A stretch of DNA of 64,000 bases from the NCBI GenBank assembly GCA_023135165.1, contig JAGLTS010000011.1, positions 1 to 64,000 on the forward strand, read 5' to 3'. Both the position numbers and the translations under genes were made by a program. The first letter of the stretch is position 1. Each line of letters begins with the position of its first letter. The stretch is from Phycisphaerales bacterium. Lineage in GTDB: Bacteria; Planctomycetota; Phycisphaerae; Phycisphaerales; JAGLTS01. This document shows positions 1 through 64,000 of this stretch, piece by piece. The notes beneath the pieces are model-generated. The model saw only the letters and a list, made by a program, of their open reading frames with translations, did not search any database and was not told the origin of the DNA.

Positions 1-29
1 GCGGGGAACACACATTTGCACGTCGTGGG

Positions 30-80
30 GGTCCGCTCGCGTGGACGCGGCGGCTCGCTTCACCACGTGTAGCCCGCATC
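30..80 (+). repeat. Dispersed 51-bp repeat, copy 1 (overlaps a gene 3' end)
   Basis: Matches the reverse complement of 47467-47517 at 45 of 51 positions without gaps. Its first 32 nt also match 20637-20668. The copy spans the stop codon and last codons (DAGYTW) of the sulfotransferase gene and runs on into downstream DNA. A GCGAG/CTCGC inverted repeat lies in the core of copies 2 and 3. Confidence 0.75.
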
Positions 81-818
81 AAGCAGATCATCGCCGAGAC
101 GCTCCTCGAACACTGTGCGCAGCGCATCGTCGAACACATCGCGCCAGTTGCCGGGCGTGACGCGACGAACGTGCTTGGATGGATCTTCCGCCGTCGGCGC
201 CTGCACCTGCGCCGCCAGACCGCGGCTGATCTCTGATCGCACATCCATCGACCAACCGAGATGATCCGCGATGCGTGTGAACCAAGCGTCGAAGTCGCTG
301 ACGAGTTCTTCGTACGTGGTGAGCAACGTACGCGGGTAGCTCCGCATGAAGCGCACAGTCGCGAGAAACTCGTCGATGATCTTGTCCGCCTTGTATCGCA
401 GGACGCCTTTCGCCGGGCCGATCTCGATCAGCCGCCTGCGTTCTTCGAGGAACTGCTCCGGCCGATCGGGCGGCACGGGGTGGCTGTACGCTGTGGAGTA
501 ATACGCGCTGACGGCTGCATCGCGAGGATCGCGCCTGAGCATGATGAGCTTCTTGTCAGCGAATCGGCCGGCGGTCGGCGGCGGATCCTCGACGAGCAGG
601 TCGTACTGATCGGGATACACCCGCGTGGCGAGAACACCCGTCGGCGGGAGGGCCAACGCTTCGATCGATTCACCCCGCACCATCCGGTAGTGTACGGGGA
701 TGTGCTCGATCCCAGGCAGCGCTCGCTGCACCGCTTGGGCGAACCCGCCCGCGACGAACGTCGAAGCGCCCTTGTGTACGCAGCAGATGATGGTTGTCGG
801 ATGATCGCGTCCGGTCAT
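60..818 (-). CDS. PAPS-dependent sulfotransferase family protein
   Basis: A 252-residue protein with the sulfotransferase fold signature; the family moves a sulfuryl group from PAPS to an acceptor, here unknown. The loop VHKGASTF (residues 14-21) lies where the 5'-phosphosulfate loop belongs, LRRDPRDAAVSAYYS (94-108) fits the 3'-phosphate-binding segment, and HVRRVTPGNWRDVF (216-229) resembles the C-terminal GxxGxW region. No signal peptide is seen, so it is probably cytoplasmic. It is transcribed away from alaS. The product PAP could be removed by the phosphatase encoded at 38522-39502. The acceptor could be a glycan or another small molecule; sequence alone does not decide. Confidence 0.8.
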   Translation of the reverse strand: MTGRDHPTTIICCVHKGASTFVAGGFAQAVQRALPGIEHIPVHYRMVRGESIEALALPPTGVLATRVYPDQYDLLVEDPPPTAGRFADKKLIMLRRDPRDAAVSAYYSTAYSHPVPPDRPEQFLEERRRLIEIGPAKGVLRYKADKIIDEFLATVRFMRSYPRTLLTTYEELVSDFDAWFTRIADHLGWSMDVRSEISRGLAAQVQAPTAEDPSKHVRRVTPGNWRDVFDDALRTVFEERLGDDLLDAGYTW

Positions 819-929
819 GGCGTTGCCCCCGTCCTACCGCAGCCGAGTCGGCACCGCAACCCACAGCGCGGTACGATCGGCAAGCCTCACCGCATCACAC
901 TCCTACGCCCCGTACCGGAGCCGCTTTTC

Positions 930-3758
930 GTGCGAACCGCCGCCCAAATCCGCCAAGACTTCCTGGACTTCTTCATGGAGAAGCACGGGCACTCGTTCGT
1001 GCCCTCGTCGCCGGTGATCCCGCATGACGACCCGACGCTGCTTTTCGCCAACGCCGGGATGAACCAGTTCAAGCCCTGCTTCCTCGGCACCGCCCCGCCC
1101 GGCAGCGAGCTGGCCCGACTCACCCGCGCGACCAACAGCCAGAAGTGCATCCGAGCAGGCGGCAAACACAACGACCTTGACGACGTCGGCAAGGACACCT
1201 ACCACCACACGTTCTTCGAGATGCTCGGCAACTGGTCCTTCGGCGACTACTTCAAGAAGGAGGCAATCGCCTGGGCGTGGGATCTGCTCACGAACGTGTG
1301 GGGGCTCGACAAACGCCGCCTCTACGCGACCGTCTTCGGCGGGGATGAGGCGCTCGGTCTCCCGCCCGACGAAGAGGCGGAAGCCCTGTGGAAGAGCGAG
1401 ACGGACATCGACCCCAGCCACGTCCGGCGCTTTGGCACGAAAGACAACTTCTGGGAGATGGGCGAGACCGGCCCGTGCGGACCGTGCAGCGAAATCCACT
1501 ACGACGGCACGCCCAACCTCACCGGCGGCGACCTCGTCAACGCGGACCATCCCGACACCATCGAAATCTGGAACCTCGTCTTCATCCAGTACGACCGGCA
1601 GGATGACGGCTCGCTGCGAACGCTCCCCGCCAAGCACGTGGACACGGGCATGGGCTTTGAGCGCATGGTCCGCATCCTCCAGAACAAGACGAGCAACTAC
1701 GAGACCGATCTGTGGTCCCCCATCTTCGCCGCGATTCAGAAGGCGACCGGCACGCGACCTTACGGCGGCGAACTCGACGACCCGACCAACATCGCCTACC
1801 GCATCATCGCTGACCACATTCGTACGCTGACGCTCGCGATCACGGATGGCGCGCCGCCTTCCAACGAAGGACGAGGCTATGTTCTTCGTCGAATCCTGCG
1901 CCGGGCCGTGCGACACAGCAGGCAAACGCTCGGCGTCAAGGGCGTCTTCTTCGCTGATCTCGTCCCAGCCGTCGTCGATTCGCTCGGGGATGCCTTTCCG
2001 GAACTGAGAAACAGCCCCGACGCCGTGATGGAGATCCTGCGCGAGGAAGAAGAGAGCTTCGGCAGAACGCTCGACCGCGGGATAGCGCTCTTCGAGGAAG
2101 CGGCGAGCCACCCGCAGGCCCACCAGTCGCGCCGAATCCCGGCCGATGCGGCATTCAAGCTGCACGACACGTATGGCTTCCCGATCGACCTGACGGAGAT
2201 CATGGCGCAGGAGCGCGGCATGAGCGTCGATCTCGCTGGATATGAGAAGTTGATGGGAGAGGCGCGCGACCGCGCCCGTGCTGCGGGGCTTGGCGAGGGC
2301 GCCGCGGCACATCTGTCGCTGCCTGCAGAGGCCATCGGCGCGCTTCGCAAGGAGGGGATCGCCGCAACGGATGACTCCCCGAAGTTCGACGCCACACAGA
2401 CGCAAGCGGTCATCACATCAATCTGGGATGGAACGCAATTCGTCGAGCGAGTCGAGGCGAGCGATCAACACATCGCAGTCCTGACCGACCGCACGACGTT
2501 CTATGCCGCAATGGGCGGGCAGGTCGCGGACACCGGCACCGTCGCCGTAGCGGGCGGCAAGCTCGATGTGATCGATACGCAAACTGCGGGTGAGTACATC
2601 CTGCACATCGGCACGGTCACATCCGGCAAGTTGCACGTCGGCGATACAGTGACGACGACGGTCGATGCCAACCGACGCTCACCGATCATGGCGAACCACA
2701 CCGGAACACATCTGCTCAACCTCGCGCTGCGAACCGTGCTCGGCGACCGCATCGAACAGAAAGGCTCGCTCGTCGCGGACGATCGGCTGCGCTTCGACTT
2801 CTCACATTCGCACGCACTGTCACACGACGAGTTGACCGAAGTGCAGCACCTCGTCAACCAGGACATCAACGCGGCGCTCACGGTGCATGCACAGGACGTT
2901 CCGCTTGACCGTGCGAAGAAGGTCCAAGGCGTGCGCGCGGTCTTCGGCGAGGTCTACCCCGACCCGGTGCGCGTCGTGTCGATCGGCGTCCCCGTCGCGG
3001 AGCTCATCGCCAACCCGCATCACGAGAAATGGCGCCAGCATTCCATCGAATTCTGCGGCGGCACGCACCTTCAGTCCACAGCCGATGCGGACGGCTTCGT
3101 CATCGTCAGCGAAGAGGCGGTCGCCAAAGGCATACGCAGGATCGTCGCCGTCACGGGTTCGCAAGCGAGCGACGCGAGGGATCATGCCCACGAGTTGCGC
3201 CGCCGACTGTACGAGGCGGAGAAACTCCCCGTCGAGGCGCTGGCGAAGGAAGCCCAGGCGCTGGCCCGGCAGCTCGACAGCGCGATGCTGCCCGCCGGCG
3301 AGCGAATGGAGCTGCGCGGCGTGCTGAGCGAACTGCAGGCAAAGGTCAAGGCTGTGGCGAAAACAGCGGCTGCGGGTGATCGAGACCGTGTGCTCACCGA
3401 AGCGAGCAAGCTCGCGGATGCCGCAACGGGCGAGGCGATCGTCCTGGAACTGCCCGGCGCCGTCGGCCAGACGATTCGCAACGCCATGGATGTGTTCAAA
3501 TCCAAACATCCGGACAGCGCGATCCTGCTGGCGAGCGGCGATGAAGAAGCCGGGAAGGTCGCGATCATCGCGCGCGTGCCCGAGGCGCTCATCAAGCGAG
3601 GGCTCAAGGCGGGTGACTGGGTCCGCACCGCGGCCCAAGCGTGCGGCGGCAAGGGCGGCGGGCGACCCGATTCAGCCCAGGCGGGCGGCAAGGAGCTATG
3701 CAAGCTCCCCGAAGCGCTCGACGCGGCGATCCGGTTCGCACATGAGAAACTTCGATAA
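930..3758 (+). CDS. alaS: Alanine--tRNA ligase
   Basis: Cytoplasmic enzyme that charges tRNA-Ala. I chose the GTG at 930: an ACCGGAG Shine-Dalgarno lies just upstream and the protein then begins RTAAQIRQDFLDFF, as in the family. The same frame stays open back to 261, but that part is antisense to the sulfotransferase gene. From 930 the protein has 942 residues, somewhat longer than the E. coli enzyme (876). The class II catalytic core is N-terminal (GMNQFKPCF, TYHHTFFEMLGNW). The editing-domain zinc ligands are visible: H590 and H594 (HTGTH), C709 and H713 (CGGTH). The C-Ala domain ends with the glycine-rich GGRPDSAQAGG. An AIM24-family gene follows 21 nt later. Confidence 0.97.
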   Translation: MRTAAQIRQDFLDFFMEKHGHSFVPSSPVIPHDDPTLLFANAGMNQFKPCFLGTAPPGSELARLTRATNSQKCIRAGGKHNDLDDVGKDTYHHTFFEMLGNWSFGDYFKKEAIAWAWDLLTNVWGLDKRRLYATVFGGDEALGLPPDEEAEALWKSETDIDPSHVRRFGTKDNFWEMGETGPCGPCSEIHYDGTPNLTGGDLVNADHPDTIEIWNLVFIQYDRQDDGSLRTLPAKHVDTGMGFERMVRILQNKTSNYETDLWSPIFAAIQKATGTRPYGGELDDPTNIAYRIIADHIRTLTLAITDGAPPSNEGRGYVLRRILRRAVRHSRQTLGVKGVFFADLVPAVVDSLGDAFPELRNSPDAVMEILREEEESFGRTLDRGIALFEEAASHPQAHQSRRIPADAAFKLHDTYGFPIDLTEIMAQERGMSVDLAGYEKLMGEARDRARAAGLGEGAAAHLSLPAEAIGALRKEGIAATDDSPKFDATQTQAVITSIWDGTQFVERVEASDQHIAVLTDRTTFYAAMGGQVADTGTVAVAGGKLDVIDTQTAGEYILHIGTVTSGKLHVGDTVTTTVDANRRSPIMANHTGTHLLNLALRTVLGDRIEQKGSLVADDRLRFDFSHSHALSHDELTEVQHLVNQDINAALTVHAQDVPLDRAKKVQGVRAVFGEVYPDPVRVVSIGVPVAELIANPHHEKWRQHSIEFCGGTHLQSTADADGFVIVSEEAVAKGIRRIVAVTGSQASDARDHAHELRRRLYEAEKLPVEALAKEAQALARQLDSAMLPAGERMELRGVLSELQAKVKAVAKTAAAGDRDRVLTEASKLADAATGEAIVLELPGAVGQTIRNAMDVFKSKHPDSAILLASGDEEAGKVAIIARVPEALIKRGLKAGDWVRTAAQACGGKGGGRPDSAQAGGKELCKLPEALDAAIRFAHEKLR

Positions 3759-3779
3759 TCACACGATAAGGAGAGCGAC

Positions 3780-4568
3780 GTGCCTGCCGACATCATCGAC
3801 TACACGATCATTGGAGACGACCTCCAGGCCGTCGTCATCACGCTCGATCCGGGCGAAGCGTGCGTCGCGGAAGCCGGCGCGATGATGTACATGGAAGACG
3901 ACATCGACATGGCGACCGAACTGTCGATGAAACAGGATGGCGGCGGGGTCTTCGGCAAGCTCTTCGAGGCGGGCAAGCGCGTGCTCGCCGGCGAGTCGTT
4001 CTTCATCACGATGTTCGCCAACCAGGGCGGGCAGCGCCGCGATGTCGCGTTCGCCGCACCGTACCCCGGACACATCGTGCCCGTGGAACTCACCGATCAC
4101 GCAGGCACGCTCATCTGTCAGAAGGATGCCTTCCTATGCGCGGCGCGCGGCGTGAGCGTGGACATCTTCTTTAGCAAACGCATCGGCGCGGGGTTCTTCG
4201 GCGGGGAAGGGTTCATCCTCCAACGCCTCTCAGGCGACGGCCTGGCCTTCCTGCACGCGGGCGGCTCGGTGTGGTCCAAGACGCTGCAAGCAGGTGAAAC
4301 GCTGCGCGTTGACACGGGTTGTCTGGTCGCCTTCGAGCAAACGGTCGATTACAACATCGAGATGGTCAAGGGGATCAAGTCGATCTTCTTCGGCGGCGAA
4401 GGGCTGTTTTTCGTCACGCTCAAAGGCCCGGGCACGGTCTGGCTGCAAACGCTGCCGTTCAGCAGGCTCGCCGACCGCATCATTGCCAGCGCACCGGCGC
4501 ACGGCGGCAAATCCAAGGGAGAAGGCTCGGTGCTGGGCGGACTCGGTCGCTTGCTCGACGGCGATTGA
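3780..4568 (+). CDS. TIGR00266 / AIM24 family protein
   Basis: A 262-residue soluble protein of the AIM24 family, a double-psi or beta-roll type fold found in bacteria, archaea and mitochondria. Its biochemical role in bacteria is unknown. Family-like segments are GGVFGKLFEAGKRVLAGES, GEGFILQRLSGDGLAFLHAG and the repeated GGEG turns. The GTG start at 3780 follows AAGGAG with good spacing. It lies 21 nt after alaS on the same strand, so co-transcription is likely, but no functional link is evident. The C-terminal 20 residues are glycine and serine rich and probably unstructured. Confidence 0.85.
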   Translation: MPADIIDYTIIGDDLQAVVITLDPGEACVAEAGAMMYMEDDIDMATELSMKQDGGGVFGKLFEAGKRVLAGESFFITMFANQGGQRRDVAFAAPYPGHIVPVELTDHAGTLICQKDAFLCAARGVSVDIFFSKRIGAGFFGGEGFILQRLSGDGLAFLHAGGSVWSKTLQAGETLRVDTGCLVAFEQTVDYNIEMVKGIKSIFFGGEGLFFVTLKGPGTVWLQTLPFSRLADRIIASAPAHGGKSKGEGSVLGGLGRLLDGD

Positions 4569-4573
4569 CTGCG

Positions 4574-4613
4574 AATCTCAAATCTGAGATCTCAGATCTC
4601 AAATCTGCATTTT
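4574..4613. repeat. Short ATCTCAAATCTG-type repeat tract
   Basis: A quasi-palindromic tract built from permutations of CTCAAATCT and CTGAGATCT. A similar tract lies at 6512-6537. Both tracts are followed by the same 33-bp segment (see 4614-4646). The tract lies between the convergent AIM24-family and DUF4349 genes. Confidence 0.8.
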
Positions 4614-4646
4614 AAGTCTCAGATCGCGGGCACGCCCTTGACCGTC
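4614..4646 (-). repeat. Duplicated 3' end of the NeuD-like gene (gene remnant)
   Basis: Matches 6538-6570 at 31 of 33 positions with a constant offset of 1924 bp. On the minus strand it reads VKGVPAI followed by a stop, the exact C-terminus of the acetyltransferase encoded at 6543-7196. Here no gene body precedes it; instead it abuts the stop codon of the DUF4349 gene (4645-4647) in another frame. The ECF sigma/DUF4349 pair is therefore bracketed by direct copies of this segment. Confidence 0.85.
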
Positions 4647-5820
4647 ACTTGCCTTGGGCGACGTGGTCGGCGGCCTTCTTGATGTGGTTGCGAACGAGCA
4701 AGATCACGACGACCAGCATGATCCACCAGACCAGGCCGGCGACGGCGATCTGCAGGATCTTGGCGATTGTCGCGCTCAACACGTCCAGCCCGGTGCGCCA
4801 TGCGCCGCCAACTCGTTCCGTGAAGCTCGACCACAGCGAAGCTGTCTGCTCCGGCTCTTCGACGTGATCCGCCGGGCGAATAATCACGAGCACGCTGCTG
4901 AGCGAGACCAGGCGGGAGAGCCGATCGCGCTGGGCGACGAGCCGTTCGACGTGGTCGCGCACACCGCTGATTTCCTTGCGCAGTTTCAGGATATCCGTGA
5001 GCGGCGCGTCGTCGCGCTGGGCGAGCAACTCCAGGAGCTCCTCCTCAATACGCCGTTCGTTGCGCAGCCGGGCCTCGACATCAACGACCTGAGATGTGAC
5101 ATCCTCGCCGGACAGCTTCTCTGAGGTCACTTCGCCGAAATCACGCAGGGCGTTGAGCAGTTGGCTGAGCCTGCGCGATGCAATGCGCATGGTGATCTCA
5201 GCTCTCGCGCTTTCACCGGCGCCGCGCAAGCTCGACTCCTGGATGTACTCGCCGCCTGCCTCGCTTATCAACTGGGTGATCGCGTGGAACGCTGCATGCA
5301 CATCATCTGTTCTCAACTCAACGTTCGCCTTCCGCACGACGTGTCGCGTCATGCTGGGGATCGGCGGGATATTGTCGGTCTCGGCTTGGGCAGCCAAACC
5401 TGCAAAAGCCGCGCGGGAAGTCGATAGGTACCGGAAGTCGGTATCCGGCTGGATCTGTGGAGGTGAAAGAACCGGGTCTCCAGCACGCATGGCCTCATCT
5501 GGAACGCTCCCCCTCTCCAGCATGAGCGAATAGTTCTGATCGGCGCTTCCCACGCGCCGGGCGCTGTCTCTCGCCGGAGTGACCATCAGGTTCGGTACGG
5601 TCACCGCGACGAGGACAACGACGAGTGCGGCAAGCGCGAGCGTTGCCGCCACCGGCCAAGGCACCGCGAGGTTGAACAGGCGCAGCAGAGGTCGCTCCGG
5701 CTGGCGTCGGGCTGATTCCGCCTGATCCAGCGCCGCTTTCCAAAGCCCCGGCGTCTCGTCGGACCATGTTGTGAGTTGCCCTAGTTGTGCTGTCACGTCA
5801 GGCATCGGCTCGTCGCTCAT
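4645..5820 (-). CDS. DUF4349 membrane protein, putative sigma-factor partner
   Basis: A 391-residue protein with an N-terminal cytoplasmic segment of about 50 residues, a transmembrane helix (about 53-76), a long extracytoplasmic region containing the DUF4349 core (MTRHVVRKANVELRTDDV through a coiled coil at roughly 230-300), and a second membrane helix near 355-380. Its ATG overlaps the stop of the upstream ECF sigma gene (ATGA), a strong sign of coupled translation. I infer that it acts as, or replaces, a membrane anti-sigma factor; the family itself has no proven function. It lacks an obvious zinc-binding anti-sigma motif in the N-terminal segment. Confidence 0.8.
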   Translation of the reverse strand: MSDEPMPDVTAQLGQLTTWSDETPGLWKAALDQAESARRQPERPLLRLFNLAVPWPVAATLALAALVVVLVAVTVPNLMVTPARDSARRVGSADQNYSLMLERGSVPDEAMRAGDPVLSPPQIQPDTDFRYLSTSRAAFAGLAAQAETDNIPPIPSMTRHVVRKANVELRTDDVHAAFHAITQLISEAGGEYIQESSLRGAGESARAEITMRIASRRLSQLLNALRDFGEVTSEKLSGEDVTSQVVDVEARLRNERRIEEELLELLAQRDDAPLTDILKLRKEISGVRDHVERLVAQRDRLSRLVSLSSVLVIIRPADHVEEPEQTASLWSSFTERVGGAWRTGLDVLSATIAKILQIAVAGLVWWIMLVVVILLVRNHIKKAADHVAQGK

Positions 5821-6377
5821 CGTGACACCTCCGCTGCAAGCTGCTGCCTGAGTTCTTGAAGCCCACTGTGCAAACGCGACTTGAGCGTTCCAAGCGGGAT
5901 CCGCAAGATCTCCGCAGCCATTTCATGTGTCATGTCATGGTGGTAGCAGAGCACAAGCACCTCTCTGCGCGCCGGGGGCAACTGATCGAGTGCTTCGGTC
6001 AACCGTGCGCGCTGTTCGGATCGGCGGATGCTCGCATCCGGTGCCGCCGTGCTGTCGCTCGCCGAATGATGCACATCCAGGCACGCGTGCACCGCCTTTC
6101 CTCGCTGGGCTGCATACCATGATCTGCCGCGGTTGATGAGAATCGTGTAGAGCCACGTTTTGACACTGCTCCTGCGGCGGTACGACCGAGCGCTGCGAAT
6201 CACGCACAACCATGTCTCCTGCACGAGTTCGCAGGCGACGGTCCGCGATCCTCCCGCCAGACCGAGCGCCATGCCGAGCAGTGGTCGTTCGTATCGCTCA
6301 GCCAACTCTCCCAGCGCATCGCGGTCGCCATTGCAGAACGCATGGAGGAGCGCTTCGTCGCTCTGCCGGTCGCTCAT
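5817..6377 (-). CDS. ECF-type RNA polymerase sigma factor
   Basis: A 186-residue sigma-70 family protein of ECF size. Region 2 is at about residues 10-75 (ALGELAERYERPLLGMALGL, ELVQETWLCVI) and region 4 at about 125-180 (LDQLPPARREVLVLCYHHD, AEILRIPLGTLKSRLHSGL). The ATG at 6377 is preceded by AAAGGGG. It is translationally coupled to the downstream DUF4349 membrane protein, the usual arrangement of an ECF sigma factor and its regulator. The pair lies between duplicated copies of the neighbouring acetyltransferase 3' end, suggesting it was inserted or duplicated as a unit. Target promoters are unknown. Confidence 0.92.
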   Translation of the reverse strand: MSDRQSDEALLHAFCNGDRDALGELAERYERPLLGMALGLAGGSRTVACELVQETWLCVIRSARSYRRRSSVKTWLYTILINRGRSWYAAQRGKAVHACLDVHHSASDSTAAPDASIRRSEQRARLTEALDQLPPARREVLVLCYHHDMTHEMAAEILRIPLGTLKSRLHSGLQELRQQLAAEVSR

Positions 6378-6511
6378 GTGCCAGCCCCTTTGACAAGTTT
6401 GACCTGGCTAACACGCCTTTGGTTCGCGCTATCTTGTCCGAATCCGTCAGATTTAGAACGATACGCTCCGGCTCGCTGCAAGAGACCTTGAAAGCTCTCA
6501 CGCGAGGATCG

Positions 6512-6570
6512 ATCTCAAATCTCAGATCTCAAATCTCAAGTCTCAGATCGCAGGCACGCCCTTGACGGTC
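6512..6570. repeat. CTCAAATCT-type tract plus 3' end of NeuD-like gene (second copy)
   Basis: 6512-6537 is a tract of ATCTCAAATCT/CTCAGATCT units. 6538-6570 is the partner of 4614-4646 and here forms the genuine end of the acetyltransferase gene, including its stop codon at 6543-6545. The tract is at the junction between that gene and the region upstream of the ECF sigma gene. Confidence 0.85.
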
Positions 6571-7196
6571 GCGCCGTCGGGGACATTGTGGATGACGACC
6601 GAGCCGGCTGCGATCGTCACGTTTCTGCCGATCCTGATGCGAGGCAGGATTCGCGCCCCCAGACCGACGAGGGAGTCCGCTCCAACGGTGACGCCGCCGC
6701 CGAGGACCACACCGGGCGCGATGTGCGTGAAGTCGCCGATATGGCAGTCGTGCTCAACGATCGCCCCGGAGTTGATGATCGCCCCTCGGCCGATGCTCGC
6801 GGCGGTGTGAATGACACAGCCGGGCCCGGCGAACGCGCCGCCGAACCACTGGGACGTTGGACTGACTTGAGCGGACGGGTGCAGGATGTCCACAGGTTCG
6901 GACGTGTTGCCCGCCAGATCGGCGCAGATCTCCTGGACCTGCCGGCGAATCGCGTTGTCACCGATCCCGACGACAAACAAGGGCGCCAGATCCGGGCTGA
7001 AATCCGCAATCGCGCCCAGCCTCCGGGCGTGCATCGCGGGCATGTCGGCATTTTCGTCATCGTCGAGGAAACCGACGACCTCCCGGCTCATGCGGGCAGC
7101 CTCGGCTACAACCTGGGCGTGCCCCCCGCCGCCGATGATCAGCACCGGCGCCCGGAGAATCACCGTCCTGTTGCCTGCTCCGCCGCCCTGCTGCAT
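6543..7196 (-). CDS. NeuD/PglD-like sugar O- or N-acetyltransferase
   Basis: A 217-residue protein of the NeuD/PglD family. The N-terminal Rossmann-like part carries VLIIGGGGHAQVVAEAAR (residues 18-35), and the C-terminal half is a left-handed beta-helix of hexapeptide repeats (IGRGAIINSGAIVEHDCHIG, then VTVGADSLVGLGARI). Such enzymes use acetyl-CoA to acetylate sialic-acid-like or bacillosamine-type sugars for surface glycans. No glycan-synthesis genes sit beside it, so the substrate is open. The start at 7196 has a weak ribosome binding site; a GTG at 7163 just before the Rossmann motif is an alternative. Its 3' end is the source of, or shares an origin with, the fragment at 4614-4646. Confidence 0.85.
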   Translation of the reverse strand: MQQGGGAGNRTVILRAPVLIIGGGGHAQVVAEAARMSREVVGFLDDDENADMPAMHARRLGAIADFSPDLAPLFVVGIGDNAIRRQVQEICADLAGNTSEPVDILHPSAQVSPTSQWFGGAFAGPGCVIHTAASIGRGAIINSGAIVEHDCHIGDFTHIAPGVVLGGGVTVGADSLVGLGARILPRIRIGRNVTIAAGSVVIHNVPDGATVKGVPAI

Positions 7197-7363
7197 GGGT
7201 CATCGCCTATCACATCGGGTACACACCGACAGCACTGGTTCCGAGAAGAATCGGCAAGAAACGCGCACCAGTCCAGCACGCTTCGGAAACATCCTACCGT
7301 CATTCACAGGCAAGGCCCGGCCCTCCGCAGCCGAACCACACCCACCGAACCACCGGCACGGCG

Positions 7364-7369
7364 TACAAT
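7364..7369 (+). promoter_or_regulatory. -10 element TACAAT for mqnA, leaderless spacing
   Basis: TACAAT ends 6 nt before the mqnA ATG, so a start 6-8 nt downstream of the hexamer would fall at the start codon. No Shine-Dalgarno sequence precedes the ATG and no clear -35 box is present. This points to a leaderless transcript. Confidence 0.6.
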
Positions 7370-7375
7370 CCCGAC

Positions 7376-8218
7376 ATGTCCGACGATCAGGCCAATAACA
7401 TCACCCGCGTCGGCTGCGTGTCGTACCTCAACACGTTGCCGCTGATCGACGGCCTGGATCGGCTGGCGAACCTCTCGCTCTCCTATTCCGTCCCCTCCGC
7501 CCTGCTCGGCCGACTGCTCGCAGGCGAAATCGACCTCGGCCTTATCTCGACGATTGACTACCAGCTAGCGCGCAAGCCGCTCCGACTCGTCGGCGCCGGC
7601 ATGATCGGGTGCGACGGCCCGACGCTGACGGTCCGCGTCTACTCAGCCGTCCCGGCGGATCAGATCACGACCGTGCATGTCGATCGAGAGAGCCACACGT
7701 CCGTCGCCTTGATGCGGATCATCCTGCGCGAGATGCACGGGCGCGATGTGGACATCATCGAGTTCGACGCACGGCAGCGACGGACGGAGGGCCGGGGCGA
7801 TCCCCAGCCTGAAACGATGCTGCTCATCGGCGACAAGGTCGTGACCGATTCTCCGCCGACCGGGCGCTATTCGCACCAGCTCGACCTGGGCGAAGCGTGG
7901 CACGCGCTGACGGGCTTGCCGTTCGTGTACGCCGTCTGGATGTGCCGGGATGACCTTGATGAGAAGCAGGCGCGTCAGATCGCCACGGCTGCCGCGGTGC
8001 TGGATCGTCAGCGTCGCCACAACGTCGAGCGGATCGACCAGCTCCTGGCGCGCAGCGCCGTGCCGCGAGGTTGGCCGATCGACCTCGCCCGTGCATACCT
8101 CACGGACATGCTCCGCTTCGCCGTCGGACAACGTGAACGGCAGGCGATCGAGGTCTTCTTCGACAAAGCGAACCAAGCCGGCCTGACCCCGCGCCGTCGC
8201 CCAACGACCTGGCTGTAG
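7376..8218 (+). CDS. mqnA: Chorismate dehydratase, futalosine menaquinone pathway
   Basis: A 280-residue protein of the MqnA family, which dehydrates chorismate to 3-enolpyruvyl-benzoate in the first step of the futalosine route to menaquinone. Family-typical segments are RVGCVSYLNTLPL at the start, EIDLGLISTIDYQ, RESHTSVALMRIIL, LLIGDKV and DLGEAWHALTGLPFVYAVW. The fold is a periplasmic-binding-protein-like two-lobe one, but there is no signal peptide, fitting a cytoplasmic enzyme. A sigma-like gene begins 4 nt after its stop and is almost certainly co-transcribed. No other mqn gene lies in the window. Confidence 0.93.
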   Translation: MSDDQANNITRVGCVSYLNTLPLIDGLDRLANLSLSYSVPSALLGRLLAGEIDLGLISTIDYQLARKPLRLVGAGMIGCDGPTLTVRVYSAVPADQITTVHVDRESHTSVALMRIILREMHGRDVDIIEFDARQRRTEGRGDPQPETMLLIGDKVVTDSPPTGRYSHQLDLGEAWHALTGLPFVYAVWMCRDDLDEKQARQIATAAAVLDRQRRHNVERIDQLLARSAVPRGWPIDLARAYLTDMLRFAVGQRERQAIEVFFDKANQAGLTPRRRPTTWL

Positions 8219-8222
8219 CACA

Positions 8223-9878
8223 ATGCCCAGGCTCCCGACATTACGTCTTCAGCCGCTGGCCGACTTGCTCGAACAGCTCCGCTACGCCCCGCGCGAAGCT
8301 CGCATGCGCCAGATGACGCAGACTGAGGCGCTCGCGGCGGAGATCACGCCAGGCCAGCACTACCCTCACACTTACATCGTGTTCCGCCTCACCGGGTATC
8401 GCCCCGACACCGCGCCCACAGACGAACCGATCTACGCAGGCGATGCGGTCCTCGTGGATCTTGGAGTCCTCGTCGAACTGCTTTCCGACTCACTGGACTT
8501 GTCACGCAACGACCTGGGCAAGCCGTCGCTCACACTCGACGAGCTGCGCCGCCACTGGTCCGTGAGCAGCCGAACCATCGACCGATACCGGCGGCACGGA
8601 CTGATCGGCCATCGTGTGATCGACGAGGAGGGCGATCACAGGTTGGTTTTCACAATGCGTCAGGTCCAACATTTTGAGGCGCTGCACAAAACACAGCTCG
8701 CCGGCGCACAGCGGTTCTCGCGCATCGACGACGATGTGGAGCAGCGCATCCTCCGCCGAGCGCGCAGGTATCACAGTGCGCTGGGGTATTCGCTGAACCA
8801 GACCGCAGCCAGGCTGTCGCGCCGCTTCGATCGAGGACATGAGACGATTCGGCAACTGCTCGCACGGCACGACGCGGAGGCCGGCCCCGATGCTGTGTTC
8901 ACCAAACCGGGGGTTCTGACCGAAAAACAGCGCCGCACGCTCCACCGCGCGTGGAGGCGAGGCATTCCCATCGATCGTCTGACCCGTGCATATGGACGAA
9001 GCCGATCATCCATCCATCGCACGATCGGCGAGTACCGAGCGGGTCTCTTGCGCCGGTTGGATCTCACCGGACCCACATCGCCCACGTTCGTGCGCGACGA
9101 TGCGGACTCGGTCATCCTCGCGCCGGGAAGCGTGCGCCGAAACCTGGCTCCGGCGGCGTTTGGCACAGCTCAGGCGTTCGCTGCGTTCGCACAGGCAAAT
9201 GATCTTCCCGAAGCGGAGATCGAAGAAACGCAGTGCGCCGCATTGCACTACCTGCGCTACCTTGCTGCGCGCGAGTCAGCCGATCTGTCGCGCCATCAGC
9301 CATCCACCGTCTCACTGGATCAGATCGAAACACATCTGCGGTGGGCGAGCAGGATCAAGGCAGCGCTGATCGCATCCCATGCCCGGCTCGCGCTGCAAAC
9401 GATCGAGCAGTTCATCGGCCGACCGTTGCTCAGCATGCCCGGGACTGAGGTTCGGCAGCTCTTTGATCTCTCGACAACGGCGTTGTCACGCGCGGTGGAT
9501 GCGCACGACGTGTTCAAGGGAGGACGTCTGGCGGCGCCTGCGGGACTGCTGCTGACCCGCCTGCTCGCGGCGCATGTGCACAGGCCGGCCGATTCACTCG
9601 CACGCGCCAGGCACGATGCATCGGCCGTCGTACTGTCGGACTATCGTTTTTCGCTCGATCCCTGGCAGGGCTGGCTGGAGTTGCCCACGTTTCTGCTTGG
9701 ACGAATGACCGTGCTCGATGCGACGGAACGAATGGTCATCACCGCACGCTATGGGCTGGATAGCGCGCAGCCGCTCACCGCATCCACCGTCGCCGACGAG
9801 ATCGCAGCAACGCCGCAGCGCGTGTTGCGCGTGGAGCGACATGCGATCCGCAGACTGTACGGCGTGCAGCTCGCATGA
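8223..9878 (+). CDS. Divergent sigma-70-like protein with extra HTH regions
   Basis: A 551-residue protein. Residues 102-150 look like a MerR-type winged helix (TLDELRRHWSVSSRTIDRYR). Two further helix-turn-helix candidates follow (about 187-214 and 246-272). Residues 327-352 recall sigma region 1.2/2.1. Residues 374-452 align by eye with sigma region 2: the family pattern of a conserved RLV helix, a GR turn, then AVDKFD-KG is echoed by ALIASHARLALQTI, IGRPL and AVDAHDVFKGG. Residues 496-545 resemble region 4.2 (ATERMVITARYGLD, TPQRVLRVERHAIRRL). No region 3 is visible. I infer a specialised or decayed sigma factor; a large multi-HTH DNA-binding protein is the alternative. It sits 4 nt behind mqnA. 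Confidence 0.7.
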   Translation: MPRLPTLRLQPLADLLEQLRYAPREARMRQMTQTEALAAEITPGQHYPHTYIVFRLTGYRPDTAPTDEPIYAGDAVLVDLGVLVELLSDSLDLSRNDLGKPSLTLDELRRHWSVSSRTIDRYRRHGLIGHRVIDEEGDHRLVFTMRQVQHFEALHKTQLAGAQRFSRIDDDVEQRILRRARRYHSALGYSLNQTAARLSRRFDRGHETIRQLLARHDAEAGPDAVFTKPGVLTEKQRRTLHRAWRRGIPIDRLTRAYGRSRSSIHRTIGEYRAGLLRRLDLTGPTSPTFVRDDADSVILAPGSVRRNLAPAAFGTAQAFAAFAQANDLPEAEIEETQCAALHYLRYLAARESADLSRHQPSTVSLDQIETHLRWASRIKAALIASHARLALQTIEQFIGRPLLSMPGTEVRQLFDLSTTALSRAVDAHDVFKGGRLAAPAGLLLTRLLAAHVHRPADSLARARHDASAVVLSDYRFSLDPWQGWLELPTFLLGRMTVLDATERMVITARYGLDSAQPLTASTVADEIAATPQRVLRVERHAIRRLYGVQLA

Positions 9879-9907
9879 GCGCGAAGCAAAGGCGGGCCAT
9901 CAACACG

Positions 9908-9951
9908 ACCTCCGCCTCGGTGTCCTCCGTGCTCTCCGTGGTGAATCATGT
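9908..9951 (+). repeat. Post-gene CTCCGTG-type intergenic repeat
   Basis: A pyrimidine-rich run with repeated TCCTCCGTG and TCTCCGTGG units starts 30 nt after the stop of the sigma-like gene. It resembles a phrase (CTCCGTGTCCTCCGTGGTGAA-like) that I know as dispersed in many bacterial genomes. It is followed by TTCGCGAAC and TTCGCGAAG palindromic hexamers at 9954-9970. I do not read it as coding. Confidence 0.5.
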
Positions 9952-9999
9952 GGTTCGCGAACTTCGCGAAGCCGCGAGCGGCTTGTATGCGCAGCGGCA

Positions 10000-10029
10000 A
10001 AGCCCACGGCCCTGGATAACCGTGGGCTT
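10000..10029. terminator. Bidirectional terminator hairpin
   Basis: AAGCCCACGG and CCGTGGGCTT form a perfect 10-bp stem with a 10-nt loop between two convergent genes (stop codons at 9878 and 10086). The flanking A and T residues suit termination on both strands. Confidence 0.7.
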
Positions 10030-10085
10030 CCCCGTGCGCCCTGTGCCGAGCGCTATATCAAAGCGACACGCAACATCACCGCATG

Positions 10086-10361
10086 CTATGCATCACGGTC
10101 ATCAGTCTGTTGACGATTGAGCATGTCGCGGAGGTACTTGTTTTCGCGGCGAGTGGCTTCGAGATCGAAGACGAGGTACTTCACGCTCAGGCGAAGATAG
10201 TCAAGACTCTCCTGCAACTCCTTGACCGCATCACGCATGCGATCGTGACGGTCCTTTGTCTGCTGGGCGAGCGATTCAAGTTCGCCTCGCTTCTCGCCGG
10301 GCAGTTGTTGAATCTGTTGCATGAGTTCGTCGAGTTTGCTTTGGAAGAACTGATCGTCCAT
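10086..10361 (-). CDS. Small conserved coiled-coil protein
   Basis: A 91-residue, highly charged, predicted all-helical protein beginning MDDQFFQSKLDELMQQIQ and containing the run LEATRRENKYLRDML near the C-terminus. I chose the ATG at 10361 because AAGAAGG precedes it and because the upstream extension (to 10469) looks non-coding. Heptad-like spacing of leucines over about residues 40-85 suggests a coiled coil and dimerisation. No catalytic motif is visible. Function is unknown; a regulator or cell-structure adaptor would fit. A perfect hairpin terminator follows the gene. Confidence 0.75.
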   Translation of the reverse strand: MDDQFFQSKLDELMQQIQQLPGEKRGELESLAQQTKDRHDRMRDAVKELQESLDYLRLSVKYLVFDLEATRRENKYLRDMLNRQQTDDRDA

Positions 10362-10557
10362 GGCCTTCTTTCTCCCGATACCGCGTCTGGTGTTGTTGTA
10401 CCCCATGCGATGTAACAAGACCGCAGCCAGGCTGTGCCAGTTCTTGCCGGGTCCGGGAATTGCGGTCAAGACACGCTCGCGGACGCGGTTTCGGCGTCAT
10501 GTGCCGTCAGCACCCCCGCTCCAGCACGGTCCGGATTGCTCAGGATGTTGATTCAGA

Positions 10558-11166
10558 TCAACGCCGGGCGTGGCGGCGCTGCACCGCTCGGGCTGCCTCC
10601 GCGGACAAGTCCTGCGTGATCGACGCTGCACGCGCGGGGTCCTCACGGCGAAGCTGATCCAGCAGCACGCCGAGCCGGTTATCACGCTCACGGCGCCATC
10701 GCTCGAAGAGCTGCTCAAGCTCATGCCGAGCAAACGCGCTGAGCGGGTCAGCCAGGCGGGATTGCGCGACACCCCAGTCAATCAGGCTTCGCGGCGAGCT
10801 GTCGAACCGGTACAGCTTGATCGTGGCGGCGATCCGCTTCTCGATGGGCAGGAACGGATCGCGCGTCTCATCGGGCAAGGTGAGCATCCGGTCGGTCAGC
10901 ATCCCTTGCTCGATCGTCGCGCCAGGCCCGTCGTCGCCTACGGGCTGGGTGGTCAGCGGGGCAGGCGAGGCATCGGCTTCGAGCTGAAGCCGCGCATAGT
11001 TGGTGCTCAGGGACTTGACACCCGCATCCTGGAAGCGTGCGGTGACGATCTGGACGACCGCCCCGGTGTGGGTCGCCGTTTCGGTCTTGCTGACCACACC
11101 GACGCCCCATTCGGGCTTGTCGAGATGGACGATCCGGTCGCCTCGGGTGAAGGTTCGCTGGAGCAT
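10558..11166 (-). CDS. DUF3553 domain protein
   Basis: A 202-residue protein whose N-terminus (GDRIVHLDKPEWGVGVV, residues 9-25 or so) matches the small beta-barrel DUF3553 domain, which is often attached to helicases and other DNA-acting proteins. The remaining part is helical and charged (FARHELEQLFERWRRERDNR) without a recognisable catalytic motif. The ATG at 11166 is preferred over 11241 because the domain begins there and a TACACT -10 lies only 7 nt upstream. It diverges from accA. Role unknown; a nucleic-acid link is inferred from the family only. Confidence 0.75.
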   Translation of the reverse strand: MLQRTFTRGDRIVHLDKPEWGVGVVSKTETATHTGAVVQIVTARFQDAGVKSLSTNYARLQLEADASPAPLTTQPVGDDGPGATIEQGMLTDRMLTLPDETRDPFLPIEKRIAATIKLYRFDSSPRSLIDWGVAQSRLADPLSAFARHELEQLFERWRRERDNRLGVLLDQLRREDPARAASITQDLSAEAARAVQRRHARR

Positions 11167-11173
11167 GGGCAAG

Positions 11174-11179
11174 AGTGTA
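11174..11179 (-). promoter_or_regulatory. -10 element TACACT for the DUF3553 gene, leaderless spacing
   Basis: On the minus strand TACACT ends 7 nt before the ATG at 11166, with no Shine-Dalgarno between. Same geometry as at mqnA (7364), the acyltransferase (21102) and polX (32557). Confidence 0.55.
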
Positions 11180-11224
11180 AGGGCTGCGGGGCTGGGACTA
11201 AAGCCGCGCCGCCGCCTGAACCGG

Positions 11225-11230
11225 TACAAT
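11225..11230 (+). promoter_or_regulatory. -10 element TACAAT for accA
   Basis: CGGTACAAT lies 36 nt before the accA start codon. No convincing -35 hexamer is seen. A GAGGAT ribosome binding site follows, so accA has a short leader, unlike its divergent neighbour. Confidence 0.5.
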
Positions 11231-11266
11231 GCTTTCTTCACGCCAGCCGAGGATAAGCCCCACCCG

Positions 11267-12232
11267 ATGTCGCAGATTCATCAACTCGATTTTGAGCGGC
11301 CGCTGATCGAACTTGAGCACCAGATCGCTGAGCTTGAATCGCATCAGGCGAGACGGAGCGGGTCCGTCGATCTCTCCGACGACCTGGAGAAGCTCCGCCA
11401 GAGCCACGAGACGATGCTCAGCAAGGTCTACGACGGGCTTTCAGCCTGGGATACCGTGAAGGTCGCCCGCCACCCCAATCGGCCTCAGGGACGCGACTAC
11501 ATCCGAATGATCTGCAAGGATTTCTGTGAGTTGCACGGCGACCGGCGATTCGGCGACGACCCGGCGATCGTGACCGGGTTCGCACGCATCGGCTCACATC
11601 GATGTTTGATCGTCACCCACCAGAAGGGCAAGACGACCGAGGAAAAAATCGCCTGCCACTTCGGCTGCGCCCATCCCGAGGGCTACCGCAAGGCGTTGGC
11701 GAAGATGAAGCTCGCGGAGAAGCTCAGCTTGCCGATCGTCACATTCGTCGACACGCCCGGCGCGTACCCCGGCATCGGGGCTGAGCAGCGGGGCCAGTCT
11801 GCGGCGATCGCGGAGAACCTGCTGGAGATGTCCAGGCTCAAGACGCCGATCATCAGCGTCGTCATCGGCGAAGGTGGATCGGGCGGGGCGCTGGGCATTG
11901 CCGTGGCCGACCGCGTCGCGATGCTCCAGTATGCGTGGTATTCGGTGATCAGCCCGGAGGGGTGTGCCGCCATCCTGTGGAAGGAGTCGCAGGAGCCGAC
12001 CAACATCGCCGCTGCCGAGGCGCTGCAGCTCACTGCCGAGCACAACCACAAGCTCGGCGTGGTGGATGCGATCATCCCCGAGCCGCTGGGCGGGGCGCAC
12101 CGCGACCCCGAAGCCGCTGCGGCACAAGTTGAGAAGTGGCTCGTCACCAAACTGCGCGAGTTGAAACGGTTCAAGCCCGAGAACCTGCCTGCCCGGCGGT
12201 ACACGCGATTCCGCAAGCTCGGGACGCCGTGA
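11267..12232 (+). CDS. accA: Acetyl-CoA carboxylase carboxyltransferase subunit alpha
   Basis: A 321-residue AccA, which with AccD transfers the carboxyl group from biotin carrier protein to acetyl-CoA, giving malonyl-CoA for fatty-acid synthesis. Diagnostic segments are HPNRPQGRDYIRMICKDFCE, FVDTPGAYPGIGAEQRGQS, VVIGEGGSGGALGIAVAD and SPEGCAAILWK. The ATG at 11267 follows GAGGATAAG and begins the usual LDFERPLIELE segment; the open frame upstream is spurious. No accD or biotin carrier gene is in the window. A sigma-70-type promoter for the next gene lies 47 nt after its stop. Confidence 0.97.
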   Translation: MSQIHQLDFERPLIELEHQIAELESHQARRSGSVDLSDDLEKLRQSHETMLSKVYDGLSAWDTVKVARHPNRPQGRDYIRMICKDFCELHGDRRFGDDPAIVTGFARIGSHRCLIVTHQKGKTTEEKIACHFGCAHPEGYRKALAKMKLAEKLSLPIVTFVDTPGAYPGIGAEQRGQSAAIAENLLEMSRLKTPIISVVIGEGGSGGALGIAVADRVAMLQYAWYSVISPEGCAAILWKESQEPTNIAAAEALQLTAEHNHKLGVVDAIIPEPLGGAHRDPEAAAAQVEKWLVTKLRELKRFKPENLPARRYTRFRKLGTP

Positions 12233-12278
12233 AGCCTCGGCAGCCGCGTGTTTCCGTGCAGCCGGATCGGCTGACCCG

Positions 12279-12307
12279 TTGAAACATCGGCCCGCTCGCC
12301 GTACAAT
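12279..12307 (+). promoter_or_regulatory. Sigma-70 promoter TTGAAA-N17-TACAAT
   Basis: TTGAAA at 12279-12284 and TACAAT at 12302-12307 are separated by exactly 17 nt, the best consensus promoter in the window. It would start an mRNA with a leader of roughly 80 nt for the H1/DksA-like gene and lspA. Confidence 0.75.
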
Positions 12308-12395
12308 CCCGCTCGCAACGTCGGGGCTGGCCACAGGGAGTGCGCTAAGTCGTGGCGTAGTAATGTCTTAGAAAGCCCCACTGCGGAGCCGTGAC

Positions 12396-13358
12396 GTGGC
12401 CCGAAGCACCACATCAAAAAAGACAAGCAAACGACCCACGCGGAAGGCGCCCGCCGCTGCTGGGCGGACACGCTCAAAGAGCACCGCCAAGAAGAAGACC
12501 AAGAAGAAGACGACGAAGAGGACCACGAAGAAGACGCGCGCCGCAGCAGTTGGCAAGAAGACCGCATCGCGCAAGAAAACCGCCAAACGTGCTGTGACCA
12601 GGAAGACCACGAAGAAACGCGCCAAGGTCACCAAGAAGGCAACCTCCCAGCCCAGGAAGAAGACGACCAAGAAGGCTGCCGCGTCAAAAAAGAAGACGGC
12701 TGCACCCAAGAAGGCCGCTCCAAGAAAGAAGAAGGCCGCGACGAAGGCCACCGTCGCCAAGACACGCAAGCCGCAAAAGAGCACAACCAAACCCACCAAG
12801 AAAGCGCAGGAGGCACAGGCCGGCCCGTCACTCCGTCAGCTTTCGCAAGTGACCAGCCGAGCCGGCGCGTCTCCGGCGCTGCTCTCCAGCCCGACATCAC
12901 AGCAGTTGCACACCGAGGCGGCCGCCACCCATGCCTCGGAACACGTGCACGACACGCCTGAGAAACCCCTGCTCAAAACACGCAGGATGCCGATGCGCGA
13001 ACGCCAGCGATTTCGCAAGCTGCTGCTTGGCAAGCGCGCCGAACTCGCCGGCGACATGACCACCATGGAAGCCGACGCCTTGAAGGTCGGTTCCAGCGGC
13101 GACCTCTCGCACACGCCCCAGCACATGGCGGACCAGGGCACCGATCACTTCGAGCAGGAACTTACACTCGGACTCGTCGAGTTCGAACGACGCCTCCTCG
13201 CTGAGATCGACGAAGCGATCCGGCGAATCGAGGATGGCACGTATGGAATCTGCCAACTCACAGGCGGACCCATCAGCAAGTCGCGACTCGAGGCCAAGCC
13301 GTGGGCCAAGTACTGCATCGAAGCCGCGCGGGAACTTGAACAATCAGGTCGGCGGTGA
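12396..13358 (+). CDS. Histone H1-like tail fused to a DksA/TraR-like domain
   Basis: A 320-residue fusion. Residues 1-140 are a lysine/alanine/threonine-rich tail of KKTTKK and KKAAPRKKK repeats like the C-terminal domain of histone H1 and bacterial H1-like proteins. Residues about 199-320 are DksA-like: a helical hairpin (MRERQRFRKLLLGKRAELAG, then FERRLLAEIDEAIRRIEDG) and a zinc-finger remnant. Of the four canonical cysteines only C286 and C307 remain; the partners are T289 and A310, so zinc binding is doubtful, as in zinc-independent DksA paralogues of Pseudomonas. It may bind DNA and RNA polymerase together. The GTG start follows GGAG. lspA overlaps its stop (GTGA). Confidence 0.88.
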   Translation: MARSTTSKKTSKRPTRKAPAAAGRTRSKSTAKKKTKKKTTKRTTKKTRAAAVGKKTASRKKTAKRAVTRKTTKKRAKVTKKATSQPRKKTTKKAAASKKKTAAPKKAAPRKKKAATKATVAKTRKPQKSTTKPTKKAQEAQAGPSLRQLSQVTSRAGASPALLSSPTSQQLHTEAAATHASEHVHDTPEKPLLKTRRMPMRERQRFRKLLLGKRAELAGDMTTMEADALKVGSSGDLSHTPQHMADQGTDHFEQELTLGLVEFERRLLAEIDEAIRRIEDGTYGICQLTGGPISKSRLEAKPWAKYCIEAARELEQSGRR

Positions 13359-14002
13359 CCGATCGTCCACACGCACAGCCCGCCAAGCAGCAGCCCGAGC
13401 GGACCAAGCCTGCTGGGCGATTCCTCTCGAGCTGGCTCATGCTCATCGCGATTGCAGGCTCACTGCTTGCGGTCGACCTGATCAGCAAGAGCCTCGCCTT
13501 CCAACATATCGCCGATGAGCCAGTCGTCATTGATCGATCCCGCATGCTCGCTGACGATCCGCGCAACCCACAGTACTTCCCGATCAGACCGCACGACAGC
13601 ATCGTCATCATCCCGCATGCGCTCGACCTCAAGCTCGTCACCAACCGCGGCGCGGTCTTCGGCATCGGTCCGGGCAGGCGGTGGTTCTTCGCAGGCTTCA
13701 CCGTTGTCGCGCTGCTGGCAGCGGTCGGCATGTTCGCAGGCTGGACGACACGGCGCGAGCACGTGGCGCACCTTGGCGTCGCCCTCATCCTCGCAGGCGG
13801 GCTGGGCAACCTCTACGACCGCATCGCGTTCGGCTGCGTGCGCGACTTCCTCCACATGCTGCCGACCACCAAGCTCTTCCCGTGGATCTTCAACATCGCC
13901 GACTCGATCCTCCTGATCGGCATCGGCCTACTCATGATCCACTTCTGGCGCAAAGACCGCCAGACCGCCCGCCACAGCGAGCAGGACGCGAGCACCACCT
14001 GA
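13355..14002 (+). CDS. lspA: Lipoprotein signal peptidase II
   Basis: A 215-residue inner-membrane aspartyl peptidase that cleaves the signal peptide of prolipoproteins after lipid attachment. Membrane helices are at about 26-46, 108-128, 138-156 and 178-196. Family motifs are TNRGAVFGIG, GNLYDRIAFGCVRDF (first catalytic Asp region) and FNIADSILLIGI (second Asp). An insertion of some 25 residues with RSRMLADDPRNPQYFPIRP lengthens the first periplasmic loop. The GTG start overlaps the stop of the H1/DksA-like gene, so translation is coupled. Lipoprotein-like candidates at 45202 and 58425 would be substrates. Confidence 0.95.
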   Translation: MTDRPHAQPAKQQPERTKPAGRFLSSWLMLIAIAGSLLAVDLISKSLAFQHIADEPVVIDRSRMLADDPRNPQYFPIRPHDSIVIIPHALDLKLVTNRGAVFGIGPGRRWFFAGFTVVALLAAVGMFAGWTTRREHVAHLGVALILAGGLGNLYDRIAFGCVRDFLHMLPTTKLFPWIFNIADSILLIGIGLLMIHFWRKDRQTARHSEQDASTT

Positions 14003-14052
14003 TCCGCGAGCAGACTCGCCAGCCCTGTCAACACGCGCCCGACTTCCCAAAG

Positions 14053-14074
14053 CCGCAGGAACTCGTTCCTGCGG
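14053..14074 (+). terminator. Terminator hairpin after lspA
   Basis: CCGCAGGAA and TTCCTGCGG form a perfect 9-bp stem with a CTCG loop 51 nt after the lspA stop. There is no T-run, so it may rely on Rho or serve only as a 3' stabiliser. Confidence 0.6.
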
Positions 14075-14282
14075 GAACCCACCACCCCCCCACCCGCACG
14101 CCGCACATCCTCCGGGTCCCGTCCACAGCTTCTGGCAATACCGCACGAAGTGGGCCGTATTTGCTTGACGCGGGGCCGGATGCGCGCGATCCTTTCACAA
14201 GTGACTGGGAGGACTCCTGGCGCCTGCTCGCCGGCTCGGGGCGTGGCGAGCGCATGCCGACAACTGAGCAAGGGACACACAC

Positions 14283-14363
14283 ATGACGCATCAACGGAAA
14301 ACAACGACCTGCGCAGCGCTGGCTGTGCTGGTGGCTGCCTGCACCCATGCGGACATGCTGTAA
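14283..14363 (+). pseudogene. Orphan signal-peptide ORF (26 aa)
   Basis: ATG at 14283 opens a 26-codon frame with a basic start (THQRKT), a hydrophobic core (CAALAVLVAACTHA) and then a stop. It looks like the signal peptide of a secreted protein whose body is gone. An AAGGGA lies about 10 nt upstream. The adjacent large gene at 14552 encodes a complete secreted protein with its own signal peptide. Alternatives are a leader peptide or chance. Confidence 0.4.
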
Positions 14364-14551
14364 CACGTGCCGCAGCCGTGTTTTTCGGATATTCTCCTCT
14401 GTTGTGATAAAAAAACTGACGTTTTGGTCAAAAGGCGCGTTGCGCACGACCCACTGCAGCGACTAGTGGGGAAGACACACATGTTCAGTCCCGCCCGCGC
14501 CCGGCAACGGCCCCGCCGACCAACGCGACGGACAGGCGAAAGGAACACATC

Positions 14552-17500
14552 ATGCACCTCCTCGCACGCACAACCGCACTCCTCCTGGCACTCGCCGCAG
14601 CCTCCGCCTCCCTTGCCGACGAGACGCTCTACCCGCCCTGGGACGGTGGGGACACGTGGCGAGAAGGCGAAGCCTTCGTCGGCTGGGATTACGGCAGTGA
14701 GACGTGGACCTACAACGACGCAACCGTCGATGTCGACCTTGTCGCGGTCGTGGTAGGCGTATCATGGGCAAACCAGCACGCATGGAACTACGAAACATGG
14801 ACAGCGCCAGCGGACGACTATTACAGATTCACGTTCAACTACAACGCTTCCGGCTCAGTCACGATGGCCGGCTCCTCGTTTTGGGGCGATGCGTCGTGGT
14901 GCACAATGAGGGTCATCCTTCGGATCATCCCTCCGGAGTACACCTATGAGGATGGGCCGTACTGGTACAACTACTGGCGATGCGTTGCATCGACATCGGG
15001 CATTCCATACCTTCCCCCATCCGCGTACGAGTACGATGAGGATGTACACGTTACGACGCCACCGATCTGGTTTGACGAAGGCGATACCGCCACAATCGCA
15101 GGAGGAATACAGATTCAGCCCTTCTGCCTTTCCGTCTTGGGATTCGTCAGCGCCATCGGAGAGAATTTCGGCGTGCTTGAATCTGTCCAGATCGTTCAGG
15201 AGAATCCGCCAGATCCGATCCTTGCAGTTGATCCCGATCCACCTTCTCATAACTTCGGCCAGCAGACCAGACTTGAACCGGCAGAATGGACGTTCAACAT
15301 CTGGAACAGTGGTACTGGCACGCTTGACTGGGGGGCGGAGAGTGATCGCGATTGGATCTCCGTTTCACCGAACTCCGGGAGTAGTACCGGGGAATGGGAT
15401 GCGGTCACGGTAACAATTGACAACACGATTCTCCCCCTCGGATCTCATTCAGGTCACGTGTACATCGATTCAACCTCCGGCTCGGACATCGGTTTCATCT
15501 CGATCGAGATCATCAACGTCCCGCCCGGGGCTGATGCTGGAGGACCGTACAGCGGCACGGCGGGTGAGAATATCGTGTTCGACGGTTCCGGAAGCGTTGA
15601 TCTCGACGGGACGATCACCAGTTATCGCTGGGACTGGGATGACAACGGCACGTGGGACACCAGTTGGTCCGGTTCACCGACGGCGACGCATAGCTTCCCG
15701 GCATCCGGCTCGTACACCGTCGGCCTGCAAGTCCTCGACAACGATGGCGACACGGGGACGGATACGTGCGCTTGCAACATCGACCTCCTCTCGACCGTGG
15801 TCTATCCAGACGGTAGTGGCCAGTACGCCACGATCCAGGAGGCGATCGACGCAGCATCCGAGGGTGCTGTGATCTATCTGGCCGACGGCGTGTTCCGTGG
15901 CACCGGCAACCGGGACATCGACTATGGCGGCAAGGCGATCACCGTCCGTTCGCAGAGCGACAACCCCGAAGCCTGCATCATCGACTGCCAGGGCAGCGAG
16001 GGCGACCCGCACCGGGGGTTCTACTTCCATACCGAGGAAGGGCCGGACTCGATCCTGCGCGGGGTAATGATCACGAATGGATACGTCGATGGCCGCGGCG
16101 GCGGAGTTAAGTGTAGCGATACCGCTGGTCCTCGCGGGCCGGAGTTCTGGAACTGCATCTTCGACAACAACTGCGCCAGCGGTGGTGGAGGAATGTACCG
16201 CAGCGGTGTGGGATCAGTTGATTTGCATGAGTGCATCTTCCGGTACAATGTTAGTTCCTTTGGCGGCGGATTATATTGCGGGAATGCAGTCCATGTTTAC
16301 GATTGCGAATTCCTGTACAATTCCGCCGATGCCGCCTGGGGTGGAGGAATCTGTGTAGAGGGCAACTATGCGTACCTCCACTTGGTGAACTGCACACTAC
16401 GAGGAAATAGTGCTTATGGAGGCGGCGGTGTGTACATTCGGGGACAAACAGATGTTTCTTTCACAGGCTGTGAGTTTTCCGGGAATACGGCAGGATGGTT
16501 TGGCGGTGGTGGATTCGCTTATTGGGGGCCCAGCAATGGCGGTTATTATAACGGTGTCACGCTGACAGATTGCGTATTCTCGGACAATGTTAGCGAAGGT
16601 TTTCGCGGCGGTGCTATCCAGCTGATCGATGAGCCGAGTGCGACGATCAGCAACTGCACGCTGATTGGGAATAGCGCCCACTCTGACTCAGAATCGGCAG
16701 GTGGTTGCCTGTATCTGAGTGAAATGACCACTGCTGTTATCTCGAACACAGTCATCGCTCTGAGCAGTACCAGCGAGGCCATCCATTGTTCGGATGGCAG
16801 CACTGCCACGCTGAACTGCTGCGATATCTACGGAAACGAGGGCGGTGACTGGGTGGGTTGCATCGAGGATCAGTACAGCATCAACGGGAATATCTGTGAA
16901 GACCCGCTCTTCTGCGATCCCGAGAACGGCGACTATCACATCATGGATACGTCGCCGTGCGCTCCGGCGCAGTCAGGCTGCGGACTGATCGGCACGCTGG
17001 ATGTCGGCTGCACGCAACAGCAGTTCACCGTTCCCGGCACACACAGCACAATCCAGGCGGCAATCGACGATGCGTCGGACCATGCGATCATCACACTCAC
17101 GAGCAGCGCCTACCTCGGGCCGGGCAACCGCGACATCGACTTCCTCGGCAAGGCGATCACCGTGTGTTCACAGACCGGCAATCCGGAGGACTGCATCATC
17201 AACTGCATGGGTAGCACGCGCGGGTTCAACTTCATCTCCGGCGAAGGAGCCAACTCGGTCCTGGAAGGCGTGACGATCACAGGCGGCTCTGCTGACATCG
17301 GCGGCGGAATCTTCTGCACCTACGCCTCGCCCACGATTCGCACGTGCGTGATCGAAGGCAACGATGCGAGCAGCGAGGGCGCTGGTCTGTACTGCGACCA
17401 CGCAGCGCCGGAGCTGGTTAACTGCGTCATCAGCGGCAACGACGCGACCATGCGCGGCGGCGCGATGATGTGCTACAACACCGACCCCGGGCCGACCTTC

Positions 17501-18076
17501 ACGAACTGCACCGTCGCGGACAACTGGGCGGGTACGGAAGGCCCAGGACTTTTCCTCGCCATGTCGGTGCCGACGCTGACCGGCTGCATCCTGTGGGATG
17601 ATGCGCCGATCACGCTGCTGTACTCCGATGATCCGTACGTGACGTACTGCGATGTGCAAGGCGGCTGGGCAGGTGTGGGCAACATCGATGTCAGTCCGCG
17701 TTTCACCGATGCGGGCAGCGGCGACTATCGCCTGCTCGTCGGCTCGCCGTGCATCGATGCGAGTGACAACCTGGCGGTGCCTGCGGAGATCACGACCGAT
17801 CTGGATGGCAATCCGCGTTTCCATGACGACCCCGGCATGGATGACACGGGCAACGGCGACCCACCCATCGTGGACATGGGCGCGTACGAGTTCCAGGGCG
17901 AGTCACCTGCCTGCCCAGGCGATCTGAACGGCGACGGGCAGCGCGATCAGTCGGACCTTGGCATCCTGCTCGCGTCGTACAACATTGACGCAGGCGGCGA
18001 CATCGACGGTGACGGCGACACCGACCAGGCAGACCTGGGCATCCTGCTCGCCGTCTACGACATCCCATGCCCGTGA
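14552..18076 (+). CDS. Secreted beta-helix protein with PKD and dockerin-like domains
   Basis: A 1174-residue exported protein. Signal peptide about 1-22 (ARTTALLLALAAASASLA). An N-terminal beta-rich domain is followed by a BACON/Ig-like domain (about 225-320, NFGQQTRLEPAEWTFNIWNS), a PKD domain (about 323-410, FDGSGSVDLDGTITSYRWDW) and two right-handed beta-helix blocks. Each helix block opens with the same unit (YATIQEAIDAA at about 425, HSTIQAAIDDA at about 830) and continues with NC-rich coils such as ISNCTLIGNSA. The C-terminus (about 1120-1174) has two EF-hand-like loops, DLNGDGQRDQSD and DIDGDGDTDQAD, a dockerin type I pattern common in planctomycete surface proteins. AAAGGAA precedes the ATG. 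Ligand unknown; polysaccharide or surface adhesion is plausible. Confidence 0.88.
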   Translation: MHLLARTTALLLALAAASASLADETLYPPWDGGDTWREGEAFVGWDYGSETWTYNDATVDVDLVAVVVGVSWANQHAWNYETWTAPADDYYRFTFNYNASGSVTMAGSSFWGDASWCTMRVILRIIPPEYTYEDGPYWYNYWRCVASTSGIPYLPPSAYEYDEDVHVTTPPIWFDEGDTATIAGGIQIQPFCLSVLGFVSAIGENFGVLESVQIVQENPPDPILAVDPDPPSHNFGQQTRLEPAEWTFNIWNSGTGTLDWGAESDRDWISVSPNSGSSTGEWDAVTVTIDNTILPLGSHSGHVYIDSTSGSDIGFISIEIINVPPGADAGGPYSGTAGENIVFDGSGSVDLDGTITSYRWDWDDNGTWDTSWSGSPTATHSFPASGSYTVGLQVLDNDGDTGTDTCACNIDLLSTVVYPDGSGQYATIQEAIDAASEGAVIYLADGVFRGTGNRDIDYGGKAITVRSQSDNPEACIIDCQGSEGDPHRGFYFHTEEGPDSILRGVMITNGYVDGRGGGVKCSDTAGPRGPEFWNCIFDNNCASGGGGMYRSGVGSVDLHECIFRYNVSSFGGGLYCGNAVHVYDCEFLYNSADAAWGGGICVEGNYAYLHLVNCTLRGNSAYGGGGVYIRGQTDVSFTGCEFSGNTAGWFGGGGFAYWGPSNGGYYNGVTLTDCVFSDNVSEGFRGGAIQLIDEPSATISNCTLIGNSAHSDSESAGGCLYLSEMTTAVISNTVIALSSTSEAIHCSDGSTATLNCCDIYGNEGGDWVGCIEDQYSINGNICEDPLFCDPENGDYHIMDTSPCAPAQSGCGLIGTLDVGCTQQQFTVPGTHSTIQAAIDDASDHAIITLTSSAYLGPGNRDIDFLGKAITVCSQTGNPEDCIINCMGSTRGFNFISGEGANSVLEGVTITGGSADIGGGIFCTYASPTIRTCVIEGNDASSEGAGLYCDHAAPELVNCVISGNDATMRGGAMMCYNTDPGPTFTNCTVADNWAGTEGPGLFLAMSVPTLTGCILWDDAPITLLYSDDPYVTYCDVQGGWAGVGNIDVSPRFTDAGSGDYRLLVGSPCIDASDNLAVPAEITTDLDGNPRFHDDPGMDDTGNGDPPIVDMGAYEFQGESPACPGDLNGDGQRDQSDLGILLASYNIDAGGDIDGDGDTDQADLGILLAVYDIPCP

Positions 18077-18552
18077 CAACACGTCTGAATCATCGCGCCT
18101 CTGGCGATGACGAATGAAGGGAACACAGCTGTCAGGGATCTTTGTTCTGCCGAGCAGCCAGCCGACCCCCACGACACGCACCATGCGCACCATCACCGGT
18201 ATCGCGGCTCACCGCCGCACATCCTGGCCGATGCGCGCGCGATGCCGAGCGAACCTCAAAATGTCGCTCAAAACCGACTCAAAACGCACCAAAACCGACC
18301 CAAAACGCGCCGAAACTCGCCAAAACCGGCTGAAACTCGCTCAAAACTGTAGTCCGATAACACGTTTTCTGGGAATCCGTGCGCACGAATCAGTCGCGAA
18401 GCGCTGGATGTCCACACTGGTGCGAACCCCCGCGAACCCCCACGCGGCGGCGCAGCCGGTTCACCGAGCTGTCCTCGAACACTTTGGAAGAGAGAAACGC
18501 GTCGGCATCAAGGGTGCGGCGCGGCGAGAAATGCGCTTCGCCATCCCCCCGT
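18077..18552. other. Convergent intergenic region, 476 bp
   Basis: Lies between the end of the secreted protein gene and the end of the M56 peptidase gene. Its only clear structure is the phased A-tract at 18258-18346. Open frames across it have no ribosome binding site or family resemblance, and I treat them as chance. Confidence 0.6.
18258..18346. repeat. Helically phased A-tracts (predicted bent DNA)
   Basis: Nine A3-A4 runs begin at 18258, 18270, 18281, 18291, 18302, 18313, 18322, 18333 and 18343. The mean spacing is 10.6 bp, equal to one helical turn, within otherwise GC-rich DNA. The unit is roughly CAAAACYCGCN. Such phasing is known to give intrinsic curvature. Confidence 0.8.
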
Positions 18553-19911
18553 TCAGGGCTGGCTGACGGGCGTCTGCTGACGATCGGTGGCCAGCGCATC
18601 TTGTGTACCGCGCGCCGGCCCGCGTGATCCGTTGTCAGCGAACATCTGGGAATCCGCTGATGCTGCTGAGTTACTCAACGCGCTCCAGTCCGTCCAGAGG
18701 AAAGCTGGGTCCAGGCTCACGATTCGCGCCCTGCCTTCGCGCATCAGCGATGTGGAGTACCTGCCGATCGATGCGGTGATCGGCTGACTGCGGCGACGCG
18801 CCAGTTGCGTGTCGCCGACCTGCTGCGTCGCGTACGTCGTGCGGTGCAGCGCCGCTGCGACGGGGGAGGCTGCGATTCGCTCGATCGGCGGATGGATCGA
18901 CGTGACGGTGATCGGAAAACTCGTGACGATCGCCACGACACAAACAGTCGATGCGACGTGACTTGCCCAGCCGAGCCGCGTGTGCGGCGTCAGCACGGAC
19001 TGCAGGCGCCGATGCAATTCCCGTACCGCCGCGCGCCGAGCCGAGCCGAGGAACCACAGGCCGGCAGTCGCACGATGCGGAACCGACCGCCGAAGCGCAG
19101 AGAGGAGCGTTCGTGCATACTGCGTCGAATCGTTGCGGCTGTCGCACAAGACGCCTGCATCAACAGCGATCTCGACGGCATACAACCATCGCCGCACAGC
19201 GAAGTGCGCCGCGGGATGGAACCAGAACGGCGAGGCGGCGAGCTTGATGAGCAACTGCCGCACGCCGTCGCGCCGCCGAACGTGGCCCAACTCGTGCTGG
19301 AGGATGTGGCGCAGCGCGACCGCATCATCTGGACCGAGCGTCCCGTTCCGTTGCAGAGGCAGCCAGTCCGTGGGGATGAGCACCGCCGCGTTCCACAGGC
19401 CGTACGAGCCGGGCGACCGCACAACATCCGTGACGATGATGTCGACATCCGCAGGCGGCTTGATGCCGAGATGCCGAACAAACCTGGGGCTGAGGTGAAT
19501 GCCGGCCAGGCGCGCCCGCCGGATCTGTCCCCATGAGCCGATCATGCCGCCGGTCAGCGCCACGATGGTCGCGATGAAGCCGATCGCCCAGATGGCGAGC
19601 AGCACCGGCGCCAGCCAGGGCGTCGTCGCCAGCGTTCCATCAGGATCAAGGGCGCCAAGTCCCGAGCCGGCCAGCCCGCGCAGGATGCTCTGCGAAGTGA
19701 TGTCCGTCGCAGGCAGCAGGTGAACGCCCACGACCGCAGCGATGATGACCAGAGCCGGCTTGGCGACGACCGCGGTCCACAAGAACTGCGTCGTGGAGCT
19801 TCGCCAGCGTGAGCCGACCGTCGTCGCCATCCACACAATCGCAGCGAGGACACACAACTCGATCGAGGCGACCGTCAGAAACCACACGCCTTGGTGAGCC
19901 CATGGGATCAT
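18553..19911 (-). CDS. BlaR1/MecR1-type M56 family membrane metallopeptidase
   Basis: A 452-residue polytopic protein with membrane helices near 10-30, 43-65, 98-122 and 313-335. The zinc motif HELGH is at 206-210, and the downstream YAVEIAVDAGVL (about 244-255) likely supplies the third ligand. It resembles the protease half of BlaR1, which on stimulation cleaves or destabilises a BlaI repressor. There is no C-terminal penicillin-binding sensor domain; the last 100 residues are low-complexity, so the inducing signal is unlikely to be a beta-lactam bound in the usual way. Its ATG overlaps the BlaI-type gene's stop (ATGA), so the two are co-translated. Confidence 0.88.
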   Translation of the reverse strand: MIPWAHQGVWFLTVASIELCVLAAIVWMATTVGSRWRSSTTQFLWTAVVAKPALVIIAAVVGVHLLPATDITSQSILRGLAGSGLGALDPDGTLATTPWLAPVLLAIWAIGFIATIVALTGGMIGSWGQIRRARLAGIHLSPRFVRHLGIKPPADVDIIVTDVVRSPGSYGLWNAAVLIPTDWLPLQRNGTLGPDDAVALRHILQHELGHVRRRDGVRQLLIKLAASPFWFHPAAHFAVRRWLYAVEIAVDAGVLCDSRNDSTQYARTLLSALRRSVPHRATAGLWFLGSARRAAVRELHRRLQSVLTPHTRLGWASHVASTVCVVAIVTSFPITVTSIHPPIERIAASPVAAALHRTTYATQQVGDTQLARRRSQPITASIGRYSTSLMREGRARIVSLDPAFLWTDWSALSNSAASADSQMFADNGSRGPARGTQDALATDRQQTPVSQP

Positions 19912-20336
19912 TCGCGCACATCCAGGTCAACGGGCACAGCAACTCGATCGCCAGCCGGCCTTGACTTGGCTGCCTCGATGACTCGCTCCAGCGCCGCGAT
20001 GTCCTCCTCCCCCAACTCGCCGTGGTCGGCAAAATGCATCACGAGGTTCTTGACCATGCCCTGGAAGTAGCTGTCCACGATCTGCCTTGCGGACTGCGCG
20101 CCGAACGCCTGTCGTGACAGTCGCGCGCGGTAGACGTTGGCTCGGCCTCGCTTGTCGTGCGTGACCAGGCCCTTCCGCTCCATAACGCCCATCATCGTGA
20201 GGACCGTCGTGTACGCCAGATCGCGCACAGGTCTGATCCGCCGATGAACATCCCGGACGGTCACCTCCCCCACGTCCCACACGACGTTCATGAGCAGACC
20301 TTCCAGCTCCGTCAACCGCTGAGGTATGTTTGGCAT
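19908..20336 (-). CDS. BlaI/MecI family transcriptional repressor
   Basis: A 142-residue winged-helix repressor. LTELEGLLMNVVWDVGEVTV (about 8-27) and AYTTVLTMMGVMERKGLV (about 41-58) are the conserved N-terminal helices and the recognition helix; the C-terminal half is the dimerisation region (ARQIVDSYFQGMVKNLVMHF). It probably represses its own operon by binding the dyad at 20361-20394, and is released when the M56 peptidase is activated. No resistance gene accompanies the pair, which in planctomycetes often act as general envelope sensors (inference). Confidence 0.92.
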   Translation of the reverse strand: MPNIPQRLTELEGLLMNVVWDVGEVTVRDVHRRIRPVRDLAYTTVLTMMGVMERKGLVTHDKRGRANVYRARLSRQAFGAQSARQIVDSYFQGMVKNLVMHFADHGELGEEDIAALERVIEAAKSRPAGDRVAVPVDLDVRE

Positions 20337-20360
20337 GGCTTTGTCCCGACCGGGCAGGCT

Positions 20361-20394
20361 CCTGGATCAATACTACATTCGTACACGATCCAGG
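20361..20394. promoter_or_regulatory. Nested dyad operator for the BlaI-type repressor
   Basis: The inner dyad TACATTCGTA (20374-20383) is one base off the TACA-N2-TGTA type recognised by BlaI/MecI. The outer inverted repeat CCTGGATC (20361-20368) and GATCCAGG (20387-20394) is perfect and centred within 1 bp of the inner one. A minus-strand -10 candidate, TAGTAT (20370-20375), lies inside, so binding would block transcription of the repressor operon. Confidence 0.7.
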
Positions 20395-20453
20395 CGCGGA
20401 TGCCAGCGAAATATCGACATATGCGAAAGTGATACTATTTTACTAAAGACTTT

Positions 20454-20481
20454 TTGACATCGTGTAATTCCCGGGTACGCT
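20454..20481 (+). promoter_or_regulatory. Promoter TTGACA-N16-TACGCT upstream of rpsR
   Basis: A perfect TTGACA at 20454-20459 and TACGCT at 20476-20481 with 16-nt spacing, inside an AT-rich patch (20420-20460). It would start an RNA about 305 nt before the rpsR start codon. Confidence 0.7.
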
Positions 20482-20792
20482 GATCGACGCCCAGAGGTCT
20501 CCAGGGTCCGGATCAGCGCCCAAGAGTCCGGGCCCTGGCGGCCGGCGGGCTCGCGTGCCGGGCTGGGGGGCTTCTCTGCAGCCTCCTCTCCGGATATCGC
20601 GGTCCTTTGCAGGCGGTGCCACCACGTACGCCGGGGGGACCGCTGGCGAGGACGCCGCGGCTCGCTTCCAGCCAACGATGGCTGTGTAGGGGTTCGGCCT
20701 TGTCGATCCGCAGCGGCGTCGCTACTGTACCCGGCTCAACCGTCGCCCGGTCAGGTGCCGGGCTGAACAGGCCATGACGGAGAAGTGCACTG
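20482..20792 (+). promoter_or_regulatory. Long structured leader of rpsR (candidate RNA element)
   Basis: Between the promoter and rpsR the RNA would fold into successive hairpins: CCAGGGTCCGGA (20501-20512) with TCCGGGCCCTGG (20527-20538), GCGGTCC (20599-20605) with GGACCGC (20637-20643), AGCCA (20670-20674) with TGGCT (20679-20683), and GCCCGG (20745-20750) with CCGGGC (20758-20763). No sensible ORF fills it. It could be an autoregulatory r-protein leader or an independent small RNA. It does not match RNase P, SRP RNA or tmRNA landmarks. Confidence 0.55.
20637..20668 (+). repeat. Dispersed repeat, copy 2 (inside the rpsR leader)
   Basis: Matches the reverse complement of 47486-47517 at 31 of 32 positions and the start of the 30-80 copy with four differences. 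It contributes the 3' arm of the GCGGTCC/GGACCGC stem. Confidence 0.75.
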
Positions 20793-21035
20793 ATGTCTCG
20801 ATTCCAACGATTCGGTTCCGCCCCTCGTCGCAAGCTCATCAAGACCTCGGCGAAGGGCGTTCGCTATGTGGACTACAAGGATGCGGACGACCTACGTCGC
20901 TGCATGAGTCCCAACGGCAAGATTTCCAGCCGAAAGCGGCTGAACGTCACAGCGCAGGAACAGCGGATGATCGCCCAGGCGATCAAGCGAGCCCGCCACG
21001 TGGGCATCCTGCCGTTCACCAGCGCGACGGTCTGA
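20793..21035 (+). CDS. rpsR: 30S ribosomal protein S18
   Basis: An 80-residue bS18, a small-subunit protein that pairs with S6 on the platform. VRYVDYKDADDLRRCM, GKISSRKRLNVTAQEQRM and QAIKRARHVGILPF match the family closely. The usual neighbours rpsF and rplI are absent, so the gene stands alone behind a long leader. A GACGGAGAAG sequence upstream of the ATG is the likely ribosome binding site, about 10 nt from the start. The acyltransferase gene that follows has its own -10 element. Confidence 0.95.
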   Translation: MSRFQRFGSAPRRKLIKTSAKGVRYVDYKDADDLRRCMSPNGKISSRKRLNVTAQEQRMIAQAIKRARHVGILPFTSATV

Positions 21036-21101
21036 TCTCCCTGCCATGACGCCTGCCCGCCGACCGGACCGCGATGCGGCCCGCTGTGGGTGTCGCTGGA
21101 C

Positions 21102-21107
21102 TACACT
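21102..21107 (+). promoter_or_regulatory. -10 element TACACT, leaderless spacing
   Basis: TACACT ends 9 nt before ATG 21117 and no Shine-Dalgarno lies between, so the acyltransferase mRNA may be leaderless. This also argues against the in-frame GTG at 21090, which lies upstream of the -10. Confidence 0.55.
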
Positions 21108-21116
21108 GCCGCCCAC

Positions 21117-22145
21117 ATGGCACGCAATCAGCCAGCCTGGGTGAACTGGTCACAGTACGTCGTTGCGCGCGTTGCCGCCGGCTCGCTTGGCATTCTGGAC
21201 ACGCCGACCGTGCTGCGCGGAGCGGGCAGCGCCGCGTCGGCGCTGCATCGGCTTGACCGCAGGCACCGCGAGCGAGCTGAGGCGAACGTCGCGCAGTGCT
21301 TCCCCGATTGGCCGGCCGATCGCGTCGCCGACGTGGCCGAGGCGTCGATGCGATTCCTCTTCCAGCTCGCCGTCGAGATTCTCGCGGCGCCTCGTCTTAT
21401 CAACGCGGACAGTTGGCAGGATCACGTCGCGCTGGGCGACATCGAGCAGCCGATGCGGCGCATCGTCGAGCGTAAGCCGATGATCTTGCTCACCGGGCAC
21501 TGCGGGAACTGGGAGATCTTCGGCTGGGTGATGTCGCTGCTCGGCATTCGGATGCACGCCTTGGCAAGGCCGCTGGACAACCCGCTCATCTGGCGGTGGT
21601 TCGCGGGCATCCGTGAGCAGCGAGGAATGAAGCTCGTCACGAAGTGGGGGGCTGGGCCTGACATGATCCGCATCATTAAATCCGGCGGGTTGATCGGCGT
21701 GATCGCGGACCAGAATGCGGGCGACCGGGGGCTTTTCGTCCCGTTCTTCAATCGCCTCGCCTCTTCGTACAAGTCGATCAGCTTGCTCGCCATGCGCTAC
21801 GACGTGCCGATCGCGTGTGGTCAGGCGGTGCGCGTGACGGATGACCCTCGCTACGAGTTCCGTCTGACCGACTACATCGAGCCGAGCGACTGGGCCGATC
21901 AGGAGGACCCGGTGTTCTACATCACCGCCCGGTACAACAAGGCGATGGAGATGATGGTCCGCAGCGCACCTGAGCAGTATCTCTGGATGCACCGGCGGTG
22001 GAAGAGCAGACCAAAGTTCGAGAGGCAGGGCCGACCGATGCCTGAATCGCTTCGGCGGAAGATCGCTTCACTTCCGTGGATGGATGACCGGACGCTGGAA
22101 CGGATCGAGGCGGATTGCGAACGGGGTGCGAAGCGAGCGGAGTGA
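21117..22145 (+). CDS. LpxL/HtrB-type lipid acyltransferase
   Basis: A 342-residue protein of the lysophospholipid/lipid A acyltransferase family. The catalytic HxxxxE motif is seen as GHCGNWEIFG; further family landmarks are IGVIADQNAGDRGLFVPFF and the terminal PEQYLWMHRRWKSRP. It would transfer a fatty acyl chain to a lipid A precursor or similar lipid at the cytoplasmic face of the inner membrane. The ATG at 21117 is chosen over GTG 21090 because of the -10 at 21102-21107. An acyl-AMP ligase further along the same strand could be metabolically related. No other lipid A gene is in the window. Confidence 0.88.
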   Translation: MARNQPAWVNWSQYVVARVAAGSLGILDTPTVLRGAGSAASALHRLDRRHRERAEANVAQCFPDWPADRVADVAEASMRFLFQLAVEILAAPRLINADSWQDHVALGDIEQPMRRIVERKPMILLTGHCGNWEIFGWVMSLLGIRMHALARPLDNPLIWRWFAGIREQRGMKLVTKWGAGPDMIRIIKSGGLIGVIADQNAGDRGLFVPFFNRLASSYKSISLLAMRYDVPIACGQAVRVTDDPRYEFRLTDYIEPSDWADQEDPVFYITARYNKAMEMMVRSAPEQYLWMHRRWKSRPKFERQGRPMPESLRRKIASLPWMDDRTLERIEADCERGAKRAE

Positions 22146-22246
22146 CTAGGTTGGCGCCGATTCGCCCGGTGCGGCGGTCGCCGGTATCCTGCAAGGTGGT
22201 GCGGCGTGCATGCAAAGCGCGGCAGTCAAGGTGAAGGCAAACACCC

Positions 22247-22714
22247 ATGGGTGAGAACCAGCGACTTCGCGACCGACGCATCCTGATCGTCGATGACGAC
22301 CGGGACATCCTCTCGATGATCGACGCGGTGATGACTTCCGAGGGCGCGGAGACGCAGACGGCCGAGGATGGCAACTCGGCGGTGCGGGCATGCCTGACCG
22401 ATCCGCCGGATCTGGTGGTGCTGGACATGATGCTGCCGATGCGCAGCGGTTTTCTCGTGCTGGAGAAGATCAAGGGGCGTGAGGACAGCCCGCTCGTCAT
22501 CATGCTGACCGCCAACGAGGGCAAACGGCACCAGGCCTACGCTGAGCGTCTTGGGGCCGATCGGTACATGCTCAAGCCGGTCCCACTGGAACTCCTGATC
22601 GAGACGGCTGTGAAGCTCCTCGAGGCACGCGATGCGGAGGAAGAGGCGCTCTACGGCGATCAAGATGACGATGATCAAGCCGACGATGAAGCGGGCGGCG
22701 AGAACGAAAGCTGA
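22247..22714 (+). CDS. Stand-alone response regulator (REC domain)
   Basis: A 155-residue receiver-domain protein without an output domain. The acidic pocket is at D16-D18, the phosphoacceptor is D60 (LVVLDMMLP), with T88 and K110 in the usual places. The last 28 residues are strongly acidic (EEEALYGDQDDDDQ) and probably unstructured. No histidine kinase lies nearby. It heads a tightly spaced group: the next gene starts 9 nt later. A single-domain regulator like this acts by protein-protein contact, perhaps with the products of the two unknown genes that follow (inference). Confidence 0.92.
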   Translation: MGENQRLRDRRILIVDDDRDILSMIDAVMTSEGAETQTAEDGNSAVRACLTDPPDLVVLDMMLPMRSGFLVLEKIKGREDSPLVIMLTANEGKRHQAYAERLGADRYMLKPVPLELLIETAVKLLEARDAEEEALYGDQDDDDQADDEAGGENES

Positions 22715-22723
22715 GGAACGCAG

Positions 22724-23077
22724 GTGGCGTTGAGACTGGTCGTACTGATGAAACGGAGCGATGACGACACGAACGGCGGCGATGCGCCGGCCCCGCCTAC
22801 GTGCGAAGTCGCTGCTCCTCCGCCCATCGGTTCGCTGCGTGAGGTGCTTGACACGCTCACCAAGTACAACACCGGGCCGGAGAACACGGATGATCTCGCG
22901 CCGCAGTTCCTGTTCGGGCCTGGCATCACCGTACAGATGCCCTTGTGCGACGGACCCGTCACCCAACTGCTCGTCACGATCGTTGAAGAGGAGCTCGGCT
23001 GGTCCGTCCTGGCGCGGATCTGCAGTCAACAGCATTGGAAGATGGTCGATCCTGAAACCGGCCGGTCGTTCGGCTGA
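22724..23077 (+). CDS. Conserved hypothetical protein
   Basis: A 117-residue protein not recognised by me. After a proline-rich segment it has SLREVLDTLTKYNTGPE and a compact C-terminal region with hydrophobic strands (VTQLLVTIVEEELGWSVLAR, then QHWKMVDPETGR). The GTG at 22724 follows GAGGAAC; an ATG at 22751 is an alternative. It starts 9 nt after the response regulator and its stop overlaps the next start (TGATG), so these three genes form an operon. Confidence 0.65.
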   Translation: MALRLVVLMKRSDDDTNGGDAPAPPTCEVAAPPPIGSLREVLDTLTKYNTGPENTDDLAPQFLFGPGITVQMPLCDGPVTQLLVTIVEEELGWSVLARICSQQHWKMVDPETGRSFG

Positions 23078-23493
23078 TGACAGGCGAAGCACAACAACTC
23101 GATGCGCACGATCGGCCTGATCCCCCCGCCGCTCGCGCGACGCTGCACGGTTCGATCCGCCGAATCGACAGCGACGACGCGGTCCGCCGGGCTGTCGATG
23201 ATGCGTTCACCTACCGGGGCGATGTGTCGCTCCTGCTCGAAGATGACACTGTCGTCACGGGCTACGTCTTTGACCGTAGATCGGCCGACTCGCCAGCGGA
23301 GTCCGTCGTTCGCCTGATTCCGACGCAGTGGAAAGCCGACCCGAGCAAGCAACTGACGTTTCGCTATGACCAAGTCAAAGCGGTCAAGTTCACCGGGCGA
23401 GATGCGGCGGAAGGCAAGACATGGGAGGCATGGCTCGCCAAGCAGCGCGACGGTGAGCATGTGAACCCGGAGTCGGTGAGCGGCGCCGAGTAG
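23077..23493 (+). CDS. Conserved hypothetical protein, coupled to the preceding gene
   Basis: A 138-residue soluble protein. The core alternates short strands (YRGDVSLLLEDDTVVTGYVF, then VVRLIPTQWK) and ends in a motif KFTGRDAAEGKTWEAWLAKQ. The pattern of a small beta-barrel with a GYVFDR turn recalls Sm/PSL-like folds, but I cannot name a family. Its ATG overlaps the preceding stop. It is followed after 32 nt by the acyl-AMP ligase gene. Confidence 0.65.
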   Translation: MTGEAQQLDAHDRPDPPAARATLHGSIRRIDSDDAVRRAVDDAFTYRGDVSLLLEDDTVVTGYVFDRRSADSPAESVVRLIPTQWKADPSKQLTFRYDQVKAVKFTGRDAAEGKTWEAWLAKQRDGEHVNPESVSGAE

Positions 23494-23525
23494 GTCTCCC
23501 CACACCACGCGCGTTGAGGCGGCGC

Positions 23526-24989
23526 ATGAGCATTCACTGGCCGATCATCAGAAACTGTCTCCGCTTCCCCCGGCGCATCGCCGTCATCGACGATCAGCGC
23601 CGTTGGCGGGCGATTGAGTTGCTCGTCGGCGCGATGCACCTCGCCGATGCGATCACTCACGTGAATCATTCGAGGACGGTCGGCCTGCTCCTCCCCACAT
23701 CCGGCCTCTTCCCGATGGCGGCGCTCGCGGGCTGGATCTCCGGCAAGACGATCGTCCCGCTCAACTACCTGCTCAAAGCGGACGACCTGCAATACGTCGT
23801 CGATGACTGCGACACGGACACGATCATCACCGTTCAGCCAATGCTCGATTTCCTCGCCGAGCCGCCTCGCGGACCGCGCATCATCCGACTCGAAGATGTG
23901 TCGTTCAAGGGTCTGCCTCGCCTGCGTTGGCCTCGCCGCGCGGGAAAGGACAATCTCGCGGCGATCCTCTACACGTCGGGCACATCGGGCAAGCCCAAGG
24001 GCGTCATGCTCACGCACGGCAACCTCAGCGCCAACATCCGCCAGATCGTCGAGTGGGTGCGCTTCACGCGCGTCGATTCGTTCCTCGGCGTCCTCCCCGC
24101 GTTCCACAGCTTCGGTCTCACCGTCCTGACGCTCCTTCCGCTCACCATCGGCGCGAAGGTGATCTACACCGCGCGGTTCGTTCCGAAGCGCATCGTGGAA
24201 CTGATGCGCACACACCGACCTGACGTCATCGTGGCGATCCCATCGATGTACAACGCGCTGCTCACGGTCAAGAAAGCCGAGCCCGCGGACTTCGCATCGC
24301 TGCGCTACACCGTCTCCGGAGCCGAGCCGCTACCCGACGCCGTCTTCGAGCGATTCCGTGAGCGCTACAACGTCACGATCAACGAAGGCTACGGCCTGAC
24401 GGAGACAAGCCCCGCGACGCACTGGTGTCGGCCGGAGGAGTTCCGCAGGCACAGCGTCGGCAAGCCCATTCCGCGCGTCGTGCAGAGAATCGTCGATCCA
24501 GTAACGGGGCGTGAATGCGCCGTCAACGAGGAAGGCGAGATCCGCCTCGCCGGGCCGAACATCATGAAGGGATACTACAAGCTTCCCGAACAAACGCGCG
24601 AGGCGTTCAGCGACGATGGCATGTTCCGAACAGGCGACATCGGACGGATCGACGAGGAGGGCTACCTCTTCATCACCGGCAGACTCAAGGAGATGCTCAT
24701 CATCGGTGGCGAAAACGTCTTCCCGCGCGAGATCGAAGAGGTGCTCAATGGGCATGAATCGATCAGCGCATCCGCTGTGATCGGCCAGCAAGATCCATCG
24801 CGCGGCGAGGTGCCGATCGCCTTTGTCGAACTGAACGAGGGTTGCGAGTTCGACGAACAGGCACTGCGAAGCCGGTGCAGGGAATCGCTTGCCCAGTACA
24901 AGGTCCCGCGCGAGATCCGCTGCGTCGAAACATTGCCTCGCAGCCCGACCGGCAAGATCCTCCGCCGCGAGTTGAAGAACACACTGTAG
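23526..24989 (+). CDS. AMP-dependent acyl ligase (acyl-CoA synthetase family)
   Basis: A 487-residue adenylate-forming enzyme that activates a carboxylic acid, probably a fatty acid, with ATP and passes it to CoA or another carrier. Signature segments: YTSGTSGKPKGVMLTH (P-loop), EGYGLTETSP, FRTGDIGRIDEEGYLFITGR, LKEMLIIGGENVFPREIE, and RSPTGKILRREL with the catalytic lysine. The ATG at 23526 has GAGG at the right distance; a TTG 12 nt earlier is in frame but less likely. With the acyltransferase at 21117 it hints at a lipid-remodelling operon. A CYTH gene follows 9 nt later. Confidence 0.92.
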   Translation: MSIHWPIIRNCLRFPRRIAVIDDQRRWRAIELLVGAMHLADAITHVNHSRTVGLLLPTSGLFPMAALAGWISGKTIVPLNYLLKADDLQYVVDDCDTDTIITVQPMLDFLAEPPRGPRIIRLEDVSFKGLPRLRWPRRAGKDNLAAILYTSGTSGKPKGVMLTHGNLSANIRQIVEWVRFTRVDSFLGVLPAFHSFGLTVLTLLPLTIGAKVIYTARFVPKRIVELMRTHRPDVIVAIPSMYNALLTVKKAEPADFASLRYTVSGAEPLPDAVFERFRERYNVTINEGYGLTETSPATHWCRPEEFRRHSVGKPIPRVVQRIVDPVTGRECAVNEEGEIRLAGPNIMKGYYKLPEQTREAFSDDGMFRTGDIGRIDEEGYLFITGRLKEMLIIGGENVFPREIEEVLNGHESISASAVIGQQDPSRGEVPIAFVELNEGCEFDEQALRSRCRESLAQYKVPREIRCVETLPRSPTGKILRRELKNTL

Positions 24990-24998
24990 GGGCGATCC

Positions 24999-25478
24999 AT
25001 GCCGACCGAGATCGAGCGCAAGTTCCTCATCCGCGACGACGCTTGGCAGGCTCTTGCTGACGCCGGCGTCGCATGTCGGCAGGGATACATCTCCACCGAA
25101 CCCGCCTGCGCGGTGCGAGTCCGCATCATCGGCGATCGCGCAACATTGTCGATCAAGGCGCTCGCCAGCGACGGCCGAGACTTGGCGACTCGCCTGGAGT
25201 ACGAGTACCCCATACCGACAAGCGAAGCCGAGGAGATGCTCGCCAACCTCTGCGCGGGTGCAATCATTGAGAAGACACGGCGCCGCCTGAGCCATGCCGG
25301 AATGATGTGGGAGATCGATGTCTTTCACGGCGACAACGCCGGGCTGGTCGTCGCGGAAGTCGAGCTTGAGTCACGCGATCAGCACATTGATCTGCCGACA
25401 TGGGTCGGCGACGAAGTCACGGATGATTCGCGGTATCTGAACGTCAACCTTGCGGTTCGGCCTTACACGACGTGGTGA
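24999..25478 (+). CDS. CYTH domain protein (triphosphate tunnel metalloenzyme)
   Basis: A 159-residue protein opening with the signature EIERKFLIRD. Charged strands typical of the tunnel follow (AVRVRIIGDRATLSIKAL, RLEYEYPI, EKTRRRL, WEIDVFHG, VAEVELES). Such enzymes hydrolyse inorganic triphosphate or related substrates with a divalent metal. It ends an operon and its stop lies 4 bp from the stop of the convergent transglutaminase-like gene, leaving no room for a terminator. Confidence 0.92.
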   Translation: MPTEIERKFLIRDDAWQALADAGVACRQGYISTEPACAVRVRIIGDRATLSIKALASDGRDLATRLEYEYPIPTSEAEEMLANLCAGAIIEKTRRRLSHAGMMWEIDVFHGDNAGLVVAEVELESRDQHIDLPTWVGDEVTDDSRYLNVNLAVRPYTTW

Positions 25479-25482
25479 TCGC

Positions 25483-26646
25483 TCAGTCATCGGCGGCAGG
25501 CGAATCCGCGCGCTTCGGCGCAGTCTGCACGTGAAACACAAGGAGGTGCGTCAGCTTGCGGCCCTCCGGCCGAGATGCTGCATCCCACGACCACAGCGAC
25601 GGCCGTCCCGCCAGCGATCCCCGTGAAGGTCGTAAGTGATACGTCAGCGGAATGCGATCTTCCAGGTCGTTCAAGCTGCCGAAGTCATCCCACGTCCGGT
25701 CAAGCGGTTGCATCCGAGTTGAATGCCCTCGCAGTCGATCAACGTCAATGGGAATCCAGTGGTTCGTGCCTGCCTCGGCGTCATGAATGCAGAACTCAAC
25801 CCAAACGGTGAGCTCAGCTTCACGCGTAACGCCGATGACAAGGCGAGCCGGTATTCCCGCAGCGCGAAGGCAGGCGACGACCGCACAGCAGAGGTCAGCG
25901 GATGTCCCCGAAGCGTCGACCAAGGAGCGTTTCGCGCCCTTTACATTGAAGCCTCTGATGAAATGGTCGCCAAAGAGCGTCGTCATCCTCCCGGACACCT
26001 GCACTGACTCGATGACCTTCCCGGTGATCGCCTTGGCGGTGACATACGGCGGGATGGTCCACGGGTCCGTGCCGAGCCATGAACGGACAAGCTCAACGAT
26101 CTGCGGATCATCCGACTCGATGTACGGCTCAGGTCGAAGAAACGCCGCAACATCCGCCGGCCAGTGGTTCCACCACGCGCACTGCGCGGCGCGAGGTTCG
26201 TCCACAACGGATTCGAATGCGCGCACGTGACGCACGAACTGCAACTCAAGGCGCGTCGTCGTGAACGCGGGCAAGCGCAGGCATCCGAACCGCTCGCTCG
26301 GCGAATCGCCGGGAACAAGCTCGATCGGCAGGTCAGCGCGAAGATCGTCGAGCCGTAGCGCCCCGCGCGCGAGATCGAGAGCCGACTCGTGATACGGGCC
26401 ATCCTCGATCAGCGGGAAGTACGCGCAGGTCTCGCCGTCGGAGAAGCGATCCAGTCGCTCCTTGGGCAAGAGCGGCCACGCGGATTCCCCATCCGACACG
26501 CCCGGCAGCTTGTACGGATCGCGGCGCGATTCGTGGAACCGGCCGACACAGACATCCATTCGCACGATCCAGTCATGGTGGTCGCCGCGCTCCGTGACCG
26601 GCGTAACACCAAGTGCGAGGCTCATCGCAATCGTTGCGGTCAACAT
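25483..26646 (-). CDS. Secreted transglutaminase-fold protein, paralogue 2
   Basis: A 387-residue protein with a signal peptide (LTATIAMSLALGVTPV). The core SADLCCAVVACLRAAGIPAR and VIGVT aligns with the transglutaminase-like Cys region and HWIPIDVD with the Asp region, but the usual HAWVE histidine position reads TVWVE, so the catalytic His is missing. The ATG at 26646 is preceded by GGAAGGACG; the extension to 26856 is unlikely. It is a paralogue of the adjacent gene at 26696, with shared segments such as PPYVTAKAITGKVIE. An inactive, ligand-binding or altered-mechanism role is inferred. Confidence 0.8.
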   Translation of the reverse strand: MLTATIAMSLALGVTPVTERGDHHDWIVRMDVCVGRFHESRRDPYKLPGVSDGESAWPLLPKERLDRFSDGETCAYFPLIEDGPYHESALDLARGALRLDDLRADLPIELVPGDSPSERFGCLRLPAFTTTRLELQFVRHVRAFESVVDEPRAAQCAWWNHWPADVAAFLRPEPYIESDDPQIVELVRSWLGTDPWTIPPYVTAKAITGKVIESVQVSGRMTTLFGDHFIRGFNVKGAKRSLVDASGTSADLCCAVVACLRAAGIPARLVIGVTREAELTVWVEFCIHDAEAGTNHWIPIDVDRLRGHSTRMQPLDRTWDDFGSLNDLEDRIPLTYHLRPSRGSLAGRPSLWSWDAASRPEGRKLTHLLVFHVQTAPKRADSPAADD

Positions 26647-26695
26647 GACTCGTCCTTCCCGGTCCGGCGAGATCGGCTGAACCGATGCGCCCCAG

Positions 26696-27799
26696 TTATC
26701 CGCCGCCGCGCTTCGGCGTCTTGAACACCTTCCACGTGAGGTATTGCCGCGCCGGTTCCGCCTTCGGTCGCGGATCCCAGCCCCACAGCGCGGGCGGGCC
26801 GGCGTTTCGCACAGCAGTCGGCGGATGGAAGTGGTACGCCAACGGAATGAACTCATTGAAGTTCTTGATCACGGCAAAGTCCTTCCACTGCCGATCAAGC
26901 GGCCCGGAGCGCGACGATCGCCTGCGAAGCCCGATGATGTCCACGGGCAGCCAGACGCCCTCCGCGCACTCCTCGTCGTAGATGTAGAACTCGGTCCACA
27001 TCCTGAATTCCTTGCGGCGCGCGTGCATGCCGATCACCGGGCGTGCGGGAATCCCCGCGGCGCGCAGGCAAGCTGTGTGGAAACAGACAATGTCGCCATC
27101 CGTCCCCTTGCGGCTCTCCAGCAGCCAACGTGCACCGCGCAGATCAAAACCGGCGAAGCGGCCTTGGTCGTCGTTCACCCAGTCCTTCCCGCTTCGCTGC
27201 ACGTACTCGATCACTTGACCGGTGACCGCCTTCGCAGCCATGTACGGCGGGACGGAGCGCACGTTGCCCCGCGTCCAGCGCTTGACGAGTGCTTTGATAT
27301 CCTCATCATCCGATTCGATGAACAGTTGCGGCTTAAGCGCGTCGGTGACGTGCCCCGGCCACTTCGCAGGCCATGGCAGTTCCGCTGCGAGATCTTTGCG
27401 CACGATTGACTCGTAACACGTGAAGCGTTGTGTGATCGTGAGCTCGATCTCCCGACCATTGAACTCGTCGATGTTCCACACGCCCAGGCTTGAGCCGAGC
27501 GGGTAGTCGCCCGACACGCTGAAATGCGGATCGACAGCCCGGTCATCCAGTTCAAGCGTCGCCTCGATCCCCTCGACCTTCGACTCGAAGAACGCACCCT
27601 CCGCGAGGATCGGGAAGACAATCGGCGTCTTCTGGATGTGGAACGTTGACGTGTCAACAGATTCATCGCCGGGCCGAACTTCGCGCCTGTAGCGCTCGAC
27701 CGTGATGTTGATTGTGATTGTCCAGTCGTCGCTGTCGCCTCGCTCGGCAATGGGTGGGGCGGCGAGAACACAGCAGGCAATGGTCGCGGCAGTCAGCAT
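26696..27799 (-). CDS. Secreted transglutaminase-fold protein, paralogue 1
   Basis: A 367-residue exported protein (signal peptide LTAATIACCVLAAPPIA). The fold core is DIVCFHTACLRAAGIPARPV, followed by FRMWTEFYIYDE where the canonical His-Ala-Trp is expected, and GVWLPVDIIGL. The His is replaced by Arg. GDSDDWTITINITVERY near the start parallels GDHHDWIVRMDVCVGRF in the neighbour. The start at 27799 has AAAGG at good spacing and mirrors the neighbour's start. The two genes are in tandem, 49 nt apart, and likely co-transcribed. Confidence 0.8.
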   Translation of the reverse strand: MLTAATIACCVLAAPPIAERGDSDDWTITINITVERYRREVRPGDESVDTSTFHIQKTPIVFPILAEGAFFESKVEGIEATLELDDRAVDPHFSVSGDYPLGSSLGVWNIDEFNGREIELTITQRFTCYESIVRKDLAAELPWPAKWPGHVTDALKPQLFIESDDEDIKALVKRWTRGNVRSVPPYMAAKAVTGQVIEYVQRSGKDWVNDDQGRFAGFDLRGARWLLESRKGTDGDIVCFHTACLRAAGIPARPVIGMHARRKEFRMWTEFYIYDEECAEGVWLPVDIIGLRRRSSRSGPLDRQWKDFAVIKNFNEFIPLAYHFHPPTAVRNAGPPALWGWDPRPKAEPARQYLTWKVFKTPKRGGG

Positions 27800-28402
27800 C
27801 GCAAGACCTTTCAAGTGCGGAGTGGAGGATGTCCCGGATCAGACACACCGCTCAACCCTGTCGGCAGTGTACGCCAAGGCCCGCACGTTCATTCGCGCCG
27901 GTTCGCGGGACGCCGCTGCCCGACACCCCATACGGCTGGGATCGCGGTGGTGATTCAGCGCAGCTACGGGAAAGCGCCGGTTCGCGCTCGCTATAAACAG
28001 GCCGGACGCGAGACAAGCCCGCAGTCCGGCCCTTCCGGGGGCAACGTAGGTACTCAAGTGTAGCCCGGAGCACGAGTCGGACAACTGTTCATTGCCCAGA
28101 ACTGTCATTTTTGCCAAATTGACAGATCACACAACACCGTACTCCGTGCAGGACGACCGACCACTGCCCGGAATGGGTTGGGCCGTCATCACAGGATCGA
28201 AATAGGGATCTCTCGCCAGCCCGCAGTGATTTGCGCCCCAAGTTGTTGGTATTTCGAGTGTTACGCCTGACAACCGAGGCGGGTCGGAACGACCATGGCC
28301 ATAGGCATCACCGAGCCGTGCGTGTCCGATGCGCCACACAACCGGACATGCCCCTTGCAGATCGGGCGGTATACTGAAACACGTCGAAAAGGGAGAACAA
28401 CC
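27800..28402. other. Divergent intergenic region, about 600 bp
   Basis: Separates the transglutaminase-like pair (minus) from the NfeD/flotillin pair (plus). Contains a dyad CTGTCA (28102-28107) and TGACAG (28120-28125) flanking a T/A-rich centre, which could be an operator, and the -10 TATACT at 28370. Nothing else with clear structure was seen; short frames here look spurious. Confidence 0.55.
28370..28375 (+). promoter_or_regulatory. -10 element TATACT for the NfeD-like/flotillin operon
   Basis: GGTATACTG lies 27 nt before the NfeD-like start codon, with an AGGGAG ribosome binding site in between. No matching -35 at 17 nt. Confidence 0.55.
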
Positions 28403-29056
28403 ATGCCGTTCAGCGAACTGACCACCTGGTTTTGGGTACTCGCTCTGCTTGGTTCAGGAGTCTTCATCCTGCGCGTCGCCATGATGCTCACCGGGCTTGC
28501 GGCCGAGGGAGTGGATGCCGACCTGGGAATGGACGGCGACCTCGGTGACATGGGAGACATCGGTGATGCGGGCGGGGCCGACGCTATCGCGGACGTGCCG
28601 GACGGCATGGGCGATGCACACCGCTCGACACACGCCTTCCAGATATTCAGCATCCAGACCGTGTCCGCGTTCACCATGGGCACCGGCTGGATGGGGCTTG
28701 CCGCGCATCACGGCGAACTCGGCTTCCAACCACAGCCGTTCCTGTCCATCCTTCTGGCCGTCGCGTTCGGCGTGTTCGTCGCGTGGCTCCAGCTCTGGCT
28801 CCTGCGCAAGAGCAGGCTGCTCGAATCACGCGGTGCACGCATCAACCCACGCGACGCCATCGGAAAGGCTGGCCAGGTCTACATGCGCATTCCTGAAGAG
28901 AACACAGGACAGGGCAAGGTGCGCGTCAACATCTCAGGCTCACTGAGAATCATGCCCGCCGTCACCGACGGGTCGGCCATCGAATCATTCACCAGCATCA
29001 GCGTCAAGAGCGCCCGCAGCGACGGCGTGCTGATCGTCGCGCCAACGGACGTCTAG
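28403..29056 (+). CDS. NfeD-like membrane protein with C-terminal OB domain
   Basis: A 217-residue protein. Hydrophobic segments near 8-30 and in the middle (about 78-100 and 112-130) flank an acidic loop rich in GDLGDMGDIGDAGG. The C-terminal part (DAIGKAGQVYMRI, GKVRVNISGSL) is an OB-fold-like domain as in short NfeD proteins. The ATG at 28403 follows AAAAGGGAGAACAACC; the frame upstream to 28295 is spurious. NfeD proteins partner with flotillins, and a flotillin gene follows 42 nt later, so the two likely form one membrane-scaffold complex. Confidence 0.85.
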   Translation: MPFSELTTWFWVLALLGSGVFILRVAMMLTGLAAEGVDADLGMDGDLGDMGDIGDAGGADAIADVPDGMGDAHRSTHAFQIFSIQTVSAFTMGTGWMGLAAHHGELGFQPQPFLSILLAVAFGVFVAWLQLWLLRKSRLLESRGARINPRDAIGKAGQVYMRIPEENTGQGKVRVNISGSLRIMPAVTDGSAIESFTSISVKSARSDGVLIVAPTDV

Positions 29057-29098
29057 GCCGCTGCAGCACATCACAACCACCCCAGCGCGGAGGGATCC

Positions 29099-30649
29099 AT
29101 GCCACACGCATTCCACACACTCGCACAGAACAGCGACGGGCCGCCGTTTTTCACGATGGCCGTCATTGGTGTTGTCGTTGTCATTGTCGTCTTCGTCGCG
29201 GCGTTTCTCGCCAGCAGGTATCGGCGATGTCCATCCAACCGCATCCTCGTCATCTTCGGTAAGATCGCAGGTTCACAGGCATCCAAGTGCTTGCACGGCG
29301 GCGGCACGTTCGTCTGGCCGCTCATCCAGGACTACGCGTACCTCAACCTCGAACCGCTCGTCATCGAGATCGAGCTGATGGGGGCGCTCTCCCGCAACAA
29401 CATCCGCGTCAACGTGCCGTCAACCTTCACGGTCGGCGTCTCGACTCGACCGGAGGTCATGACCTCCGCCGCCGAGCGACTGCTCATGCTTCACGAGAAC
29501 AAGATCCGTGAGCAGGCGCAGGACATCATCCTCGGCCAGCTTCGTCTGGTCATCGCCACACTCGCCATCGAGGAGATCAACCGCGACCGTGAGAAGTTCC
29601 TCACGCTGATCGAGGAGAACGTCTCCACCGAGCTTGCGAAGATCGGCCTGGATGTCATCAACGTGAACATCCGCGATATCACGGATGAATCGGGCTACAT
29701 CGTCGCGATCGGTCGGCGTGCCGCCGCGGAAGCGATCAACCGTGCGAAGGTCGAAGTCGCGCAGCAGGAACGTGATGGCGCCACGGGTCAAGCGATCGCC
29801 CAGCGTGAACAGAACATCGCCGTCGCGGACGAGATGGCGGCGTCCGAGCAGGGCAAGAAGGACGCTGAGCAGCGCCAGCGCGTGGCGGTTTCGGCGCTCG
29901 AAGCCCAGGCGGTCACGGGCGAGGCCCAGGCGCAGCGCGAGCAGCGTATTCAAGTCGCCGGCGCGGAAGCAGTGGCGGTCACGGGTGAGAACGAAGCGTC
30001 CCAGCGCGTGGCGAACTCCGACGCCGAACTCGCCGAGGTGCGGGCCGAGGCGAAGCGCCGCGCTGATGTTGCGACCGCACAATCGCAAGAGCAAATCCTC
30101 ATCGCTGAACGTGAAAAGGAGCTGGCGCGCCTGTCGAAAGAACAGCTTGCGCCCCAGGAAATCGAGCGGACCCGCATCGAGATCGAGGCGGAGGCTGAGG
30201 CGGAGCGCAGGCGTCGCATCGCCAGGGGTGATGCCGATGCGATCCTTGCGAGGTACAACGCTGAGGCGGAAGGCACGCAACACGTGCTCGAAGCCAAGGC
30301 GGCAGGCTACCTGCAACTCGTCGAGGCATGTGCACAAAACCCGCAGCTCGCGCCGACGCTGCTGATGATCGAGAAGCTCCCCGACATCGTGGCCGAGCAG
30401 GTCAAGGCGATCAAGAACCTGCAGATCGACAAGATCACCGTCTGGGACTCCGGCTCAAACGGGCGAGGCGGCAAGGGTGCGACCGCCGACTTCCTCAGCG
30501 GCCTGATCGGTTCGCTCCCACAAATGCACGAACTCGCTCGGCAGGCGGGCATTAAGCTCCCGTCCGTTCTCGGCGAACTCGACAGCGACCTCGACGGTGA
30601 TACCGTCGTCACGCCAACCGCCGACGCATCGGGCGACAGCCAGGCATAG
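29099..30649 (+). CDS. Flotillin-like SPFH protein
   Basis: A 516-residue protein with an N-terminal membrane helix (about 19-39), an SPFH domain (about 45-205, CPSNRILVIFGKIAG, FVWPLIQDYAYLNLEPLVIE) and a long alanine/glutamate coiled coil (about 210-405, EAQAVTGEAQAQREQRIQVA). The C-terminal region (KITVWDSGSNGRGGKGATA) is typical of flotillins. It should oligomerise in the membrane and organise microdomains with the NfeD-like neighbour. A strong Rho-independent terminator follows 35 nt later, closing the operon. Confidence 0.94.
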   Translation: MPHAFHTLAQNSDGPPFFTMAVIGVVVVIVVFVAAFLASRYRRCPSNRILVIFGKIAGSQASKCLHGGGTFVWPLIQDYAYLNLEPLVIEIELMGALSRNNIRVNVPSTFTVGVSTRPEVMTSAAERLLMLHENKIREQAQDIILGQLRLVIATLAIEEINRDREKFLTLIEENVSTELAKIGLDVINVNIRDITDESGYIVAIGRRAAAEAINRAKVEVAQQERDGATGQAIAQREQNIAVADEMAASEQGKKDAEQRQRVAVSALEAQAVTGEAQAQREQRIQVAGAEAVAVTGENEASQRVANSDAELAEVRAEAKRRADVATAQSQEQILIAEREKELARLSKEQLAPQEIERTRIEIEAEAEAERRRRIARGDADAILARYNAEAEGTQHVLEAKAAGYLQLVEACAQNPQLAPTLLMIEKLPDIVAEQVKAIKNLQIDKITVWDSGSNGRGGKGATADFLSGLIGSLPQMHELARQAGIKLPSVLGELDSDLDGDTVVTPTADASGDSQA

Positions 30650-30684
30650 GAATCATCGCCTCACCACTTTTCGCCCTTTTCGAC

Positions 30685-30726
30685 GGCGGCGGTCCCGGTC
30701 ACCCGACCCGGCCCGCCGCCTTTTTC
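30685..30726 (+). terminator. Rho-independent terminator after the flotillin gene
   Basis: GGCGGCGG (30685-30692) pairs with CCGCCGCC (30713-30720), followed directly by TTTTTC. A GGTC/GACC pair extends the inner stem. The clearest intrinsic terminator in the window. Confidence 0.85.
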
Positions 30727-30777
30727 TTGACTCTTCCGGAAATCGTGCGGATGAGAGGCGAAGCCGCCCGCTACGGA

Positions 30778-32550
30778 TCATCGCTTGCGCGTAAGCCACG
30801 TGCGGAGCGCTTCGGCCGACCATGTGTTGATGCACGCATCGCGGTCCAGGCCGGCCCGTCGCGCAGCGAGGATGCCGTAGCGGATCACATCCATACCATC
30901 CGCATGATGCGCGTCGGTGTTGATGGAGAGCTTGCTCCCGGCGGCGGCGGCGGCGCGGATGTGCGTGTCGCGCAGATCCAGACGCGACCAGTGGGCGTTG
31001 ACCTCAAGGGCGGTGTCGTGCTCGGCGGCGGCGGCAAAGAGCGTGGGCATGTCGGGACTGAGACCGGGGCGCTTGCCGATGTACCTGCCCGTCGGGTGGC
31101 CGATGATGTGCACGAGCGGGTGCGTGATGGCGCGGAGCAGGCGCGAGGTCGCCGCCTTCGGTTCCTGGCGAAGCGCGCTGTGCGGGCTTGCGATGACGAT
31201 GTCCAGCTCGGCGAGCAGGTCATCGTCGTAGTCGAGCCTGCCATCCGCGAGGATGTCCACCTCGCTTCCTGCGAGGATCGTGATGTCACTGCGCCTTTCG
31301 TTGGCGGTGCGGATGGCTTGGATGTGTTCACGCAGCCGATCCGCGGACAGACCGTTGGCGATCGGTTGGCTCACGGAATGATCGGTCACGGCGACCGTGT
31401 GGTACCCGTGCGCAACGGCGAGGTCGGCGAGCTGGTCGATCGACATGCTGCCATCTGAGGCGGTCGTGTGCGTGTGCAGATCGCTTGTGATGTCGCCGAG
31501 GTCGATGAGCGCGGCGGCGTCGAAACCATCGAGCTTGACGGACTCCTCGCGCAGCTCGGGCGGAATCCAGGGCAGATCGAGGGCTTCGTAGATCGCCTGC
31601 TCGGTCAGCGCGACGGGCGTGACGTTCTGCTTTTGCGGGGGCGCATCCGGATCAGGCGGCTCGGGGAACAGACCGTACTCGTTCAGGCGCAGTCCGCGGT
31701 CGATCGCGCGTTGCCGCATCCGGATGTTGTGCTGTTTCGAGCCGGTGAAGTACATGAGCGCCGCCTCGTACGCGGGCTGTTCGACGATGCGCAGATCAAC
31801 CTGGATCGCGCCGCCATCCGGGAGGCTCATACGAACGGATGACTTCGTCTCACCGGATGCGAGGACCTTGTTCACACCGGGCAGTGTACGGAACGCCTCG
31901 GCAGCGCGCAGCGGGTCAGCGGATGTGATGAGCAGATCGATGTCGCCGATCGTCTCGGTCCCACGGCGGAGCGAACCGGCATACTGGATGCGTTTCACAC
32001 CCTTCACCTGCGACATCGTCTCGACAAGCGCCTCAGCGAGGGGCAGCGCGATGCCGATCCGCGTGCGGTCGCCGGCCGTTTCCATGAACGTGATCGCATC
32101 CGTGATGTTCGCCACCGTCTTCGCACCCATGCGCGGCAGCGTGAGAATCGAATCATCCTCGATCGCGTTCTTGACGCCTTGCAGATCGACGATGCCCAAC
32201 TCATCCCACATGAGCTTGACGGTCTTCGGCCCAAGGCCCGGCACGGCAAGCACGTCGAACAGCCCTGCAGGAACCTCGTTCATCAGACGCCCGTGCTCTT
32301 TGACCTCACCGGTCCGCACGAACTCGATGATCTTGCTTGCCGTCGCCTTGCCGATGCCGTCGATCGCGGAGAGGACCTGTGCAGCGTCATCACCCTCACG
32401 CTCGACAAGCTGCGCGAGATCGTCGGTGAGATCGGCACAGACGCGCGCGGCGCGGTTGTGCGCGTTGACGCGGAAAGCGTTGGCGCCGGTGAGTTCCAGC
32501 GCAAGCGCCATCTGCGTGAACACCTCAGCGAGCTGCCGGTTCGTGGACAT
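30778..32550 (-). CDS. polX: PolX family DNA polymerase with PHP domain
   Basis: A 590-residue two-domain repair enzyme. The N-terminal half is DNA-polymerase-beta-like: HhH segments (LSAIDGIGKATASKI, LAVPGLGPKTVKLMW) and the nucleotidyltransferase motif GSLRRGTETIGDIDLLI near residue 190. The C-terminal half (from about 360) is a PHP phosphoesterase with SDLHTHTTASDGS, VTDHS, EVN and NTDAHH metal ligands, giving 3'-5' exonuclease and possibly 3'-phosphatase activity in gap repair. ATG 32550 is preferred over 32673; a TACAGT -10 lies 6 nt upstream, suggesting a leaderless mRNA. Confidence 0.93.
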   Translation of the reverse strand: MSTNRQLAEVFTQMALALELTGANAFRVNAHNRAARVCADLTDDLAQLVEREGDDAAQVLSAIDGIGKATASKIIEFVRTGEVKEHGRLMNEVPAGLFDVLAVPGLGPKTVKLMWDELGIVDLQGVKNAIEDDSILTLPRMGAKTVANITDAITFMETAGDRTRIGIALPLAEALVETMSQVKGVKRIQYAGSLRRGTETIGDIDLLITSADPLRAAEAFRTLPGVNKVLASGETKSSVRMSLPDGGAIQVDLRIVEQPAYEAALMYFTGSKQHNIRMRQRAIDRGLRLNEYGLFPEPPDPDAPPQKQNVTPVALTEQAIYEALDLPWIPPELREESVKLDGFDAAALIDLGDITSDLHTHTTASDGSMSIDQLADLAVAHGYHTVAVTDHSVSQPIANGLSADRLREHIQAIRTANERRSDITILAGSEVDILADGRLDYDDDLLAELDIVIASPHSALRQEPKAATSRLLRAITHPLVHIIGHPTGRYIGKRPGLSPDMPTLFAAAAEHDTALEVNAHWSRLDLRDTHIRAAAAAGSKLSINTDAHHADGMDVIRYGILAARRAGLDRDACINTWSAEALRTWLTRKR

Positions 32551-32556
32551 GTCAGC

Positions 32557-32562
32557 ACTGTA
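32557..32562 (-). promoter_or_regulatory. -10 element TACAGT for polX, leaderless spacing
   Basis: On the minus strand TACAGT ends 6 nt before the polX ATG; no Shine-Dalgarno lies between. Confidence 0.5.
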
Positions 32563-32641
32563 TCCGCACGGCGCACCGGCGTGAAAGGCGGTCATCGCTC
32601 GATCCGGATATGCTGCCCGCTCTTTCCCGACGGGAGCAATC

Positions 32642-34408
32642 ATGAGCGACTTCCAGGATGACCCCAACGACACCCCGCAGGGTGATCTTCAGGATGACCA
32701 TTCGACATCCTTCGTCGACGTCAAGCAACTCGGACTCGTTGCGTCGGTAGCGAGCCTGAGCTACGTGTTCTGGGTCTGCGGCGCGATGGAGATGGTCGAG
32801 CGGTTGGCGTTCTACGGCGTGAAGGCCGTCTCGACGCTCTATGCCAAGGCGCCTGCTGTGGAAGGCGGTCTCGGCGTGGATCTGACCCAGTTCGGCACAC
32901 TGCTCGCCGTGTGGGCTGCGGTGCAGTCGTTCTTGCCGATCTTCACGGGCGGTCTGTCCGACCGGTACGGTTACAAGATCACGATCTTCCTCTCGACGGT
33001 CATCAAGATCATCGGTTATCTCATTATGGCGTGGTCGGCGATCTATGCGAATGATCTTTCCTGGCTGTCGGCGTATTGGGGCTTCTTTGCCGGTGCGATT
33101 GTGCTCGCGATCGGGACGGCCGTCTTCAAACCGGGCATCCAGGGCACCGTCGTCCTGTCGACCAACCGTCGAAACAGCTCGATGGCGTGGGGCGTCTTCT
33201 ACCAGACCGTCAACATCGGTGGATACCTCGGCCCGCTCGTCGCAGGCTTGATGCGTGAGAGGATGCAGACCTTCGTCGACAGCGTCTCCTGGCTCGACAG
33301 CGGCTGGCCGTTGGTCTTCCTGGCGTGTGCGATCATCATCGCGCTGAACTTCATCCTCCTGCTCACGTACAAGGAGGTCGGCAAGGAAGAACGCCTGGAA
33401 CGCAGGCGCCTGATCGCGGAGGGCAAGCTCGCCAAGAGCAACCTGGCGGCGGAGTCCATTCGAGAACTCCTCAAGCCGCACGTCTGGACGTACCTGCTGC
33501 TCTTCTCCGGCTTCTGGTTCATGTTCATGGCGTTATTCGACGTACTGCCCGCCCACATCGATGACTGGGTCAACACGTCGGACATCATTCAGACGCTGTT
33601 CCACGGCGGGAAATCCGAGAACGCGATCGTCAACTTCTTCGTCATCACAAACGAGGAGGGCACGGCGATCCAGCCGGAGGGCATGCTGAATCTCAACGCG
33701 ATGTTGATCATGATCACCTGCTTCTTTTTCGCGTGGATCAGCTCGAAGATGCGCGCAACGACAAGCATGGTTGTGGGCACGCTCTTTGCCAGTGCCGCCA
33801 TGTTCGCATCCGGGTACTCGACGGCCGGGTGGGTCTCGGTCGCGGCGATCGGCATCTTCAGCATCGGCGAAATGCTCTCAAGCCCGAAGTTCAGCGAGTT
33901 CATCGGCAACTTCGCGCCAAAGGGAAAGAAGGCGATGTACCTCGGCTTCTCCCAAGTGCCCATCGCAATCGGCTGGACGCTTGAGGGCAAGCTCGGTCCG
34001 ACGCTCTACGACATCTTCGCATCAAAGGACCGATTCTCACGCGAAGTGCTGATGAACCGGATCAACGACGGTAAGGCGGTGCTGCCCAACACGGAGACGC
34101 TGTCAACGTGGGCGGAGAACGTCAACCGGCAGACCACCGACTCGGCCGATCAGTTCACGCCCGACGTGCTCAGCGCTCTGTGCGACAGCGACCCGCAGGC
34201 GTTTGTCGACGTGATCCCCAACGGCGAGGCCTTCAACTGGCTCGTCACGATGACCGGTGAAAACGCGCAGACGCTCACGGCGTGGATGCACGGCAATTAC
34301 GAGACGATCGGCTACGTCTGGTACGTGCTCGGCGGCATCGGCATCATCTCAGCAATCGGCATCGCGATCTACGGCAAGTGGATTCTGACGCTGCGGAAGC
34401 AGGACTGA
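32642..34408 (+). CDS. POT/PTR-family peptide transporter-like MFS protein
   Basis: A 588-residue integral membrane protein of the major facilitator superfamily. The POT signature region appears as MVERLAFYGVKAVSTLY, and GGLSDRYGYK is the MFS loop 2-3 motif; FKPGIQGTV and a long cytoplasmic loop (EERLERRRLIAEGKLAKSN) follow. A C-terminal insertion of about 100 residues before the last helix (roughly 455-550) is hydrophilic and unusual. Such carriers take up di- and tripeptides with protons; substrate here is unproven. GACGGGAGC precedes the ATG. A hairpin terminator lies 71 nt past the stop. Confidence 0.85.
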   Translation: MSDFQDDPNDTPQGDLQDDHSTSFVDVKQLGLVASVASLSYVFWVCGAMEMVERLAFYGVKAVSTLYAKAPAVEGGLGVDLTQFGTLLAVWAAVQSFLPIFTGGLSDRYGYKITIFLSTVIKIIGYLIMAWSAIYANDLSWLSAYWGFFAGAIVLAIGTAVFKPGIQGTVVLSTNRRNSSMAWGVFYQTVNIGGYLGPLVAGLMRERMQTFVDSVSWLDSGWPLVFLACAIIIALNFILLLTYKEVGKEERLERRRLIAEGKLAKSNLAAESIRELLKPHVWTYLLLFSGFWFMFMALFDVLPAHIDDWVNTSDIIQTLFHGGKSENAIVNFFVITNEEGTAIQPEGMLNLNAMLIMITCFFFAWISSKMRATTSMVVGTLFASAAMFASGYSTAGWVSVAAIGIFSIGEMLSSPKFSEFIGNFAPKGKKAMYLGFSQVPIAIGWTLEGKLGPTLYDIFASKDRFSREVLMNRINDGKAVLPNTETLSTWAENVNRQTTDSADQFTPDVLSALCDSDPQAFVDVIPNGEAFNWLVTMTGENAQTLTAWMHGNYETIGYVWYVLGGIGIISAIGIAIYGKWILTLRKQD

Positions 34409-34479
34409 CGCAGGGCGCGCTTGGTGAGCCGCTGCATCCACGCCGGCAGTCTCTGCGCGGAGACGGGATGCCAGGATCT

Positions 34480-34501
34480 GCGCTGCGCACCGGCGCAGCG
34501 C
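34480..34501. terminator. Terminator hairpin between convergent genes
   Basis: GCGCTGCGC and GCGCAGCGC form a perfect 9-bp stem with an ACCG loop between the transporter and aminotransferase stop codons. No T-run. Confidence 0.55.
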
Positions 34502-34525
34502 GTGTTGAGAGATGGCGTTGAGCGT

Positions 34526-35734
34526 TCAGCAGTAATCAGCCGCGATCTCGGCGATGCGGTCGAACGCCTTCTCCAACACATCCTCCGGCGGAAGAAAGAC
34601 AACTCGGAAGTGTTGCGTGCCGGGATGCTGGCCGAAACCTGAGCCGGGGACGACGACGACGCCGGTCTCGGCGATGACACGGCTGCAAAACTCGTTGTCG
34701 GACACGCCCAGATCAATCCTCGGGAACGCGTAGAACGCACCGGCCGCCTTGACGCAACTGATGCCCTTGATCGCGTTGAGCCGCTCGTGCGTGATGTCGC
34801 GCCGGCGTGTAAGACGCTCCATCATCTCGGCGATGTGGGTCTGCGGGCCTTCAAGTGCGGGCTTGATCGCGTACTGCTCGGGGTGATTCGCGCTGAGACG
34901 GGCACGCTCCATCTTCTGAATCGCCTCGGCATACCGGCGCAACTCATCAGGCGGGCCTGACATCACGCCCCACCCAATTCGGAATCCGGGCACGATATAC
35001 GCCTTCGACAGCCCGTTGAACGTGATGATCTTCGCCTCGTCGGAGAGCGAGGCTGTGGATGTGTGCGTTCGGCCGTCGAACGGGAGCTTGTCGTAGATCT
35101 CATCGGAGAAGATCACGATGTTGCGTTCGATGGCGATGGCGATGAGCTTGGCCAGCGTGTCGTCCGAGCACATCGATCCGGTCGGGTTGTTCGGGTTGAT
35201 GAGAACAATGGCGCGCGTCTTATCGTCGATCTTGGATGCGATGTCGTTCACGTCCGGCTGCCAGTCGTTCTCCTCATCGAGGTAGTACGGCCGGTTCTCC
35301 GCTTCGAGCTTGGCGAGGATCGCCGTGTACAACGGATAACCGGGCGACGGCGTGAGGACGTTCTCGCCGCGGTTCACGAGTGCAGCCATCGCCAGTTCGA
35401 TCGCTTCGCTGCCGCCGGACGTGATGTATGCGTGGCAGATCGACTTGATGCCCTTGCGCGCGGCTTCACGTTTGACGGCTTCGATGGCTTCAGGGATGCC
35501 GGATGAGGGCGCGTAGCCGTTTCTGTTGGCGCGCATGGCGTCGTATGTAGCCCCGACGATGTGCTCGGGGGTGACGAAGTCGAAGATGTTCGGGTCGCCG
35601 ATGTTGAGGTAGAGCATCTCCTTGCCCGCGGCTTTGGCTTTGTCCGCAAGGAGAATGACATCACGGACGGCGTACTTGATCGCCTTCGTGCGGTCGGCGG
35701 GCCGAATCGTGCGTGAACTAGTGGTAGCGGACAT
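34526..35734 (-). CDS. Class I/II aminotransferase, AlaT-like
   Basis: A 402-residue PLP-dependent aminotransferase. Conserved parts: YAPSSGIPEAIEAV, YITSGGSEAIELAMAAL, LINPNNPTGSM, FSDEIYDKLPFDG, the PLP lysine K244 in FNGLSKAYIVPGFRIGW, and HFRVVFLPPEDVLEKAF. It most resembles glutamate-pyruvate transaminases linking pyruvate and glutamate to alanine and 2-oxoglutarate; other substrates are possible. The ATG follows AAGGAGC. A TACACT -10 is seen on the minus strand about 60 nt upstream (near 35800). Confidence 0.93.
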   Translation of the reverse strand: MSATTSSRTIRPADRTKAIKYAVRDVILLADKAKAAGKEMLYLNIGDPNIFDFVTPEHIVGATYDAMRANRNGYAPSSGIPEAIEAVKREAARKGIKSICHAYITSGGSEAIELAMAALVNRGENVLTPSPGYPLYTAILAKLEAENRPYYLDEENDWQPDVNDIASKIDDKTRAIVLINPNNPTGSMCSDDTLAKLIAIAIERNIVIFSDEIYDKLPFDGRTHTSTASLSDEAKIITFNGLSKAYIVPGFRIGWGVMSGPPDELRRYAEAIQKMERARLSANHPEQYAIKPALEGPQTHIAEMMERLTRRRDITHERLNAIKGISCVKAAGAFYAFPRIDLGVSDNEFCSRVIAETGVVVVPGSGFGQHPGTQHFRVVFLPPEDVLEKAFDRIAEIAADYC

Positions 35735-35873
35735 GCGTGCTCCTTCGGCTGCGGAGGTGCGTGCGTGAGCTGGAATCGCCGGGCGGGTTCCCGGGCCGCG
35801 CAGTGTACCATCGCCCTGTTGCCGTGCGTGTACAACATCGGCGGATGCTGTGACGAGTCGCCGTCCGGTCTGC

Positions 35874-35879
35874 TACGAT
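35874..35879 (+). promoter_or_regulatory. -10 element TACGAT
   Basis: GCTACGAT lies 30 nt before the start of the secreted unknown protein gene, with CAGGAGA as ribosome binding site. No clear -35. Confidence 0.45.
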
Positions 35880-35909
35880 ACGAGGCTACCGCAAGTCAGG
35901 AGACCTCTC

Positions 35910-37526
35910 ATGAATCTCCGGGTTCGACCACGTTCGTACGCTTTGGCGACTCTGGCTATTCTCGCGGCATCGGCCCCCGCATCGTCACAACCCGGTGACG
36001 ACGTCTGGGTTGAGCACATCGTCGGCTCACGTGAGGCGCAGGCTGCCTACCAGGCCGGCGTCGCCGCCCTGTCGGAGGATGAGACGAGCTACCGGCTGCT
36101 CTTTGACGCCTGGATGAAGATGGCTCCCATGCCCTTCAGCCGGGCCGGCCAGGAGCGGTTGCCCGTCATCAGTTCTCAGACGCTCCACCCCGATGAGGAG
36201 GTCTGGCCTGACATCGTGCGATGGGCGCGAAGCCCTGATCATGACGAGGTGTTCGATCTCATCAAACAGGCGGCGGAGGTCGCCGAGGATGACGATGACG
36301 ACATGCGCATCGTGCGGGCGTTTGGCCTGCCCTACGGCACGGCTGACCTCCCTGACGAGTACATCGACGCCGACTTCGTCGTTCTCGATGACCCGGTGCT
36401 GCTGCTCAGCGGCGGAGCGTTCCTCTACCTCGATGCGATCGGTGACCTCGGCTATCTCGTTGTGGCGGAGGCGTATCGGCGTGCGGAGGAGGGCGATCTC
36501 TACGAGGCATGCTCGCTGCTCGTGGACTGGGTCCGCATCGCAAGACAACTCGCCGATCGCGACTTCGGCCTGGAGAAGATCAGCGGCATCGTGATGATGA
36601 ACGGCGCCTGCGATGTGATGCGCAGCATCCTCTATCGCGATCACCTCTACCGCGATCGCTCGGCGATGAGTGTGAACCAGTACGGAGAGATCGTTGACGA
36701 TCTTGACGTGCTGTTGCTTGACCGCATCCGTTTCCCCACATCGGATAAACGCGTGCTCCTGTCGCTTGTGGGCGACACGTTCGTGCGCCGCGGGGGCGTG
36801 GACAAACAGAAGCTCGCGAGGGTCTTCACAGCGATGTCCTCAGCATCCTCGCCTCTGCGCGCATTCCACGAGCGCCGGCGTTGGGAGGAAATCGCCGACT
36901 CGCACGACGGGTACTTCGCCACGGTCGACGAGATCGTGAAGGTGTGGGGCGACTGGGACTTCCGCTGGAACATGGAGGATCAGTTTGACCCCGCCATCGA
37001 GGGAGTGACGAACTACTCGCAAATCGATGCGGGCGCCTTTCCCATTATCACAGCGACCCTGGGAAGGCTCGACTCCCTTAACTACGGTCGCAGGCAGCTT
37101 CAGTTGGTGCTCGGCGGGACGCAGGCATCATTGGCGGTGCGCGCGTATGTCGTAAAAAACAAGGAGCTGCCTCTCAACTTCGTGAATATCGTACCGCGGC
37201 ACATGCCTCGGCTGCCGGTCGATCCATTTGACAATCGCGCGCAGCGGAACAAGCGACAACTGCAGTACTTCGTGCCGGTGCGTGACTATCCGCCGGTGGA
37301 TCCGCGTGAATTGCCCGTGCCGTACCCGGTGCGTATCACTTCCCCCGCCATGACAATGCCGACGGTGATGTTCAACGATGCGGACCAATATGATGAGTTC
37401 CTCATCTACTCGAAGGGCATGAACCTCCGCAATGACTTCCTGCACGAGGACAATATCGAGAGGGGCGACGTCATGATTTGGCCGCCGCTTGAGGAACTTT
37501 TACGCAGCAAAGGACTTTGGCCGTGA
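35910..37526 (+). CDS. Secreted protein of unknown function
   Basis: A 538-residue protein with a signal peptide (SYALATLAILAASAPASS, about 10-27). The mature part is mostly helical, with an acidic stretch EVAEDDDDDMRIV and motifs such as DFGLEKISGIVMMNGACDV. The C-terminal portion has many Pro and aromatic residues (FVPVRDYPPVDPRELPVPYP). I do not recognise the family. CAGGAGA precedes the ATG at 35910; the upstream in-frame ATG at 35850 lies before the -10. Its stop overlaps the start of trxB (GTGA), so their translation is coupled. Confidence 0.75.
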   Translation: MNLRVRPRSYALATLAILAASAPASSQPGDDVWVEHIVGSREAQAAYQAGVAALSEDETSYRLLFDAWMKMAPMPFSRAGQERLPVISSQTLHPDEEVWPDIVRWARSPDHDEVFDLIKQAAEVAEDDDDDMRIVRAFGLPYGTADLPDEYIDADFVVLDDPVLLLSGGAFLYLDAIGDLGYLVVAEAYRRAEEGDLYEACSLLVDWVRIARQLADRDFGLEKISGIVMMNGACDVMRSILYRDHLYRDRSAMSVNQYGEIVDDLDVLLLDRIRFPTSDKRVLLSLVGDTFVRRGGVDKQKLARVFTAMSSASSPLRAFHERRRWEEIADSHDGYFATVDEIVKVWGDWDFRWNMEDQFDPAIEGVTNYSQIDAGAFPIITATLGRLDSLNYGRRQLQLVLGGTQASLAVRAYVVKNKELPLNFVNIVPRHMPRLPVDPFDNRAQRNKRQLQYFVPVRDYPPVDPRELPVPYPVRITSPAMTMPTVMFNDADQYDEFLIYSKGMNLRNDFLHEDNIERGDVMIWPPLEELLRSKGLWP

Positions 37527-38497
37527 GCGAAGCGACGCATCATAGGGTTGTCATCATCGGATCAGGACCGGCCGGGTGGACTGCTGCGATCTACGCCGCG
37601 CGCGCCCAGCTTGAACCTGTCTGCTACGTCGGCGTGCCCAAGCAGGACCCGAGCATCATTCTCCCCGGCGGACAACTCATGCTCACCACCGAGGTCGAGA
37701 ACTTCCCTGGATTCCCCGAAGGAATCGCAGGCCCGATGCTCATGCAGATGGTTCAGAAGCAAGCGGAACGCTTCGGCACCAAGATCGTCGGCGAAGACAT
37801 CGTCCGGTGCGATTTCTCGAAGCGCCCGTTCACGTTGCACACATCCGCGGACAAGACCGTGCTGGCCGACGCCGTCATCATCGCCACCGGCGCCACGGCG
37901 AACTGGCTGGGGCTTGAGAACGAAATGCGGCTCGCTACGAGCGGCGGCGGCGTGAGCGCGTGCGCCGTCTGCGATGGCGCGCTGCCCGTCTTTCGCGATC
38001 AGCCGCTCGCGCTCGTCGGCGGGGGCGACTCCGCCATGGAAGAGGCGACCTACCTCACGAAGTTCGCATCGACCGTCTATATCATTCACCGGCGAGATGA
38101 GCTGCGCGCAAGCAAGGTCATGCAGAAGCGCTTCCTCGACCAGCCCAACGCCAAGGTCGTCTGGAACAGCATCGTCATCGACGTGCTTGGTGATACCACG
38201 GTGACAGGCGTTCGGCTGCGCGATACCGTCACGGGCGAGGAATCGACGCTCGAAGTGCGCGGGCTGTTCGTCACGATCGGCCACACGCCCGCGACCGGCT
38301 TCCTGCGAGATACCGGGCTTGAGTTTGACGAGAAAGGCTACATCGTCGCGCAGGGTGATAGCGGTCGCACGAGCATCGAGGGTGTGTTCGCAGCCGGTGA
38401 CGTTGCTGATTCGCAGTATCGTCAGGCGATCACCGCTGCGGGCATGGGATGCCGAGCCGCGCTCGATGCCGAGCGATGGCTCGCGGCGCAGGAATGA
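37523..38497 (+). CDS. trxB: Thioredoxin reductase
   Basis: A 324-residue flavoprotein that passes electrons from NADPH to thioredoxin. FAD-binding GSGPAGWTAAIYAARA (14-29), redox-active C147-A-V-C150, NADPH-binding GGGDSAMEEATYL (167-179) and the C-terminal FAD motif GVFAAGDVADSQYRQAITAA are all present, and length is normal. I chose GTG 37523, which overlaps the preceding stop and follows AAAGGAC; a TTG 6 nt earlier is in frame. No thioredoxin gene is adjacent. A PAP-type phosphatase gene starts 24 nt after its stop. Confidence 0.96.
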   Translation: MSEATHHRVVIIGSGPAGWTAAIYAARAQLEPVCYVGVPKQDPSIILPGGQLMLTTEVENFPGFPEGIAGPMLMQMVQKQAERFGTKIVGEDIVRCDFSKRPFTLHTSADKTVLADAVIIATGATANWLGLENEMRLATSGGGVSACAVCDGALPVFRDQPLALVGGGDSAMEEATYLTKFASTVYIIHRRDELRASKVMQKRFLDQPNAKVVWNSIVIDVLGDTTVTGVRLRDTVTGEESTLEVRGLFVTIGHTPATGFLRDTGLEFDEKGYIVAQGDSGRTSIEGVFAAGDVADSQYRQAITAAGMGCRAALDAERWLAAQE

Positions 38498-38521
38498 TCG
38501 CACGCCGAAGGGAAACTGCTG

Positions 38522-39502
38522 ATGTCAACCGATCCGCTTGTTGACCGTGGGGCCATCGTCGAGGCTGTGCGCCTGGCGTGCGGGCTGTGCGAGACCGTGC
38601 AAGCCTCGCTTGTGACCGCGGAAACGCTGAAAAAGAAGGACCGCTGCCCGGTGACGGTGGCGGACTACGGCTCGCAGGCGGTGATCTGTCACGCGCTGGA
38701 TGAGGCATATCCTGGGCTGCCGATCGTCGGTGAGGAAGATGCCGCGGCGCTGCGCGAACCGGATAACGCGGAGCTGCGCAGCCGAGTCGAGTCGCATGTG
38801 TCGAATGTATGTTCATCACTGCGCGGCGATGCGGTGCTCGCTGCGATCGACAGGGGCAACCACGATGCGTCGGCTTCGCGATACTGGACGCTCGACCCGA
38901 TCGACGGCACGAAGGGGTTTTTGCGCGGCGAGCAATACGCCGTGGCGCTCGCACTGATCGAGGAAGGCGTAGTGCAGCTCGGTATCCTCGGCTGCCCGAA
39001 CCTGCCGCACGCGAACGGCGCCGGGTGCCTGTTCATCGCACAGCGAGGCGGCGGCGCGTTCACAGCACCTCTCACCGATGTGACCGCACTGACGGCGATT
39101 CACACCGACGACATCAGCGATCCATCCGCAGCGCGCTTCTGCGAATCCGTCGAGAGCGGCCACAGCTCGCACAGCCACTCCGCACAGGTCGCACAGAGGC
39201 TCGGCGTGACGACCGACCCGGTCCGCATGGATTCGCAGTGCAAGTACGGCGCCGTCGCGCGCGGCGATGCGTCGATCTATATGCGATTGCCCACGCGCAA
39301 GGATTACGAAGAACGGATCTGGGACCACGCAGCCGGCGCGATCGTGATCGAGGAAGCCGGCGGCCGAGTCTCCGACGTGCACGGCAAGCCCCTCGACTTC
39401 TCGCAGGGCACAACGCTCAAGAACAACGCCGGCGTCATCGCAACCAACGCACCGCTGCACAATCAAGTCCTCGCCGCGGTGAAGATGGTGTTGGAGGCGT
39501 GA
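38522..39502 (+). CDS. 3'(2'),5'-bisphosphate nucleotidase, HAL2/CysQ type
   Basis: A 326-residue inositol-monophosphatase-superfamily enzyme. Metal-binding motifs: GEED (70-73), DPIDGTKGF (125-133) and WDHAAGAIVIEEAGG near 280. The arrangement fits PAP phosphatases that turn 3'-phosphoadenosine 5'-phosphate into AMP, recycling the by-product of sulfotransferases and sulfate assimilation. The sulfotransferase at 60-818 would be a source of PAP. The ATG is preceded by AAGGGA. It probably shares a transcript with trxB. A 48-bp repeat begins 20 nt after its stop. Confidence 0.9.
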   Translation: MSTDPLVDRGAIVEAVRLACGLCETVQASLVTAETLKKKDRCPVTVADYGSQAVICHALDEAYPGLPIVGEEDAAALREPDNAELRSRVESHVSNVCSSLRGDAVLAAIDRGNHDASASRYWTLDPIDGTKGFLRGEQYAVALALIEEGVVQLGILGCPNLPHANGAGCLFIAQRGGGAFTAPLTDVTALTAIHTDDISDPSAARFCESVESGHSSHSHSAQVAQRLGVTTDPVRMDSQCKYGAVARGDASIYMRLPTRKDYEERIWDHAAGAIVIEEAGGRVSDVHGKPLDFSQGTTLKNNAGVIATNAPLHNQVLAAVKMVLEA

Positions 39503-39521
39503 ACGTCACGGTAGTGCGGGC

Positions 39522-39569
39522 CGCCAACACAGCCAAGATGGCCGTACCATGTAACGGAGCCGTCTTGGC
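39522..39569 (+). repeat. 48-bp direct repeat, copy A
   Basis: Begins CGCCAACACAGCC and matches 40412-40459 at 39 of 48 positions without gaps. Contains GGCCAT-like palindromic parts (AAGATGGCC). Starts 20 nt after the phosphatase stop codon. Confidence 0.7.
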
Positions 39570-39638
39570 TCTGCAGAGACGACGATCGCTTGTAGCGGCC
39601 AGTCCCACACTCATGGTCTTCTTGGAGGCACGTGGGCA

Positions 39639-40367
39639 ATGCGAACACGAGGGCTCATTCGTCGATTGCTGCTGTGCTTTCTTGTCGGTGCGGTGATGAA
39701 CCTGGGGCTCGCGTGGCTCCACACGTACCTGATCTCTCAACCTGATGTGGGCGAGCGGTCGGCATTTGTGGGCTGTGCTCTCGATGACGGGACAACGTGG
39801 ATCGTCGGCAGGTTCTGGGATGTGCCGGGCGTGGTCTCCGTCACATCACAACGGGTTGCAGATGCACGTCTGAGAAGACGCATGTCGGATCTGAGCGACG
39901 AGGAGAACGCTGCACGAAGAGCGCGGGCCGAGGAACTGCTCCCACATTGGGCACCTCGGACGATCATAACGGCTGGCACGCTTACCGCGCGACGGGGCAC
40001 GGCTGTCGAAATGGTCGAAGGTGCACAGGCGCGCGGCCTGCCACTCTTGTCGTTCCGATGTGTGTATGGCCCCGTGACGAGACCCCGCACATGGGCAGGG
40101 CATCAGGATCGCACAAACTGCTATGGGGCTGTGCGGGTCGGGGGGTGTGATCTGCCGTTTCTGCCGATCTGGCCGGGGTTTCTCATCAACAGCGTTCTCT
40201 TCGGCGCGATAGTGCTGGCGTTCTGGGGGTTTGTGCGGATGATCGTGCGGGCGGCGCGTCGGGAGGATGGCTTATGCCCGAGCTGCGGCTACGATCTCGC
40301 GAGCGGCAAGCTCGACAGTTGTCCCGAATGCGGATGGAACCGCACGAGCGATGAGGGGGATGCGTAA
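39639..40367 (+). CDS. Membrane protein with C-terminal zinc ribbon
   Basis: A 242-residue protein with two hydrophobic helices (about 8-28 and 178-205) enclosing an exported domain of some 150 residues, and a cytoplasmic C-terminal zinc ribbon CPSCGYDLASGKLDSCPECG, a tail I associate with planctomycete membrane proteins. Function unknown. The start at 39639 follows GGAGGCACGTGGGC. It is flanked by the 48-bp repeats at 39522 and 40412 and may have moved or been duplicated together with them. Confidence 0.75.
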   Translation: MRTRGLIRRLLLCFLVGAVMNLGLAWLHTYLISQPDVGERSAFVGCALDDGTTWIVGRFWDVPGVVSVTSQRVADARLRRRMSDLSDEENAARRARAEELLPHWAPRTIITAGTLTARRGTAVEMVEGAQARGLPLLSFRCVYGPVTRPRTWAGHQDRTNCYGAVRVGGCDLPFLPIWPGFLINSVLFGAIVLAFWGFVRMIVRAARREDGLCPSCGYDLASGKLDSCPECGWNRTSDEGDA

Positions 40368-40411
40368 CCGGCTGGCCATGAACGCGCAGGGGGAGTCTTG
40401 TACGCAGCGCG

Positions 40412-40459
40412 CGCCAACACGGCCGGGATGGCCGTGCTCTGTGACGGACCCGTCGTGGC
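40412..40459 (+). repeat. 48-bp direct repeat, copy B
   Basis: Partner of 39522-39569, same orientation, 890 bp apart. Starts 45 nt after the stop of the zinc-ribbon membrane protein gene. Confidence 0.7.
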
Positions 40460-40502
40460 GTCGCTCCCTTTCCGGGCGCGGATCATTAACATCCGATGAT
40501 GG

Positions 40503-43500
40503 TCAGTGGCGGCGCTTCTTACCTTTGGGCCTGCGGTGTTTGGGTTTCGCCGCAGCCTCGACGGTGTCGGGTGGAACGGTGCCGGCGGCGGGCGCGGTGA
40601 AGCCTGCGCCGACGATGCCTGTGCCGGGTGTCGGGCCGTCGAGCAGCCCATCGCCTCGGCCCGGTTGACCCGCAGGCATCGCGCCGGGGACACGCCCGGG
40701 CGCACCCATCGCCGCAGGGGGTTGTGCAGCCCTCGGTTGGAGCTTCGCCTTGAAAATAATGTCGGTCACACGATCCCGAATGGCCTGCTTCATCTGCTCG
40801 AAGTACCGCGCACCTTCACGTTTATATTCGATCCGCGGATCCTGCTGGCTGAACGCGCGGTAGCTGATCGTCTCTCGCAACTGATCCATCGCATAGAGAT
40901 GATCCTTCCACGTCACATCCAGGATCTCAATCAGAACGTACTGCTCGAACTGCGTGATCTCGGAACGGACGAAACCTTCGATGATCTCGCGTATCTTCGC
41001 CGCTCGCTCTTCGCCTTCCAGTGCGAGGTCGTCGTCGGTGATCTCCAGACCGAAGCGCATCTTGAGGTGATCGCGGAGTTGCCCGGGATCGTTGAGCGCG
41101 ACGGCGTCGGCAACTTCCTTGTCAAGCCCATCCTGCTTGAACATCGCTTCGCCTGCCTTGACGATCTCATCGCGAATCTGCTGCGGCATCTTCGTGCGGA
41201 TGATCTTCTCATCCCATCCAAGGTTGAACTTCCAGTTGCTCCATTCCACAAGATTCGTCGCAGCGCGCCCGGGGTCTTGGCGCATGAGCGCCATCGTCAT
41301 GTCCATGATGTACTCAGCGGGATATGTAGCCTCCCGGATGTTGTACTTGTCGCGCGCCTGCGTAACGATCAGGTCGATACGCTCCTCATCAATTTCACAT
41401 TTGGCGAGCGCCTCCGGATCGACGCCGAACTCGAACTTGCTCTTCACCCACTTGCATACCTGCTGTTCACCATAGTGCTTCACGAGGAACTGATCGACAT
41501 CCTCGAGGTCCGTTCGGTCGATGGCTTCGAATGCAGCGTCGTTGAGTTTGCGCATCACCTCGGTCTGATCCATCTCGCGAACGACGTGCGGCTTCATCTC
41601 GACGTTGAACCTGCCCTTCGCCCACTCCGCCAGACCCTTGAGATTCCAGTCCACGGGGTCCACGCCATAGGGCATGTACTCGCCGAGCGTGACATCCACG
41701 GTATGGCGCGCTTCCGCCTTGGCTTCCTGCTTCAACCAGCGACCGACATCCTCCGCATCCTTGCCGCGCAGTCTCTCGATCTCGACAGCCCAACTGAGCT
41801 TGTCAACCGCCCACTCGCCGATGCAGGTCGGCACGTAGTCCTTGCTTAAGCACTCCGCAACTTTGTCGTCCACTGCCTCGTCAATGTATTGGAAAATCGT
41901 GTCCTTAACATTTCGTCCTTCGAGAATGTCCTGGCGCAGGCCATAGAAGAACCCTCGCTGGTACTCCATGACCTCGTCGTATTCGAGGACGTTCTTGCGG
42001 ATCATGAAGTTGCGTTCTTCGACCTTGCGTTGCGCGCGTTCAACGCTCTTGCTGAGCATGGGGTGCTCGATCGCGTCGCCTTCCTTCATGCCGAGCTTGG
42101 CGAGGACCTTCATGGTGATTTCGCCGGCGAACATCTTCATCAGATCGTCTTCAAGGCTGATGAAGAATCGGCTGGACCCGTCGTCGCCCTGGCGCCCGCT
42201 TCGTCCGCGAAGCTGGTTGTCGATGCGTCGCGACTCGTGTCGTTCGGTGCCGATCACGTGCAGCCCACCCATCTGTTCGACGTTGCTCCACAAGCGAAGT
42301 CGATGCAACTTGCACTGGCCGGTCGCGTCGAGTTCCGTGCGCAGCCCTTCATCGGAGAGGCCCGGGATCTTCTTTGTATCGAGCCATGTGTACCGCTCAG
42401 CCCAGGACTCAAGCAGCGCGCGGCTGATCTCATCGTCGCTCATCGCCTTGACCTGGCTTTGTCGCAACCCAAGTTGATTGGATGCGATCTTCCGATAGAC
42501 GGCAGCGAGTATCCGCTCTTCGCTCATGTCGGCGGTGATATCCTTGGGGCAGATGGCGGTCCGCTTCCAATGCTCGATGAGATCCTCGGGCGTGATCTTG
42601 GCGAGCATGATGTCCGTGCCGCGCCCCGCCATGTTGGTCGAAACGGTCACCGAGCCCAGCAGCCCCGCGTTGGCGATGATCGAAGCCTCGCGCTCGTGGT
42701 TCTTGGCGTTGAGGATCTCGTGCCTAACCGGGCTTTTGCGGCTGAGACGTTGCGAGAGTCGCTCGGATCTGTCGACGCTGGTCGTGCCCACCAGGACAGG
42801 CTGGCCCACTTCCTGGAATCTCTTGATCTCGTCGGCGATGGCTTCCCACTTGTCCTTCTCGCCGAGATAGACCAAGTCGTTGTGGTCACCCCGGATGAGC
42901 GGCATGTTGGTTGGGATGGAAACGACGTCGAGGTGGTAGATGTCATGGAACTCCTGCGCCTCGGTGTCAGCCGTGCCCGTCATGCCCGCGAGCCTGCGGT
43001 ACTGCTTGAAGTAGTTCTGGACAGTAATCGTGGCGAGGGTCTGCGTCTCCTCCTTGATCTTGACGCCTTCCTTGCATTCGATGGCCTGATGCAAGCCGTC
43101 TGACCACTGCCTGCCGACCATGAGCCGGCCCGTGAAGGCGTCGACGATGACAACTTCGGGTCCGTTGCCGATATCCTGAACGACATAGTCGCGGTCGCGC
43201 TGATATACGACGTGAGCGCGCAGCGATTGTTCGAGCAAGTGCGGGATGTCGATGTTCTCACCGACGTAAAATGAGCCGACATCAGCAGCTTCCTGCGCCC
43301 GGGCGATGCCTTCGTTCGTGAGTGTCGCCTGCTTGCGCTCCATTTCGACTTCGAAGAACTGCGTGTGCTCATCACGGATGGCTTCGAGTCTGGGAAGCTC
43401 AGCCTCGGCCTTCTCAAGCTCAGCCTTGAGCGCGGGGATGTCGGACTTGTCGCGCGCGTTGCGGATGTCGCCTTCCAAGCCTTTGATGCGGCGCTTGCAC

Positions 43501-44549
43501 TCCTCAACAGCCTTGTCCTTTTTCGTCCAATCCTTTTGCCTCTCGACGAGCTGTTGTGCGATCTCATCAGCCAGTGCATAGCGTGGGGCATCCTCGTGCG
43601 CCGCGCCGGAGATGATCAGCGGCGTCCGCGCTTCGTCGATCAGGATCGAGTCCACCTCATCGACGATGCAGAAGTCGCGGTGCTTCTGAACTTGGTCGGC
43701 GACGGATCGCTTCATGTTGTCACGCAGGTAGTCGAAGCCGAACTCACTGCTCGTCCCGTAGACGACATCGCAGTAGTACATCTGCTGCTTCACCGCTTCG
43801 GGCTGTTCGTGGATGGGCCTGATGGCGCCGACCGTGAGTCCCAGCGCGTGAAAGAAGGGGAATGTCCAGTCGCGGTCACGCTGCACGAGGTAATTGTTGA
43901 CCGTAACGACGTGACACTGCAAACCCTCCAGCGCAGCGAGATAGCACGACAGCGGGGCGACGATGGTCTTGCCTTCACCCGTCTTCATCTCGGAGATCTT
44001 GCCTTCATACAGCACCATTCCACCGATGAGCTGCACATCAAACGGCCGAGCGCGGTAGGGCGGCCTGGAGTCCGGGTATGCTTCGCGCACCGCCTGGTAG
44101 ACCTCGGGCGGGATGTCCACCGTGCGCCAACCGGGGACAGGCTCAGTGCATCCGAGCAGTAAGCCCTCCGTCGGCTGAGGTTCGATCGCATCCATCGCCG
44201 CCTTGGTCTGCTCGTAGAGCTTCCGCATATCAGACGGAAGGACCGATGGATCGAAGCTGCGCTTGGGGTTGAAGACCTCACGAATCCCAACGCCCCGATC
44301 CATCGCTTCACGCGCGACGGCGAACGCTTCGATGAGCAGTTCGGCCGCCTTGTCACCGCGTTCCAACCGCTCGCGAAACTCGTCGGACTTGGCGCGGAGC
44401 TGCGTGTCGGTGAGCTTCCGGATGTCGGGTTCGAGGGCTGTGATCGCTTCCACACGTGTGGTGTATCTTTTGACAAAGCGTTCGTTCCGCGTGCCGATGA
44501 ACTTGGTCATGATCGGCCCGATGAGCGGAATATCCTGGCTCTTCATCAT
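40503..44549 (-). CDS. secA: Preprotein translocase ATPase SecA, enlarged form
   Basis: A 1348-residue SecA, about 450 residues longer than the E. coli protein (901). It drives export through SecYEG. Walker A EMKTGEGKT (187-195), DEVDSILIDEARTPL, GMTGTADTE, MAGRGTDIML, GTERHESRRIDNQLRGRSGR are intact. Extra material lies at about 88-165 (before Walker A), at a coiled coil (about 335-400, KAVEECKRRIKGLEGDIRNA), ahead of GTERHE (about 60 residues) and in the helical scaffold/wing (about 200 residues). The tail is basic (KHRRPKGKKRRH) and lacks the Cys/His zinc motif that binds SecB. The first of two adjacent ATGs is used. Confidence 0.96.
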   Translation of the reverse strand: MMKSQDIPLIGPIMTKFIGTRNERFVKRYTTRVEAITALEPDIRKLTDTQLRAKSDEFRERLERGDKAAELLIEAFAVAREAMDRGVGIREVFNPKRSFDPSVLPSDMRKLYEQTKAAMDAIEPQPTEGLLLGCTEPVPGWRTVDIPPEVYQAVREAYPDSRPPYRARPFDVQLIGGMVLYEGKISEMKTGEGKTIVAPLSCYLAALEGLQCHVVTVNNYLVQRDRDWTFPFFHALGLTVGAIRPIHEQPEAVKQQMYYCDVVYGTSSEFGFDYLRDNMKRSVADQVQKHRDFCIVDEVDSILIDEARTPLIISGAAHEDAPRYALADEIAQQLVERQKDWTKKDKAVEECKRRIKGLEGDIRNARDKSDIPALKAELEKAEAELPRLEAIRDEHTQFFEVEMERKQATLTNEGIARAQEAADVGSFYVGENIDIPHLLEQSLRAHVVYQRDRDYVVQDIGNGPEVVIVDAFTGRLMVGRQWSDGLHQAIECKEGVKIKEETQTLATITVQNYFKQYRRLAGMTGTADTEAQEFHDIYHLDVVSIPTNMPLIRGDHNDLVYLGEKDKWEAIADEIKRFQEVGQPVLVGTTSVDRSERLSQRLSRKSPVRHEILNAKNHEREASIIANAGLLGSVTVSTNMAGRGTDIMLAKITPEDLIEHWKRTAICPKDITADMSEERILAAVYRKIASNQLGLRQSQVKAMSDDEISRALLESWAERYTWLDTKKIPGLSDEGLRTELDATGQCKLHRLRLWSNVEQMGGLHVIGTERHESRRIDNQLRGRSGRQGDDGSSRFFISLEDDLMKMFAGEITMKVLAKLGMKEGDAIEHPMLSKSVERAQRKVEERNFMIRKNVLEYDEVMEYQRGFFYGLRQDILEGRNVKDTIFQYIDEAVDDKVAECLSKDYVPTCIGEWAVDKLSWAVEIERLRGKDAEDVGRWLKQEAKAEARHTVDVTLGEYMPYGVDPVDWNLKGLAEWAKGRFNVEMKPHVVREMDQTEVMRKLNDAAFEAIDRTDLEDVDQFLVKHYGEQQVCKWVKSKFEFGVDPEALAKCEIDEERIDLIVTQARDKYNIREATYPAEYIMDMTMALMRQDPGRAATNLVEWSNWKFNLGWDEKIIRTKMPQQIRDEIVKAGEAMFKQDGLDKEVADAVALNDPGQLRDHLKMRFGLEITDDDLALEGEERAAKIREIIEGFVRSEITQFEQYVLIEILDVTWKDHLYAMDQLRETISYRAFSQQDPRIEYKREGARYFEQMKQAIRDRVTDIIFKAKLQPRAAQPPAAMGAPGRVPGAMPAGQPGRGDGLLDGPTPGTGIVGAGFTAPAAGTVPPDTVEAAAKPKHRRPKGKKRRH

Positions 44550-44692
44550 GGTGAGTCTGCTCGTTTGTATGTCATCGCACCCGACCGGCTTCCCGGATCA
44601 GGATGCAGTTGAGTTCGTTGTACTTGGGGATGATGCACCGGCCGATTACCTGCGCACAGCGCGGCGGTCGCCGGTCTCGGCTCGTTCGCGCG

Positions 44693-45091
44693 CTAGCAGA
44701 TCGGTGGCGGCAGATTGAGCAGTTGGCGCTCGCAACGGTGGATACCAAGCGGCGCGACGGGCGCATCCGCGGAGAGCGTCGTCGTGCAGCCGGTCGGCGG
44801 CGGAGCCGAGGGACGGGTCTGGGGCGTGACGCAATGAAGGCACACGATCGGGCGGTGCTGCTGCCTGACCTTGCGCGCCTCGCGGTGCCGTCTCGTCCGC
44901 TCCTGGACAACTTGGAGTGCGACCGGCCGATGCTCGGCGCAGAACAGTGCCTCGGAGCCGGCCAATGCAGTGGATCGACCGGACAGCGTCGCCGCCACGG
45001 TCATCAAGACCAGCAGCGTCGTCAGCGGGGTGGGCGACCGATCGGCCGACTGCCCTTGGGAGGTCCGATATTGTTCGTTCGCGGAAGTCAT
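44693..45091 (-). CDS. Hypothetical small membrane-anchored or secreted protein
   Basis: A 132-residue frame with a hydrophobic segment LTTLLVLMTVAATLSG (about 22-37) and five scattered cysteines (FCAEHRP, VCLHC, TGC, HRC). Its codons show the GC-rich third positions of real genes here. The start at 45091 has only a weak GGAC upstream. It lies between secA and a lipoprotein gene on the same strand. I do not recognise it, and it could be a chance frame. Confidence 0.45.
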   Translation of the reverse strand: MTSANEQYRTSQGQSADRSPTPLTTLLVLMTVAATLSGRSTALAGSEALFCAEHRPVALQVVQERTRRHREARKVRQQHRPIVCLHCVTPQTRPSAPPPTGCTTTLSADAPVAPLGIHRCERQLLNLPPPIC

Positions 45092-45201
45092 GTCGTCCAA
45101 AGCAAGTATCGTCACGATCGGTACGGAGAGCAAGGTCGCAGCACGCTACATGGGGCGCTTCTTTGTCTCGGCAGGCGGGCGGGAACCCTCCAAACGCCCA
45201 G

Positions 45202-45780
45202 CTACTCGGCCAGTGGAACCGAAACGAGCACAAATGCCCGCCACGTCGCATCATCGAGGCGTTGGGCATTCGCCATCTCTGTTTGGCAATCGGCTGCCAG
45301 GGTTTCCGCATTCGCGACGCCTTGCCGCTTCAGCTCGGCTGCCAGGATGCTGCGACCCGCTGCGAGCGAGGCGCGGTTGGCTGCGATGAGCGACCCGCCT
45401 TCGCCGAATGCCGTCGCTGTGAGGTGACCATCGCGGATCGTCGGTTCTTCGAGCCACCACTCCGGCCGATAGGCATCGGCTGTCGGGGCGGGGGCTGGGG
45501 TCTCGACACGTTCATCCGCTTGCTCCAGCTCCGCCGGTCTGGCGACGGGCGTGCTCGGCGCATCGAGTTGTGCAGCCCCTGGGGCATCGGCCTGCGTCAC
45601 CTGCTCAACAGGTGCGATCGAGTCGGCGGCCACGTCCGGCGGCTGGGGATCGGGCGTATCGGTCATCGGCGTGGAGGAACCTGCGGGCGTGTCCCCCCCG
45701 CCGCAACCCGTCATCGCAAGGATGAGAACGGAGAAGACGTGGGCGGCACGTCGGGCTGTCCGGGTGGATGCGTGGCTCAA
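45202..45780 (-). CDS. Putative lipoprotein, LPP20-like C-terminal region
   Basis: A 192-residue protein with a lipobox-like export signal (VLILAMTGCGGG; lipidated Cys about residue 26). A long Pro/Ala/Thr linker follows, then a compact domain (YRPEWWLEEPTIRDGHLTAT, then AANRASLAAGRSILAAEL) that resembles the LPP20/LPP-type fold by eye. Probably anchored to a membrane after processing by LspA. Function unknown. Confidence 0.7.
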   Translation of the reverse strand: MSHASTRTARRAAHVFSVLILAMTGCGGGDTPAGSSTPMTDTPDPQPPDVAADSIAPVEQVTQADAPGAAQLDAPSTPVARPAELEQADERVETPAPAPTADAYRPEWWLEEPTIRDGHLTATAFGEGGSLIAANRASLAAGRSILAAELKRQGVANAETLAADCQTEMANAQRLDDATWRAFVLVSVPLAE

Positions 45781-46051
45781 TGCGTACTCCTTCCGGCATC
45801 GTCATGTCGAGACCGACCAGTGTGCCCGGCGTGATGCGTTGACGCAATTGCGGAGGCTGGTGTGGGGGTCATGGTGGAAGCAAGGCGGTGTCCGAGGCCT
45901 TTTCCCAGGCCAGGGTGGTGGACGCGGCGGACGATTCGAGGGAAGATGCTGCCGTCTGAGTCTCAGCAGACCACAACGACCGGTCAAGGACCCAACGGGA
46001 TTCTGCCGATGCTCGTGTGCGGACTTACCCAAGTGGAAGGTGCAGCAGACT

Positions 46052-46864
46052 ATGACGATCCAAACGACGCTGAGTCGAGGCTGGCTGGTGCGAATGTCCA
46101 TCGTGATCGTGGTGGGCTTCGTCTTCGCCGTATGGGGCGTCTTCGACGCCACCGTGGCGTACCCGCGTCGCGGCGGGGAATACGCTGAGCACATGGAGAA
46201 AGTTTGGCTTGAAGTGCTCGACTCGGGGCACATGCTGACGACGGCCTGGCAACGCATCCAGGACCCGCAGGCACGGCTCGGTGAGCTGTCCGGACTGGTC
46301 GGCACCCCGGCTGAGGAAGCGGAGCGGGACTGGCTCGAGGCCTTGGCGATCATCGGCAAGGTGGATGACGCACTGCAAGGCGAGACTTCGCCGAGAGAGC
46401 GGCTTGATGTGCTCCGGCAGAGATTGCAGGGCAGACAGCAGCCCAAAAAACTCAATCCGTGGGACATCCCCAGCCAGTGGGCGATCGTCGTGGTCGGCGG
46501 CGTCATCGGTCTGTGGTGCAGCTTCCTGGTCTTCAAGGCGAGCCGGCTCACGTACAGGTTCGATGAGGAGGAGGGAATCCTGCGAATCAACGACCTGGCT
46601 GTCCCACTCGATGAAATGACCGGCATGGACAAGCGCCGCTGGCAAAAAAAGTCCATTGCCATGCTGCTCACCGCGGATGGCGCCAGCCACAAGCTCGATG
46701 CGTGGGTGTACGGCAAGCTCGAGGACATCATCGACATCCTCGACACGCATCTGGAAGGCGACGACGCGGAGAAGAGCGAGGCCGATGCCGCGCCTGAAGA
46801 CGAAACAGCACCAACCGATCCGGATGATGCGGGCGATGATGACGATGTGACCGAGCAGGAGTGA
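46052..46864 (+). CDS. Membrane protein with PH-like cytoplasmic domain (hypothetical)
   Basis: A 270-residue protein with membrane helices at about 13-33 and 152-172 enclosing a helical exported loop. After the second helix comes a strand-rich segment (ASRLTYRFDEEEGILRINDL, then SIAMLLTADGASHKLDAWVY) that recalls bacterial PH-like domains, then a very acidic tail (PDDAGDDDDVTEQE). ATG 46052 is the first start in frame with a GGAAGG upstream; the longer frame back to 45551 looks spurious. Function unknown. Confidence 0.7.
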   Translation: MTIQTTLSRGWLVRMSIVIVVGFVFAVWGVFDATVAYPRRGGEYAEHMEKVWLEVLDSGHMLTTAWQRIQDPQARLGELSGLVGTPAEEAERDWLEALAIIGKVDDALQGETSPRERLDVLRQRLQGRQQPKKLNPWDIPSQWAIVVVGGVIGLWCSFLVFKASRLTYRFDEEEGILRINDLAVPLDEMTGMDKRRWQKKSIAMLLTADGASHKLDAWVYGKLEDIIDILDTHLEGDDAEKSEADAAPEDETAPTDPDDAGDDDDVTEQE

Positions 46865-46912
46865 TTCAGCGGGCGCGTCATTCGACGCAGCGATCTCCCA
46901 AGAAGATGCGTG

Positions 46913-47419
46913 ATGTACTGGGTCTGGGCGAGTCTTGTTGCCTTGCTGGGCTTGGCCGGTCCGATCCTCACGATCATCGGCCTGCCTGGGACGTGGCTGC
47001 TGGTCGCCTTAATGCTACTGGGTCGGCTCGTTGATCCGCCGCTTTTTACGTGGTGGACGATCGGTATATGCGCCAGCCTGGCGTTGCTCGGCGAAGTGCT
47101 CGAAATGGCGAGCAGCGCCGTCGCGGTCCGTGCGGGCAAGGGGACTCGGCGGGGGATGATCTTCGCAATCATCGGGGGCATCATCGGTGCGATTGTTGCC
47201 ACGCCGTTCCCGCCGCCGATCATCGCCACGCTCGTCGGCGGGATGCTCGGCGCGGGCGCCGGCGCGATCATCGCTGAACTGAGCACCGGCAGAGCGCTGG
47301 GTGAAGCGACACGAACGGGCGGCGCAGCGGCGGCGGGCAAGCTCGCGGGCACGCTGAGCAAGTCACTGATCGCCGTCTTGATGTACGTGATCCTCGCCGT
47401 CGCAGCCTTCTGGCCTTGA
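46913..47419 (+). CDS. DUF456 family membrane protein
   Basis: A 168-residue, strongly hydrophobic protein with about four helices. IIGLPGTWLLVALMLLGRLV, GKGTRRGMIFAIIGGIIGAI and GGMLGAGAGAIIAEL match the glycine-rich DUF456 family, whose function is unknown. The ATG at 46913 follows a GTG that is also possible. It starts 48 nt after the PH-like membrane protein gene and is probably co-transcribed. Confidence 0.85.
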   Translation: MYWVWASLVALLGLAGPILTIIGLPGTWLLVALMLLGRLVDPPLFTWWTIGICASLALLGEVLEMASSAVAVRAGKGTRRGMIFAIIGGIIGAIVATPFPPPIIATLVGGMLGAGAGAIIAELSTGRALGEATRTGGAAAAGKLAGTLSKSLIAVLMYVILAVAAFWP

Positions 47420-47466
47420 CCGGTGAACCGGCTGGATTCGATCGCCGCAAGTTCGGCGGCGGGCGC

Positions 47467-47517
47467 GATGCGGGTTACACGCTGTGAAGCGAGCCGCGGC
47501 GTCCTCGCCAGCGGACC
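47467..47517 (-). repeat. Dispersed 51-bp repeat, copy 3 (with gene-end remnant)
   Basis: Reverse complement matches 30-80 at 45 of 51 positions. On the plus strand it begins with codons reading DAGYTL and a stop, parallel to the DAGYTW end of the sulfotransferase, although no sulfotransferase body lies upstream here. Confidence 0.75.
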
Positions 47518-47570
47518 CTGATGTGCACAGTGGTACCGCCTGTGGGTTCGCTCCGCGCAGGCGCGATGAA

Positions 47571-47590
47571 CCCCATGTTGCCACATGGGG
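47571..47590 (+). terminator. Hairpin after the DUF456 gene
   Basis: CCCCATGT and ACATGGGG form a perfect 8-bp stem with a TGCC loop. No T-run; could be a terminator for the upstream membrane protein pair. Confidence 0.45.
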
Positions 47591-47703
47591 CTGGGATCGA
47601 GGATGTCCCGCGCGTCGTTATAAGCTGCGTGAAGTCCTTGCGGCTGACCGGGCCGACGTCTTCAGCAGGGCGACCACCCGTGGCGACGTGCTGGTGAAAC
47701 TGG

Positions 47704-47737
47704 CCCTTCGATGTGTGTCGTGAGAGACATCGAAAGG
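47704..47737. repeat. Inverted repeat (stem-loop)
   Basis: TTCGATGT (47707-47714) and ACATCGAA (47727-47734) pair perfectly, extended by CC/GG beyond one mismatch, with a 12-nt loop. Operator or RNA hairpin; role unknown. Confidence 0.5.
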
Positions 47738-47855
47738 CGCAACCTTACACCCGCCGAACATTTAGGGGTCTCCACAGCGCAGGTCAAGCTACGCTTTCTG
47801 GGTGGCGCGCATCACAGCCTCGTCTGGCAAGGCGAGGTTCGTCGCGCAAGTGCGT

Positions 47856-47880
47856 CCCCACCCCCACCCCACCCCACCCC
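47856..47880 (-). other. G-quadruplex motif, five G-runs
   Basis: The plus strand carries five C-runs of 4-5 separated by single A residues. The minus strand therefore has five G4-G5 runs with 1-nt T loops, a near-ideal quadruplex sequence, about 40 bp upstream of the -35 box of the DUF2339 gene. Confidence 0.8.
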
Positions 47881-47918
47881 TCGGAGTGGGGGTATTCGAC
47901 AAAAAAGGTAGAATTCCC

Positions 47919-47947
47919 TTGTCGCGGGGCCGACGATGTGGTATGTT
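47919..47947 (+). promoter_or_regulatory. Promoter TTGTCG-N17-TATGTT
   Basis: TTGTCG (47919-47924) and TATGTT (47942-47947) with 17-nt spacing, 53 nt before the DUF2339 gene, which has a GGGAGG ribosome binding site. Confidence 0.6.
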
Positions 47948-48000
47948 AGTAGGTGCTAGGCTAGTGGATGCTATCGAATGCCGCGTCGGGAGGATGACCC

Positions 48001-51000
48001 ATGGAACGGATGGACATCGAGGCCCAACTCGCTCGCCTGACCGCACGGCTGTACCGCATCGAGCAACGCCTGGGCTTGCCTGCGATAACGGCCGATGAGC
48101 AAACCGAGCGGGCAGCGCCCGAGGTCGAGCCGAAGTCGCCGCCGGTGGTCGCGGCTGCATTGGAACGGAAGCGCCAGGCAAAGCCTGTCGCCCCCACAAC
48201 CTTAAGCGAAGCGAAATCCGCCTCCGGCGGACCCACTACCCCCGCTGCGCCGCCAACCACCACTGCCGAGCCTGCCGCAGCGTCTCCCACGCCGCCACCG
48301 GTCCCAAGCACGGCAGCCTCGCCGGTGATCGCACCGCCGCCCATGCAACCGACACTCGCGAGGACAGGGTCCGCGGCTGCGCGTTTTGGACAGCCGACCG
48401 CTCGACCGGCACGGAAACGGGCGCCTCTGGAACTGCTGGTCGGCGGCAAGTTCGCAGCGTGGGCGGGGTCGATCGTCGTCATCTTCGCTGCTGCGTTCTT
48501 CGTCAAGCTGGCCTATGACAAAGGCTTCTTCGATCTGATCGGCCCGCTGGGCAAGTGCCTGATCGCGGCGGCATTCGGCGGGCTGCTCATCGCAGCGGGC
48601 GAGGTCATCTATCGGAGGATCGGACGCGTCGCCTCGGGTGGGCCGTTCGCAGCGGGCCTGGGAACGCTTTATCTCACCGCATACGCGAGTTTTCAGTACT
48701 TCGATCTCGTCGACGAGTCCGGCGCGTTCTTCCTGCTCGCACTTGTCGCGCTGCTCGGTTTCGGCCTCACGATCCGCGCAAAACTACTGACGATCGGGGT
48801 TCTCTCCATCGTCGGCGCATACCTCACGCCGGTGCTCCTGTCCGGCGCATCGACGTTCGCCGCTGCGCTGCCGATGTACCTCACGATGATCCTCGGCGTC
48901 TCACTGGCGCTCTCCGCATACAAGCCCGTGCCGTTCCGCCCGCTGCGATACGTCGCGATCGGCGGGCTGGGCGTCATCGGCTTGCTCTGGGCGCTGAGTG
49001 CAGGAAACGCGCAGTGGCAGCTCGTGCTTGTATTCTGCTCGATCTGGTGGGTGCTGGTCACAGGCGAAGCGCTGCTCGCTGCGTTGCGCAACACATCGCC
49101 GATCGGCAACGCCGTCGCAAGCCTCTTGGCGACCGCGTGGTATGTCACGATCGGCGGCTGGGTGATCGCCGGGGCACAGGGCAGCGGTTTTAACTATCTC
49201 GGGGTCTACACAGGAGCGATCGGCCTACTCGCAGGCGCAATCGCGTTCCAGTTCGGGCCGGGTGTTGATGCTCTGCGCGGTCGGGCGCAGCGCGCGATCG
49301 GCAAACTCGCCGTCGCGCTGTGGGTCCAAGCAGGCGCGCTCGTCACCATCGCCATCGCACTGCACTTCGACGGGTACGGCCAGGCGCTCGGTTGGATGAT
49401 CCTCGCGGTCGCGAGCATTGAGGTCGGCCGACGACTGCCATCGCGCGGTGTGGACATCTTCGGCCTGATCGTCGGCGCGCTGGCGACGGCTCGCGTTGTC
49501 CTGATTGATTCGTGGCTCAATCCCTCGCTGGCCGTATCGCTGACAACGGTCGGCGACATCACGATCACGCACTGGTCAATCGTCGCGCTCGTGACGGTGA
49601 TCGGCACGCATGTCGCGGCGCAGCGCTTGCGCAGCCGAGGGTTACGCCCTTGGAAGACGATGCCCGCGGTGCTTGCCGCGATCGGCACGCTCCAGTGGAT
49701 GGCGCTGTGGGCGGCGCACGATCTCGGCCTGCTCATGACTGCGGGCTGGCTGCTCGGCGCCGCGGTGCTGCTTGAGTCGCATCGCATCGGGCGTCGGGAA
49801 CGCTACGTCGAACTGGCGATCGGCGTGCTCGTCTTCGCTACGGGCAAGTGGCTGCTCTTTGATGCGCTGCTGCCGCGTCTCGACCCGGCGTGGAATGCAG
49901 CGGCAGCGACCCCGATCGCCAACTGGCAGATGGCGGTCGCCGCGGTGATGGTCGCTCTCGGTTGGCGCGTATCACGAATCATGCTGAGGCGAGGCAAGGC
50001 GGAGTCGGCGCCCATCGGAACCGCCTGGCAGGCCGTCGTGCTGGTCGGCGTCGTGTTCAGCTTGATCGCTGCCAGTTTCGAGGTTGACCGGGTTGTGGAG
50101 AGCATCGCAGCGGGTGCCGTCACGTGGTCGCCGGGCTATGTTCGCCAACTGCTCTTCACGATGCTCTGGACGATGGGCGCGCTCGGCGTCGGACTCTTCA
50201 GCGCGATGAGTACGCGGTCCGGGCGCAGCGGCGATGCGGCTGCGCGGTTCGCGCCGCTGGATCGATTCGCATGGGGGTTACTCGCCATCTGCGCGATGAA
50301 GTGGGCTGTCGTGGACTGCCTGTATGAAGCGCTCGTCAAGGAAGCGGTAGCGCCGTCGTTCACGCCGATTGTGAACCTCCAGATGCTCGCAGCCGTCGTG
50401 GTGATCGGGTCGGCGATGGCGCTGTTCGCGGTTCATCAGCGGCGCGGCGGCCTGACCTCGCTGGATGAGGCTGAACCTTGGAACGCGGGCGCGCACTGGA
50501 TACCAGCGGCTGGCGCGGTGCTGCTGCTCTGGGGCTTGTCGTTCGAGGTGGACCGCTTCATCAGCCTCGAGGAGGGTGTAGGCTCGACGTTCCCCTGGAC
50601 CGCGACGCATCATCGGATGCTCTGGTGGACGCTGTTGTGGACAGCCGGTGCGGCGGTGCTTGCGGCAATCAGTCGGTGGCGACGATCTCCCGTGGGCGAG
50701 GCGCTCGCCACAACGGGCTTGGTGTTGGCCGTTGCAGCGGGCTTGGCATACGTGACGCTCGACACGCTCGTGCCACGGGTTCTTGATGCACCCGGTCAAT
50801 CCGCGGTGATCCTGAACCTGCAGTTCATGACGGGCGCAGTGTGCGCGGTTGTGCTCGGGGTGCACATACGGCTGCTCAGAACCTCGCCCAACGGCAATCC
50901 CGATCGTCAACGCATGTACAGGCATGCAGTCATCGTGAGCGCGGCGCTCATCGGCGCGATTGGTTTGTGGCTGGGCTCGTTTGAGATTGACCGCTTCTGC

Positions 51001-51345
51001 GCACTCGCAACGGACCGATTCGATCGGCCGGACATGGCGAGACACACCGGGCTCAGCGTATACTGGGCGGTCTATGCGATTGGCCTGGTTGCGGCGGGCT
51101 TCTGGCGGCGTTCGCCTTGGATGCGCTACGTCGGGCTGGCGCTGCTCGCGATCACGCTCGGCAAGGTGATGATCCTGGACATGGCGGAAGTCGAGTCGAT
51201 CTACCGTGTGCTCTCGCTGCTCGGCGTGGGTGTGCTGCTGATCGTCACGTCGGTGGCGTACTTCAGGTTCGCGCCGAGGCTGACTGGAAGTGAACGCACG
51301 GATGATGATCGCGCGCTGGCCGACGATACGGATGCGATGGCGTGA
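48001..51345 (+). CDS. DUF2339 large polytopic membrane protein
   Basis: A 1114-residue protein. A short coiled-coil start (LARLTARLYRIEQRLGL) and a Pro/Ala-rich linker to about 135 precede more than 25 predicted membrane helices. GGKFAAWAGSIVVIFAAAFF and GKCLIAAAFGGLLIAAGEV mark the DUF2339 family. A recurring SFEVDR or SFEIDR motif appears three times in the C-terminal half, once per repeat unit, and suggests internal duplication. Function unknown. GGGAGGATGACCC precedes the ATG, with a promoter at 47919-47947. Confidence 0.85.
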   Translation: MERMDIEAQLARLTARLYRIEQRLGLPAITADEQTERAAPEVEPKSPPVVAAALERKRQAKPVAPTTLSEAKSASGGPTTPAAPPTTTAEPAAASPTPPPVPSTAASPVIAPPPMQPTLARTGSAAARFGQPTARPARKRAPLELLVGGKFAAWAGSIVVIFAAAFFVKLAYDKGFFDLIGPLGKCLIAAAFGGLLIAAGEVIYRRIGRVASGGPFAAGLGTLYLTAYASFQYFDLVDESGAFFLLALVALLGFGLTIRAKLLTIGVLSIVGAYLTPVLLSGASTFAAALPMYLTMILGVSLALSAYKPVPFRPLRYVAIGGLGVIGLLWALSAGNAQWQLVLVFCSIWWVLVTGEALLAALRNTSPIGNAVASLLATAWYVTIGGWVIAGAQGSGFNYLGVYTGAIGLLAGAIAFQFGPGVDALRGRAQRAIGKLAVALWVQAGALVTIAIALHFDGYGQALGWMILAVASIEVGRRLPSRGVDIFGLIVGALATARVVLIDSWLNPSLAVSLTTVGDITITHWSIVALVTVIGTHVAAQRLRSRGLRPWKTMPAVLAAIGTLQWMALWAAHDLGLLMTAGWLLGAAVLLESHRIGRRERYVELAIGVLVFATGKWLLFDALLPRLDPAWNAAAATPIANWQMAVAAVMVALGWRVSRIMLRRGKAESAPIGTAWQAVVLVGVVFSLIAASFEVDRVVESIAAGAVTWSPGYVRQLLFTMLWTMGALGVGLFSAMSTRSGRSGDAAARFAPLDRFAWGLLAICAMKWAVVDCLYEALVKEAVAPSFTPIVNLQMLAAVVVIGSAMALFAVHQRRGGLTSLDEAEPWNAGAHWIPAAGAVLLLWGLSFEVDRFISLEEGVGSTFPWTATHHRMLWWTLLWTAGAAVLAAISRWRRSPVGEALATTGLVLAVAAGLAYVTLDTLVPRVLDAPGQSAVILNLQFMTGAVCAVVLGVHIRLLRTSPNGNPDRQRMYRHAVIVSAALIGAIGLWLGSFEIDRFCALATDRFDRPDMARHTGLSVYWAVYAIGLVAAGFWRRSPWMRYVGLALLAITLGKVMILDMAEVESIYRVLSLLGVGVLLIVTSVAYFRFAPRLTGSERTDDDRALADDTDAMA

Positions 51346-51363
51346 CGCCGATCGGCGCTGCTG

Positions 51364-51870
51364 TCAGAAGCCGCCTGACACGCCCACTATGATGATGAAG
51401 ACCGCATAGAGAGCCCAGAACGCGAAACCAATGCCGAACGCGATCCAGCCGAACATGGCTGCTCGTTTCGCGTTCTGGCGAGCGGCGGCGTATTGGCCGG
51501 TGCCGTTATTCGACATAGCGAGCGCCGCGAAAACGATCGCGACGATGCCGAGCGGTTGACAGCAAAAGAGCGTGACGAGGATGGCGGGGATCAGGTGCGG
51601 GCTGGCGGGTCCCAGCGCGAGATCATCAGCCATGCCCGTCGCGGGATAGATCGGCGGCGCCGGTGGAATGGGGGTTACGCCCGGCGTCGTATACTCCGCC
51701 GGTGCCTGCCCGACCGGCGCATACTCGGCAGTCGGCGTGTCGCTGGGCGCTTGGACCGGGAAGGCGTCATCGCCGGGTACCTGGCTAGTCGTTGCCTGAA
51801 GCAACCCGCCACACGTCACGCAGTACTGGGCGCCGTCCTCGTTCTCACTTCCGCAGTGTATGCAATACAT
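51364..51870 (-). CDS. Zinc-ribbon plus CD225/dispanin-like membrane protein
   Basis: A 168-residue protein. The N-terminal zinc ribbon (YCIHCGSENEDGAQYCVTCG) is followed by a Pro-rich linker and a two-helix CD225-type domain (LIPAILVTLFCCQPLGIVAI, then AKRAAMFGWIAFGIGFAFWA). I start it at ATG 51870, where the ribbon begins; a further ATG at 51882 is possible. It diverges from a DUF2752 gene, a pairing often seen for these small membrane families. Function unknown. Confidence 0.82.
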   Translation of the reverse strand: MYCIHCGSENEDGAQYCVTCGGLLQATTSQVPGDDAFPVQAPSDTPTAEYAPVGQAPAEYTTPGVTPIPPAPPIYPATGMADDLALGPASPHLIPAILVTLFCCQPLGIVAIVFAALAMSNNGTGQYAAARQNAKRAAMFGWIAFGIGFAFWALYAVFIIIVGVSGGF

Positions 51871-52028
51871 CAGTTGTCCCATCGAATCGCGGGTGCATCT
51901 GCCGACATCGCCTCATGTCAGGCCGGCGCCAAGCCGGGTGACGACTTGGACAAAGCATACCAAACGACGCAAGCGGTCGGCCGATCGGCTTGCCCGACAG
52001 CTCCCGACGGCACACACTGCACGCTGCG

Positions 52029-52505
52029 ATGAACGACAAGGAACCGACACACAAACTACCCCCGCGACCCCCACCACCCCCACGGCGGGACATGCACCCG
52101 GCAGCACGGTGGTTCGCAGGCGCGCAGCTCACAGCGATCGCCTGTGCTGCCGTTTTCCTTCGCACACACGATCCAGTGACGACATCGCTTCTGCCGCCCT
52201 GTCCGACCCATCGCTTTCTCGGGTTGTACTGCCCGGGATGCGGCTCGCTGCGGGCACTGCATCACGTGCTCAACGGGCAATTCACCGAGGCATGGCGGTT
52301 CAATCCGGCGATGATGGCGCTGGGGCTTCCCGTTGCAGTGGCGTACATCGCGTTTTTGCTGTGGATGGCGCTGAGGGGCAGACGCACGCCGGTCGTTCGC
52401 CTGCCGAGAATGACCGGCTGGGCGGTCCTTGCCGCACTCGTGCTGTACGGCGTGCTGCGGAACATCCCGCTGGCGGTGTTCGAGTTCATGCGGCCGCCGA
52501 TGTAG
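52029..52505 (+). CDS. DUF2752 membrane protein
   Basis: A 158-residue protein with a Pro-rich start and three membrane helices. The family motif is clear: FLGLYCPGCGSLRALHHVLN followed by AWRFNPAMMALGLP. ATG 52029 is preferred to a GTG at 51990. The CPGC motif could bind metal or form a disulfide. It is divergent from the CD225-like gene. Function unknown. Confidence 0.85.
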   Translation: MNDKEPTHKLPPRPPPPPRRDMHPAARWFAGAQLTAIACAAVFLRTHDPVTTSLLPPCPTHRFLGLYCPGCGSLRALHHVLNGQFTEAWRFNPAMMALGLPVAVAYIAFLLWMALRGRRTPVVRLPRMTGWAVLAALVLYGVLRNIPLAVFEFMRPPM

Positions 52506-52643
52506 GATTGGCGGGCGAGGCCGGTGTCATGACCAAGGCGGAGGGGCTGGATCGGCCTTCTTTCTTGCACCCGGACGGCGCCTGGCAGCGGTTGAGAAGA
52601 TGACCGAGATGGGCTTTCACGCAGGCGAGCGGGGCTGGCCGAT

Positions 52644-54170
52644 ATGAAGAGTGTGCGGACAGACCAACTGACGCGGATGATCGACGACGCCACTGCGGCG
52701 TGGAACGTGGCTGGGCTGCGCGTGTATTTCGTCGGCATCGGCGGGTGCGGCATGTCCGGCTTGGTCAGGATGTTGCAGGCTCGCGGGGCGGGGTGCACCG
52801 GCTCGGACCGCATCGCCACGCCCGCCACGGAGGCGCTGCTCACCGACGGCATCGGCGTCGGATTCGACCAGCGGGCAGAGGCGCTGCCGAGTCAGTGCGA
52901 TCTGCTCGTGATCTCCGCTGCGGTGTCGTGGGATCATCCGCAGGTCCTCGCTGCACATGAACGTGGCATCGAGGTGATCCGCTACGCCCAGGCGCTTGGG
53001 CGGTGCATGCTCGGCCGAATGGGCATCGCAGTCGCCGGGACGCACGGCAAGAGCACGACCAGCGCGATGCTCGCCTATGTTCTCACGCAATGCGGCCTGG
53101 ACCCGTCGTTCATCATCGGCGCGACGTGCCGACAACTCGGCGGCGGCTCCCACGTCGGAACGCCGACCGACACAACAGGCCAGCTCGCCGATCATCCCAA
53201 ACTGCTCATCGCTGAAGCATGTGAATACGACCGGTCCTTCCACAGCTTGCACCCGACGCGCGCGATCATCACTTCCGTCGAATCGGATCACCTCGATGTG
53301 TACGGCACACTCGATGCGGTCGTCGAGTCGTTCACGCACTTCGCGCAGCTCCTCCCCGATGCATCACAAGATGGACACCTGCTCATCGCTCACGACAACG
53401 CGCACCGGCGCGAGGTGACGGCCGGTCTTCAATGCGAAGTCGAAACGATCGGCTTCTCACCCGCTGCGGACTGGACCGTCACGTACCGCGCGCCGACGGT
53501 CGAGCTGGCGCATCACGGCGAGCAGATCTGCACATGGTCGATGCAAATGCCCGGCGAACACAACGCGATGAACGCAGCGTGTGCAGCCGCGGCGGCGCTC
53601 GCACTTCCCGGCGAGCTTGCATCGGGCGATCGCGTCGGCGAGGCGCTCAGCGGATTCCGCGGGTTGGATCGTCGATTGCAGTTCCTTGGTGAACGAGAAG
53701 TTGACGGCTTGCACGGTGACGTCGGGACCGTGCGCGTATACGACGACTACGGACATCACCCGTCGGAGATCGACGCCACGCTGCGCGCCGTTCGCCAACA
53801 CGAGCAACTGAGCGTCTTCGGAGGCAGGCTCGTCTGCGTGTTTCAGCCGCACCAACACAGCCGAACGCGCTTCCTGCTTGAAGAATTCGCGCAGTCGTTC
53901 TCGTCGGCGGATGTCGTGATCGTGCCGCACATCTACTTCGTGCGGGACAGTGAGGCGGAGAAACACAAGGTGTCGGCGCGTGATCTTGTGGATCGGCTCC
54001 GCTCGCGCGGCGTGACCGCGATGCACCTGTACCCGTTTGACGCGATTGTGGAGACGCTCCAGAGCGTATGTCGGCCGGGCGATGTGCTTGTCGTCATGGG
54101 CGCCGGGCCGGTCTGGCAGGTGGCGCACGACTACCTGGCTTCGGGACAAACGATCGAGGATGTAAGCTGA
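52644..54170 (+). CDS. murC: UDP-N-acetylmuramate--L-alanine ligase
   Basis: A 508-residue Mur ligase that adds L-alanine to UDP-MurNAc, the first peptide step of peptidoglycan synthesis in the cytoplasm. YFVGIGGCGMSGLVRMLQ (UDP-binding), VAGTHGKSTTSAMLAYVL (ATP loop), SVESDHLDVYG, PGEHNAMNAACAAAAAL and DDYGHHPSEIDATLRA are present. It begins a tight cluster: murB follows after 3 nt, then ddl and an ftsQ-like gene. Together with them it shows that this organism makes peptidoglycan. Confidence 0.96.
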   Translation: MKSVRTDQLTRMIDDATAAWNVAGLRVYFVGIGGCGMSGLVRMLQARGAGCTGSDRIATPATEALLTDGIGVGFDQRAEALPSQCDLLVISAAVSWDHPQVLAAHERGIEVIRYAQALGRCMLGRMGIAVAGTHGKSTTSAMLAYVLTQCGLDPSFIIGATCRQLGGGSHVGTPTDTTGQLADHPKLLIAEACEYDRSFHSLHPTRAIITSVESDHLDVYGTLDAVVESFTHFAQLLPDASQDGHLLIAHDNAHRREVTAGLQCEVETIGFSPAADWTVTYRAPTVELAHHGEQICTWSMQMPGEHNAMNAACAAAAALALPGELASGDRVGEALSGFRGLDRRLQFLGEREVDGLHGDVGTVRVYDDYGHHPSEIDATLRAVRQHEQLSVFGGRLVCVFQPHQHSRTRFLLEEFAQSFSSADVVIVPHIYFVRDSEAEKHKVSARDLVDRLRSRGVTAMHLYPFDAIVETLQSVCRPGDVLVVMGAGPVWQVAHDYLASGQTIEDVS

Positions 54171-54173
54171 TTC

Positions 54174-55124
54174 GTGAGCACACCTGCCGTCCAGCGTGAG
54201 AGTCACCGGCCTAACGCGCATGGGCTGCGCGAGCTACGGGGAATGGTCACGTTCGATGCGCCGCTCGCCGACAAGACGTATCTGCGCATCGGCGGGGCAG
54301 CGGACATCTTGTACACCCCTGCTGATACCGAGGCGCTCGAAGATGCGATAGTCCGCGCACGTGAAACGGAATGCCCCGTGCGGGTCCTCGGAGCCGGGGC
54401 GAATCTGCTCGTCGCGGATGACGGCGTGGACGGGCTGGTCATATCGCTCGACGGCCCGACGTGGCGTGAACTGCGGACCAATTCGACCTCAGGCCGAGTC
54501 ACGGCGAGCGCCGGCGTCGACCTGCCGAAGCTCATCTTGCGCGTGGTCGGCGAGGGTCTGGCTGGAATCGAAGGGCTTGCAGGCATCCCCGGCACGCTCG
54601 GTGGCGCGGTACGCATGAACGCAGGCGGCAGGTTCGGCGAGATCGGCGATCGCGTCACATCCATCACAATGATCGACGCAACCGGACAGCAGCGCCGTTT
54701 CACAACCGAGCAGGTGGGGTTCCGCTATCGGGGCACATCACTTCCCGACGGCGTCATCACGACGATCGAGCTTCAACTCGAACCGGCCGACCCGACCGTG
54801 CTGCGTGATCGCGTCAAGGATGTGATGGCGTACAAGAAGCGATCGCAGCCCATCGGTGAGCATTCCGCCGGCTGCGCGTTCAAGAACCCGATGGTGGGCG
54901 GCGAGCGCATCTCCGCCGGACGCCTGATCGACGAGGCGAGCCTCAAGGGCGCCCGACAGGGCGGGGCGACAATCAGCGAACATCACGCCAACTTCGTCGT
55001 AACACATCCGGGATGCACCGCGTCCGACATCACCGGGCTGTTGCGCGTTGTCTGGGATCGCGTGCGTGAAGTGCATGGTATTGTGCTGGAGATGGAACTG
55101 GTCATGTGGGAACGCGGCAAATGA
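54174..55124 (+). CDS. murB: UDP-N-acetylenolpyruvoylglucosamine reductase
   Basis: A 316-residue FAD enzyme that reduces enolpyruvyl-UDP-GlcNAc to UDP-MurNAc with NADPH. FAD-site segments: VRVLGAGANLLVADDGVDG and EGLAGIPGTLGGAVRMNAGG. The catalytic region SAGCAFKNPMVGGERISAG carries Cys where many MurB have Ser, and the C-terminus has HHANFVVTHPGCTASDI. It is of the shorter type II. The GTG start lies 3 nt after murC, implying re-initiation by the same ribosomes. Confidence 0.95.
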   Translation: MSTPAVQRESHRPNAHGLRELRGMVTFDAPLADKTYLRIGGAADILYTPADTEALEDAIVRARETECPVRVLGAGANLLVADDGVDGLVISLDGPTWRELRTNSTSGRVTASAGVDLPKLILRVVGEGLAGIEGLAGIPGTLGGAVRMNAGGRFGEIGDRVTSITMIDATGQQRRFTTEQVGFRYRGTSLPDGVITTIELQLEPADPTVLRDRVKDVMAYKKRSQPIGEHSAGCAFKNPMVGGERISAGRLIDEASLKGARQGGATISEHHANFVVTHPGCTASDITGLLRVVWDRVREVHGIVLEMELVMWERGK

Positions 55125-55139
55125 ACGGAGGCATGGACC

Positions 55140-56120
55140 GTGAAAGGACAAGTACTGATCCTCGCGGGCGGCCTGGATGCGGAGCGTGAAGTGAGCCTCG
55201 CCGGCGGCCGGGAGGTCGCCGAAGCGCTCGATGCGTCGCCGCAGTACATCGTCAAGTACAGGGAGATCGACCAGCCCACGCAGGATGAGTTGGCCGAACT
55301 GCCCGGCGATGTGATCTTCCCCGTGCTGCACGGGCCTTGGGGCGAAGGGGGAACGCTTCAAGAACTGCTGGAGAACGACGGCCGACCCTACGTGGGTTCC
55401 CGACCGAAGGCTGCGCGACTGGCGATGGACAAGGTGCGCAGCAAGGAACTCGCGCGCGAGCTGGGGATCGCGACGCCGGACTGGATTGTCGTACATCGAG
55501 ACGAACCAACGCCCGCGCTCGACTTGCCGGTCATCGTCAAGCCGATCGACGACGGCTCAAGCGTGGATCTCCACCACTGCCGAACGAAAGACGAGGTCGA
55601 GCAAGCCCGGCAACAAGCGCACATGCGCCACGAGCGCCTCATGATCGAGCAGTTCGCCGAGGGATGTGAACTCACGGTGGGCATGGTCGGAACGCTGGCG
55701 CTCCCCGTGCTCGAAGTCAAACCGGCGGACGGCCTGTACACCTATGCCGCGAAGTACGAGCGTGATGATACGCGGTACGACATCAGCCCTCGGCTTGACG
55801 CTGAGACGGCGCAATGCCTCACCTCGCTCAGCGAGCGGATCTTCCGCAAGATCGGGTGCCGACACATCGCGCGCGTGGATTGGATCTACGACGAATACGA
55901 CGGCCCGACGTTCCTTGAGATCAACACGATGCCGGGCTTCACGCGCCATTCGCTCGTTCCGATGGCGTGCCAAGGCATCGGTCTGGATATGATCGCGCTG
56001 TGTGAATCATTGCTGTCGATGGCGATCACGGATGGCAGCACGCACGAGGATGATGAGATGGCGGTCGCGATCGGGCGTGGCTGCGGTGATGCGTGTGTCA
56101 CAAGCGCGCCGGCGCGTTGA
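55140..56120 (+). CDS. ddl: D-alanine--D-alanine ligase
   Basis: A 326-residue ATP-grasp ligase making the D-Ala-D-Ala dipeptide of the peptidoglycan stem. FPVLHGPWGEGGTLQELLE (family HG-GEDGT), PVIVKPIDDGSSVDL, LMIEQFAEGCELTVGM, HIARVDWIYDE and FLEINTMPGFTRHSLVPMA are seen. The loop reads GEGGT rather than GEDGT, a mild change, and the glycine-rich ATP loop SSVDLHH replaces SSVGV, so fine specificity could differ. The GTG start is 15 nt after murB. Confidence 0.94.
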   Translation: MKGQVLILAGGLDAEREVSLAGGREVAEALDASPQYIVKYREIDQPTQDELAELPGDVIFPVLHGPWGEGGTLQELLENDGRPYVGSRPKAARLAMDKVRSKELARELGIATPDWIVVHRDEPTPALDLPVIVKPIDDGSSVDLHHCRTKDEVEQARQQAHMRHERLMIEQFAEGCELTVGMVGTLALPVLEVKPADGLYTYAAKYERDDTRYDISPRLDAETAQCLTSLSERIFRKIGCRHIARVDWIYDEYDGPTFLEINTMPGFTRHSLVPMACQGIGLDMIALCESLLSMAITDGSTHEDDEMAVAIGRGCGDACVTSAPAR

Positions 56121-56129
56121 GAAAACGAC

Positions 56130-57116
56130 ATGGCGAGCAAGAAGAAAAAGCCTGCGAAGAAACGACACAAGGACAGCCCGCGCAAGCCGCGGGATTGGCC
56201 GGTCGTGCGAGCACGATGCGCGACGGCGATCATCGCGCTGGTTCTGATCGGCGCGGGCGGCGCGTGGGTGCTCGGCCTGGGACCGCTGCGGTCGTTCGTC
56301 GCCAAGACCCAGGATGGTTCACCGACCACGGTGACGCTGCGCATCAACTGGCCGATGATCGCTGACCCGAACGCGGCGAGTGATGACGACGCGCAAACAC
56401 ACGTCGTGAGGATGCCCTATGTGGGGCGGGACCGTGCTCGCATGATCGAGGCGGTAGCGCTTCAGCAAGTCTCAGCGGACCCATTCGATCTCGGCTCGCT
56501 GCGCGAGTTGTGCGAATACATCGAGCGAACGGGCTGGGCCAAGGCGGGCGTCAGCGCGACACGATTGCCCGGTGACATCGTCGAGATCGAGGCGCAGTGG
56601 CGGTATCCAAGTTGGGTCGTCCGACGAGCCGGTTCCGACTACGTGATCGGCGACGACTATGGACTGCTTCCACTTGTCGCCGGGGCGGAGGGTGAGTCGT
56701 TCCGGTTTCTTGACGGGACGGCGCTGCGGTACATCACGGGTGAACTTCCCGAGCCGCCGCGCGACTCGGTCAGCGGCTTGGCATACGGCGTCCAATGGCC
56801 CGGGACGTCGCTCCGCGATGCGGTTCACTTGCTGGAGTTCCTCCAGCCGGAGGCGGACATTTGGTGGCAAGTGGCCGGTGTGCGCATCGAGCCGGGTGCG
56901 TGGGAGAACGAGCTTGTGATCGTGACGGACACCGGCAGTCGAATCATCTGGGGACGCCCGCCCGGTGAAGGAGGCGGCCTTGAGATCAGCGATGATGTCA
57001 AGCTCGCGCACCTCAAGGCAGCCAAACGCCACACCGGACGAATCGACTGGCGAGAGTCGCTCATTGATGTCAGAACCGAACAGTTTGAAATCGACCGAAC
57101 CGCCCAGTCGGAGTAA
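56130..57116 (+). CDS. FtsQ/DivIB-like cell division protein
   Basis: A 328-residue protein with a lysine-rich cytoplasmic start (ASKKKKPAKKRHKDS), one membrane helix (about 32-50) and an exported domain. The segment VEIEAQWRYPSWVVRRAGSD followed by YVIGDDYGLLPL recalls the beta-domain of FtsQ (basic or aromatic residue, then a Y-x-I-D/G-DxxG turn). Position right after ddl is the classical ftsQ slot of the dcw cluster. Similarity is weak, and ftsA and ftsZ do not follow. If FtsQ-like, it may link septal peptidoglycan synthesis to an FtsZ-free division system (inference). Confidence 0.65.
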   Translation: MASKKKKPAKKRHKDSPRKPRDWPVVRARCATAIIALVLIGAGGAWVLGLGPLRSFVAKTQDGSPTTVTLRINWPMIADPNAASDDDAQTHVVRMPYVGRDRARMIEAVALQQVSADPFDLGSLRELCEYIERTGWAKAGVSATRLPGDIVEIEAQWRYPSWVVRRAGSDYVIGDDYGLLPLVAGAEGESFRFLDGTALRYITGELPEPPRDSVSGLAYGVQWPGTSLRDAVHLLEFLQPEADIWWQVAGVRIEPGAWENELVIVTDTGSRIIWGRPPGEGGGLEISDDVKLAHLKAAKRHTGRIDWRESLIDVRTEQFEIDRTAQSE

Positions 57117-57870
57117 CACAGCGCCGAGGCGATCCGCTGAGCCGGGCTTTCCCGGACTGCTCGCGCTCGCGTGGCTCGTGTACCTGCTCGCCGCAGCAGC
57201 CTTGACGCTTCTGTGGCGCCAGCCGCCGCACCCGGACGCTCTCTTCTTCGGATCGGCGATGCGGCGGATGATCGTGCTGATGACGGTCGGCCTGCTGATC
57301 CTTTGGCCGATGATTCGACTGAGTCAACCGCCCGGGCGGAGCACGACCGGTAGCCTGCTCATCGACATCATCATCATGTTCTCGATGATCCAGGTCGTCA
57401 TCTGGCCGATGCGGTTCGTCACGCGCTGGACCTCGCTTCAGATGGGGATGGTGGATGTGATGATCGCATCGTGGGCTGTGCTCATCTCAGGCATCGTGGC
57501 GGTGGGCGTCGCGCCTGCGTCCGGACGAGGACGTTGGCGCGCGATGACCGCATGCGTCCTGCTCATTTTCGCAGGACCGGGACTGGCCGCCGCTGTGGAA
57601 GGTGTTGGGGGTATGGGGGGCGCTGGGGGTGCTGGGGGTGTCCTGCCTCATCCGATCAGCGAGTGGCTCACATCCGCCTCCCCGCTCACGATGATCTTCA
57701 CAGCAACGGCGGACAACGGGCACATCGCGCTGCAAACCGTGCTCTGGACCTCCGGCGCTGCTGTCGCGGTCGGCGTCGTGCTCCACATCATCGCAACGGC
57801 CCGGCAGCGTCGCCAAGGCGATCGGGAGGTTGCTGGGCCGGTTCTGGATGTCGATGCGTCAGGCGACTAG
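57067..57870 (+). CDS. Hypothetical integral membrane protein
   Basis: A 267-residue protein with about six membrane helices (starting GLLALAWLVYLLAAAALTLL) and a glycine-rich linker GVGGMGGAGGAGGV near residues 178-191, encoded by four G-runs. ATG 57067 lies inside the 3' end of the ftsQ-like gene (50-nt overlap); a start further downstream cannot be excluded. I do not recognise the family. Its place behind the cell-wall cluster suggests an envelope role. Confidence 0.6.
   Translation: MSEPNSLKSTEPPSRSNTAPRRSAEPGFPGLLALAWLVYLLAAAALTLLWRQPPHPDALFFGSAMRRMIVLMTVGLLILWPMIRLSQPPGRSTTGSLLIDIIIMFSMIQVVIWPMRFVTRWTSLQMGMVDVMIASWAVLISGIVAVGVAPASGRGRWRAMTACVLLIFAGPGLAAAVEGVGGMGGAGGAGGVLPHPISEWLTSASPLTMIFTATADNGHIALQTVLWTSGAAVAVGVVLHIIATARQRRQGDREVAGPVLDVDASGD
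57607..57638 (+). other. G-quadruplex motif in coding sequence
   Basis: Four runs of five or six G residues (57607-57611, 57615-57620, 57625-57629, 57634-57638) with loops of 3-4 nt on the coding strand of the membrane protein gene. Could slow transcription or translation. Confidence 0.65.
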
Positions 57871-57873
57871 ACT
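57868..57873 (+). promoter_or_regulatory. -10 element TAGACT upstream of greA
   Basis: TAGACT lies just at the end of the preceding gene, 58 nt before the greA start; a hairpin and an AAGGAG ribosome binding site follow. Confidence 0.5.
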
Positions 57874-57882
57874 GGCGGATCG

Positions 57883-57906
57883 CCGCCGCCCGTTGCCGGG
57901 CGGCGG
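57883..57906 (+). terminator. Perfect 10-bp hairpin in the greA leader
   Basis: CCGCCGCCCG, loop TTGC, CGGGCGGCGG. It would end the upstream operon or act as a leader attenuator for greA. No T-run follows. Confidence 0.6.
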
Positions 57907-57931
57907 TCATGCACATGCACAAGGAGACGAA

Positions 57932-58396
57932 ATGGACTTCCTCACCGCGGAGGAGAAACAGCGCCTCGAGGAACGCCTAGCGGCGCTGATCGCCAAACGC
58001 CCGGAGATCTCCCGGCGAATCGGGGAGGCTGCGGCGCTCGGCGACCTGAGCGAGAACGCCGAGTACCACGCCGCCCGCGAAGATCAAGGCCTCATGGAGG
58101 CTGAGATCCGCCGGATCGAAGAGCGCATCAAGACCGCCATCGTCGCCGACAAGATGGAAATGCCCGCCGACGTCGTCTTCATCGGCGCGACGGTTCGCCT
58201 GCGAGAGATCGAGACCGGTGATGAAGATGTCTACAAGCTCGTTGGTGAGGCGACGGGCAACTTCTCGCTCGACTACTTCGAGGTGACGGGCGGGTCGCCG
58301 ATGGGTGAAGCGCTCATGAAAGCGCGCGTCGGCGAGACGATCCGCGTCGATACGCCCAAAGGCGCTAAGCGATTCGAGATTCTCGAACTGCTCTGA
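57932..58396 (+). CDS. greA: Transcription elongation factor GreA
   Basis: A 154-residue protein that rescues backtracked RNA polymerase by stimulating transcript cleavage. The N-terminal coiled coil includes GDLSENAEYHAAREDQGLME with the acidic tip, and the C-terminal globular domain has DEDVYKLVGEATGNF and GSPMGEALMKARVGE. Start at ATG 57932 after AAGGAGACGA; the frame upstream to 57830 is not needed. A strong hairpin in its leader is noteworthy because greA in E. coli also has a regulated leader. Confidence 0.96.
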   Translation: MDFLTAEEKQRLEERLAALIAKRPEISRRIGEAAALGDLSENAEYHAAREDQGLMEAEIRRIEERIKTAIVADKMEMPADVVFIGATVRLREIETGDEDVYKLVGEATGNFSLDYFEVTGGSPMGEALMKARVGETIRVDTPKGAKRFEILELL

Positions 58397-58403
58397 ACTC
58401 AAC

Positions 58404-58433
58404 CGCAACGCGCAGGCGAGCGCGTCAGTTGCG
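58404..58433. terminator. Imperfect terminator hairpin between greA and the amylase gene
   Basis: CGCAAC (58404-58409) pairs with GTTGCG (58428-58433), with an inner GCGC/GCGC pairing and a small bulge. It overlaps the last codons of the convergent amylase gene. Confidence 0.45.
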
Positions 58434-61400
58434 GATCATGCGCCAGACGCCCGAATTCAGTGAGCCGAGATCGCCGTCGTTGTCGACATGGACGGGTTCA
58501 AGCGATGCGGGCAAGCCGAGGAGCACCGCTGCATCGACGTGATATGGTCTGTCACCCGCGTTGAGGACGACCAGCAGCACGTCCTCATTGAGTTGACGTG
58601 TGAAGGCAAAGACGCGAGGCAAACCCGTGTCCACATGCGTCAGCCGACCGTAGCGCAGCGCCGGTTCGCCGGTGCGCAGGCCGAACCACGTCTGGTAGTA
58701 CGCAAGCAGATCGGGCAGGATGCGCTCGTCGGACGAATCAAACGGCATGAGATCAGGCCACGTCATCGGTTTGCGGTTGGCGGGGTCATCCGCGCCCCAC
58801 ATGCCATACTCTTCGCCGAAGTAGATCATCGGCGCGCCGAGGTACATCGCCTGGAATGCAACGGCGACGCGACTCAGCTCGAAACAACGGTCGCTCGGCC
58901 GCGAACCGTTGTAGTTCGGCCCGTTGTCCTGGGGGCGGTTCGCAGCATCGAACTCCCTGCCTGGGTTGAAGAGCTGGCTGGCGAGGCGATCCGTGTCGTG
59001 CGAGTTGTACAGGTTCTGCTGAATCAGTTGCGTGGCGGGCGGATCATCATCGAACGCGCGATCGAGCCGATCGGAAAGCTGGTGCGCGGTCATGCCCGGG
59101 CGAACGGCGAGCCAATCGACGACGGCGCTGCCGAACGGGTAATGCATCTGCGCATCGAACATATCTCCACTCAGCCAGGGCGTCGCGTCGTACCAGATCT
59201 CAGCCGTGATATACGCATCGGGATTGACCGACTTGACGACGCGCCGCCACTCGATCCAGAACTGGTCGCCGATCATGCTTGGCACATCGAGGCGCCAGCC
59301 GTCGATGCCGTCGGACGGGTCGCCGTCGCCGTTGGGATCGTGCCAGCGTCTGGTGATGTCGAAGACGTGCTGCTTGACCTGCTCCACGAGGTTGCCTTCG
59401 GGCGTCTCTCGCAGATCGGGGAGCCAGCCGCTCGCGCCGTCCCACGCCGCCCATGACCGCAACGAGCCGTCATCGCCGAACTCAGCGACGAACCAGTCGG
59501 CGTACGGCGAGTCCGTACCGTTCGCTTGAACGTCGCGGAATGCGAAGAACTCGCGTCCCACGTGATTGAAGACGCCGTCGACGATGACATGGATGCCCCG
59601 CTCCTTGCATGCGGGCAGAAACACGTCGATGAAGTACCGGTCCGCAGCGGTGAACCCCCACGTCTTGGGATCAAGCGTCTCCTTCGCACGGATCGCCGCA
59701 TCGCCCTCTGGGTCCCAAGGCCCAAAGTGCGGGTCGATGTGCCGATAGTCGGCTGTGTCGTACTTGTGCAGTGATGGCGCATCGAAGACGGGGTTGAAGT
59801 AGATCGCGGTGACGCCGAGCGAAACCAGGTGATCGAGGTGCTCCAGAACGCCCTGCAAGTCGCCGCCGTAGCGCCGGTCCCAGATCACGTTGTAGAGCCG
59901 ATCGCGCCCCGGCCCATCCTGCGGGCCGCGACCGACGACTTGACGGTCCCACAAGTCCGGATCATCACCGAAGTGGCGTACGCGCTCCTGCCAGGCGACG
60001 AATTCCTCATCCGGAACAGCGCGGTGGTCGCTGCCCCACGGCTTGAAATACACCCCGATTCCTGATGGATCGTTTTCCGAATCACCGTTGGCGAACCGCT
60101 CCGGGAAGATCTGATACCACGTCGCGCCCTTCGCCCAATCAGGCGTCTCGATGAATGGAACAAGCTGAACGTCATACCGGTTGCGAGCAGTCGAGCCGTC
60201 CGCACCGGTGACTTGGAGTTCGTAACGAGTCAAAGCAGGCTCGAACATGACGCGCGCCGTCCAGCGCGTACCCCCCCGCCACTGCTCCGGAGTGAGCGGA
60301 ACGCGCCGCCCGGGGCCGTCGCTGTTGCCGAGCACAGCCGTGATGGCGGTAACATCATCGTCAGCCGTCGTGAACGCATGCAGGTCGACGATCGGCGGAT
60401 CCTCCGCAATAGCTTCGAGATGATCGCGCCGCCTCGGATCGTGCAGCACAGGCACCCCGATCTCACGAATGACCAGGCGACCGTGCTCATCCGTGTTGGT
60501 CACGAACCGCCCCGGCCGAACGTCGATCCGCTCCAGCCGGGGATCGTAGAACACAGCGAACTGCTCGCCATCCGCCACGGGGTAGGCAAGCCGCCCGATC
60601 TTCTCAAAACACTGGTCACGGACATTGAAGGCGTGCCGCGGACCGTCAAGCGGGTCGGTGACTGCCGCATGCGTTCCGTCAGGCGTGAGCTCCATGGGAA
60701 TCACGCTGCTCGCGTCGTAGTCGATCATCAGTTGAAACGACCGCTCGACTTGCAGGCGAATCGTGGTCGGCTCGGGCCAATCGCCGTCGAAAACGGTGAC
60801 CGCAAGGTCGAACCCGCCGGGCCACTGCGTGGTGATGAGCCACTGCATAGGTTCCGGGCCGGGTTTGATCGTGATCGTGTTGGGACCTGTGACGCGGCTC
60901 TTGGTGATGGTGTGTCCCAGCCGAGGGATGGACCGGGCGAGATCCACGAGGATGGGTCGTCCCGCCAGTTGCGGTGTGGCGTACTGCACGATGGGCACCG
61001 CATGATCGACCGGCGCTGTTTCGCAAGTCCACCGCCGACGCCGGGGATCCAGCGTGATCCGCAACGGCAACGGATGATCGACGATGAGCGGAATATTCGT
61101 GCCCGGCTGGATGAGTCGAGAAGGATCGCCGCCGACCGCGCCGGCGTGCCCCTGATCCCACGCGCCATTGCGGACGAACTTGAACTCATATCGGCCGGCG
61201 TCGAAGAGGCGTTGCAGGCTCAGCGTCCCGTCATCGTTGGGAATAAGCCGGTACGCATCATCGCTCGTATTCCAGTTGTTGAACGTGCCCGCCATGCGCC
61301 ACACGCCGTCCGTGGGAAGCGGGCCGACCGTGTCCATGTCCTGACCGCACGATATCGACGCCGTCATCGCAATCAGAAACAGTAACAACACAGGCTGGCG

Positions 61401-61448
61401 CCATCGTGGGGCGGCGAACGGGAAGCATCGGCATCGCAAGTTGTTCAT
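58425..61448 (-). CDS. Exported GH13 alpha-amylase family glycosidase
   Basis: A 1007-residue protein exported by a signal ending ASISCGQ (possible lipobox Cys about 34). A CBM48/CBM20-like starch-binding module comes first (WRMAGTFNNWNTSDD through AGRYEFKFVRNG), then linker beta-domains, a second N-terminal neopullulanase-like module and the TIM barrel (from about 440). Catalytic residues: Asp721 in GIDGWRLDVP, Glu750 in ITAEIWYD, and the Asp of NSHDTDRL. VDGVFNHVG is conserved region I. The layout fits cyclomaltodextrinase/neopullulanase-type enzymes acting on alpha-glucans. I start at ATG 61448, 38 nt after the LacI-type gene, so the two form an operon. Confidence 0.88.
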   Translation of the reverse strand: MNNLRCRCFPFAAPRWRQPVLLLFLIAMTASISCGQDMDTVGPLPTDGVWRMAGTFNNWNTSDDAYRLIPNDDGTLSLQRLFDAGRYEFKFVRNGAWDQGHAGAVGGDPSRLIQPGTNIPLIVDHPLPLRITLDPRRRRWTCETAPVDHAVPIVQYATPQLAGRPILVDLARSIPRLGHTITKSRVTGPNTITIKPGPEPMQWLITTQWPGGFDLAVTVFDGDWPEPTTIRLQVERSFQLMIDYDASSVIPMELTPDGTHAAVTDPLDGPRHAFNVRDQCFEKIGRLAYPVADGEQFAVFYDPRLERIDVRPGRFVTNTDEHGRLVIREIGVPVLHDPRRRDHLEAIAEDPPIVDLHAFTTADDDVTAITAVLGNSDGPGRRVPLTPEQWRGGTRWTARVMFEPALTRYELQVTGADGSTARNRYDVQLVPFIETPDWAKGATWYQIFPERFANGDSENDPSGIGVYFKPWGSDHRAVPDEEFVAWQERVRHFGDDPDLWDRQVVGRGPQDGPGRDRLYNVIWDRRYGGDLQGVLEHLDHLVSLGVTAIYFNPVFDAPSLHKYDTADYRHIDPHFGPWDPEGDAAIRAKETLDPKTWGFTAADRYFIDVFLPACKERGIHVIVDGVFNHVGREFFAFRDVQANGTDSPYADWFVAEFGDDGSLRSWAAWDGASGWLPDLRETPEGNLVEQVKQHVFDITRRWHDPNGDGDPSDGIDGWRLDVPSMIGDQFWIEWRRVVKSVNPDAYITAEIWYDATPWLSGDMFDAQMHYPFGSAVVDWLAVRPGMTAHQLSDRLDRAFDDDPPATQLIQQNLYNSHDTDRLASQLFNPGREFDAANRPQDNGPNYNGSRPSDRCFELSRVAVAFQAMYLGAPMIYFGEEYGMWGADDPANRKPMTWPDLMPFDSSDERILPDLLAYYQTWFGLRTGEPALRYGRLTHVDTGLPRVFAFTRQLNEDVLLVVLNAGDRPYHVDAAVLLGLPASLEPVHVDNDGDLGSLNSGVWRMIRN

Positions 61449-61486
61449 CGCGCGGTCCATCCATCCCGTGCAGCGGTCGGCCGCCG

Positions 61487-62587
61487 TCACACGCGGTCGC
61501 CGACCGCCGGCTCGCAGCAAGATCCACGCGCGATCAGCGAGACCGGAAGCCGCGGGCAACGCGACTCCGGATGACCGTTGTGTCCGTCGTCGGACGATTG
61601 CTCATCCGCGGCGCGGCGCCTGCACCGGACAGGATCGACCAGATCGATCATCGTCCTGCACGCGAGCGTTCCAAGCTGATAGAAATTCATGTGAATGGTC
61701 GTGAGCGGTGGGTCGGCCATCTGCGCCGCTGGTATGTTGTCGCAGCCGACGATCGCGATGTCTTCGCCCGGCGTTCGCCCCACCCGACGGCAGGCGTGGT
61801 ACGCACCGAGCGCCATTTTGTCATTGCCGCAGAACACCGCAGTCAACTCGCTATCCCGCGTGAGCAGTTCCTGCATCGCCAACTCACCCATCTCCACTGT
61901 GAACTGCCCATCGACGATCAGCCGATCCGGCAACTCGACGCCATGCTCAGCGAGACGGTCGACGAAAGCGGCGGTGACTTGCTCGGCGGTCAGCACCTGG
62001 GCGGCGGGGCCGCTGATGTGCCCGACCCGGCGATGCCCAAGCTCCACGAGGTGGTCAGCGGCAAGCCGACCGGCCACGGCGTAGTCACACAGCACGGTTC
62101 GCAGCTTCCACTGCTGGAAGTGGTTGTTGACGACGATGAAGGGCTTGTCGCTGCCGTCGAACTCAGCGAGGAAGCGGTGCTCTTCGGTGGCCCCGATGAA
62201 GAGAATGCCATCCACGGAACACTCTTCGATGAGGATGTCGTATTGCTTGCGACGGATGAAGTCGCGCCTGGCGACTTCGAGCATGATGCGATAGTCGTGG
62301 TCGGCTGCGTAGTCGTAGATCCCGGAGATGATCTCCCCGAAGTAGGGGTCGGCGAAGGCGTGCTGGAGCGCGGGGATCAGGACGGCGAGCGTCCGAGAAC
62401 GGTTGTTCGGCAAGCCTCGTGCAAGCCTTGACGGCCGGTACTGGAGCTTCTCGATGGCGCTGAGGACGCGCTGGCGAGTGGAATCGGAGATTCGCTCATC
62501 GCCCTTGTTGAGGATGAGGGAAACGGTTGTCAGGCTGACGCCGGACTCCCTGGCGACATCACGGATTGAGGCACGTCCCTTGCTCAT
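61487..62587 (-). CDS. LacI family transcriptional regulator
   Basis: A 366-residue repressor. The N-terminal HTH and hinge (SIRDVARESGVSLTTVSLIL, then RLARGLPNNRSRT) precede a periplasmic-binding-protein-like sugar domain (LIPALQHAFADPYFGEIISG, FCGNDKMALGAYHA, IVGCDNIPAAQMADPPLTTI). A C-terminal tail of about 45 residues is rich in Arg, Asp and Cys and is not part of the usual family. AAGGAGG precedes the ATG. It is followed by the amylase gene and has a candidate operator in its own leader (62611-62627), matched at 62799-62815. Confidence 0.93.
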   Translation of the reverse strand: MSKGRASIRDVARESGVSLTTVSLILNKGDERISDSTRQRVLSAIEKLQYRPSRLARGLPNNRSRTLAVLIPALQHAFADPYFGEIISGIYDYAADHDYRIMLEVARRDFIRRKQYDILIEECSVDGILFIGATEEHRFLAEFDGSDKPFIVVNNHFQQWKLRTVLCDYAVAGRLAADHLVELGHRRVGHISGPAAQVLTAEQVTAAFVDRLAEHGVELPDRLIVDGQFTVEMGELAMQELLTRDSELTAVFCGNDKMALGAYHACRRVGRTPGEDIAIVGCDNIPAAQMADPPLTTIHMNFYQLGTLACRTMIDLVDPVRCRRRAADEQSSDDGHNGHPESRCPRLPVSLIARGSCCEPAVGDRV

Positions 62588-62610
62588 GGTCCTCCTTCGT
62601 AAACAAGGCT

Positions 62611-62627
62611 CTAGTAAAACACTTTAG
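62611..62627. promoter_or_regulatory. LacI-type operator, copy 1 (autoregulatory)
   Basis: CTAGTAAAACACTTTAG lies between the LacI-type gene and its upstream region, 24 nt before its start codon. It matches 62799-62815 at 15 of 17 positions. The TAAA/TTTA arms give partial dyad symmetry as in LacI/GalR sites. Confidence 0.75.
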
Positions 62628-62762
62628 CACCGGCTGGGCGTCGCGGTAGCGAAAGACGCGGAATTTCTCGCGACAGCCGGGCCGGCCGGCGTCACAGGAA
62701 ACAAGACCGGCGGGTCATGGCATAGAATTGTGCGTTTCGGCGCGTGATTCCGCAAAAATCGC

Positions 62763-62790
62763 TTGCCGACGGTCACACCCGGGCTAGGAT
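62763..62790 (+). promoter_or_regulatory. Promoter TTGCCG-N16-TAGGAT for the PEP-CTERM gene
   Basis: TTGCCG (62763-62768) and TAGGAT (62785-62790). The operator at 62799-62815 begins 9 nt after the -10, where a bound repressor would block transcription. Confidence 0.55.
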
Positions 62791-62798
62791 GAAGGGGT

Positions 62799-62815
62799 CT
62801 GGTAAAACAGTTTAG
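62799..62815. promoter_or_regulatory. LacI-type operator, copy 2
   Basis: CTGGTAAAACAGTTTAG, nearly identical to 62611-62627. It follows the -10 of the PEP-CTERM gene promoter, predicting repression of that gene by the same regulator. Confidence 0.75.
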
Positions 62816-62946
62816 TAGTCCTGGTTGTCGCCATCCCCGCCGTGCACACGAGTCGCGTCGTTCGCATGTCAGGCTCGGCAGTCTGGGGCTCTGTACACAT
62901 CGCGCACGGATCGTGTCGATCCTGCGAAAACAGGAGGGAAGCTCCC

Positions 62947-63930
62947 ATGAGAGTTATGATTGCATCGGCTGTCGGTCTGGTTGCCTTGGCGGGGACCGCC
63001 TTCGGCGCCACGGTCGACGGCATCGTCACGACCGGCGAATACGGCGCGCCGCTCGCCATCCAGGATACGCCCACCGGCTTCGGCGACAACTACAGCGAAC
63101 TCGACGTCGCCTACGCCAACATGCTGGCCGGCGGTGACCTCGAAATGGCCTTCACCGGCAATCTGGAAGGCAACGGCAACGGCTTTGTGCTCTTCTTTGA
63201 CACACGGGCGGGCGGCGCTGTGGACACTGTTCTCGGCGACGGGTACGGCCTGCTCGGCGAATTCGGCGGCGCTCGCGTCGACGACTGGGGCGGCGACATC
63301 GACGGCGACTGGGGCGTCACGGTTCCGCCCGGCGGACCCAGCATCCTTGATCCCGGCTTCAACCCCGACTTCGCCATTGAGATCAACACCAACGGGTTCG
63401 ACTACTGGACCAACATCATCGACATGACCGTGCCCAACGACCCGGGTCAGGCCAACCGTGACGTCTACCTCGGCTCGAATACCGTCGGCGGCGGCGGCGC
63501 CACACACACCTACTGGCGCGACGGCGGCACAACCAACGCCGGCGACATCACCCACGCCTTTGACAATTCCAACACGGCCGGCGTCTGGGGCTATAACTGG
63601 GACAACCCGCCGGGCGATCTGGGCGATCCGCTCAGCGCCATCACCGGCTTCGAGTTCCTCTTCTCCGCTGAGTTCCTCAACGCCGACCCCGGCCATGAGA
63701 TCAAGCTGCTCCCGTTCGTCACAAGCGGTGGTGGCGACTACCTCTCCAACCAGTTCCTGCCCGGTTTGGGCGGTGCTGAGAACCCCGGAGGCGCGGGCGG
63801 CGTCGGCGGCGACCCACTGTTTGACGCACACTACTTCGACGGCGATCAGTTCCTCGTCATCCCGACACCCGGGACGATGGCGCTTGTGAGCCTCGGCGGC
63901 CTTGTCGCCCTGAAGCGACGACGCAGCTGA
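62947..63930 (+). CDS. PEP-CTERM surface protein
   Basis: A 327-residue exported protein. Signal peptide about 1-20 (MIASAVGLVALAGTAFGA). The body is Gly/Asp/Asn-rich with a beta-type pattern (EMAFTGNLEGNGNGFVLFFD, FAIEINTNGFDYW), resembling carbohydrate- or surface-associated beta-sandwich domains. The C-terminus IPTPGTMALVSLGGLVALKR plus RR is a PEP-CTERM signal: motif, membrane helix, basic tail, recognised by an exosortase. GGAGGGAAGC precedes the ATG at 62947. The operator in its leader ties it to the LacI/amylase operon, so an alpha-glucan-related surface role is inferred. A hairpin terminator follows. Confidence 0.9.
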   Translation: MRVMIASAVGLVALAGTAFGATVDGIVTTGEYGAPLAIQDTPTGFGDNYSELDVAYANMLAGGDLEMAFTGNLEGNGNGFVLFFDTRAGGAVDTVLGDGYGLLGEFGGARVDDWGGDIDGDWGVTVPPGGPSILDPGFNPDFAIEINTNGFDYWTNIIDMTVPNDPGQANRDVYLGSNTVGGGGATHTYWRDGGTTNAGDITHAFDNSNTAGVWGYNWDNPPGDLGDPLSAITGFEFLFSAEFLNADPGHEIKLLPFVTSGGGDYLSNQFLPGLGGAENPGGAGGVGGDPLFDAHYFDGDQFLVIPTPGTMALVSLGGLVALKRRRS

Positions 63931-63963
63931 CCCGCTCGTTCTCCTAGCGCGAAGGACACCATC

Positions 63964-63996
63964 GGGCCGGGTGGGCAAATGTCCACTCGGCCCTTT
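63964..63996 (+). terminator. Terminator after the PEP-CTERM gene
   Basis: GGGCCGGGTGGGC and GTCCACTCGGCCC form a 13-bp stem with two G-U wobbles and an AAAT loop, followed by TTT. Confidence 0.75.
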
Positions 63997-64000
63997 CACC

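Follow-up and report, generated by a model that had tools for sequence, protein, structure and literature searches.

How did a two-gene regulatory operon come to lie between two copies of the same gene end? In the window, by which we mean the whole 64,000-nucleotide stretch of Phycisphaerales DNA that was analyzed, an ECF sigma factor gene and a DUF4349 protein gene are found between an AIM24-family gene and a NeuD-like gene, and a direct repeat joined to heptamer arrays brackets the pair. From left to right, the features are:

3780-4568, plus strand: AIM24-family gene (PF01987, E 9e-76), with its stop 6 bp before the left array
4575-4606, no strand assigned: left heptamer array, with units ATCTCAA/ATCTGAG/ATCTCAG (TRF period 7, 4.6 copies)
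4609-4646, minus strand: left copy of the direct repeat (array edge and NeuD 3' end), overlapping the DUF4349 stop codon and 34/38 identical to 6533-6570
4645-5820, minus strand: DUF4349 protein gene (PF14257, E 6e-46)
5817-6377, minus strand: ECF sigma factor gene (PF04542, PF04545/PF08281; TIGR02937)
6512-6549, no strand assigned: right heptamer array (TRF period 7, 5.4 copies), overlapping the last NeuD-like codons
6533-6570, minus strand: right (resident) copy of the direct repeat (NeuD 3' end, stop and array edge), from the repeat comparison
6543-7196, minus strand: NeuD-like sugar O-acyltransferase gene (TIGR03570, 186 bits against a cut-off of 160.8)

An earlier note on this DNA had reported that a 33-bp segment at 4614-4646 recurs at 6538-6570. 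We reproduced this identity (31/33), and pairwise comparison within the window extended it to 34/38 over 4609-4646 and 6533-6570. The right copy is the actual end of the NeuD-like gene, including the TGA stop and the last codons VKGVPAI, as had been proposed, and the last codon and stop of this gene fall within the right array. The left copy would likewise give VKGVPAI followed by a stop; it sits outside the named genes and starts at the DUF4349 stop codon (4645-4647). The tracts said to adjoin the repeats are 7-bp tandem arrays per TRF (4575-4606 on the left, 6512-6549 on the right), of which the left one degenerates onward to about 4625 and is matched at 4568-4616 in the family scan. Since each copy is joined to an array, the duplicated unit is a gene end plus an array (about 59 and 72 bp). 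A search for the 25-bp gene-end pattern, allowing up to 3 mismatches, found two sites in the 3.9-Mb genome (92.4% complete; reversed-pattern control 0), both of them in the window. With uniform base composition, a pair at 31/33 or better would arise by chance in 64 kb with a probability of about 1e-7. With two gene-end copies only and so low a chance, the observation stands: the duplication bracketing the sigma/DUF4349 operon is real and confirmed. The earlier note had held that presence of the segment in many unrelated places would speak against its reading; the gene end has its two copies, while the array half is found in 10 places.

The differences between the copies bear on two other origins. 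The genome is in 119 contigs, and two repeat-ended contigs could have been joined in assembly; this is very improbable, as the copies differ in sequence and unit number and coherent genes lie on both flanks. The 4 differences in 38 positions, plus the array changes, make a simple assembly duplication unlikely. Neither of the two substitutions within the 33 bp changes an amino acid when read in frame with NeuD, which would fit a second NeuD-like gene, tandem or xenologous, reduced to its last codons beside DUF4349. We consider such a remnant unlikely: only 21 bp would be left of it and the array would have been duplicated along, selection on the resident copy alone accounts for the synonymous changes, and NeuD has no further close copy in the genome, the second-best match standing at E 1.8e-5.

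Between the repeats there is a single sigma/DUF4349 pair, as had been noted: one ECF sigma gene and one DUF4349 gene per Pfam. The sigma gene has Sigma70 regions 2 and 4 and shares an ATGA overlap with the DUF4349 gene, and the two adjoin each other in 8/8 relatives' loci examined; this overlap and this pairing indicate an ordinary operon. The DUF4349 protein is predicted, from its operon position and from hydrophobic stretches seen by eye, to be a membrane anti-sigma-like partner. The arrangement is like that of ECF sigma/anti-sigma operons in that the sigma gene overlaps its partner gene by ATGA and the pair is kept in relatives, and unlike it in that the partner here is DUF4349; we found no paper joining DUF4349, ECF and anti-sigma in the open-licence literature. 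DUF4349 matches were present in 13 of 40 relatives. In accordance with the earlier note, no match to an integrase or transposase was found in the two genes inside the repeats or in nine neighbours (Pfam, E 0.001, window 60-12232); one of these 11 genes (10086-10469) had no Pfam match of any kind. Farther along (window 7376-9878), the gene order NeuD, MqnA, 551-aa protein is the same in one relative, G013 (L154), and the 551-aa protein has a C-terminal Sigma70_r4 match and no other Pfam match.

The bracketing repeat deserves more attention than the cassette itself. Its array part is (ATCTSAR)n, a 7-bp tandem. The earlier note did not recognize that these tracts are members of a family of repeats dispersed in the genome, which are also found around a four-helix-bundle gene. 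Searching the host genome for ATCTCAR with up to 2 mismatches gave 28 matches (reversed control 0), which form 10 arrays: two in the window, three at C80, and one each at C60, C45, C69, C88 and C2. By ORF maps, the arrays at C60, C45, C88 and C69 lie between convergent gene ends and the one at C2 between divergent genes; without the operon, the window array would also sit between convergent gene ends, as at 4/5 of the other non-C80 sites. When these 10 arrays were compared together with 47 from five other genomes, the window pair alone was seen to have unique flanking DNA in common, with 13 identical bases adjoining the array by BLAST. Where flanks matched at other arrays, the match came from additional 7- or 8-bp arrays, from a palindromic repeat or from windows that overlapped. 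No ATCTSAR arrays were found in 318 kb of relatives' loci around the operon, AIM24 and NeuD (L139-L158).

Several other array settings were seen along the way. Two arrays of G049 (L303, L305) have next to them a 24-bp stretch that includes a palindrome (CACTGCTC..GAGCAGTG), and a separate repeat of about 40 bp adjoins a solo array at L165 1450-1495, with up to 48 matches in G028 and a few in sister genomes. An IMG/VR contig of 10 kb (L202) carries eight ATTTGAR-type arrays (nine before merging), several of them, by eye, just before start codons. We rejected L204 as a second array-plus-flank duplication: its common 34 bp looks by eye like a leader, and the contig is phage-like with other repeats.

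Direct repeats that include a gene 3' end resemble att sites, and the cassette might accordingly be an integrative element that entered as an excised circle and later lost its integrase. This is quite improbable given that no recombinase was seen in the two inside genes or the nine neighbours scanned, that most of the repeat consists of dispersed heptamer array, and that the 318 kb of relatives' operon, AIM24 and NeuD loci hold no such arrays.

To place the operon among relatives, we compared 60 genomes, all "same order" as the host, which with the host genome (G000) makes 61. The operon's neighbours differed from those in the window in 8/8 relatives' loci among the loci listed. In four genomes of genus g4, it is flanked by genes that, like groES and groEL below, we take from their sequence to be what their names say, prolyl oligopeptidase and polA; polA either adjoins the operon or stands at a distance of no more than about 2 kb. 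Among the loci listed, those of G018, G039 and G011/G001 have only sigma and DUF4349 in common with those of g4. Conversely, the operon was absent from all AIM24 and NeuD loci of relatives examined. Judged by coordinates, the top matches to AIM24, alaS and NeuD lie apart from one another in relatives, except alaS and NeuD in G012, and the NeuD, MqnA, 551-aa order is kept in one of the five NeuD loci examined (G013). Because AIM24, alaS and NeuD are also elsewhere in relatives, the operon's different location there says little; gene order is lost in general at this evolutionary depth, and the operon's other locations are weak evidence. No empty site was found in the 80 AIM24 loci among the matches listed, which are 56-68% identical and include no close relative. 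G012 was tried as an empty site and rejected, as NeuD and alaS are convergent there, yet with other ORFs between them. A donor site was also sought through polA in the host: behind its 3' end there is what looks by eye like a tRNA, and the contig then ends, with no DUF4349.

We tentatively propose, with a probability of about 0.42, that a single unit, the NeuD 3' end with its solo array, makes up both bracketing repeats, and that the operon entered by a break in that array. AIM24 and NeuD would at first have converged on a solo array lying between their 3' ends. Breakage or recombination at this quasi-palindromic array would then have admitted the sigma/DUF4349 operon from another place, and in the process the array and about 21 bp of the NeuD tail would have been duplicated, giving the order NeuD-B-operon-B-AIM24. 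The operon itself carries no genes for mobility; in this reading the array serves as site and not as motor. Entry of the operon is favoured by the A-B-insert-B-C form of the repeat, by the two-copy gene-end segment, by the convergent array context at 4/5 other sites, by the 47 arrays of other genomes, at which no dragging of flanking DNA was seen, and by the operon's other neighbours in 8/8 relatives' loci together with the missing DUF4349 behind polA in G000. It is disfavoured by the fact that DUF4349 reads through to its stop, with the left copy beginning exactly there; a randomly cut fragment would be expected to bring some native downstream DNA. By eye, the length of DUF4349 is similar to that in G003. 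Both the direction and the mechanism of this event are what we infer from the arrangement, and breakage, circle integration and template switching are indistinguishable as the cause of the duplication. Of the earlier proposal that a cassette was inserted or duplicated at a gene 3' end, the true duplication and the coherent operon hold, and insertion is only possible.

The exact start of the left copy at the DUF4349 stop would fit another history, in which NeuD and AIM24 had the operon between them before the event and the NeuD-end array was copied behind DUF4349, dragging along 21 bp of the NeuD tail. Such copying could have occurred by array spread, or by ectopic gene conversion if DUF4349 was already followed by an array. 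By eye, stop codons are often directly adjoined by arrays and four-helix elements. Sister species also differ in which solo arrays they have: one in G013 has no counterpart at the equivalent position of G028, G023, G008 and G003, which carry other sequence there. Against this history, no dragging of unique flank was seen at the 47 arrays examined in other genomes, and the array would originally have lain between codirectional genes, a context not seen at the five other non-C80 sites of the host. Both accounts fit, and we regard array copying as a possible but less probable one, leaning to entry of the operon.

What, then, are the arrays? At C80 (G000:C80:39025-39583; L013 1496-2066), ATCTSAR arrays are found upstream, downstream and in frame within an ORF that is the one detected PF05635 gene of the host genome (TIGR02436 76 bits, cut-off 24; PF05635 82 bits, cut-off 33.8). 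The in-ORF array position is also used in G031 (L193) and G049 (L190). This element adjoins protein-coding ORFs, with no 23S rRNA helix location there, and its inverted-flank score is low (8) although arrays lie on both sides. In the window, no PF05635 ORF lies between the arrays; sigma/DUF4349 is there instead. Across the 61 genomes, a strict array pattern (1 mismatch) was found in 10, with 17 matches in the host, 70, 19, 13 and 11 in four others and 1-3 in the remaining five, counts that include overlapping matches. PF05635 was found in 39/61 genomes, comprising 10/10 array-positive and 29/51 array-negative ones. Each of the five genomes with at least 11 array matches has one PF05635 match that has such arrays beside or inside it; in G049, this member is a fragment below the cut-off. 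The five array-linked proteins form one clade in an IQ-TREE analysis of 62 rows (the 64 first rows minus two; support 100/100; none of 500 shuffles as low), and the same five stand alone in a clade of a FastTree of 115 rows (support 0.999); finer branching is unreliable because the alignments have few columns. The clade is present in the five genomes with 11-70 matches, and the 56 others have 0-3, as raw counts uncorrected for host phylogeny.

We then characterized PF05635 loci in general, using 122 matches from the 61 genomes (eight rows below the cut-off were kept in the 122 and dropped in a set of 114). Inverted flanks exceeded the 99th percentile of a control pairing flanks of different elements in 77/122 loci (75/114 over the family cut-off) and fell below it in 45/122. 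Tandem flanks (at least 0.75 identity over 28 nt) had period 7 in 48/122 loci and period 8 in 23/122, with 0-3 for periods 5, 6, 9 and 10; control windows several hundred bases off, taken for the first 64 loci only, gave period 7 and period 8 in 1/125 each. Repeat units vary between elements, and the flanks at other PF05635 loci look protein-coding by eye, or are annotated CDS in plasmid loci. We rejected L333, L350 and L365 as ATCTSAR arrays; they are loose-scan matches, but their unit is GATTTCG.

Presence and absence could be followed at the groES-groEL junction, where G011 and G016 have an element and their congeners G001 and G006 have none; it replaces the native intergenic stretch and is not added onto it. 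Its arm sequence recurs elsewhere in at least five places in G011, at least about ten in G016 and at least one in G006, with none scored in G001; these are lower bounds, as 37 candidates per genome were scored. Four-helix elements at this junction were seen in L265, L351, L231 and L238, in several genera of one family and with differing units, and the element is absent in two species of L265's genus. In G046, GAGTACC is the unit of the genome's own element (L233) and recurs beside other arrays, with 10 occurrences in 81 kb of G046 and 0 in 607 kb elsewhere. A scan by unit type gave 34 same-genome and 177 other-genome matches, or 3.8 vs 0.8 per 100 kb, with a bias from the choice of loci collected, and 27/33 elements had no further unit copy in the same-genome DNA scanned. 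Given that bias and those 27, the link between element and solo array is shown for a few unit types only.

Similar elements are carried by plasmids. In a sample of 14 of 24 matching records of named plasmids, mostly cyanobacterial, period 7 was found in at least one flank of 12/14 PF05635 loci, the two below 0.75 identity being Stanieria (0.64) and Azospirillum (0.71). Hosts include Nostoc, Anabaena sp. 90, Pseudanabaena, Nostoc edaphicum, Calothrix, Trichormus and Riemerella. The inverted-arm score was at least 24 in 10/14 loci (control median 10) and above the control percentile in 4/14, many control pairs sharing a unit. In Pseudanabaena and Anabaena plasmids (L374, L375), a cas6/cas4 junction holds a four-helix gene with period-7 flanks, and in a Nostoc edaphicum plasmid a four-helix element lies between two ribonucleotide reductase genes. 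Heterocystous cyanobacteria are known for STRR heptanucleotide repeats, which are short, tandem and present in many intergenic places; the plasmid loci suggest that these repeats may be linked to four-helix genes.

Together, these results suggest that PF05635 elements with array arms and solo arrays constitute a system of miniature elements with a partner protein, which would include the rRNA intervening sequences (IVS) and in which mobility would be deduced from presence and absence between species, where loss is as possible as gain. A broader reading, which we hold at a little under even odds, is that four-helix genes with inverted 7-8-bp arms and solo arrays of the same unit are widespread miniature mobile elements with the protein as partner or mover, that rRNA IVS and many heptamer satellites are special cases, and that the window records a solo array serving as the site of an operon rearrangement. 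The mobile-family reading is weakened by the 27/33 elements without a further unit copy in the same-genome DNA scanned, the 45/122 loci below the inverted control and the weak inverted score at C80; no nuclease or catalytic activity is known for a small four-helix bundle. The candidate is a one-gene element that sits between genes, also inside core operons (groES-groEL; on plasmids, cas6/cas4 and ribonucleotide reductase), and that may seed solo repeats, which in turn may become breakpoints, perhaps as in the window. Heptamer satellites have hitherto been listed without a source, and a tie to rRNA IVS would yield this testable candidate; a link between heptamer repeats and S23p four-helix proteins was not found among the open-licence papers listed, judged by titles and the starts of abstracts.

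Among known systems, the rRNA IVS of Coxiella burnetii has its S23p ORF between terminal inverted repeats, with tandem heptameric repeats (GACAGAT) just upstream of the start codon (PMC4990558), and the Discussion of that study states that IVS origin and function "remain unclear" (PMC4990558). The present elements are like it in being small, with one four-helix-bundle (S23p) ORF and, in the 77/122 loci above the control, inverted flanks, and unlike it in lying between protein genes, in having arrays of 7-8-bp units that vary by element, and in the scattered solo arrays. Prokaryote heptamer satellites such as (GATAGRA)n in Chloroflexus aurantiacus, described as probably transposed throughout the genome (PMC6749651), are likewise scattered heptamer arrays; no link to a protein or element was seen in that paper, and its main text does not contain the term "four helix" (PMC6749651). 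Finally, REP/REPIN sequences with RAYT/TnpA-REP (PMC3116915, PMC8266576) likewise combine extragenic repeats, which are short, frequently palindromic and spread over a genome, with a gene of a linked protein clade in that genome, whereas in the system proposed here the repeat is a heptamer array and not a fixed hairpin, and the linked protein is the PF05635 four-helix bundle.

Follow-up and report, generated by a model that had tools for sequence, protein, structure and literature searches.

The sigma-like domain of PhyR, found in Alphaproteobacteria, has a sigma-2/sigma-4 part that no longer starts transcription. Sub-region 2.2 of sigma factors contacts the beta' coiled coil, and sub-regions 2.3-2.4 carry out base capture (PMC4598750). 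In R. baltica, RB12251 (567 aa) has been called a 'specialized sigma factor', tabled among stress-repressed genes and listed elsewhere in the same source as rfaY (PMC2754498); on length alone, it might be an ortholog of the protein described here. Our search of the open-access literature found no paper on this family, and no Pfam or NCBIfam family models its architecture, a triple helix-turn-helix (HTH) module at the N-terminus joined to a sigma part. We analysed a 64,000-nucleotide stretch of DNA from a Phycisphaerales bacterium (the window), in which a sequence-only reading had proposed a new sigma-factor-like family. That proposal holds for the architecture; however, the canonical members are recognisable sigma-70 factors, so this is a new subfamily of sigma-70, and the window copy is degenerate, having lost nearly all clamp and -10 melting residues, and is therefore probably no conventional sigma. 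The gene, its parts and its upstream neighbour are as follows.

7376..8218, + strand: mqnA, directly upstream with a 4 bp gap (PF02621 E 2e-41; sequence and synteny)
8223-9878, + strand: whole gene, 551 aa, ATG start; orthologous to a sigma-70 subfamily of Planctomycetota, eroded
8223..9092, + strand: N-terminal module, residues 1-290, common to the whole family (AF2 mean pLDDT 93.4; PDB fold search)
8526..8684, + strand: HTH 1, residues 102-154, winged, HTH_17/MerR-like (predicted model and weak Pfam matches)
8730..8891, + strand: HTH 2, residues 170-223, three helices in the model; conserved R199/E202/R205 (L048 numbering)
8922..9056, + strand: HTH 3, residues 234-278, HTH_23/resolvase-like (predicted model; HTH_23 match in an ortholog)
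9168..9257, + strand: eroded segment resembling region 1.2, residues about 316-345; aligns to GLPPYLxxLYxxPLLTxEQE of canonical members
9306..9377, + strand: helix into region 2.1, residues 362-385, bearing the eroded-member signature LDxxETxLRWAxRLK
9342..9578, + strand: sigma region 2, residues 374-452, in an eroded form that lacks its melting and clamp-contact residues (alignment, profiles, SigA fold matches)
9579..9689, + strand: short linker replacing the sigma-3 domain, residues 453-489 (RpoD profile gap in canonical members and alignment)
9711..9857, + strand: HTH of sigma region 4, residues 497-545, eroded in part (PF04545)

In a search of related genomes, nearly all those from the window's order proved to have a full-length ortholog, as a rule a single copy, and the family profile matches 195 of the 198 genomes of the class Phycisphaerae at E<=1e-12 (189 of the 198 fall below 1e-30, and the weaker matches could be other sigma factors). 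The N-terminal module alone is present in 52 of the 294 genomes of a phylum-wide sample. When a genome collection was scanned with the canonical N-terminal alignment, 570 matches were obtained; the same scan queried with the window protein returned no relatives. Among the best 80 of these 570, every match whose title gives a group is a planctomycete (three are titled just 'bacterium'), the named carriers being Pirellulaceae, Blastopirellula marina, Gemmataceae, Planctomicrobium, Mariniblastus and Phycisphaerae. Nearly all sampled Phycisphaerae genomes, and many Planctomycetia, thus have the family. Orthologs outside the window's order have textbook regions 1.2, 2 and 4 and the same ~290-aa three-HTH module. 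In the alignment of these members, region 1.2 reads GLPxYLxxLYxxPLLTxEQE, region 2 starts ANLRLVVNIAKRH and region 4 reads TLEEVGxxFGVTKERVRQIE, and Pfam scores region 2 of the ortholog L048 at 4.9e-14 and its region 4 at 1.2e-22. Region 3, which the earlier reading did not see in the window protein, is indeed missing from the entire family: the sigma-3 domain is absent from the alignment, and the RpoD profile falls on the canonical members in two pieces that skip about positions 70-150. The window protein has the N-terminal module and the sigma part full-length and colinear, and phylogeny places it within the family. In a tree of regions 2-4, the family shares one branch with a shorter planctomycete paralog (SH-aLRT 99), apart from RpoD and group-2 sigmas; support for the family on its own is 78, some of the paralogs being long branches. 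A tree of the N-terminal module agrees with families and classes. Horizontal gain was rejected as that tree tracks taxonomy. The window gene was inherited vertically and is orthologous to a sigma-70 factor of Planctomycetota.

The final ~50 residues of the window protein had been read as sigma region 4, and Pfam agrees (PF04545, E 2.5e-6, residues 497-545, over the curated cut-off), with the NCBIfam profiles SigK, RpoD and RpoS matching at the same position. Region 2, by comparison, was not found in the window protein by any single-sequence search; it is too eroded for direct detection, and its homology was therefore settled through relatives. A comparison by hhalign of 16 eroded members (from families f1, f2 and f4 only) with 25 non-family sigmas recovered both region 2 and region 4, correctly ordered (probability 97.9%, E 3.7e-13), and region 2 alone reached 74% (P 2.8e-5) against 0.2% for a control with the N-terminal module. 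The register proposed for residues 374-452 was borne out by the family alignment, in which the ARLALQTI of the window protein lies opposite NLRLVVNIA and AVDAHDVFKGG also falls in register. An AF2 model of the window protein (mean pLDDT 90.9) was used for a fold search in which the 50 PDB matches listed were all sigma factors, SigA structures being the best (best E 8.8e-4), with the caveat that the AF2 alignment held f5 rows with a near-canonical region 2, so that the model is not fully independent. That unrelated HTH domains merely imitate a sigma factor by chance might be suggested by the invisibility of region 2 to single-sequence searches and by the many weak Pfam matches to HTH domains of other kinds, yet a graded series of full-length orthologs leads up to textbook regions 2 and 4, and together with the profile comparison this refutes chance similarity, to which we assign almost no probability. 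On this comparative sequence evidence, the window protein is a member of the sigma-70 family by descent, with homologous regions 2 and 4.

The families of the window's order (f1-f4, f5 and f6; the window protein belongs to f1) differ in how much of the sigma part they keep. Profiles built from non-family sigmas only scored regions 2 and 4 at about 90 and 75 bits, respectively, in canonical members; the scores drop to about 64 and 50 in f5 and to 3.8 and 28.2 in the window protein. In the numbering of L048, which in region 2 equals the E. coli number plus one, N384, D408, G409, N410, T430 and W434 are kept in none of the 36 f1-f4 members, Y431 in one of 36 and F428 in five of 36. We take D408, G409 and N410 of region 2.2 to be beta'-clamp contacts, and the window protein has L, S and T there; F428, T430, Y431 and W434 of region 2.3, presumably the residues of -10 capture and melting, are L, A, P and L. 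The marker residues of the three N-terminal HTH units are mostly kept in f1-f4. In f5, region 2 is near-canonical; in f6, region 4 was lost separately and the protein is still retained. On the N-terminal tree, f1-f4 form one group (98), f5 is its neighbour (83) and f6 branches elsewhere, a placement that needs at least two degenerations. For closely related pairs of eroded members with an estimable dS, dN/dS is 0.07-0.26 for the eroded region 2, and 0.19-0.45 for region 4, within the range of the N-terminal module. Purifying selection of this kind suggests that the eroded region 2 is repurposed, not dead, and the low ratios, together with a conserved signature that the eroded members have of their own, point to repurposing rather than to the decay of a dead part. 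A pseudogene was rejected, with reading frames open across divergent orthologs and low dN/dS.

We consider it probable that the window protein, which descends from a Planctomycetota sigma-70 factor, is a retired sigma factor working as a multi-HTH regulator and linked to mqnA by inheritance. The alignments show that the parent factor has the three-HTH module followed by regions 1.2, 2 and 4, with no sigma-3 domain; alignment, profiles and dN/dS show that the ancestors of f1-f4 lost the residues for beta' clamp binding and -10 capture and melting and retained the HTH module and purifying selection, with a fold that is predicted to be kept. The window protein is then most likely no longer a conventional sigma for the start of transcription and most likely a sequence-specific DNA-binding regulator, acting through HTH 1-3 and the HTH of region 4; what was once the sigma-2 bundle may serve as a scaffold or an altered contact surface, and region 4 may still touch RNA polymerase. 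Residue loss alone does not prove that sigma activity is lost, and a constrained region 2 with a visible region 4 would also fit a diverged working sigma. A still-working sigma with a strongly diverged region 2, an unusual promoter and N-terminal HTH units that assist binding would account for the purifying selection on both regions, for their kept order and, by prediction, fold, and for the f5 members of the same order, which look functional. We regard it as unlikely, since almost all f1-f4 members have lost the residues of clamp contact and -10 capture, and f6 keeps the protein without region 4 altogether.

Retirement to a DNA-binding regulator draws attention to the N-terminal module, where the earlier reading had seen a MerR-like HTH and two more candidates. 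Indeed, a predicted model of residues 1-290 contains three HTH units: one near 102-154, which carries a beta wing, and two more near 170-223 and 234-278. The Pfam matches are weak in the window protein, MerR_1 reaching E 0.061 at HTH 1, under the cut-off; they are stronger in orthologs, with HTH_17 up to 1.7e-8 at HTH 1 and HTH_23 up to 5.4e-14 at HTH 3. A PDB fold search with residues 1-290 gave no whole-fold match at E<=0.001 (best E 0.23), its matches being to single HTH units only, and with MerR_1 below the cut-off as well the protein does not fall in the MerR family. The first 82 positions of the module also match the start of other proteins of ~380 aa (G282:C93:34137-34382, E 2.6e-15; G347:C154:24620-24865, E 6.0e-17) and may be a sub-domain used in other proteins too.

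The ATG of the 551-aa frame lies 4 bp past the mqnA stop codon, and the two genes are probably co-transcribed. The tight coupling to mqnA that had been pointed out is common in the window's order, 48 of 59 members having mqnA immediately upstream in the same orientation, and does not extend beyond that order (0 of 45), mqnA there being often present and placed elsewhere. Genome G005 and five genomes of family f20, when searched, gave no match to MqnA or MqnD, and the sigma-like gene is present in them. Because only one order shows the coupling, and genomes without an MqnA/MqnD match still have the protein, the suggested role in respiratory quinone supply is not supported. A dedicated regulator of the menaquinone (futalosine) genes, encoded with mqnA, would explain the spacing and adjacency within the order; these same two observations, from outside the order and from the genomes lacking a match, make it very unlikely in our view. 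We infer instead that the operon with mqnA in the order reflects inheritance, not service to quinone synthesis. In many Pirellulales-type genomes, the gene closely precedes a cluster of tRNA-Thr, -Tyr, -Gly, -Thr, tuf, tRNA-Trp, secE, nusG, rplK and rplA; this linkage is seen at the canonical orthologs L092, L098, L112, L124, L127, L129 and L159, whose other flank holds a divergent conserved gene with no Pfam match. No strongly conserved neighbourhood was found in Phycisphaerae outside the order. As the neighbourhoods differ between mqnA and the tRNA/tuf cluster, gene context gives no single function. In the window itself, an ordinary ECF-type sigma factor of 186 aa is encoded at 5817-6377 on the - strand, ~1.8 kb upstream of the eroded sigma gene (Sigma70_r2 3.3e-11, Sigma70_r4 1.4e-12), and a DUF3553 protein of 227 aa at 10558-11241 on the - strand (Pfam E 1.6e-6) is convergent with it.

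By analogy with PhyR, the eroded part might act as a sigma mimic that binds an anti-sigma or other regulator and so frees a working sigma. A selected sigma-2/sigma-4 part without melting residues has the look expected of such a mimic, and the genome also encodes a short paralog from this clade that is intact. However, the Pfam scan of the window protein gave no receiver domain and no recognised anti-sigma gene was found among the neighbours scanned, so that the protein does not qualify as a PhyR-like mimic with a receiver and a NepR-type partner, and the large HTH module points to DNA, all of which makes a mimic quite improbable. Besides the canonical short paralog, the genome has RpoD, one group-2 and one FliA-like sigma, and therefore need not lack any function.

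A bolder version of the retired-regulator reading, which we hold at about even chances, is that one order has at least twice turned a sigma factor near-universal in its class into a selected non-sigma regulator, through melting and clamp loss in f1-f4 and region 4 loss in f6, with the three-HTH module kept; the family would then offer a natural series leading from sigma factors to transcription factors. The graded series of canonical members, f5, f1-f4 and f6 makes it possible to ask which sigma functions are dispensable while the protein stays useful, and a three-HTH sigma without sigma-3, near-ubiquitous in sampled Phycisphaerae, would represent unstudied transcription machinery in a cell-biologically unusual phylum.

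Compared with known systems, the likeness to PhyR is one of working only, namely a sigma-2/sigma-4 part retired from initiation; PhyR joins a receiver domain to an ECF-like part, whereas this family has three HTH units and no receiver. MerR-type regulators share the winged-HTH pattern of HTH 1, with weak MerR and HTH_17 matches, but the likeness concerns one sub-domain of a module that has no whole-fold counterpart. Like ECF (group 4) factors, the family has sigma-2 and sigma-4 only; it differs in its RpoD-like sequence with region 1.2 and its large N-terminal module, and it fails as an ECF factor on the 551-aa length and on canonical members that score best with RpoD-type models, its tree and profiles lying near group 1/2 (the region 2-4 tree contained no ECF sequences). 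To group 1/2 sigma-70 factors (RpoD/SigA, RpoS, SigB), the canonical members are alike in regions 1.2, 2 and 4 and in SigA as the best fold, whereas the lack of sigma-3, which excludes the family from groups 1, 2 and 3, the ~290-aa three-HTH front and a separate clade set it apart, and the window copy also lacks the melting and clamp residues. The planctomycete paralog of ~350-400 aa belongs to the same clade, with the same compact region between 2 and 4 and homology from the linker, about residue 266, onward. Genes like it occur in most planctomycete genomes examined, and the copy in the window's own genome (L191:634-1851, G000:C37) has no sigma-3. This paralog is without the N-terminal HTH module and, in the window's genome, retains canonical regions 2 and 4.
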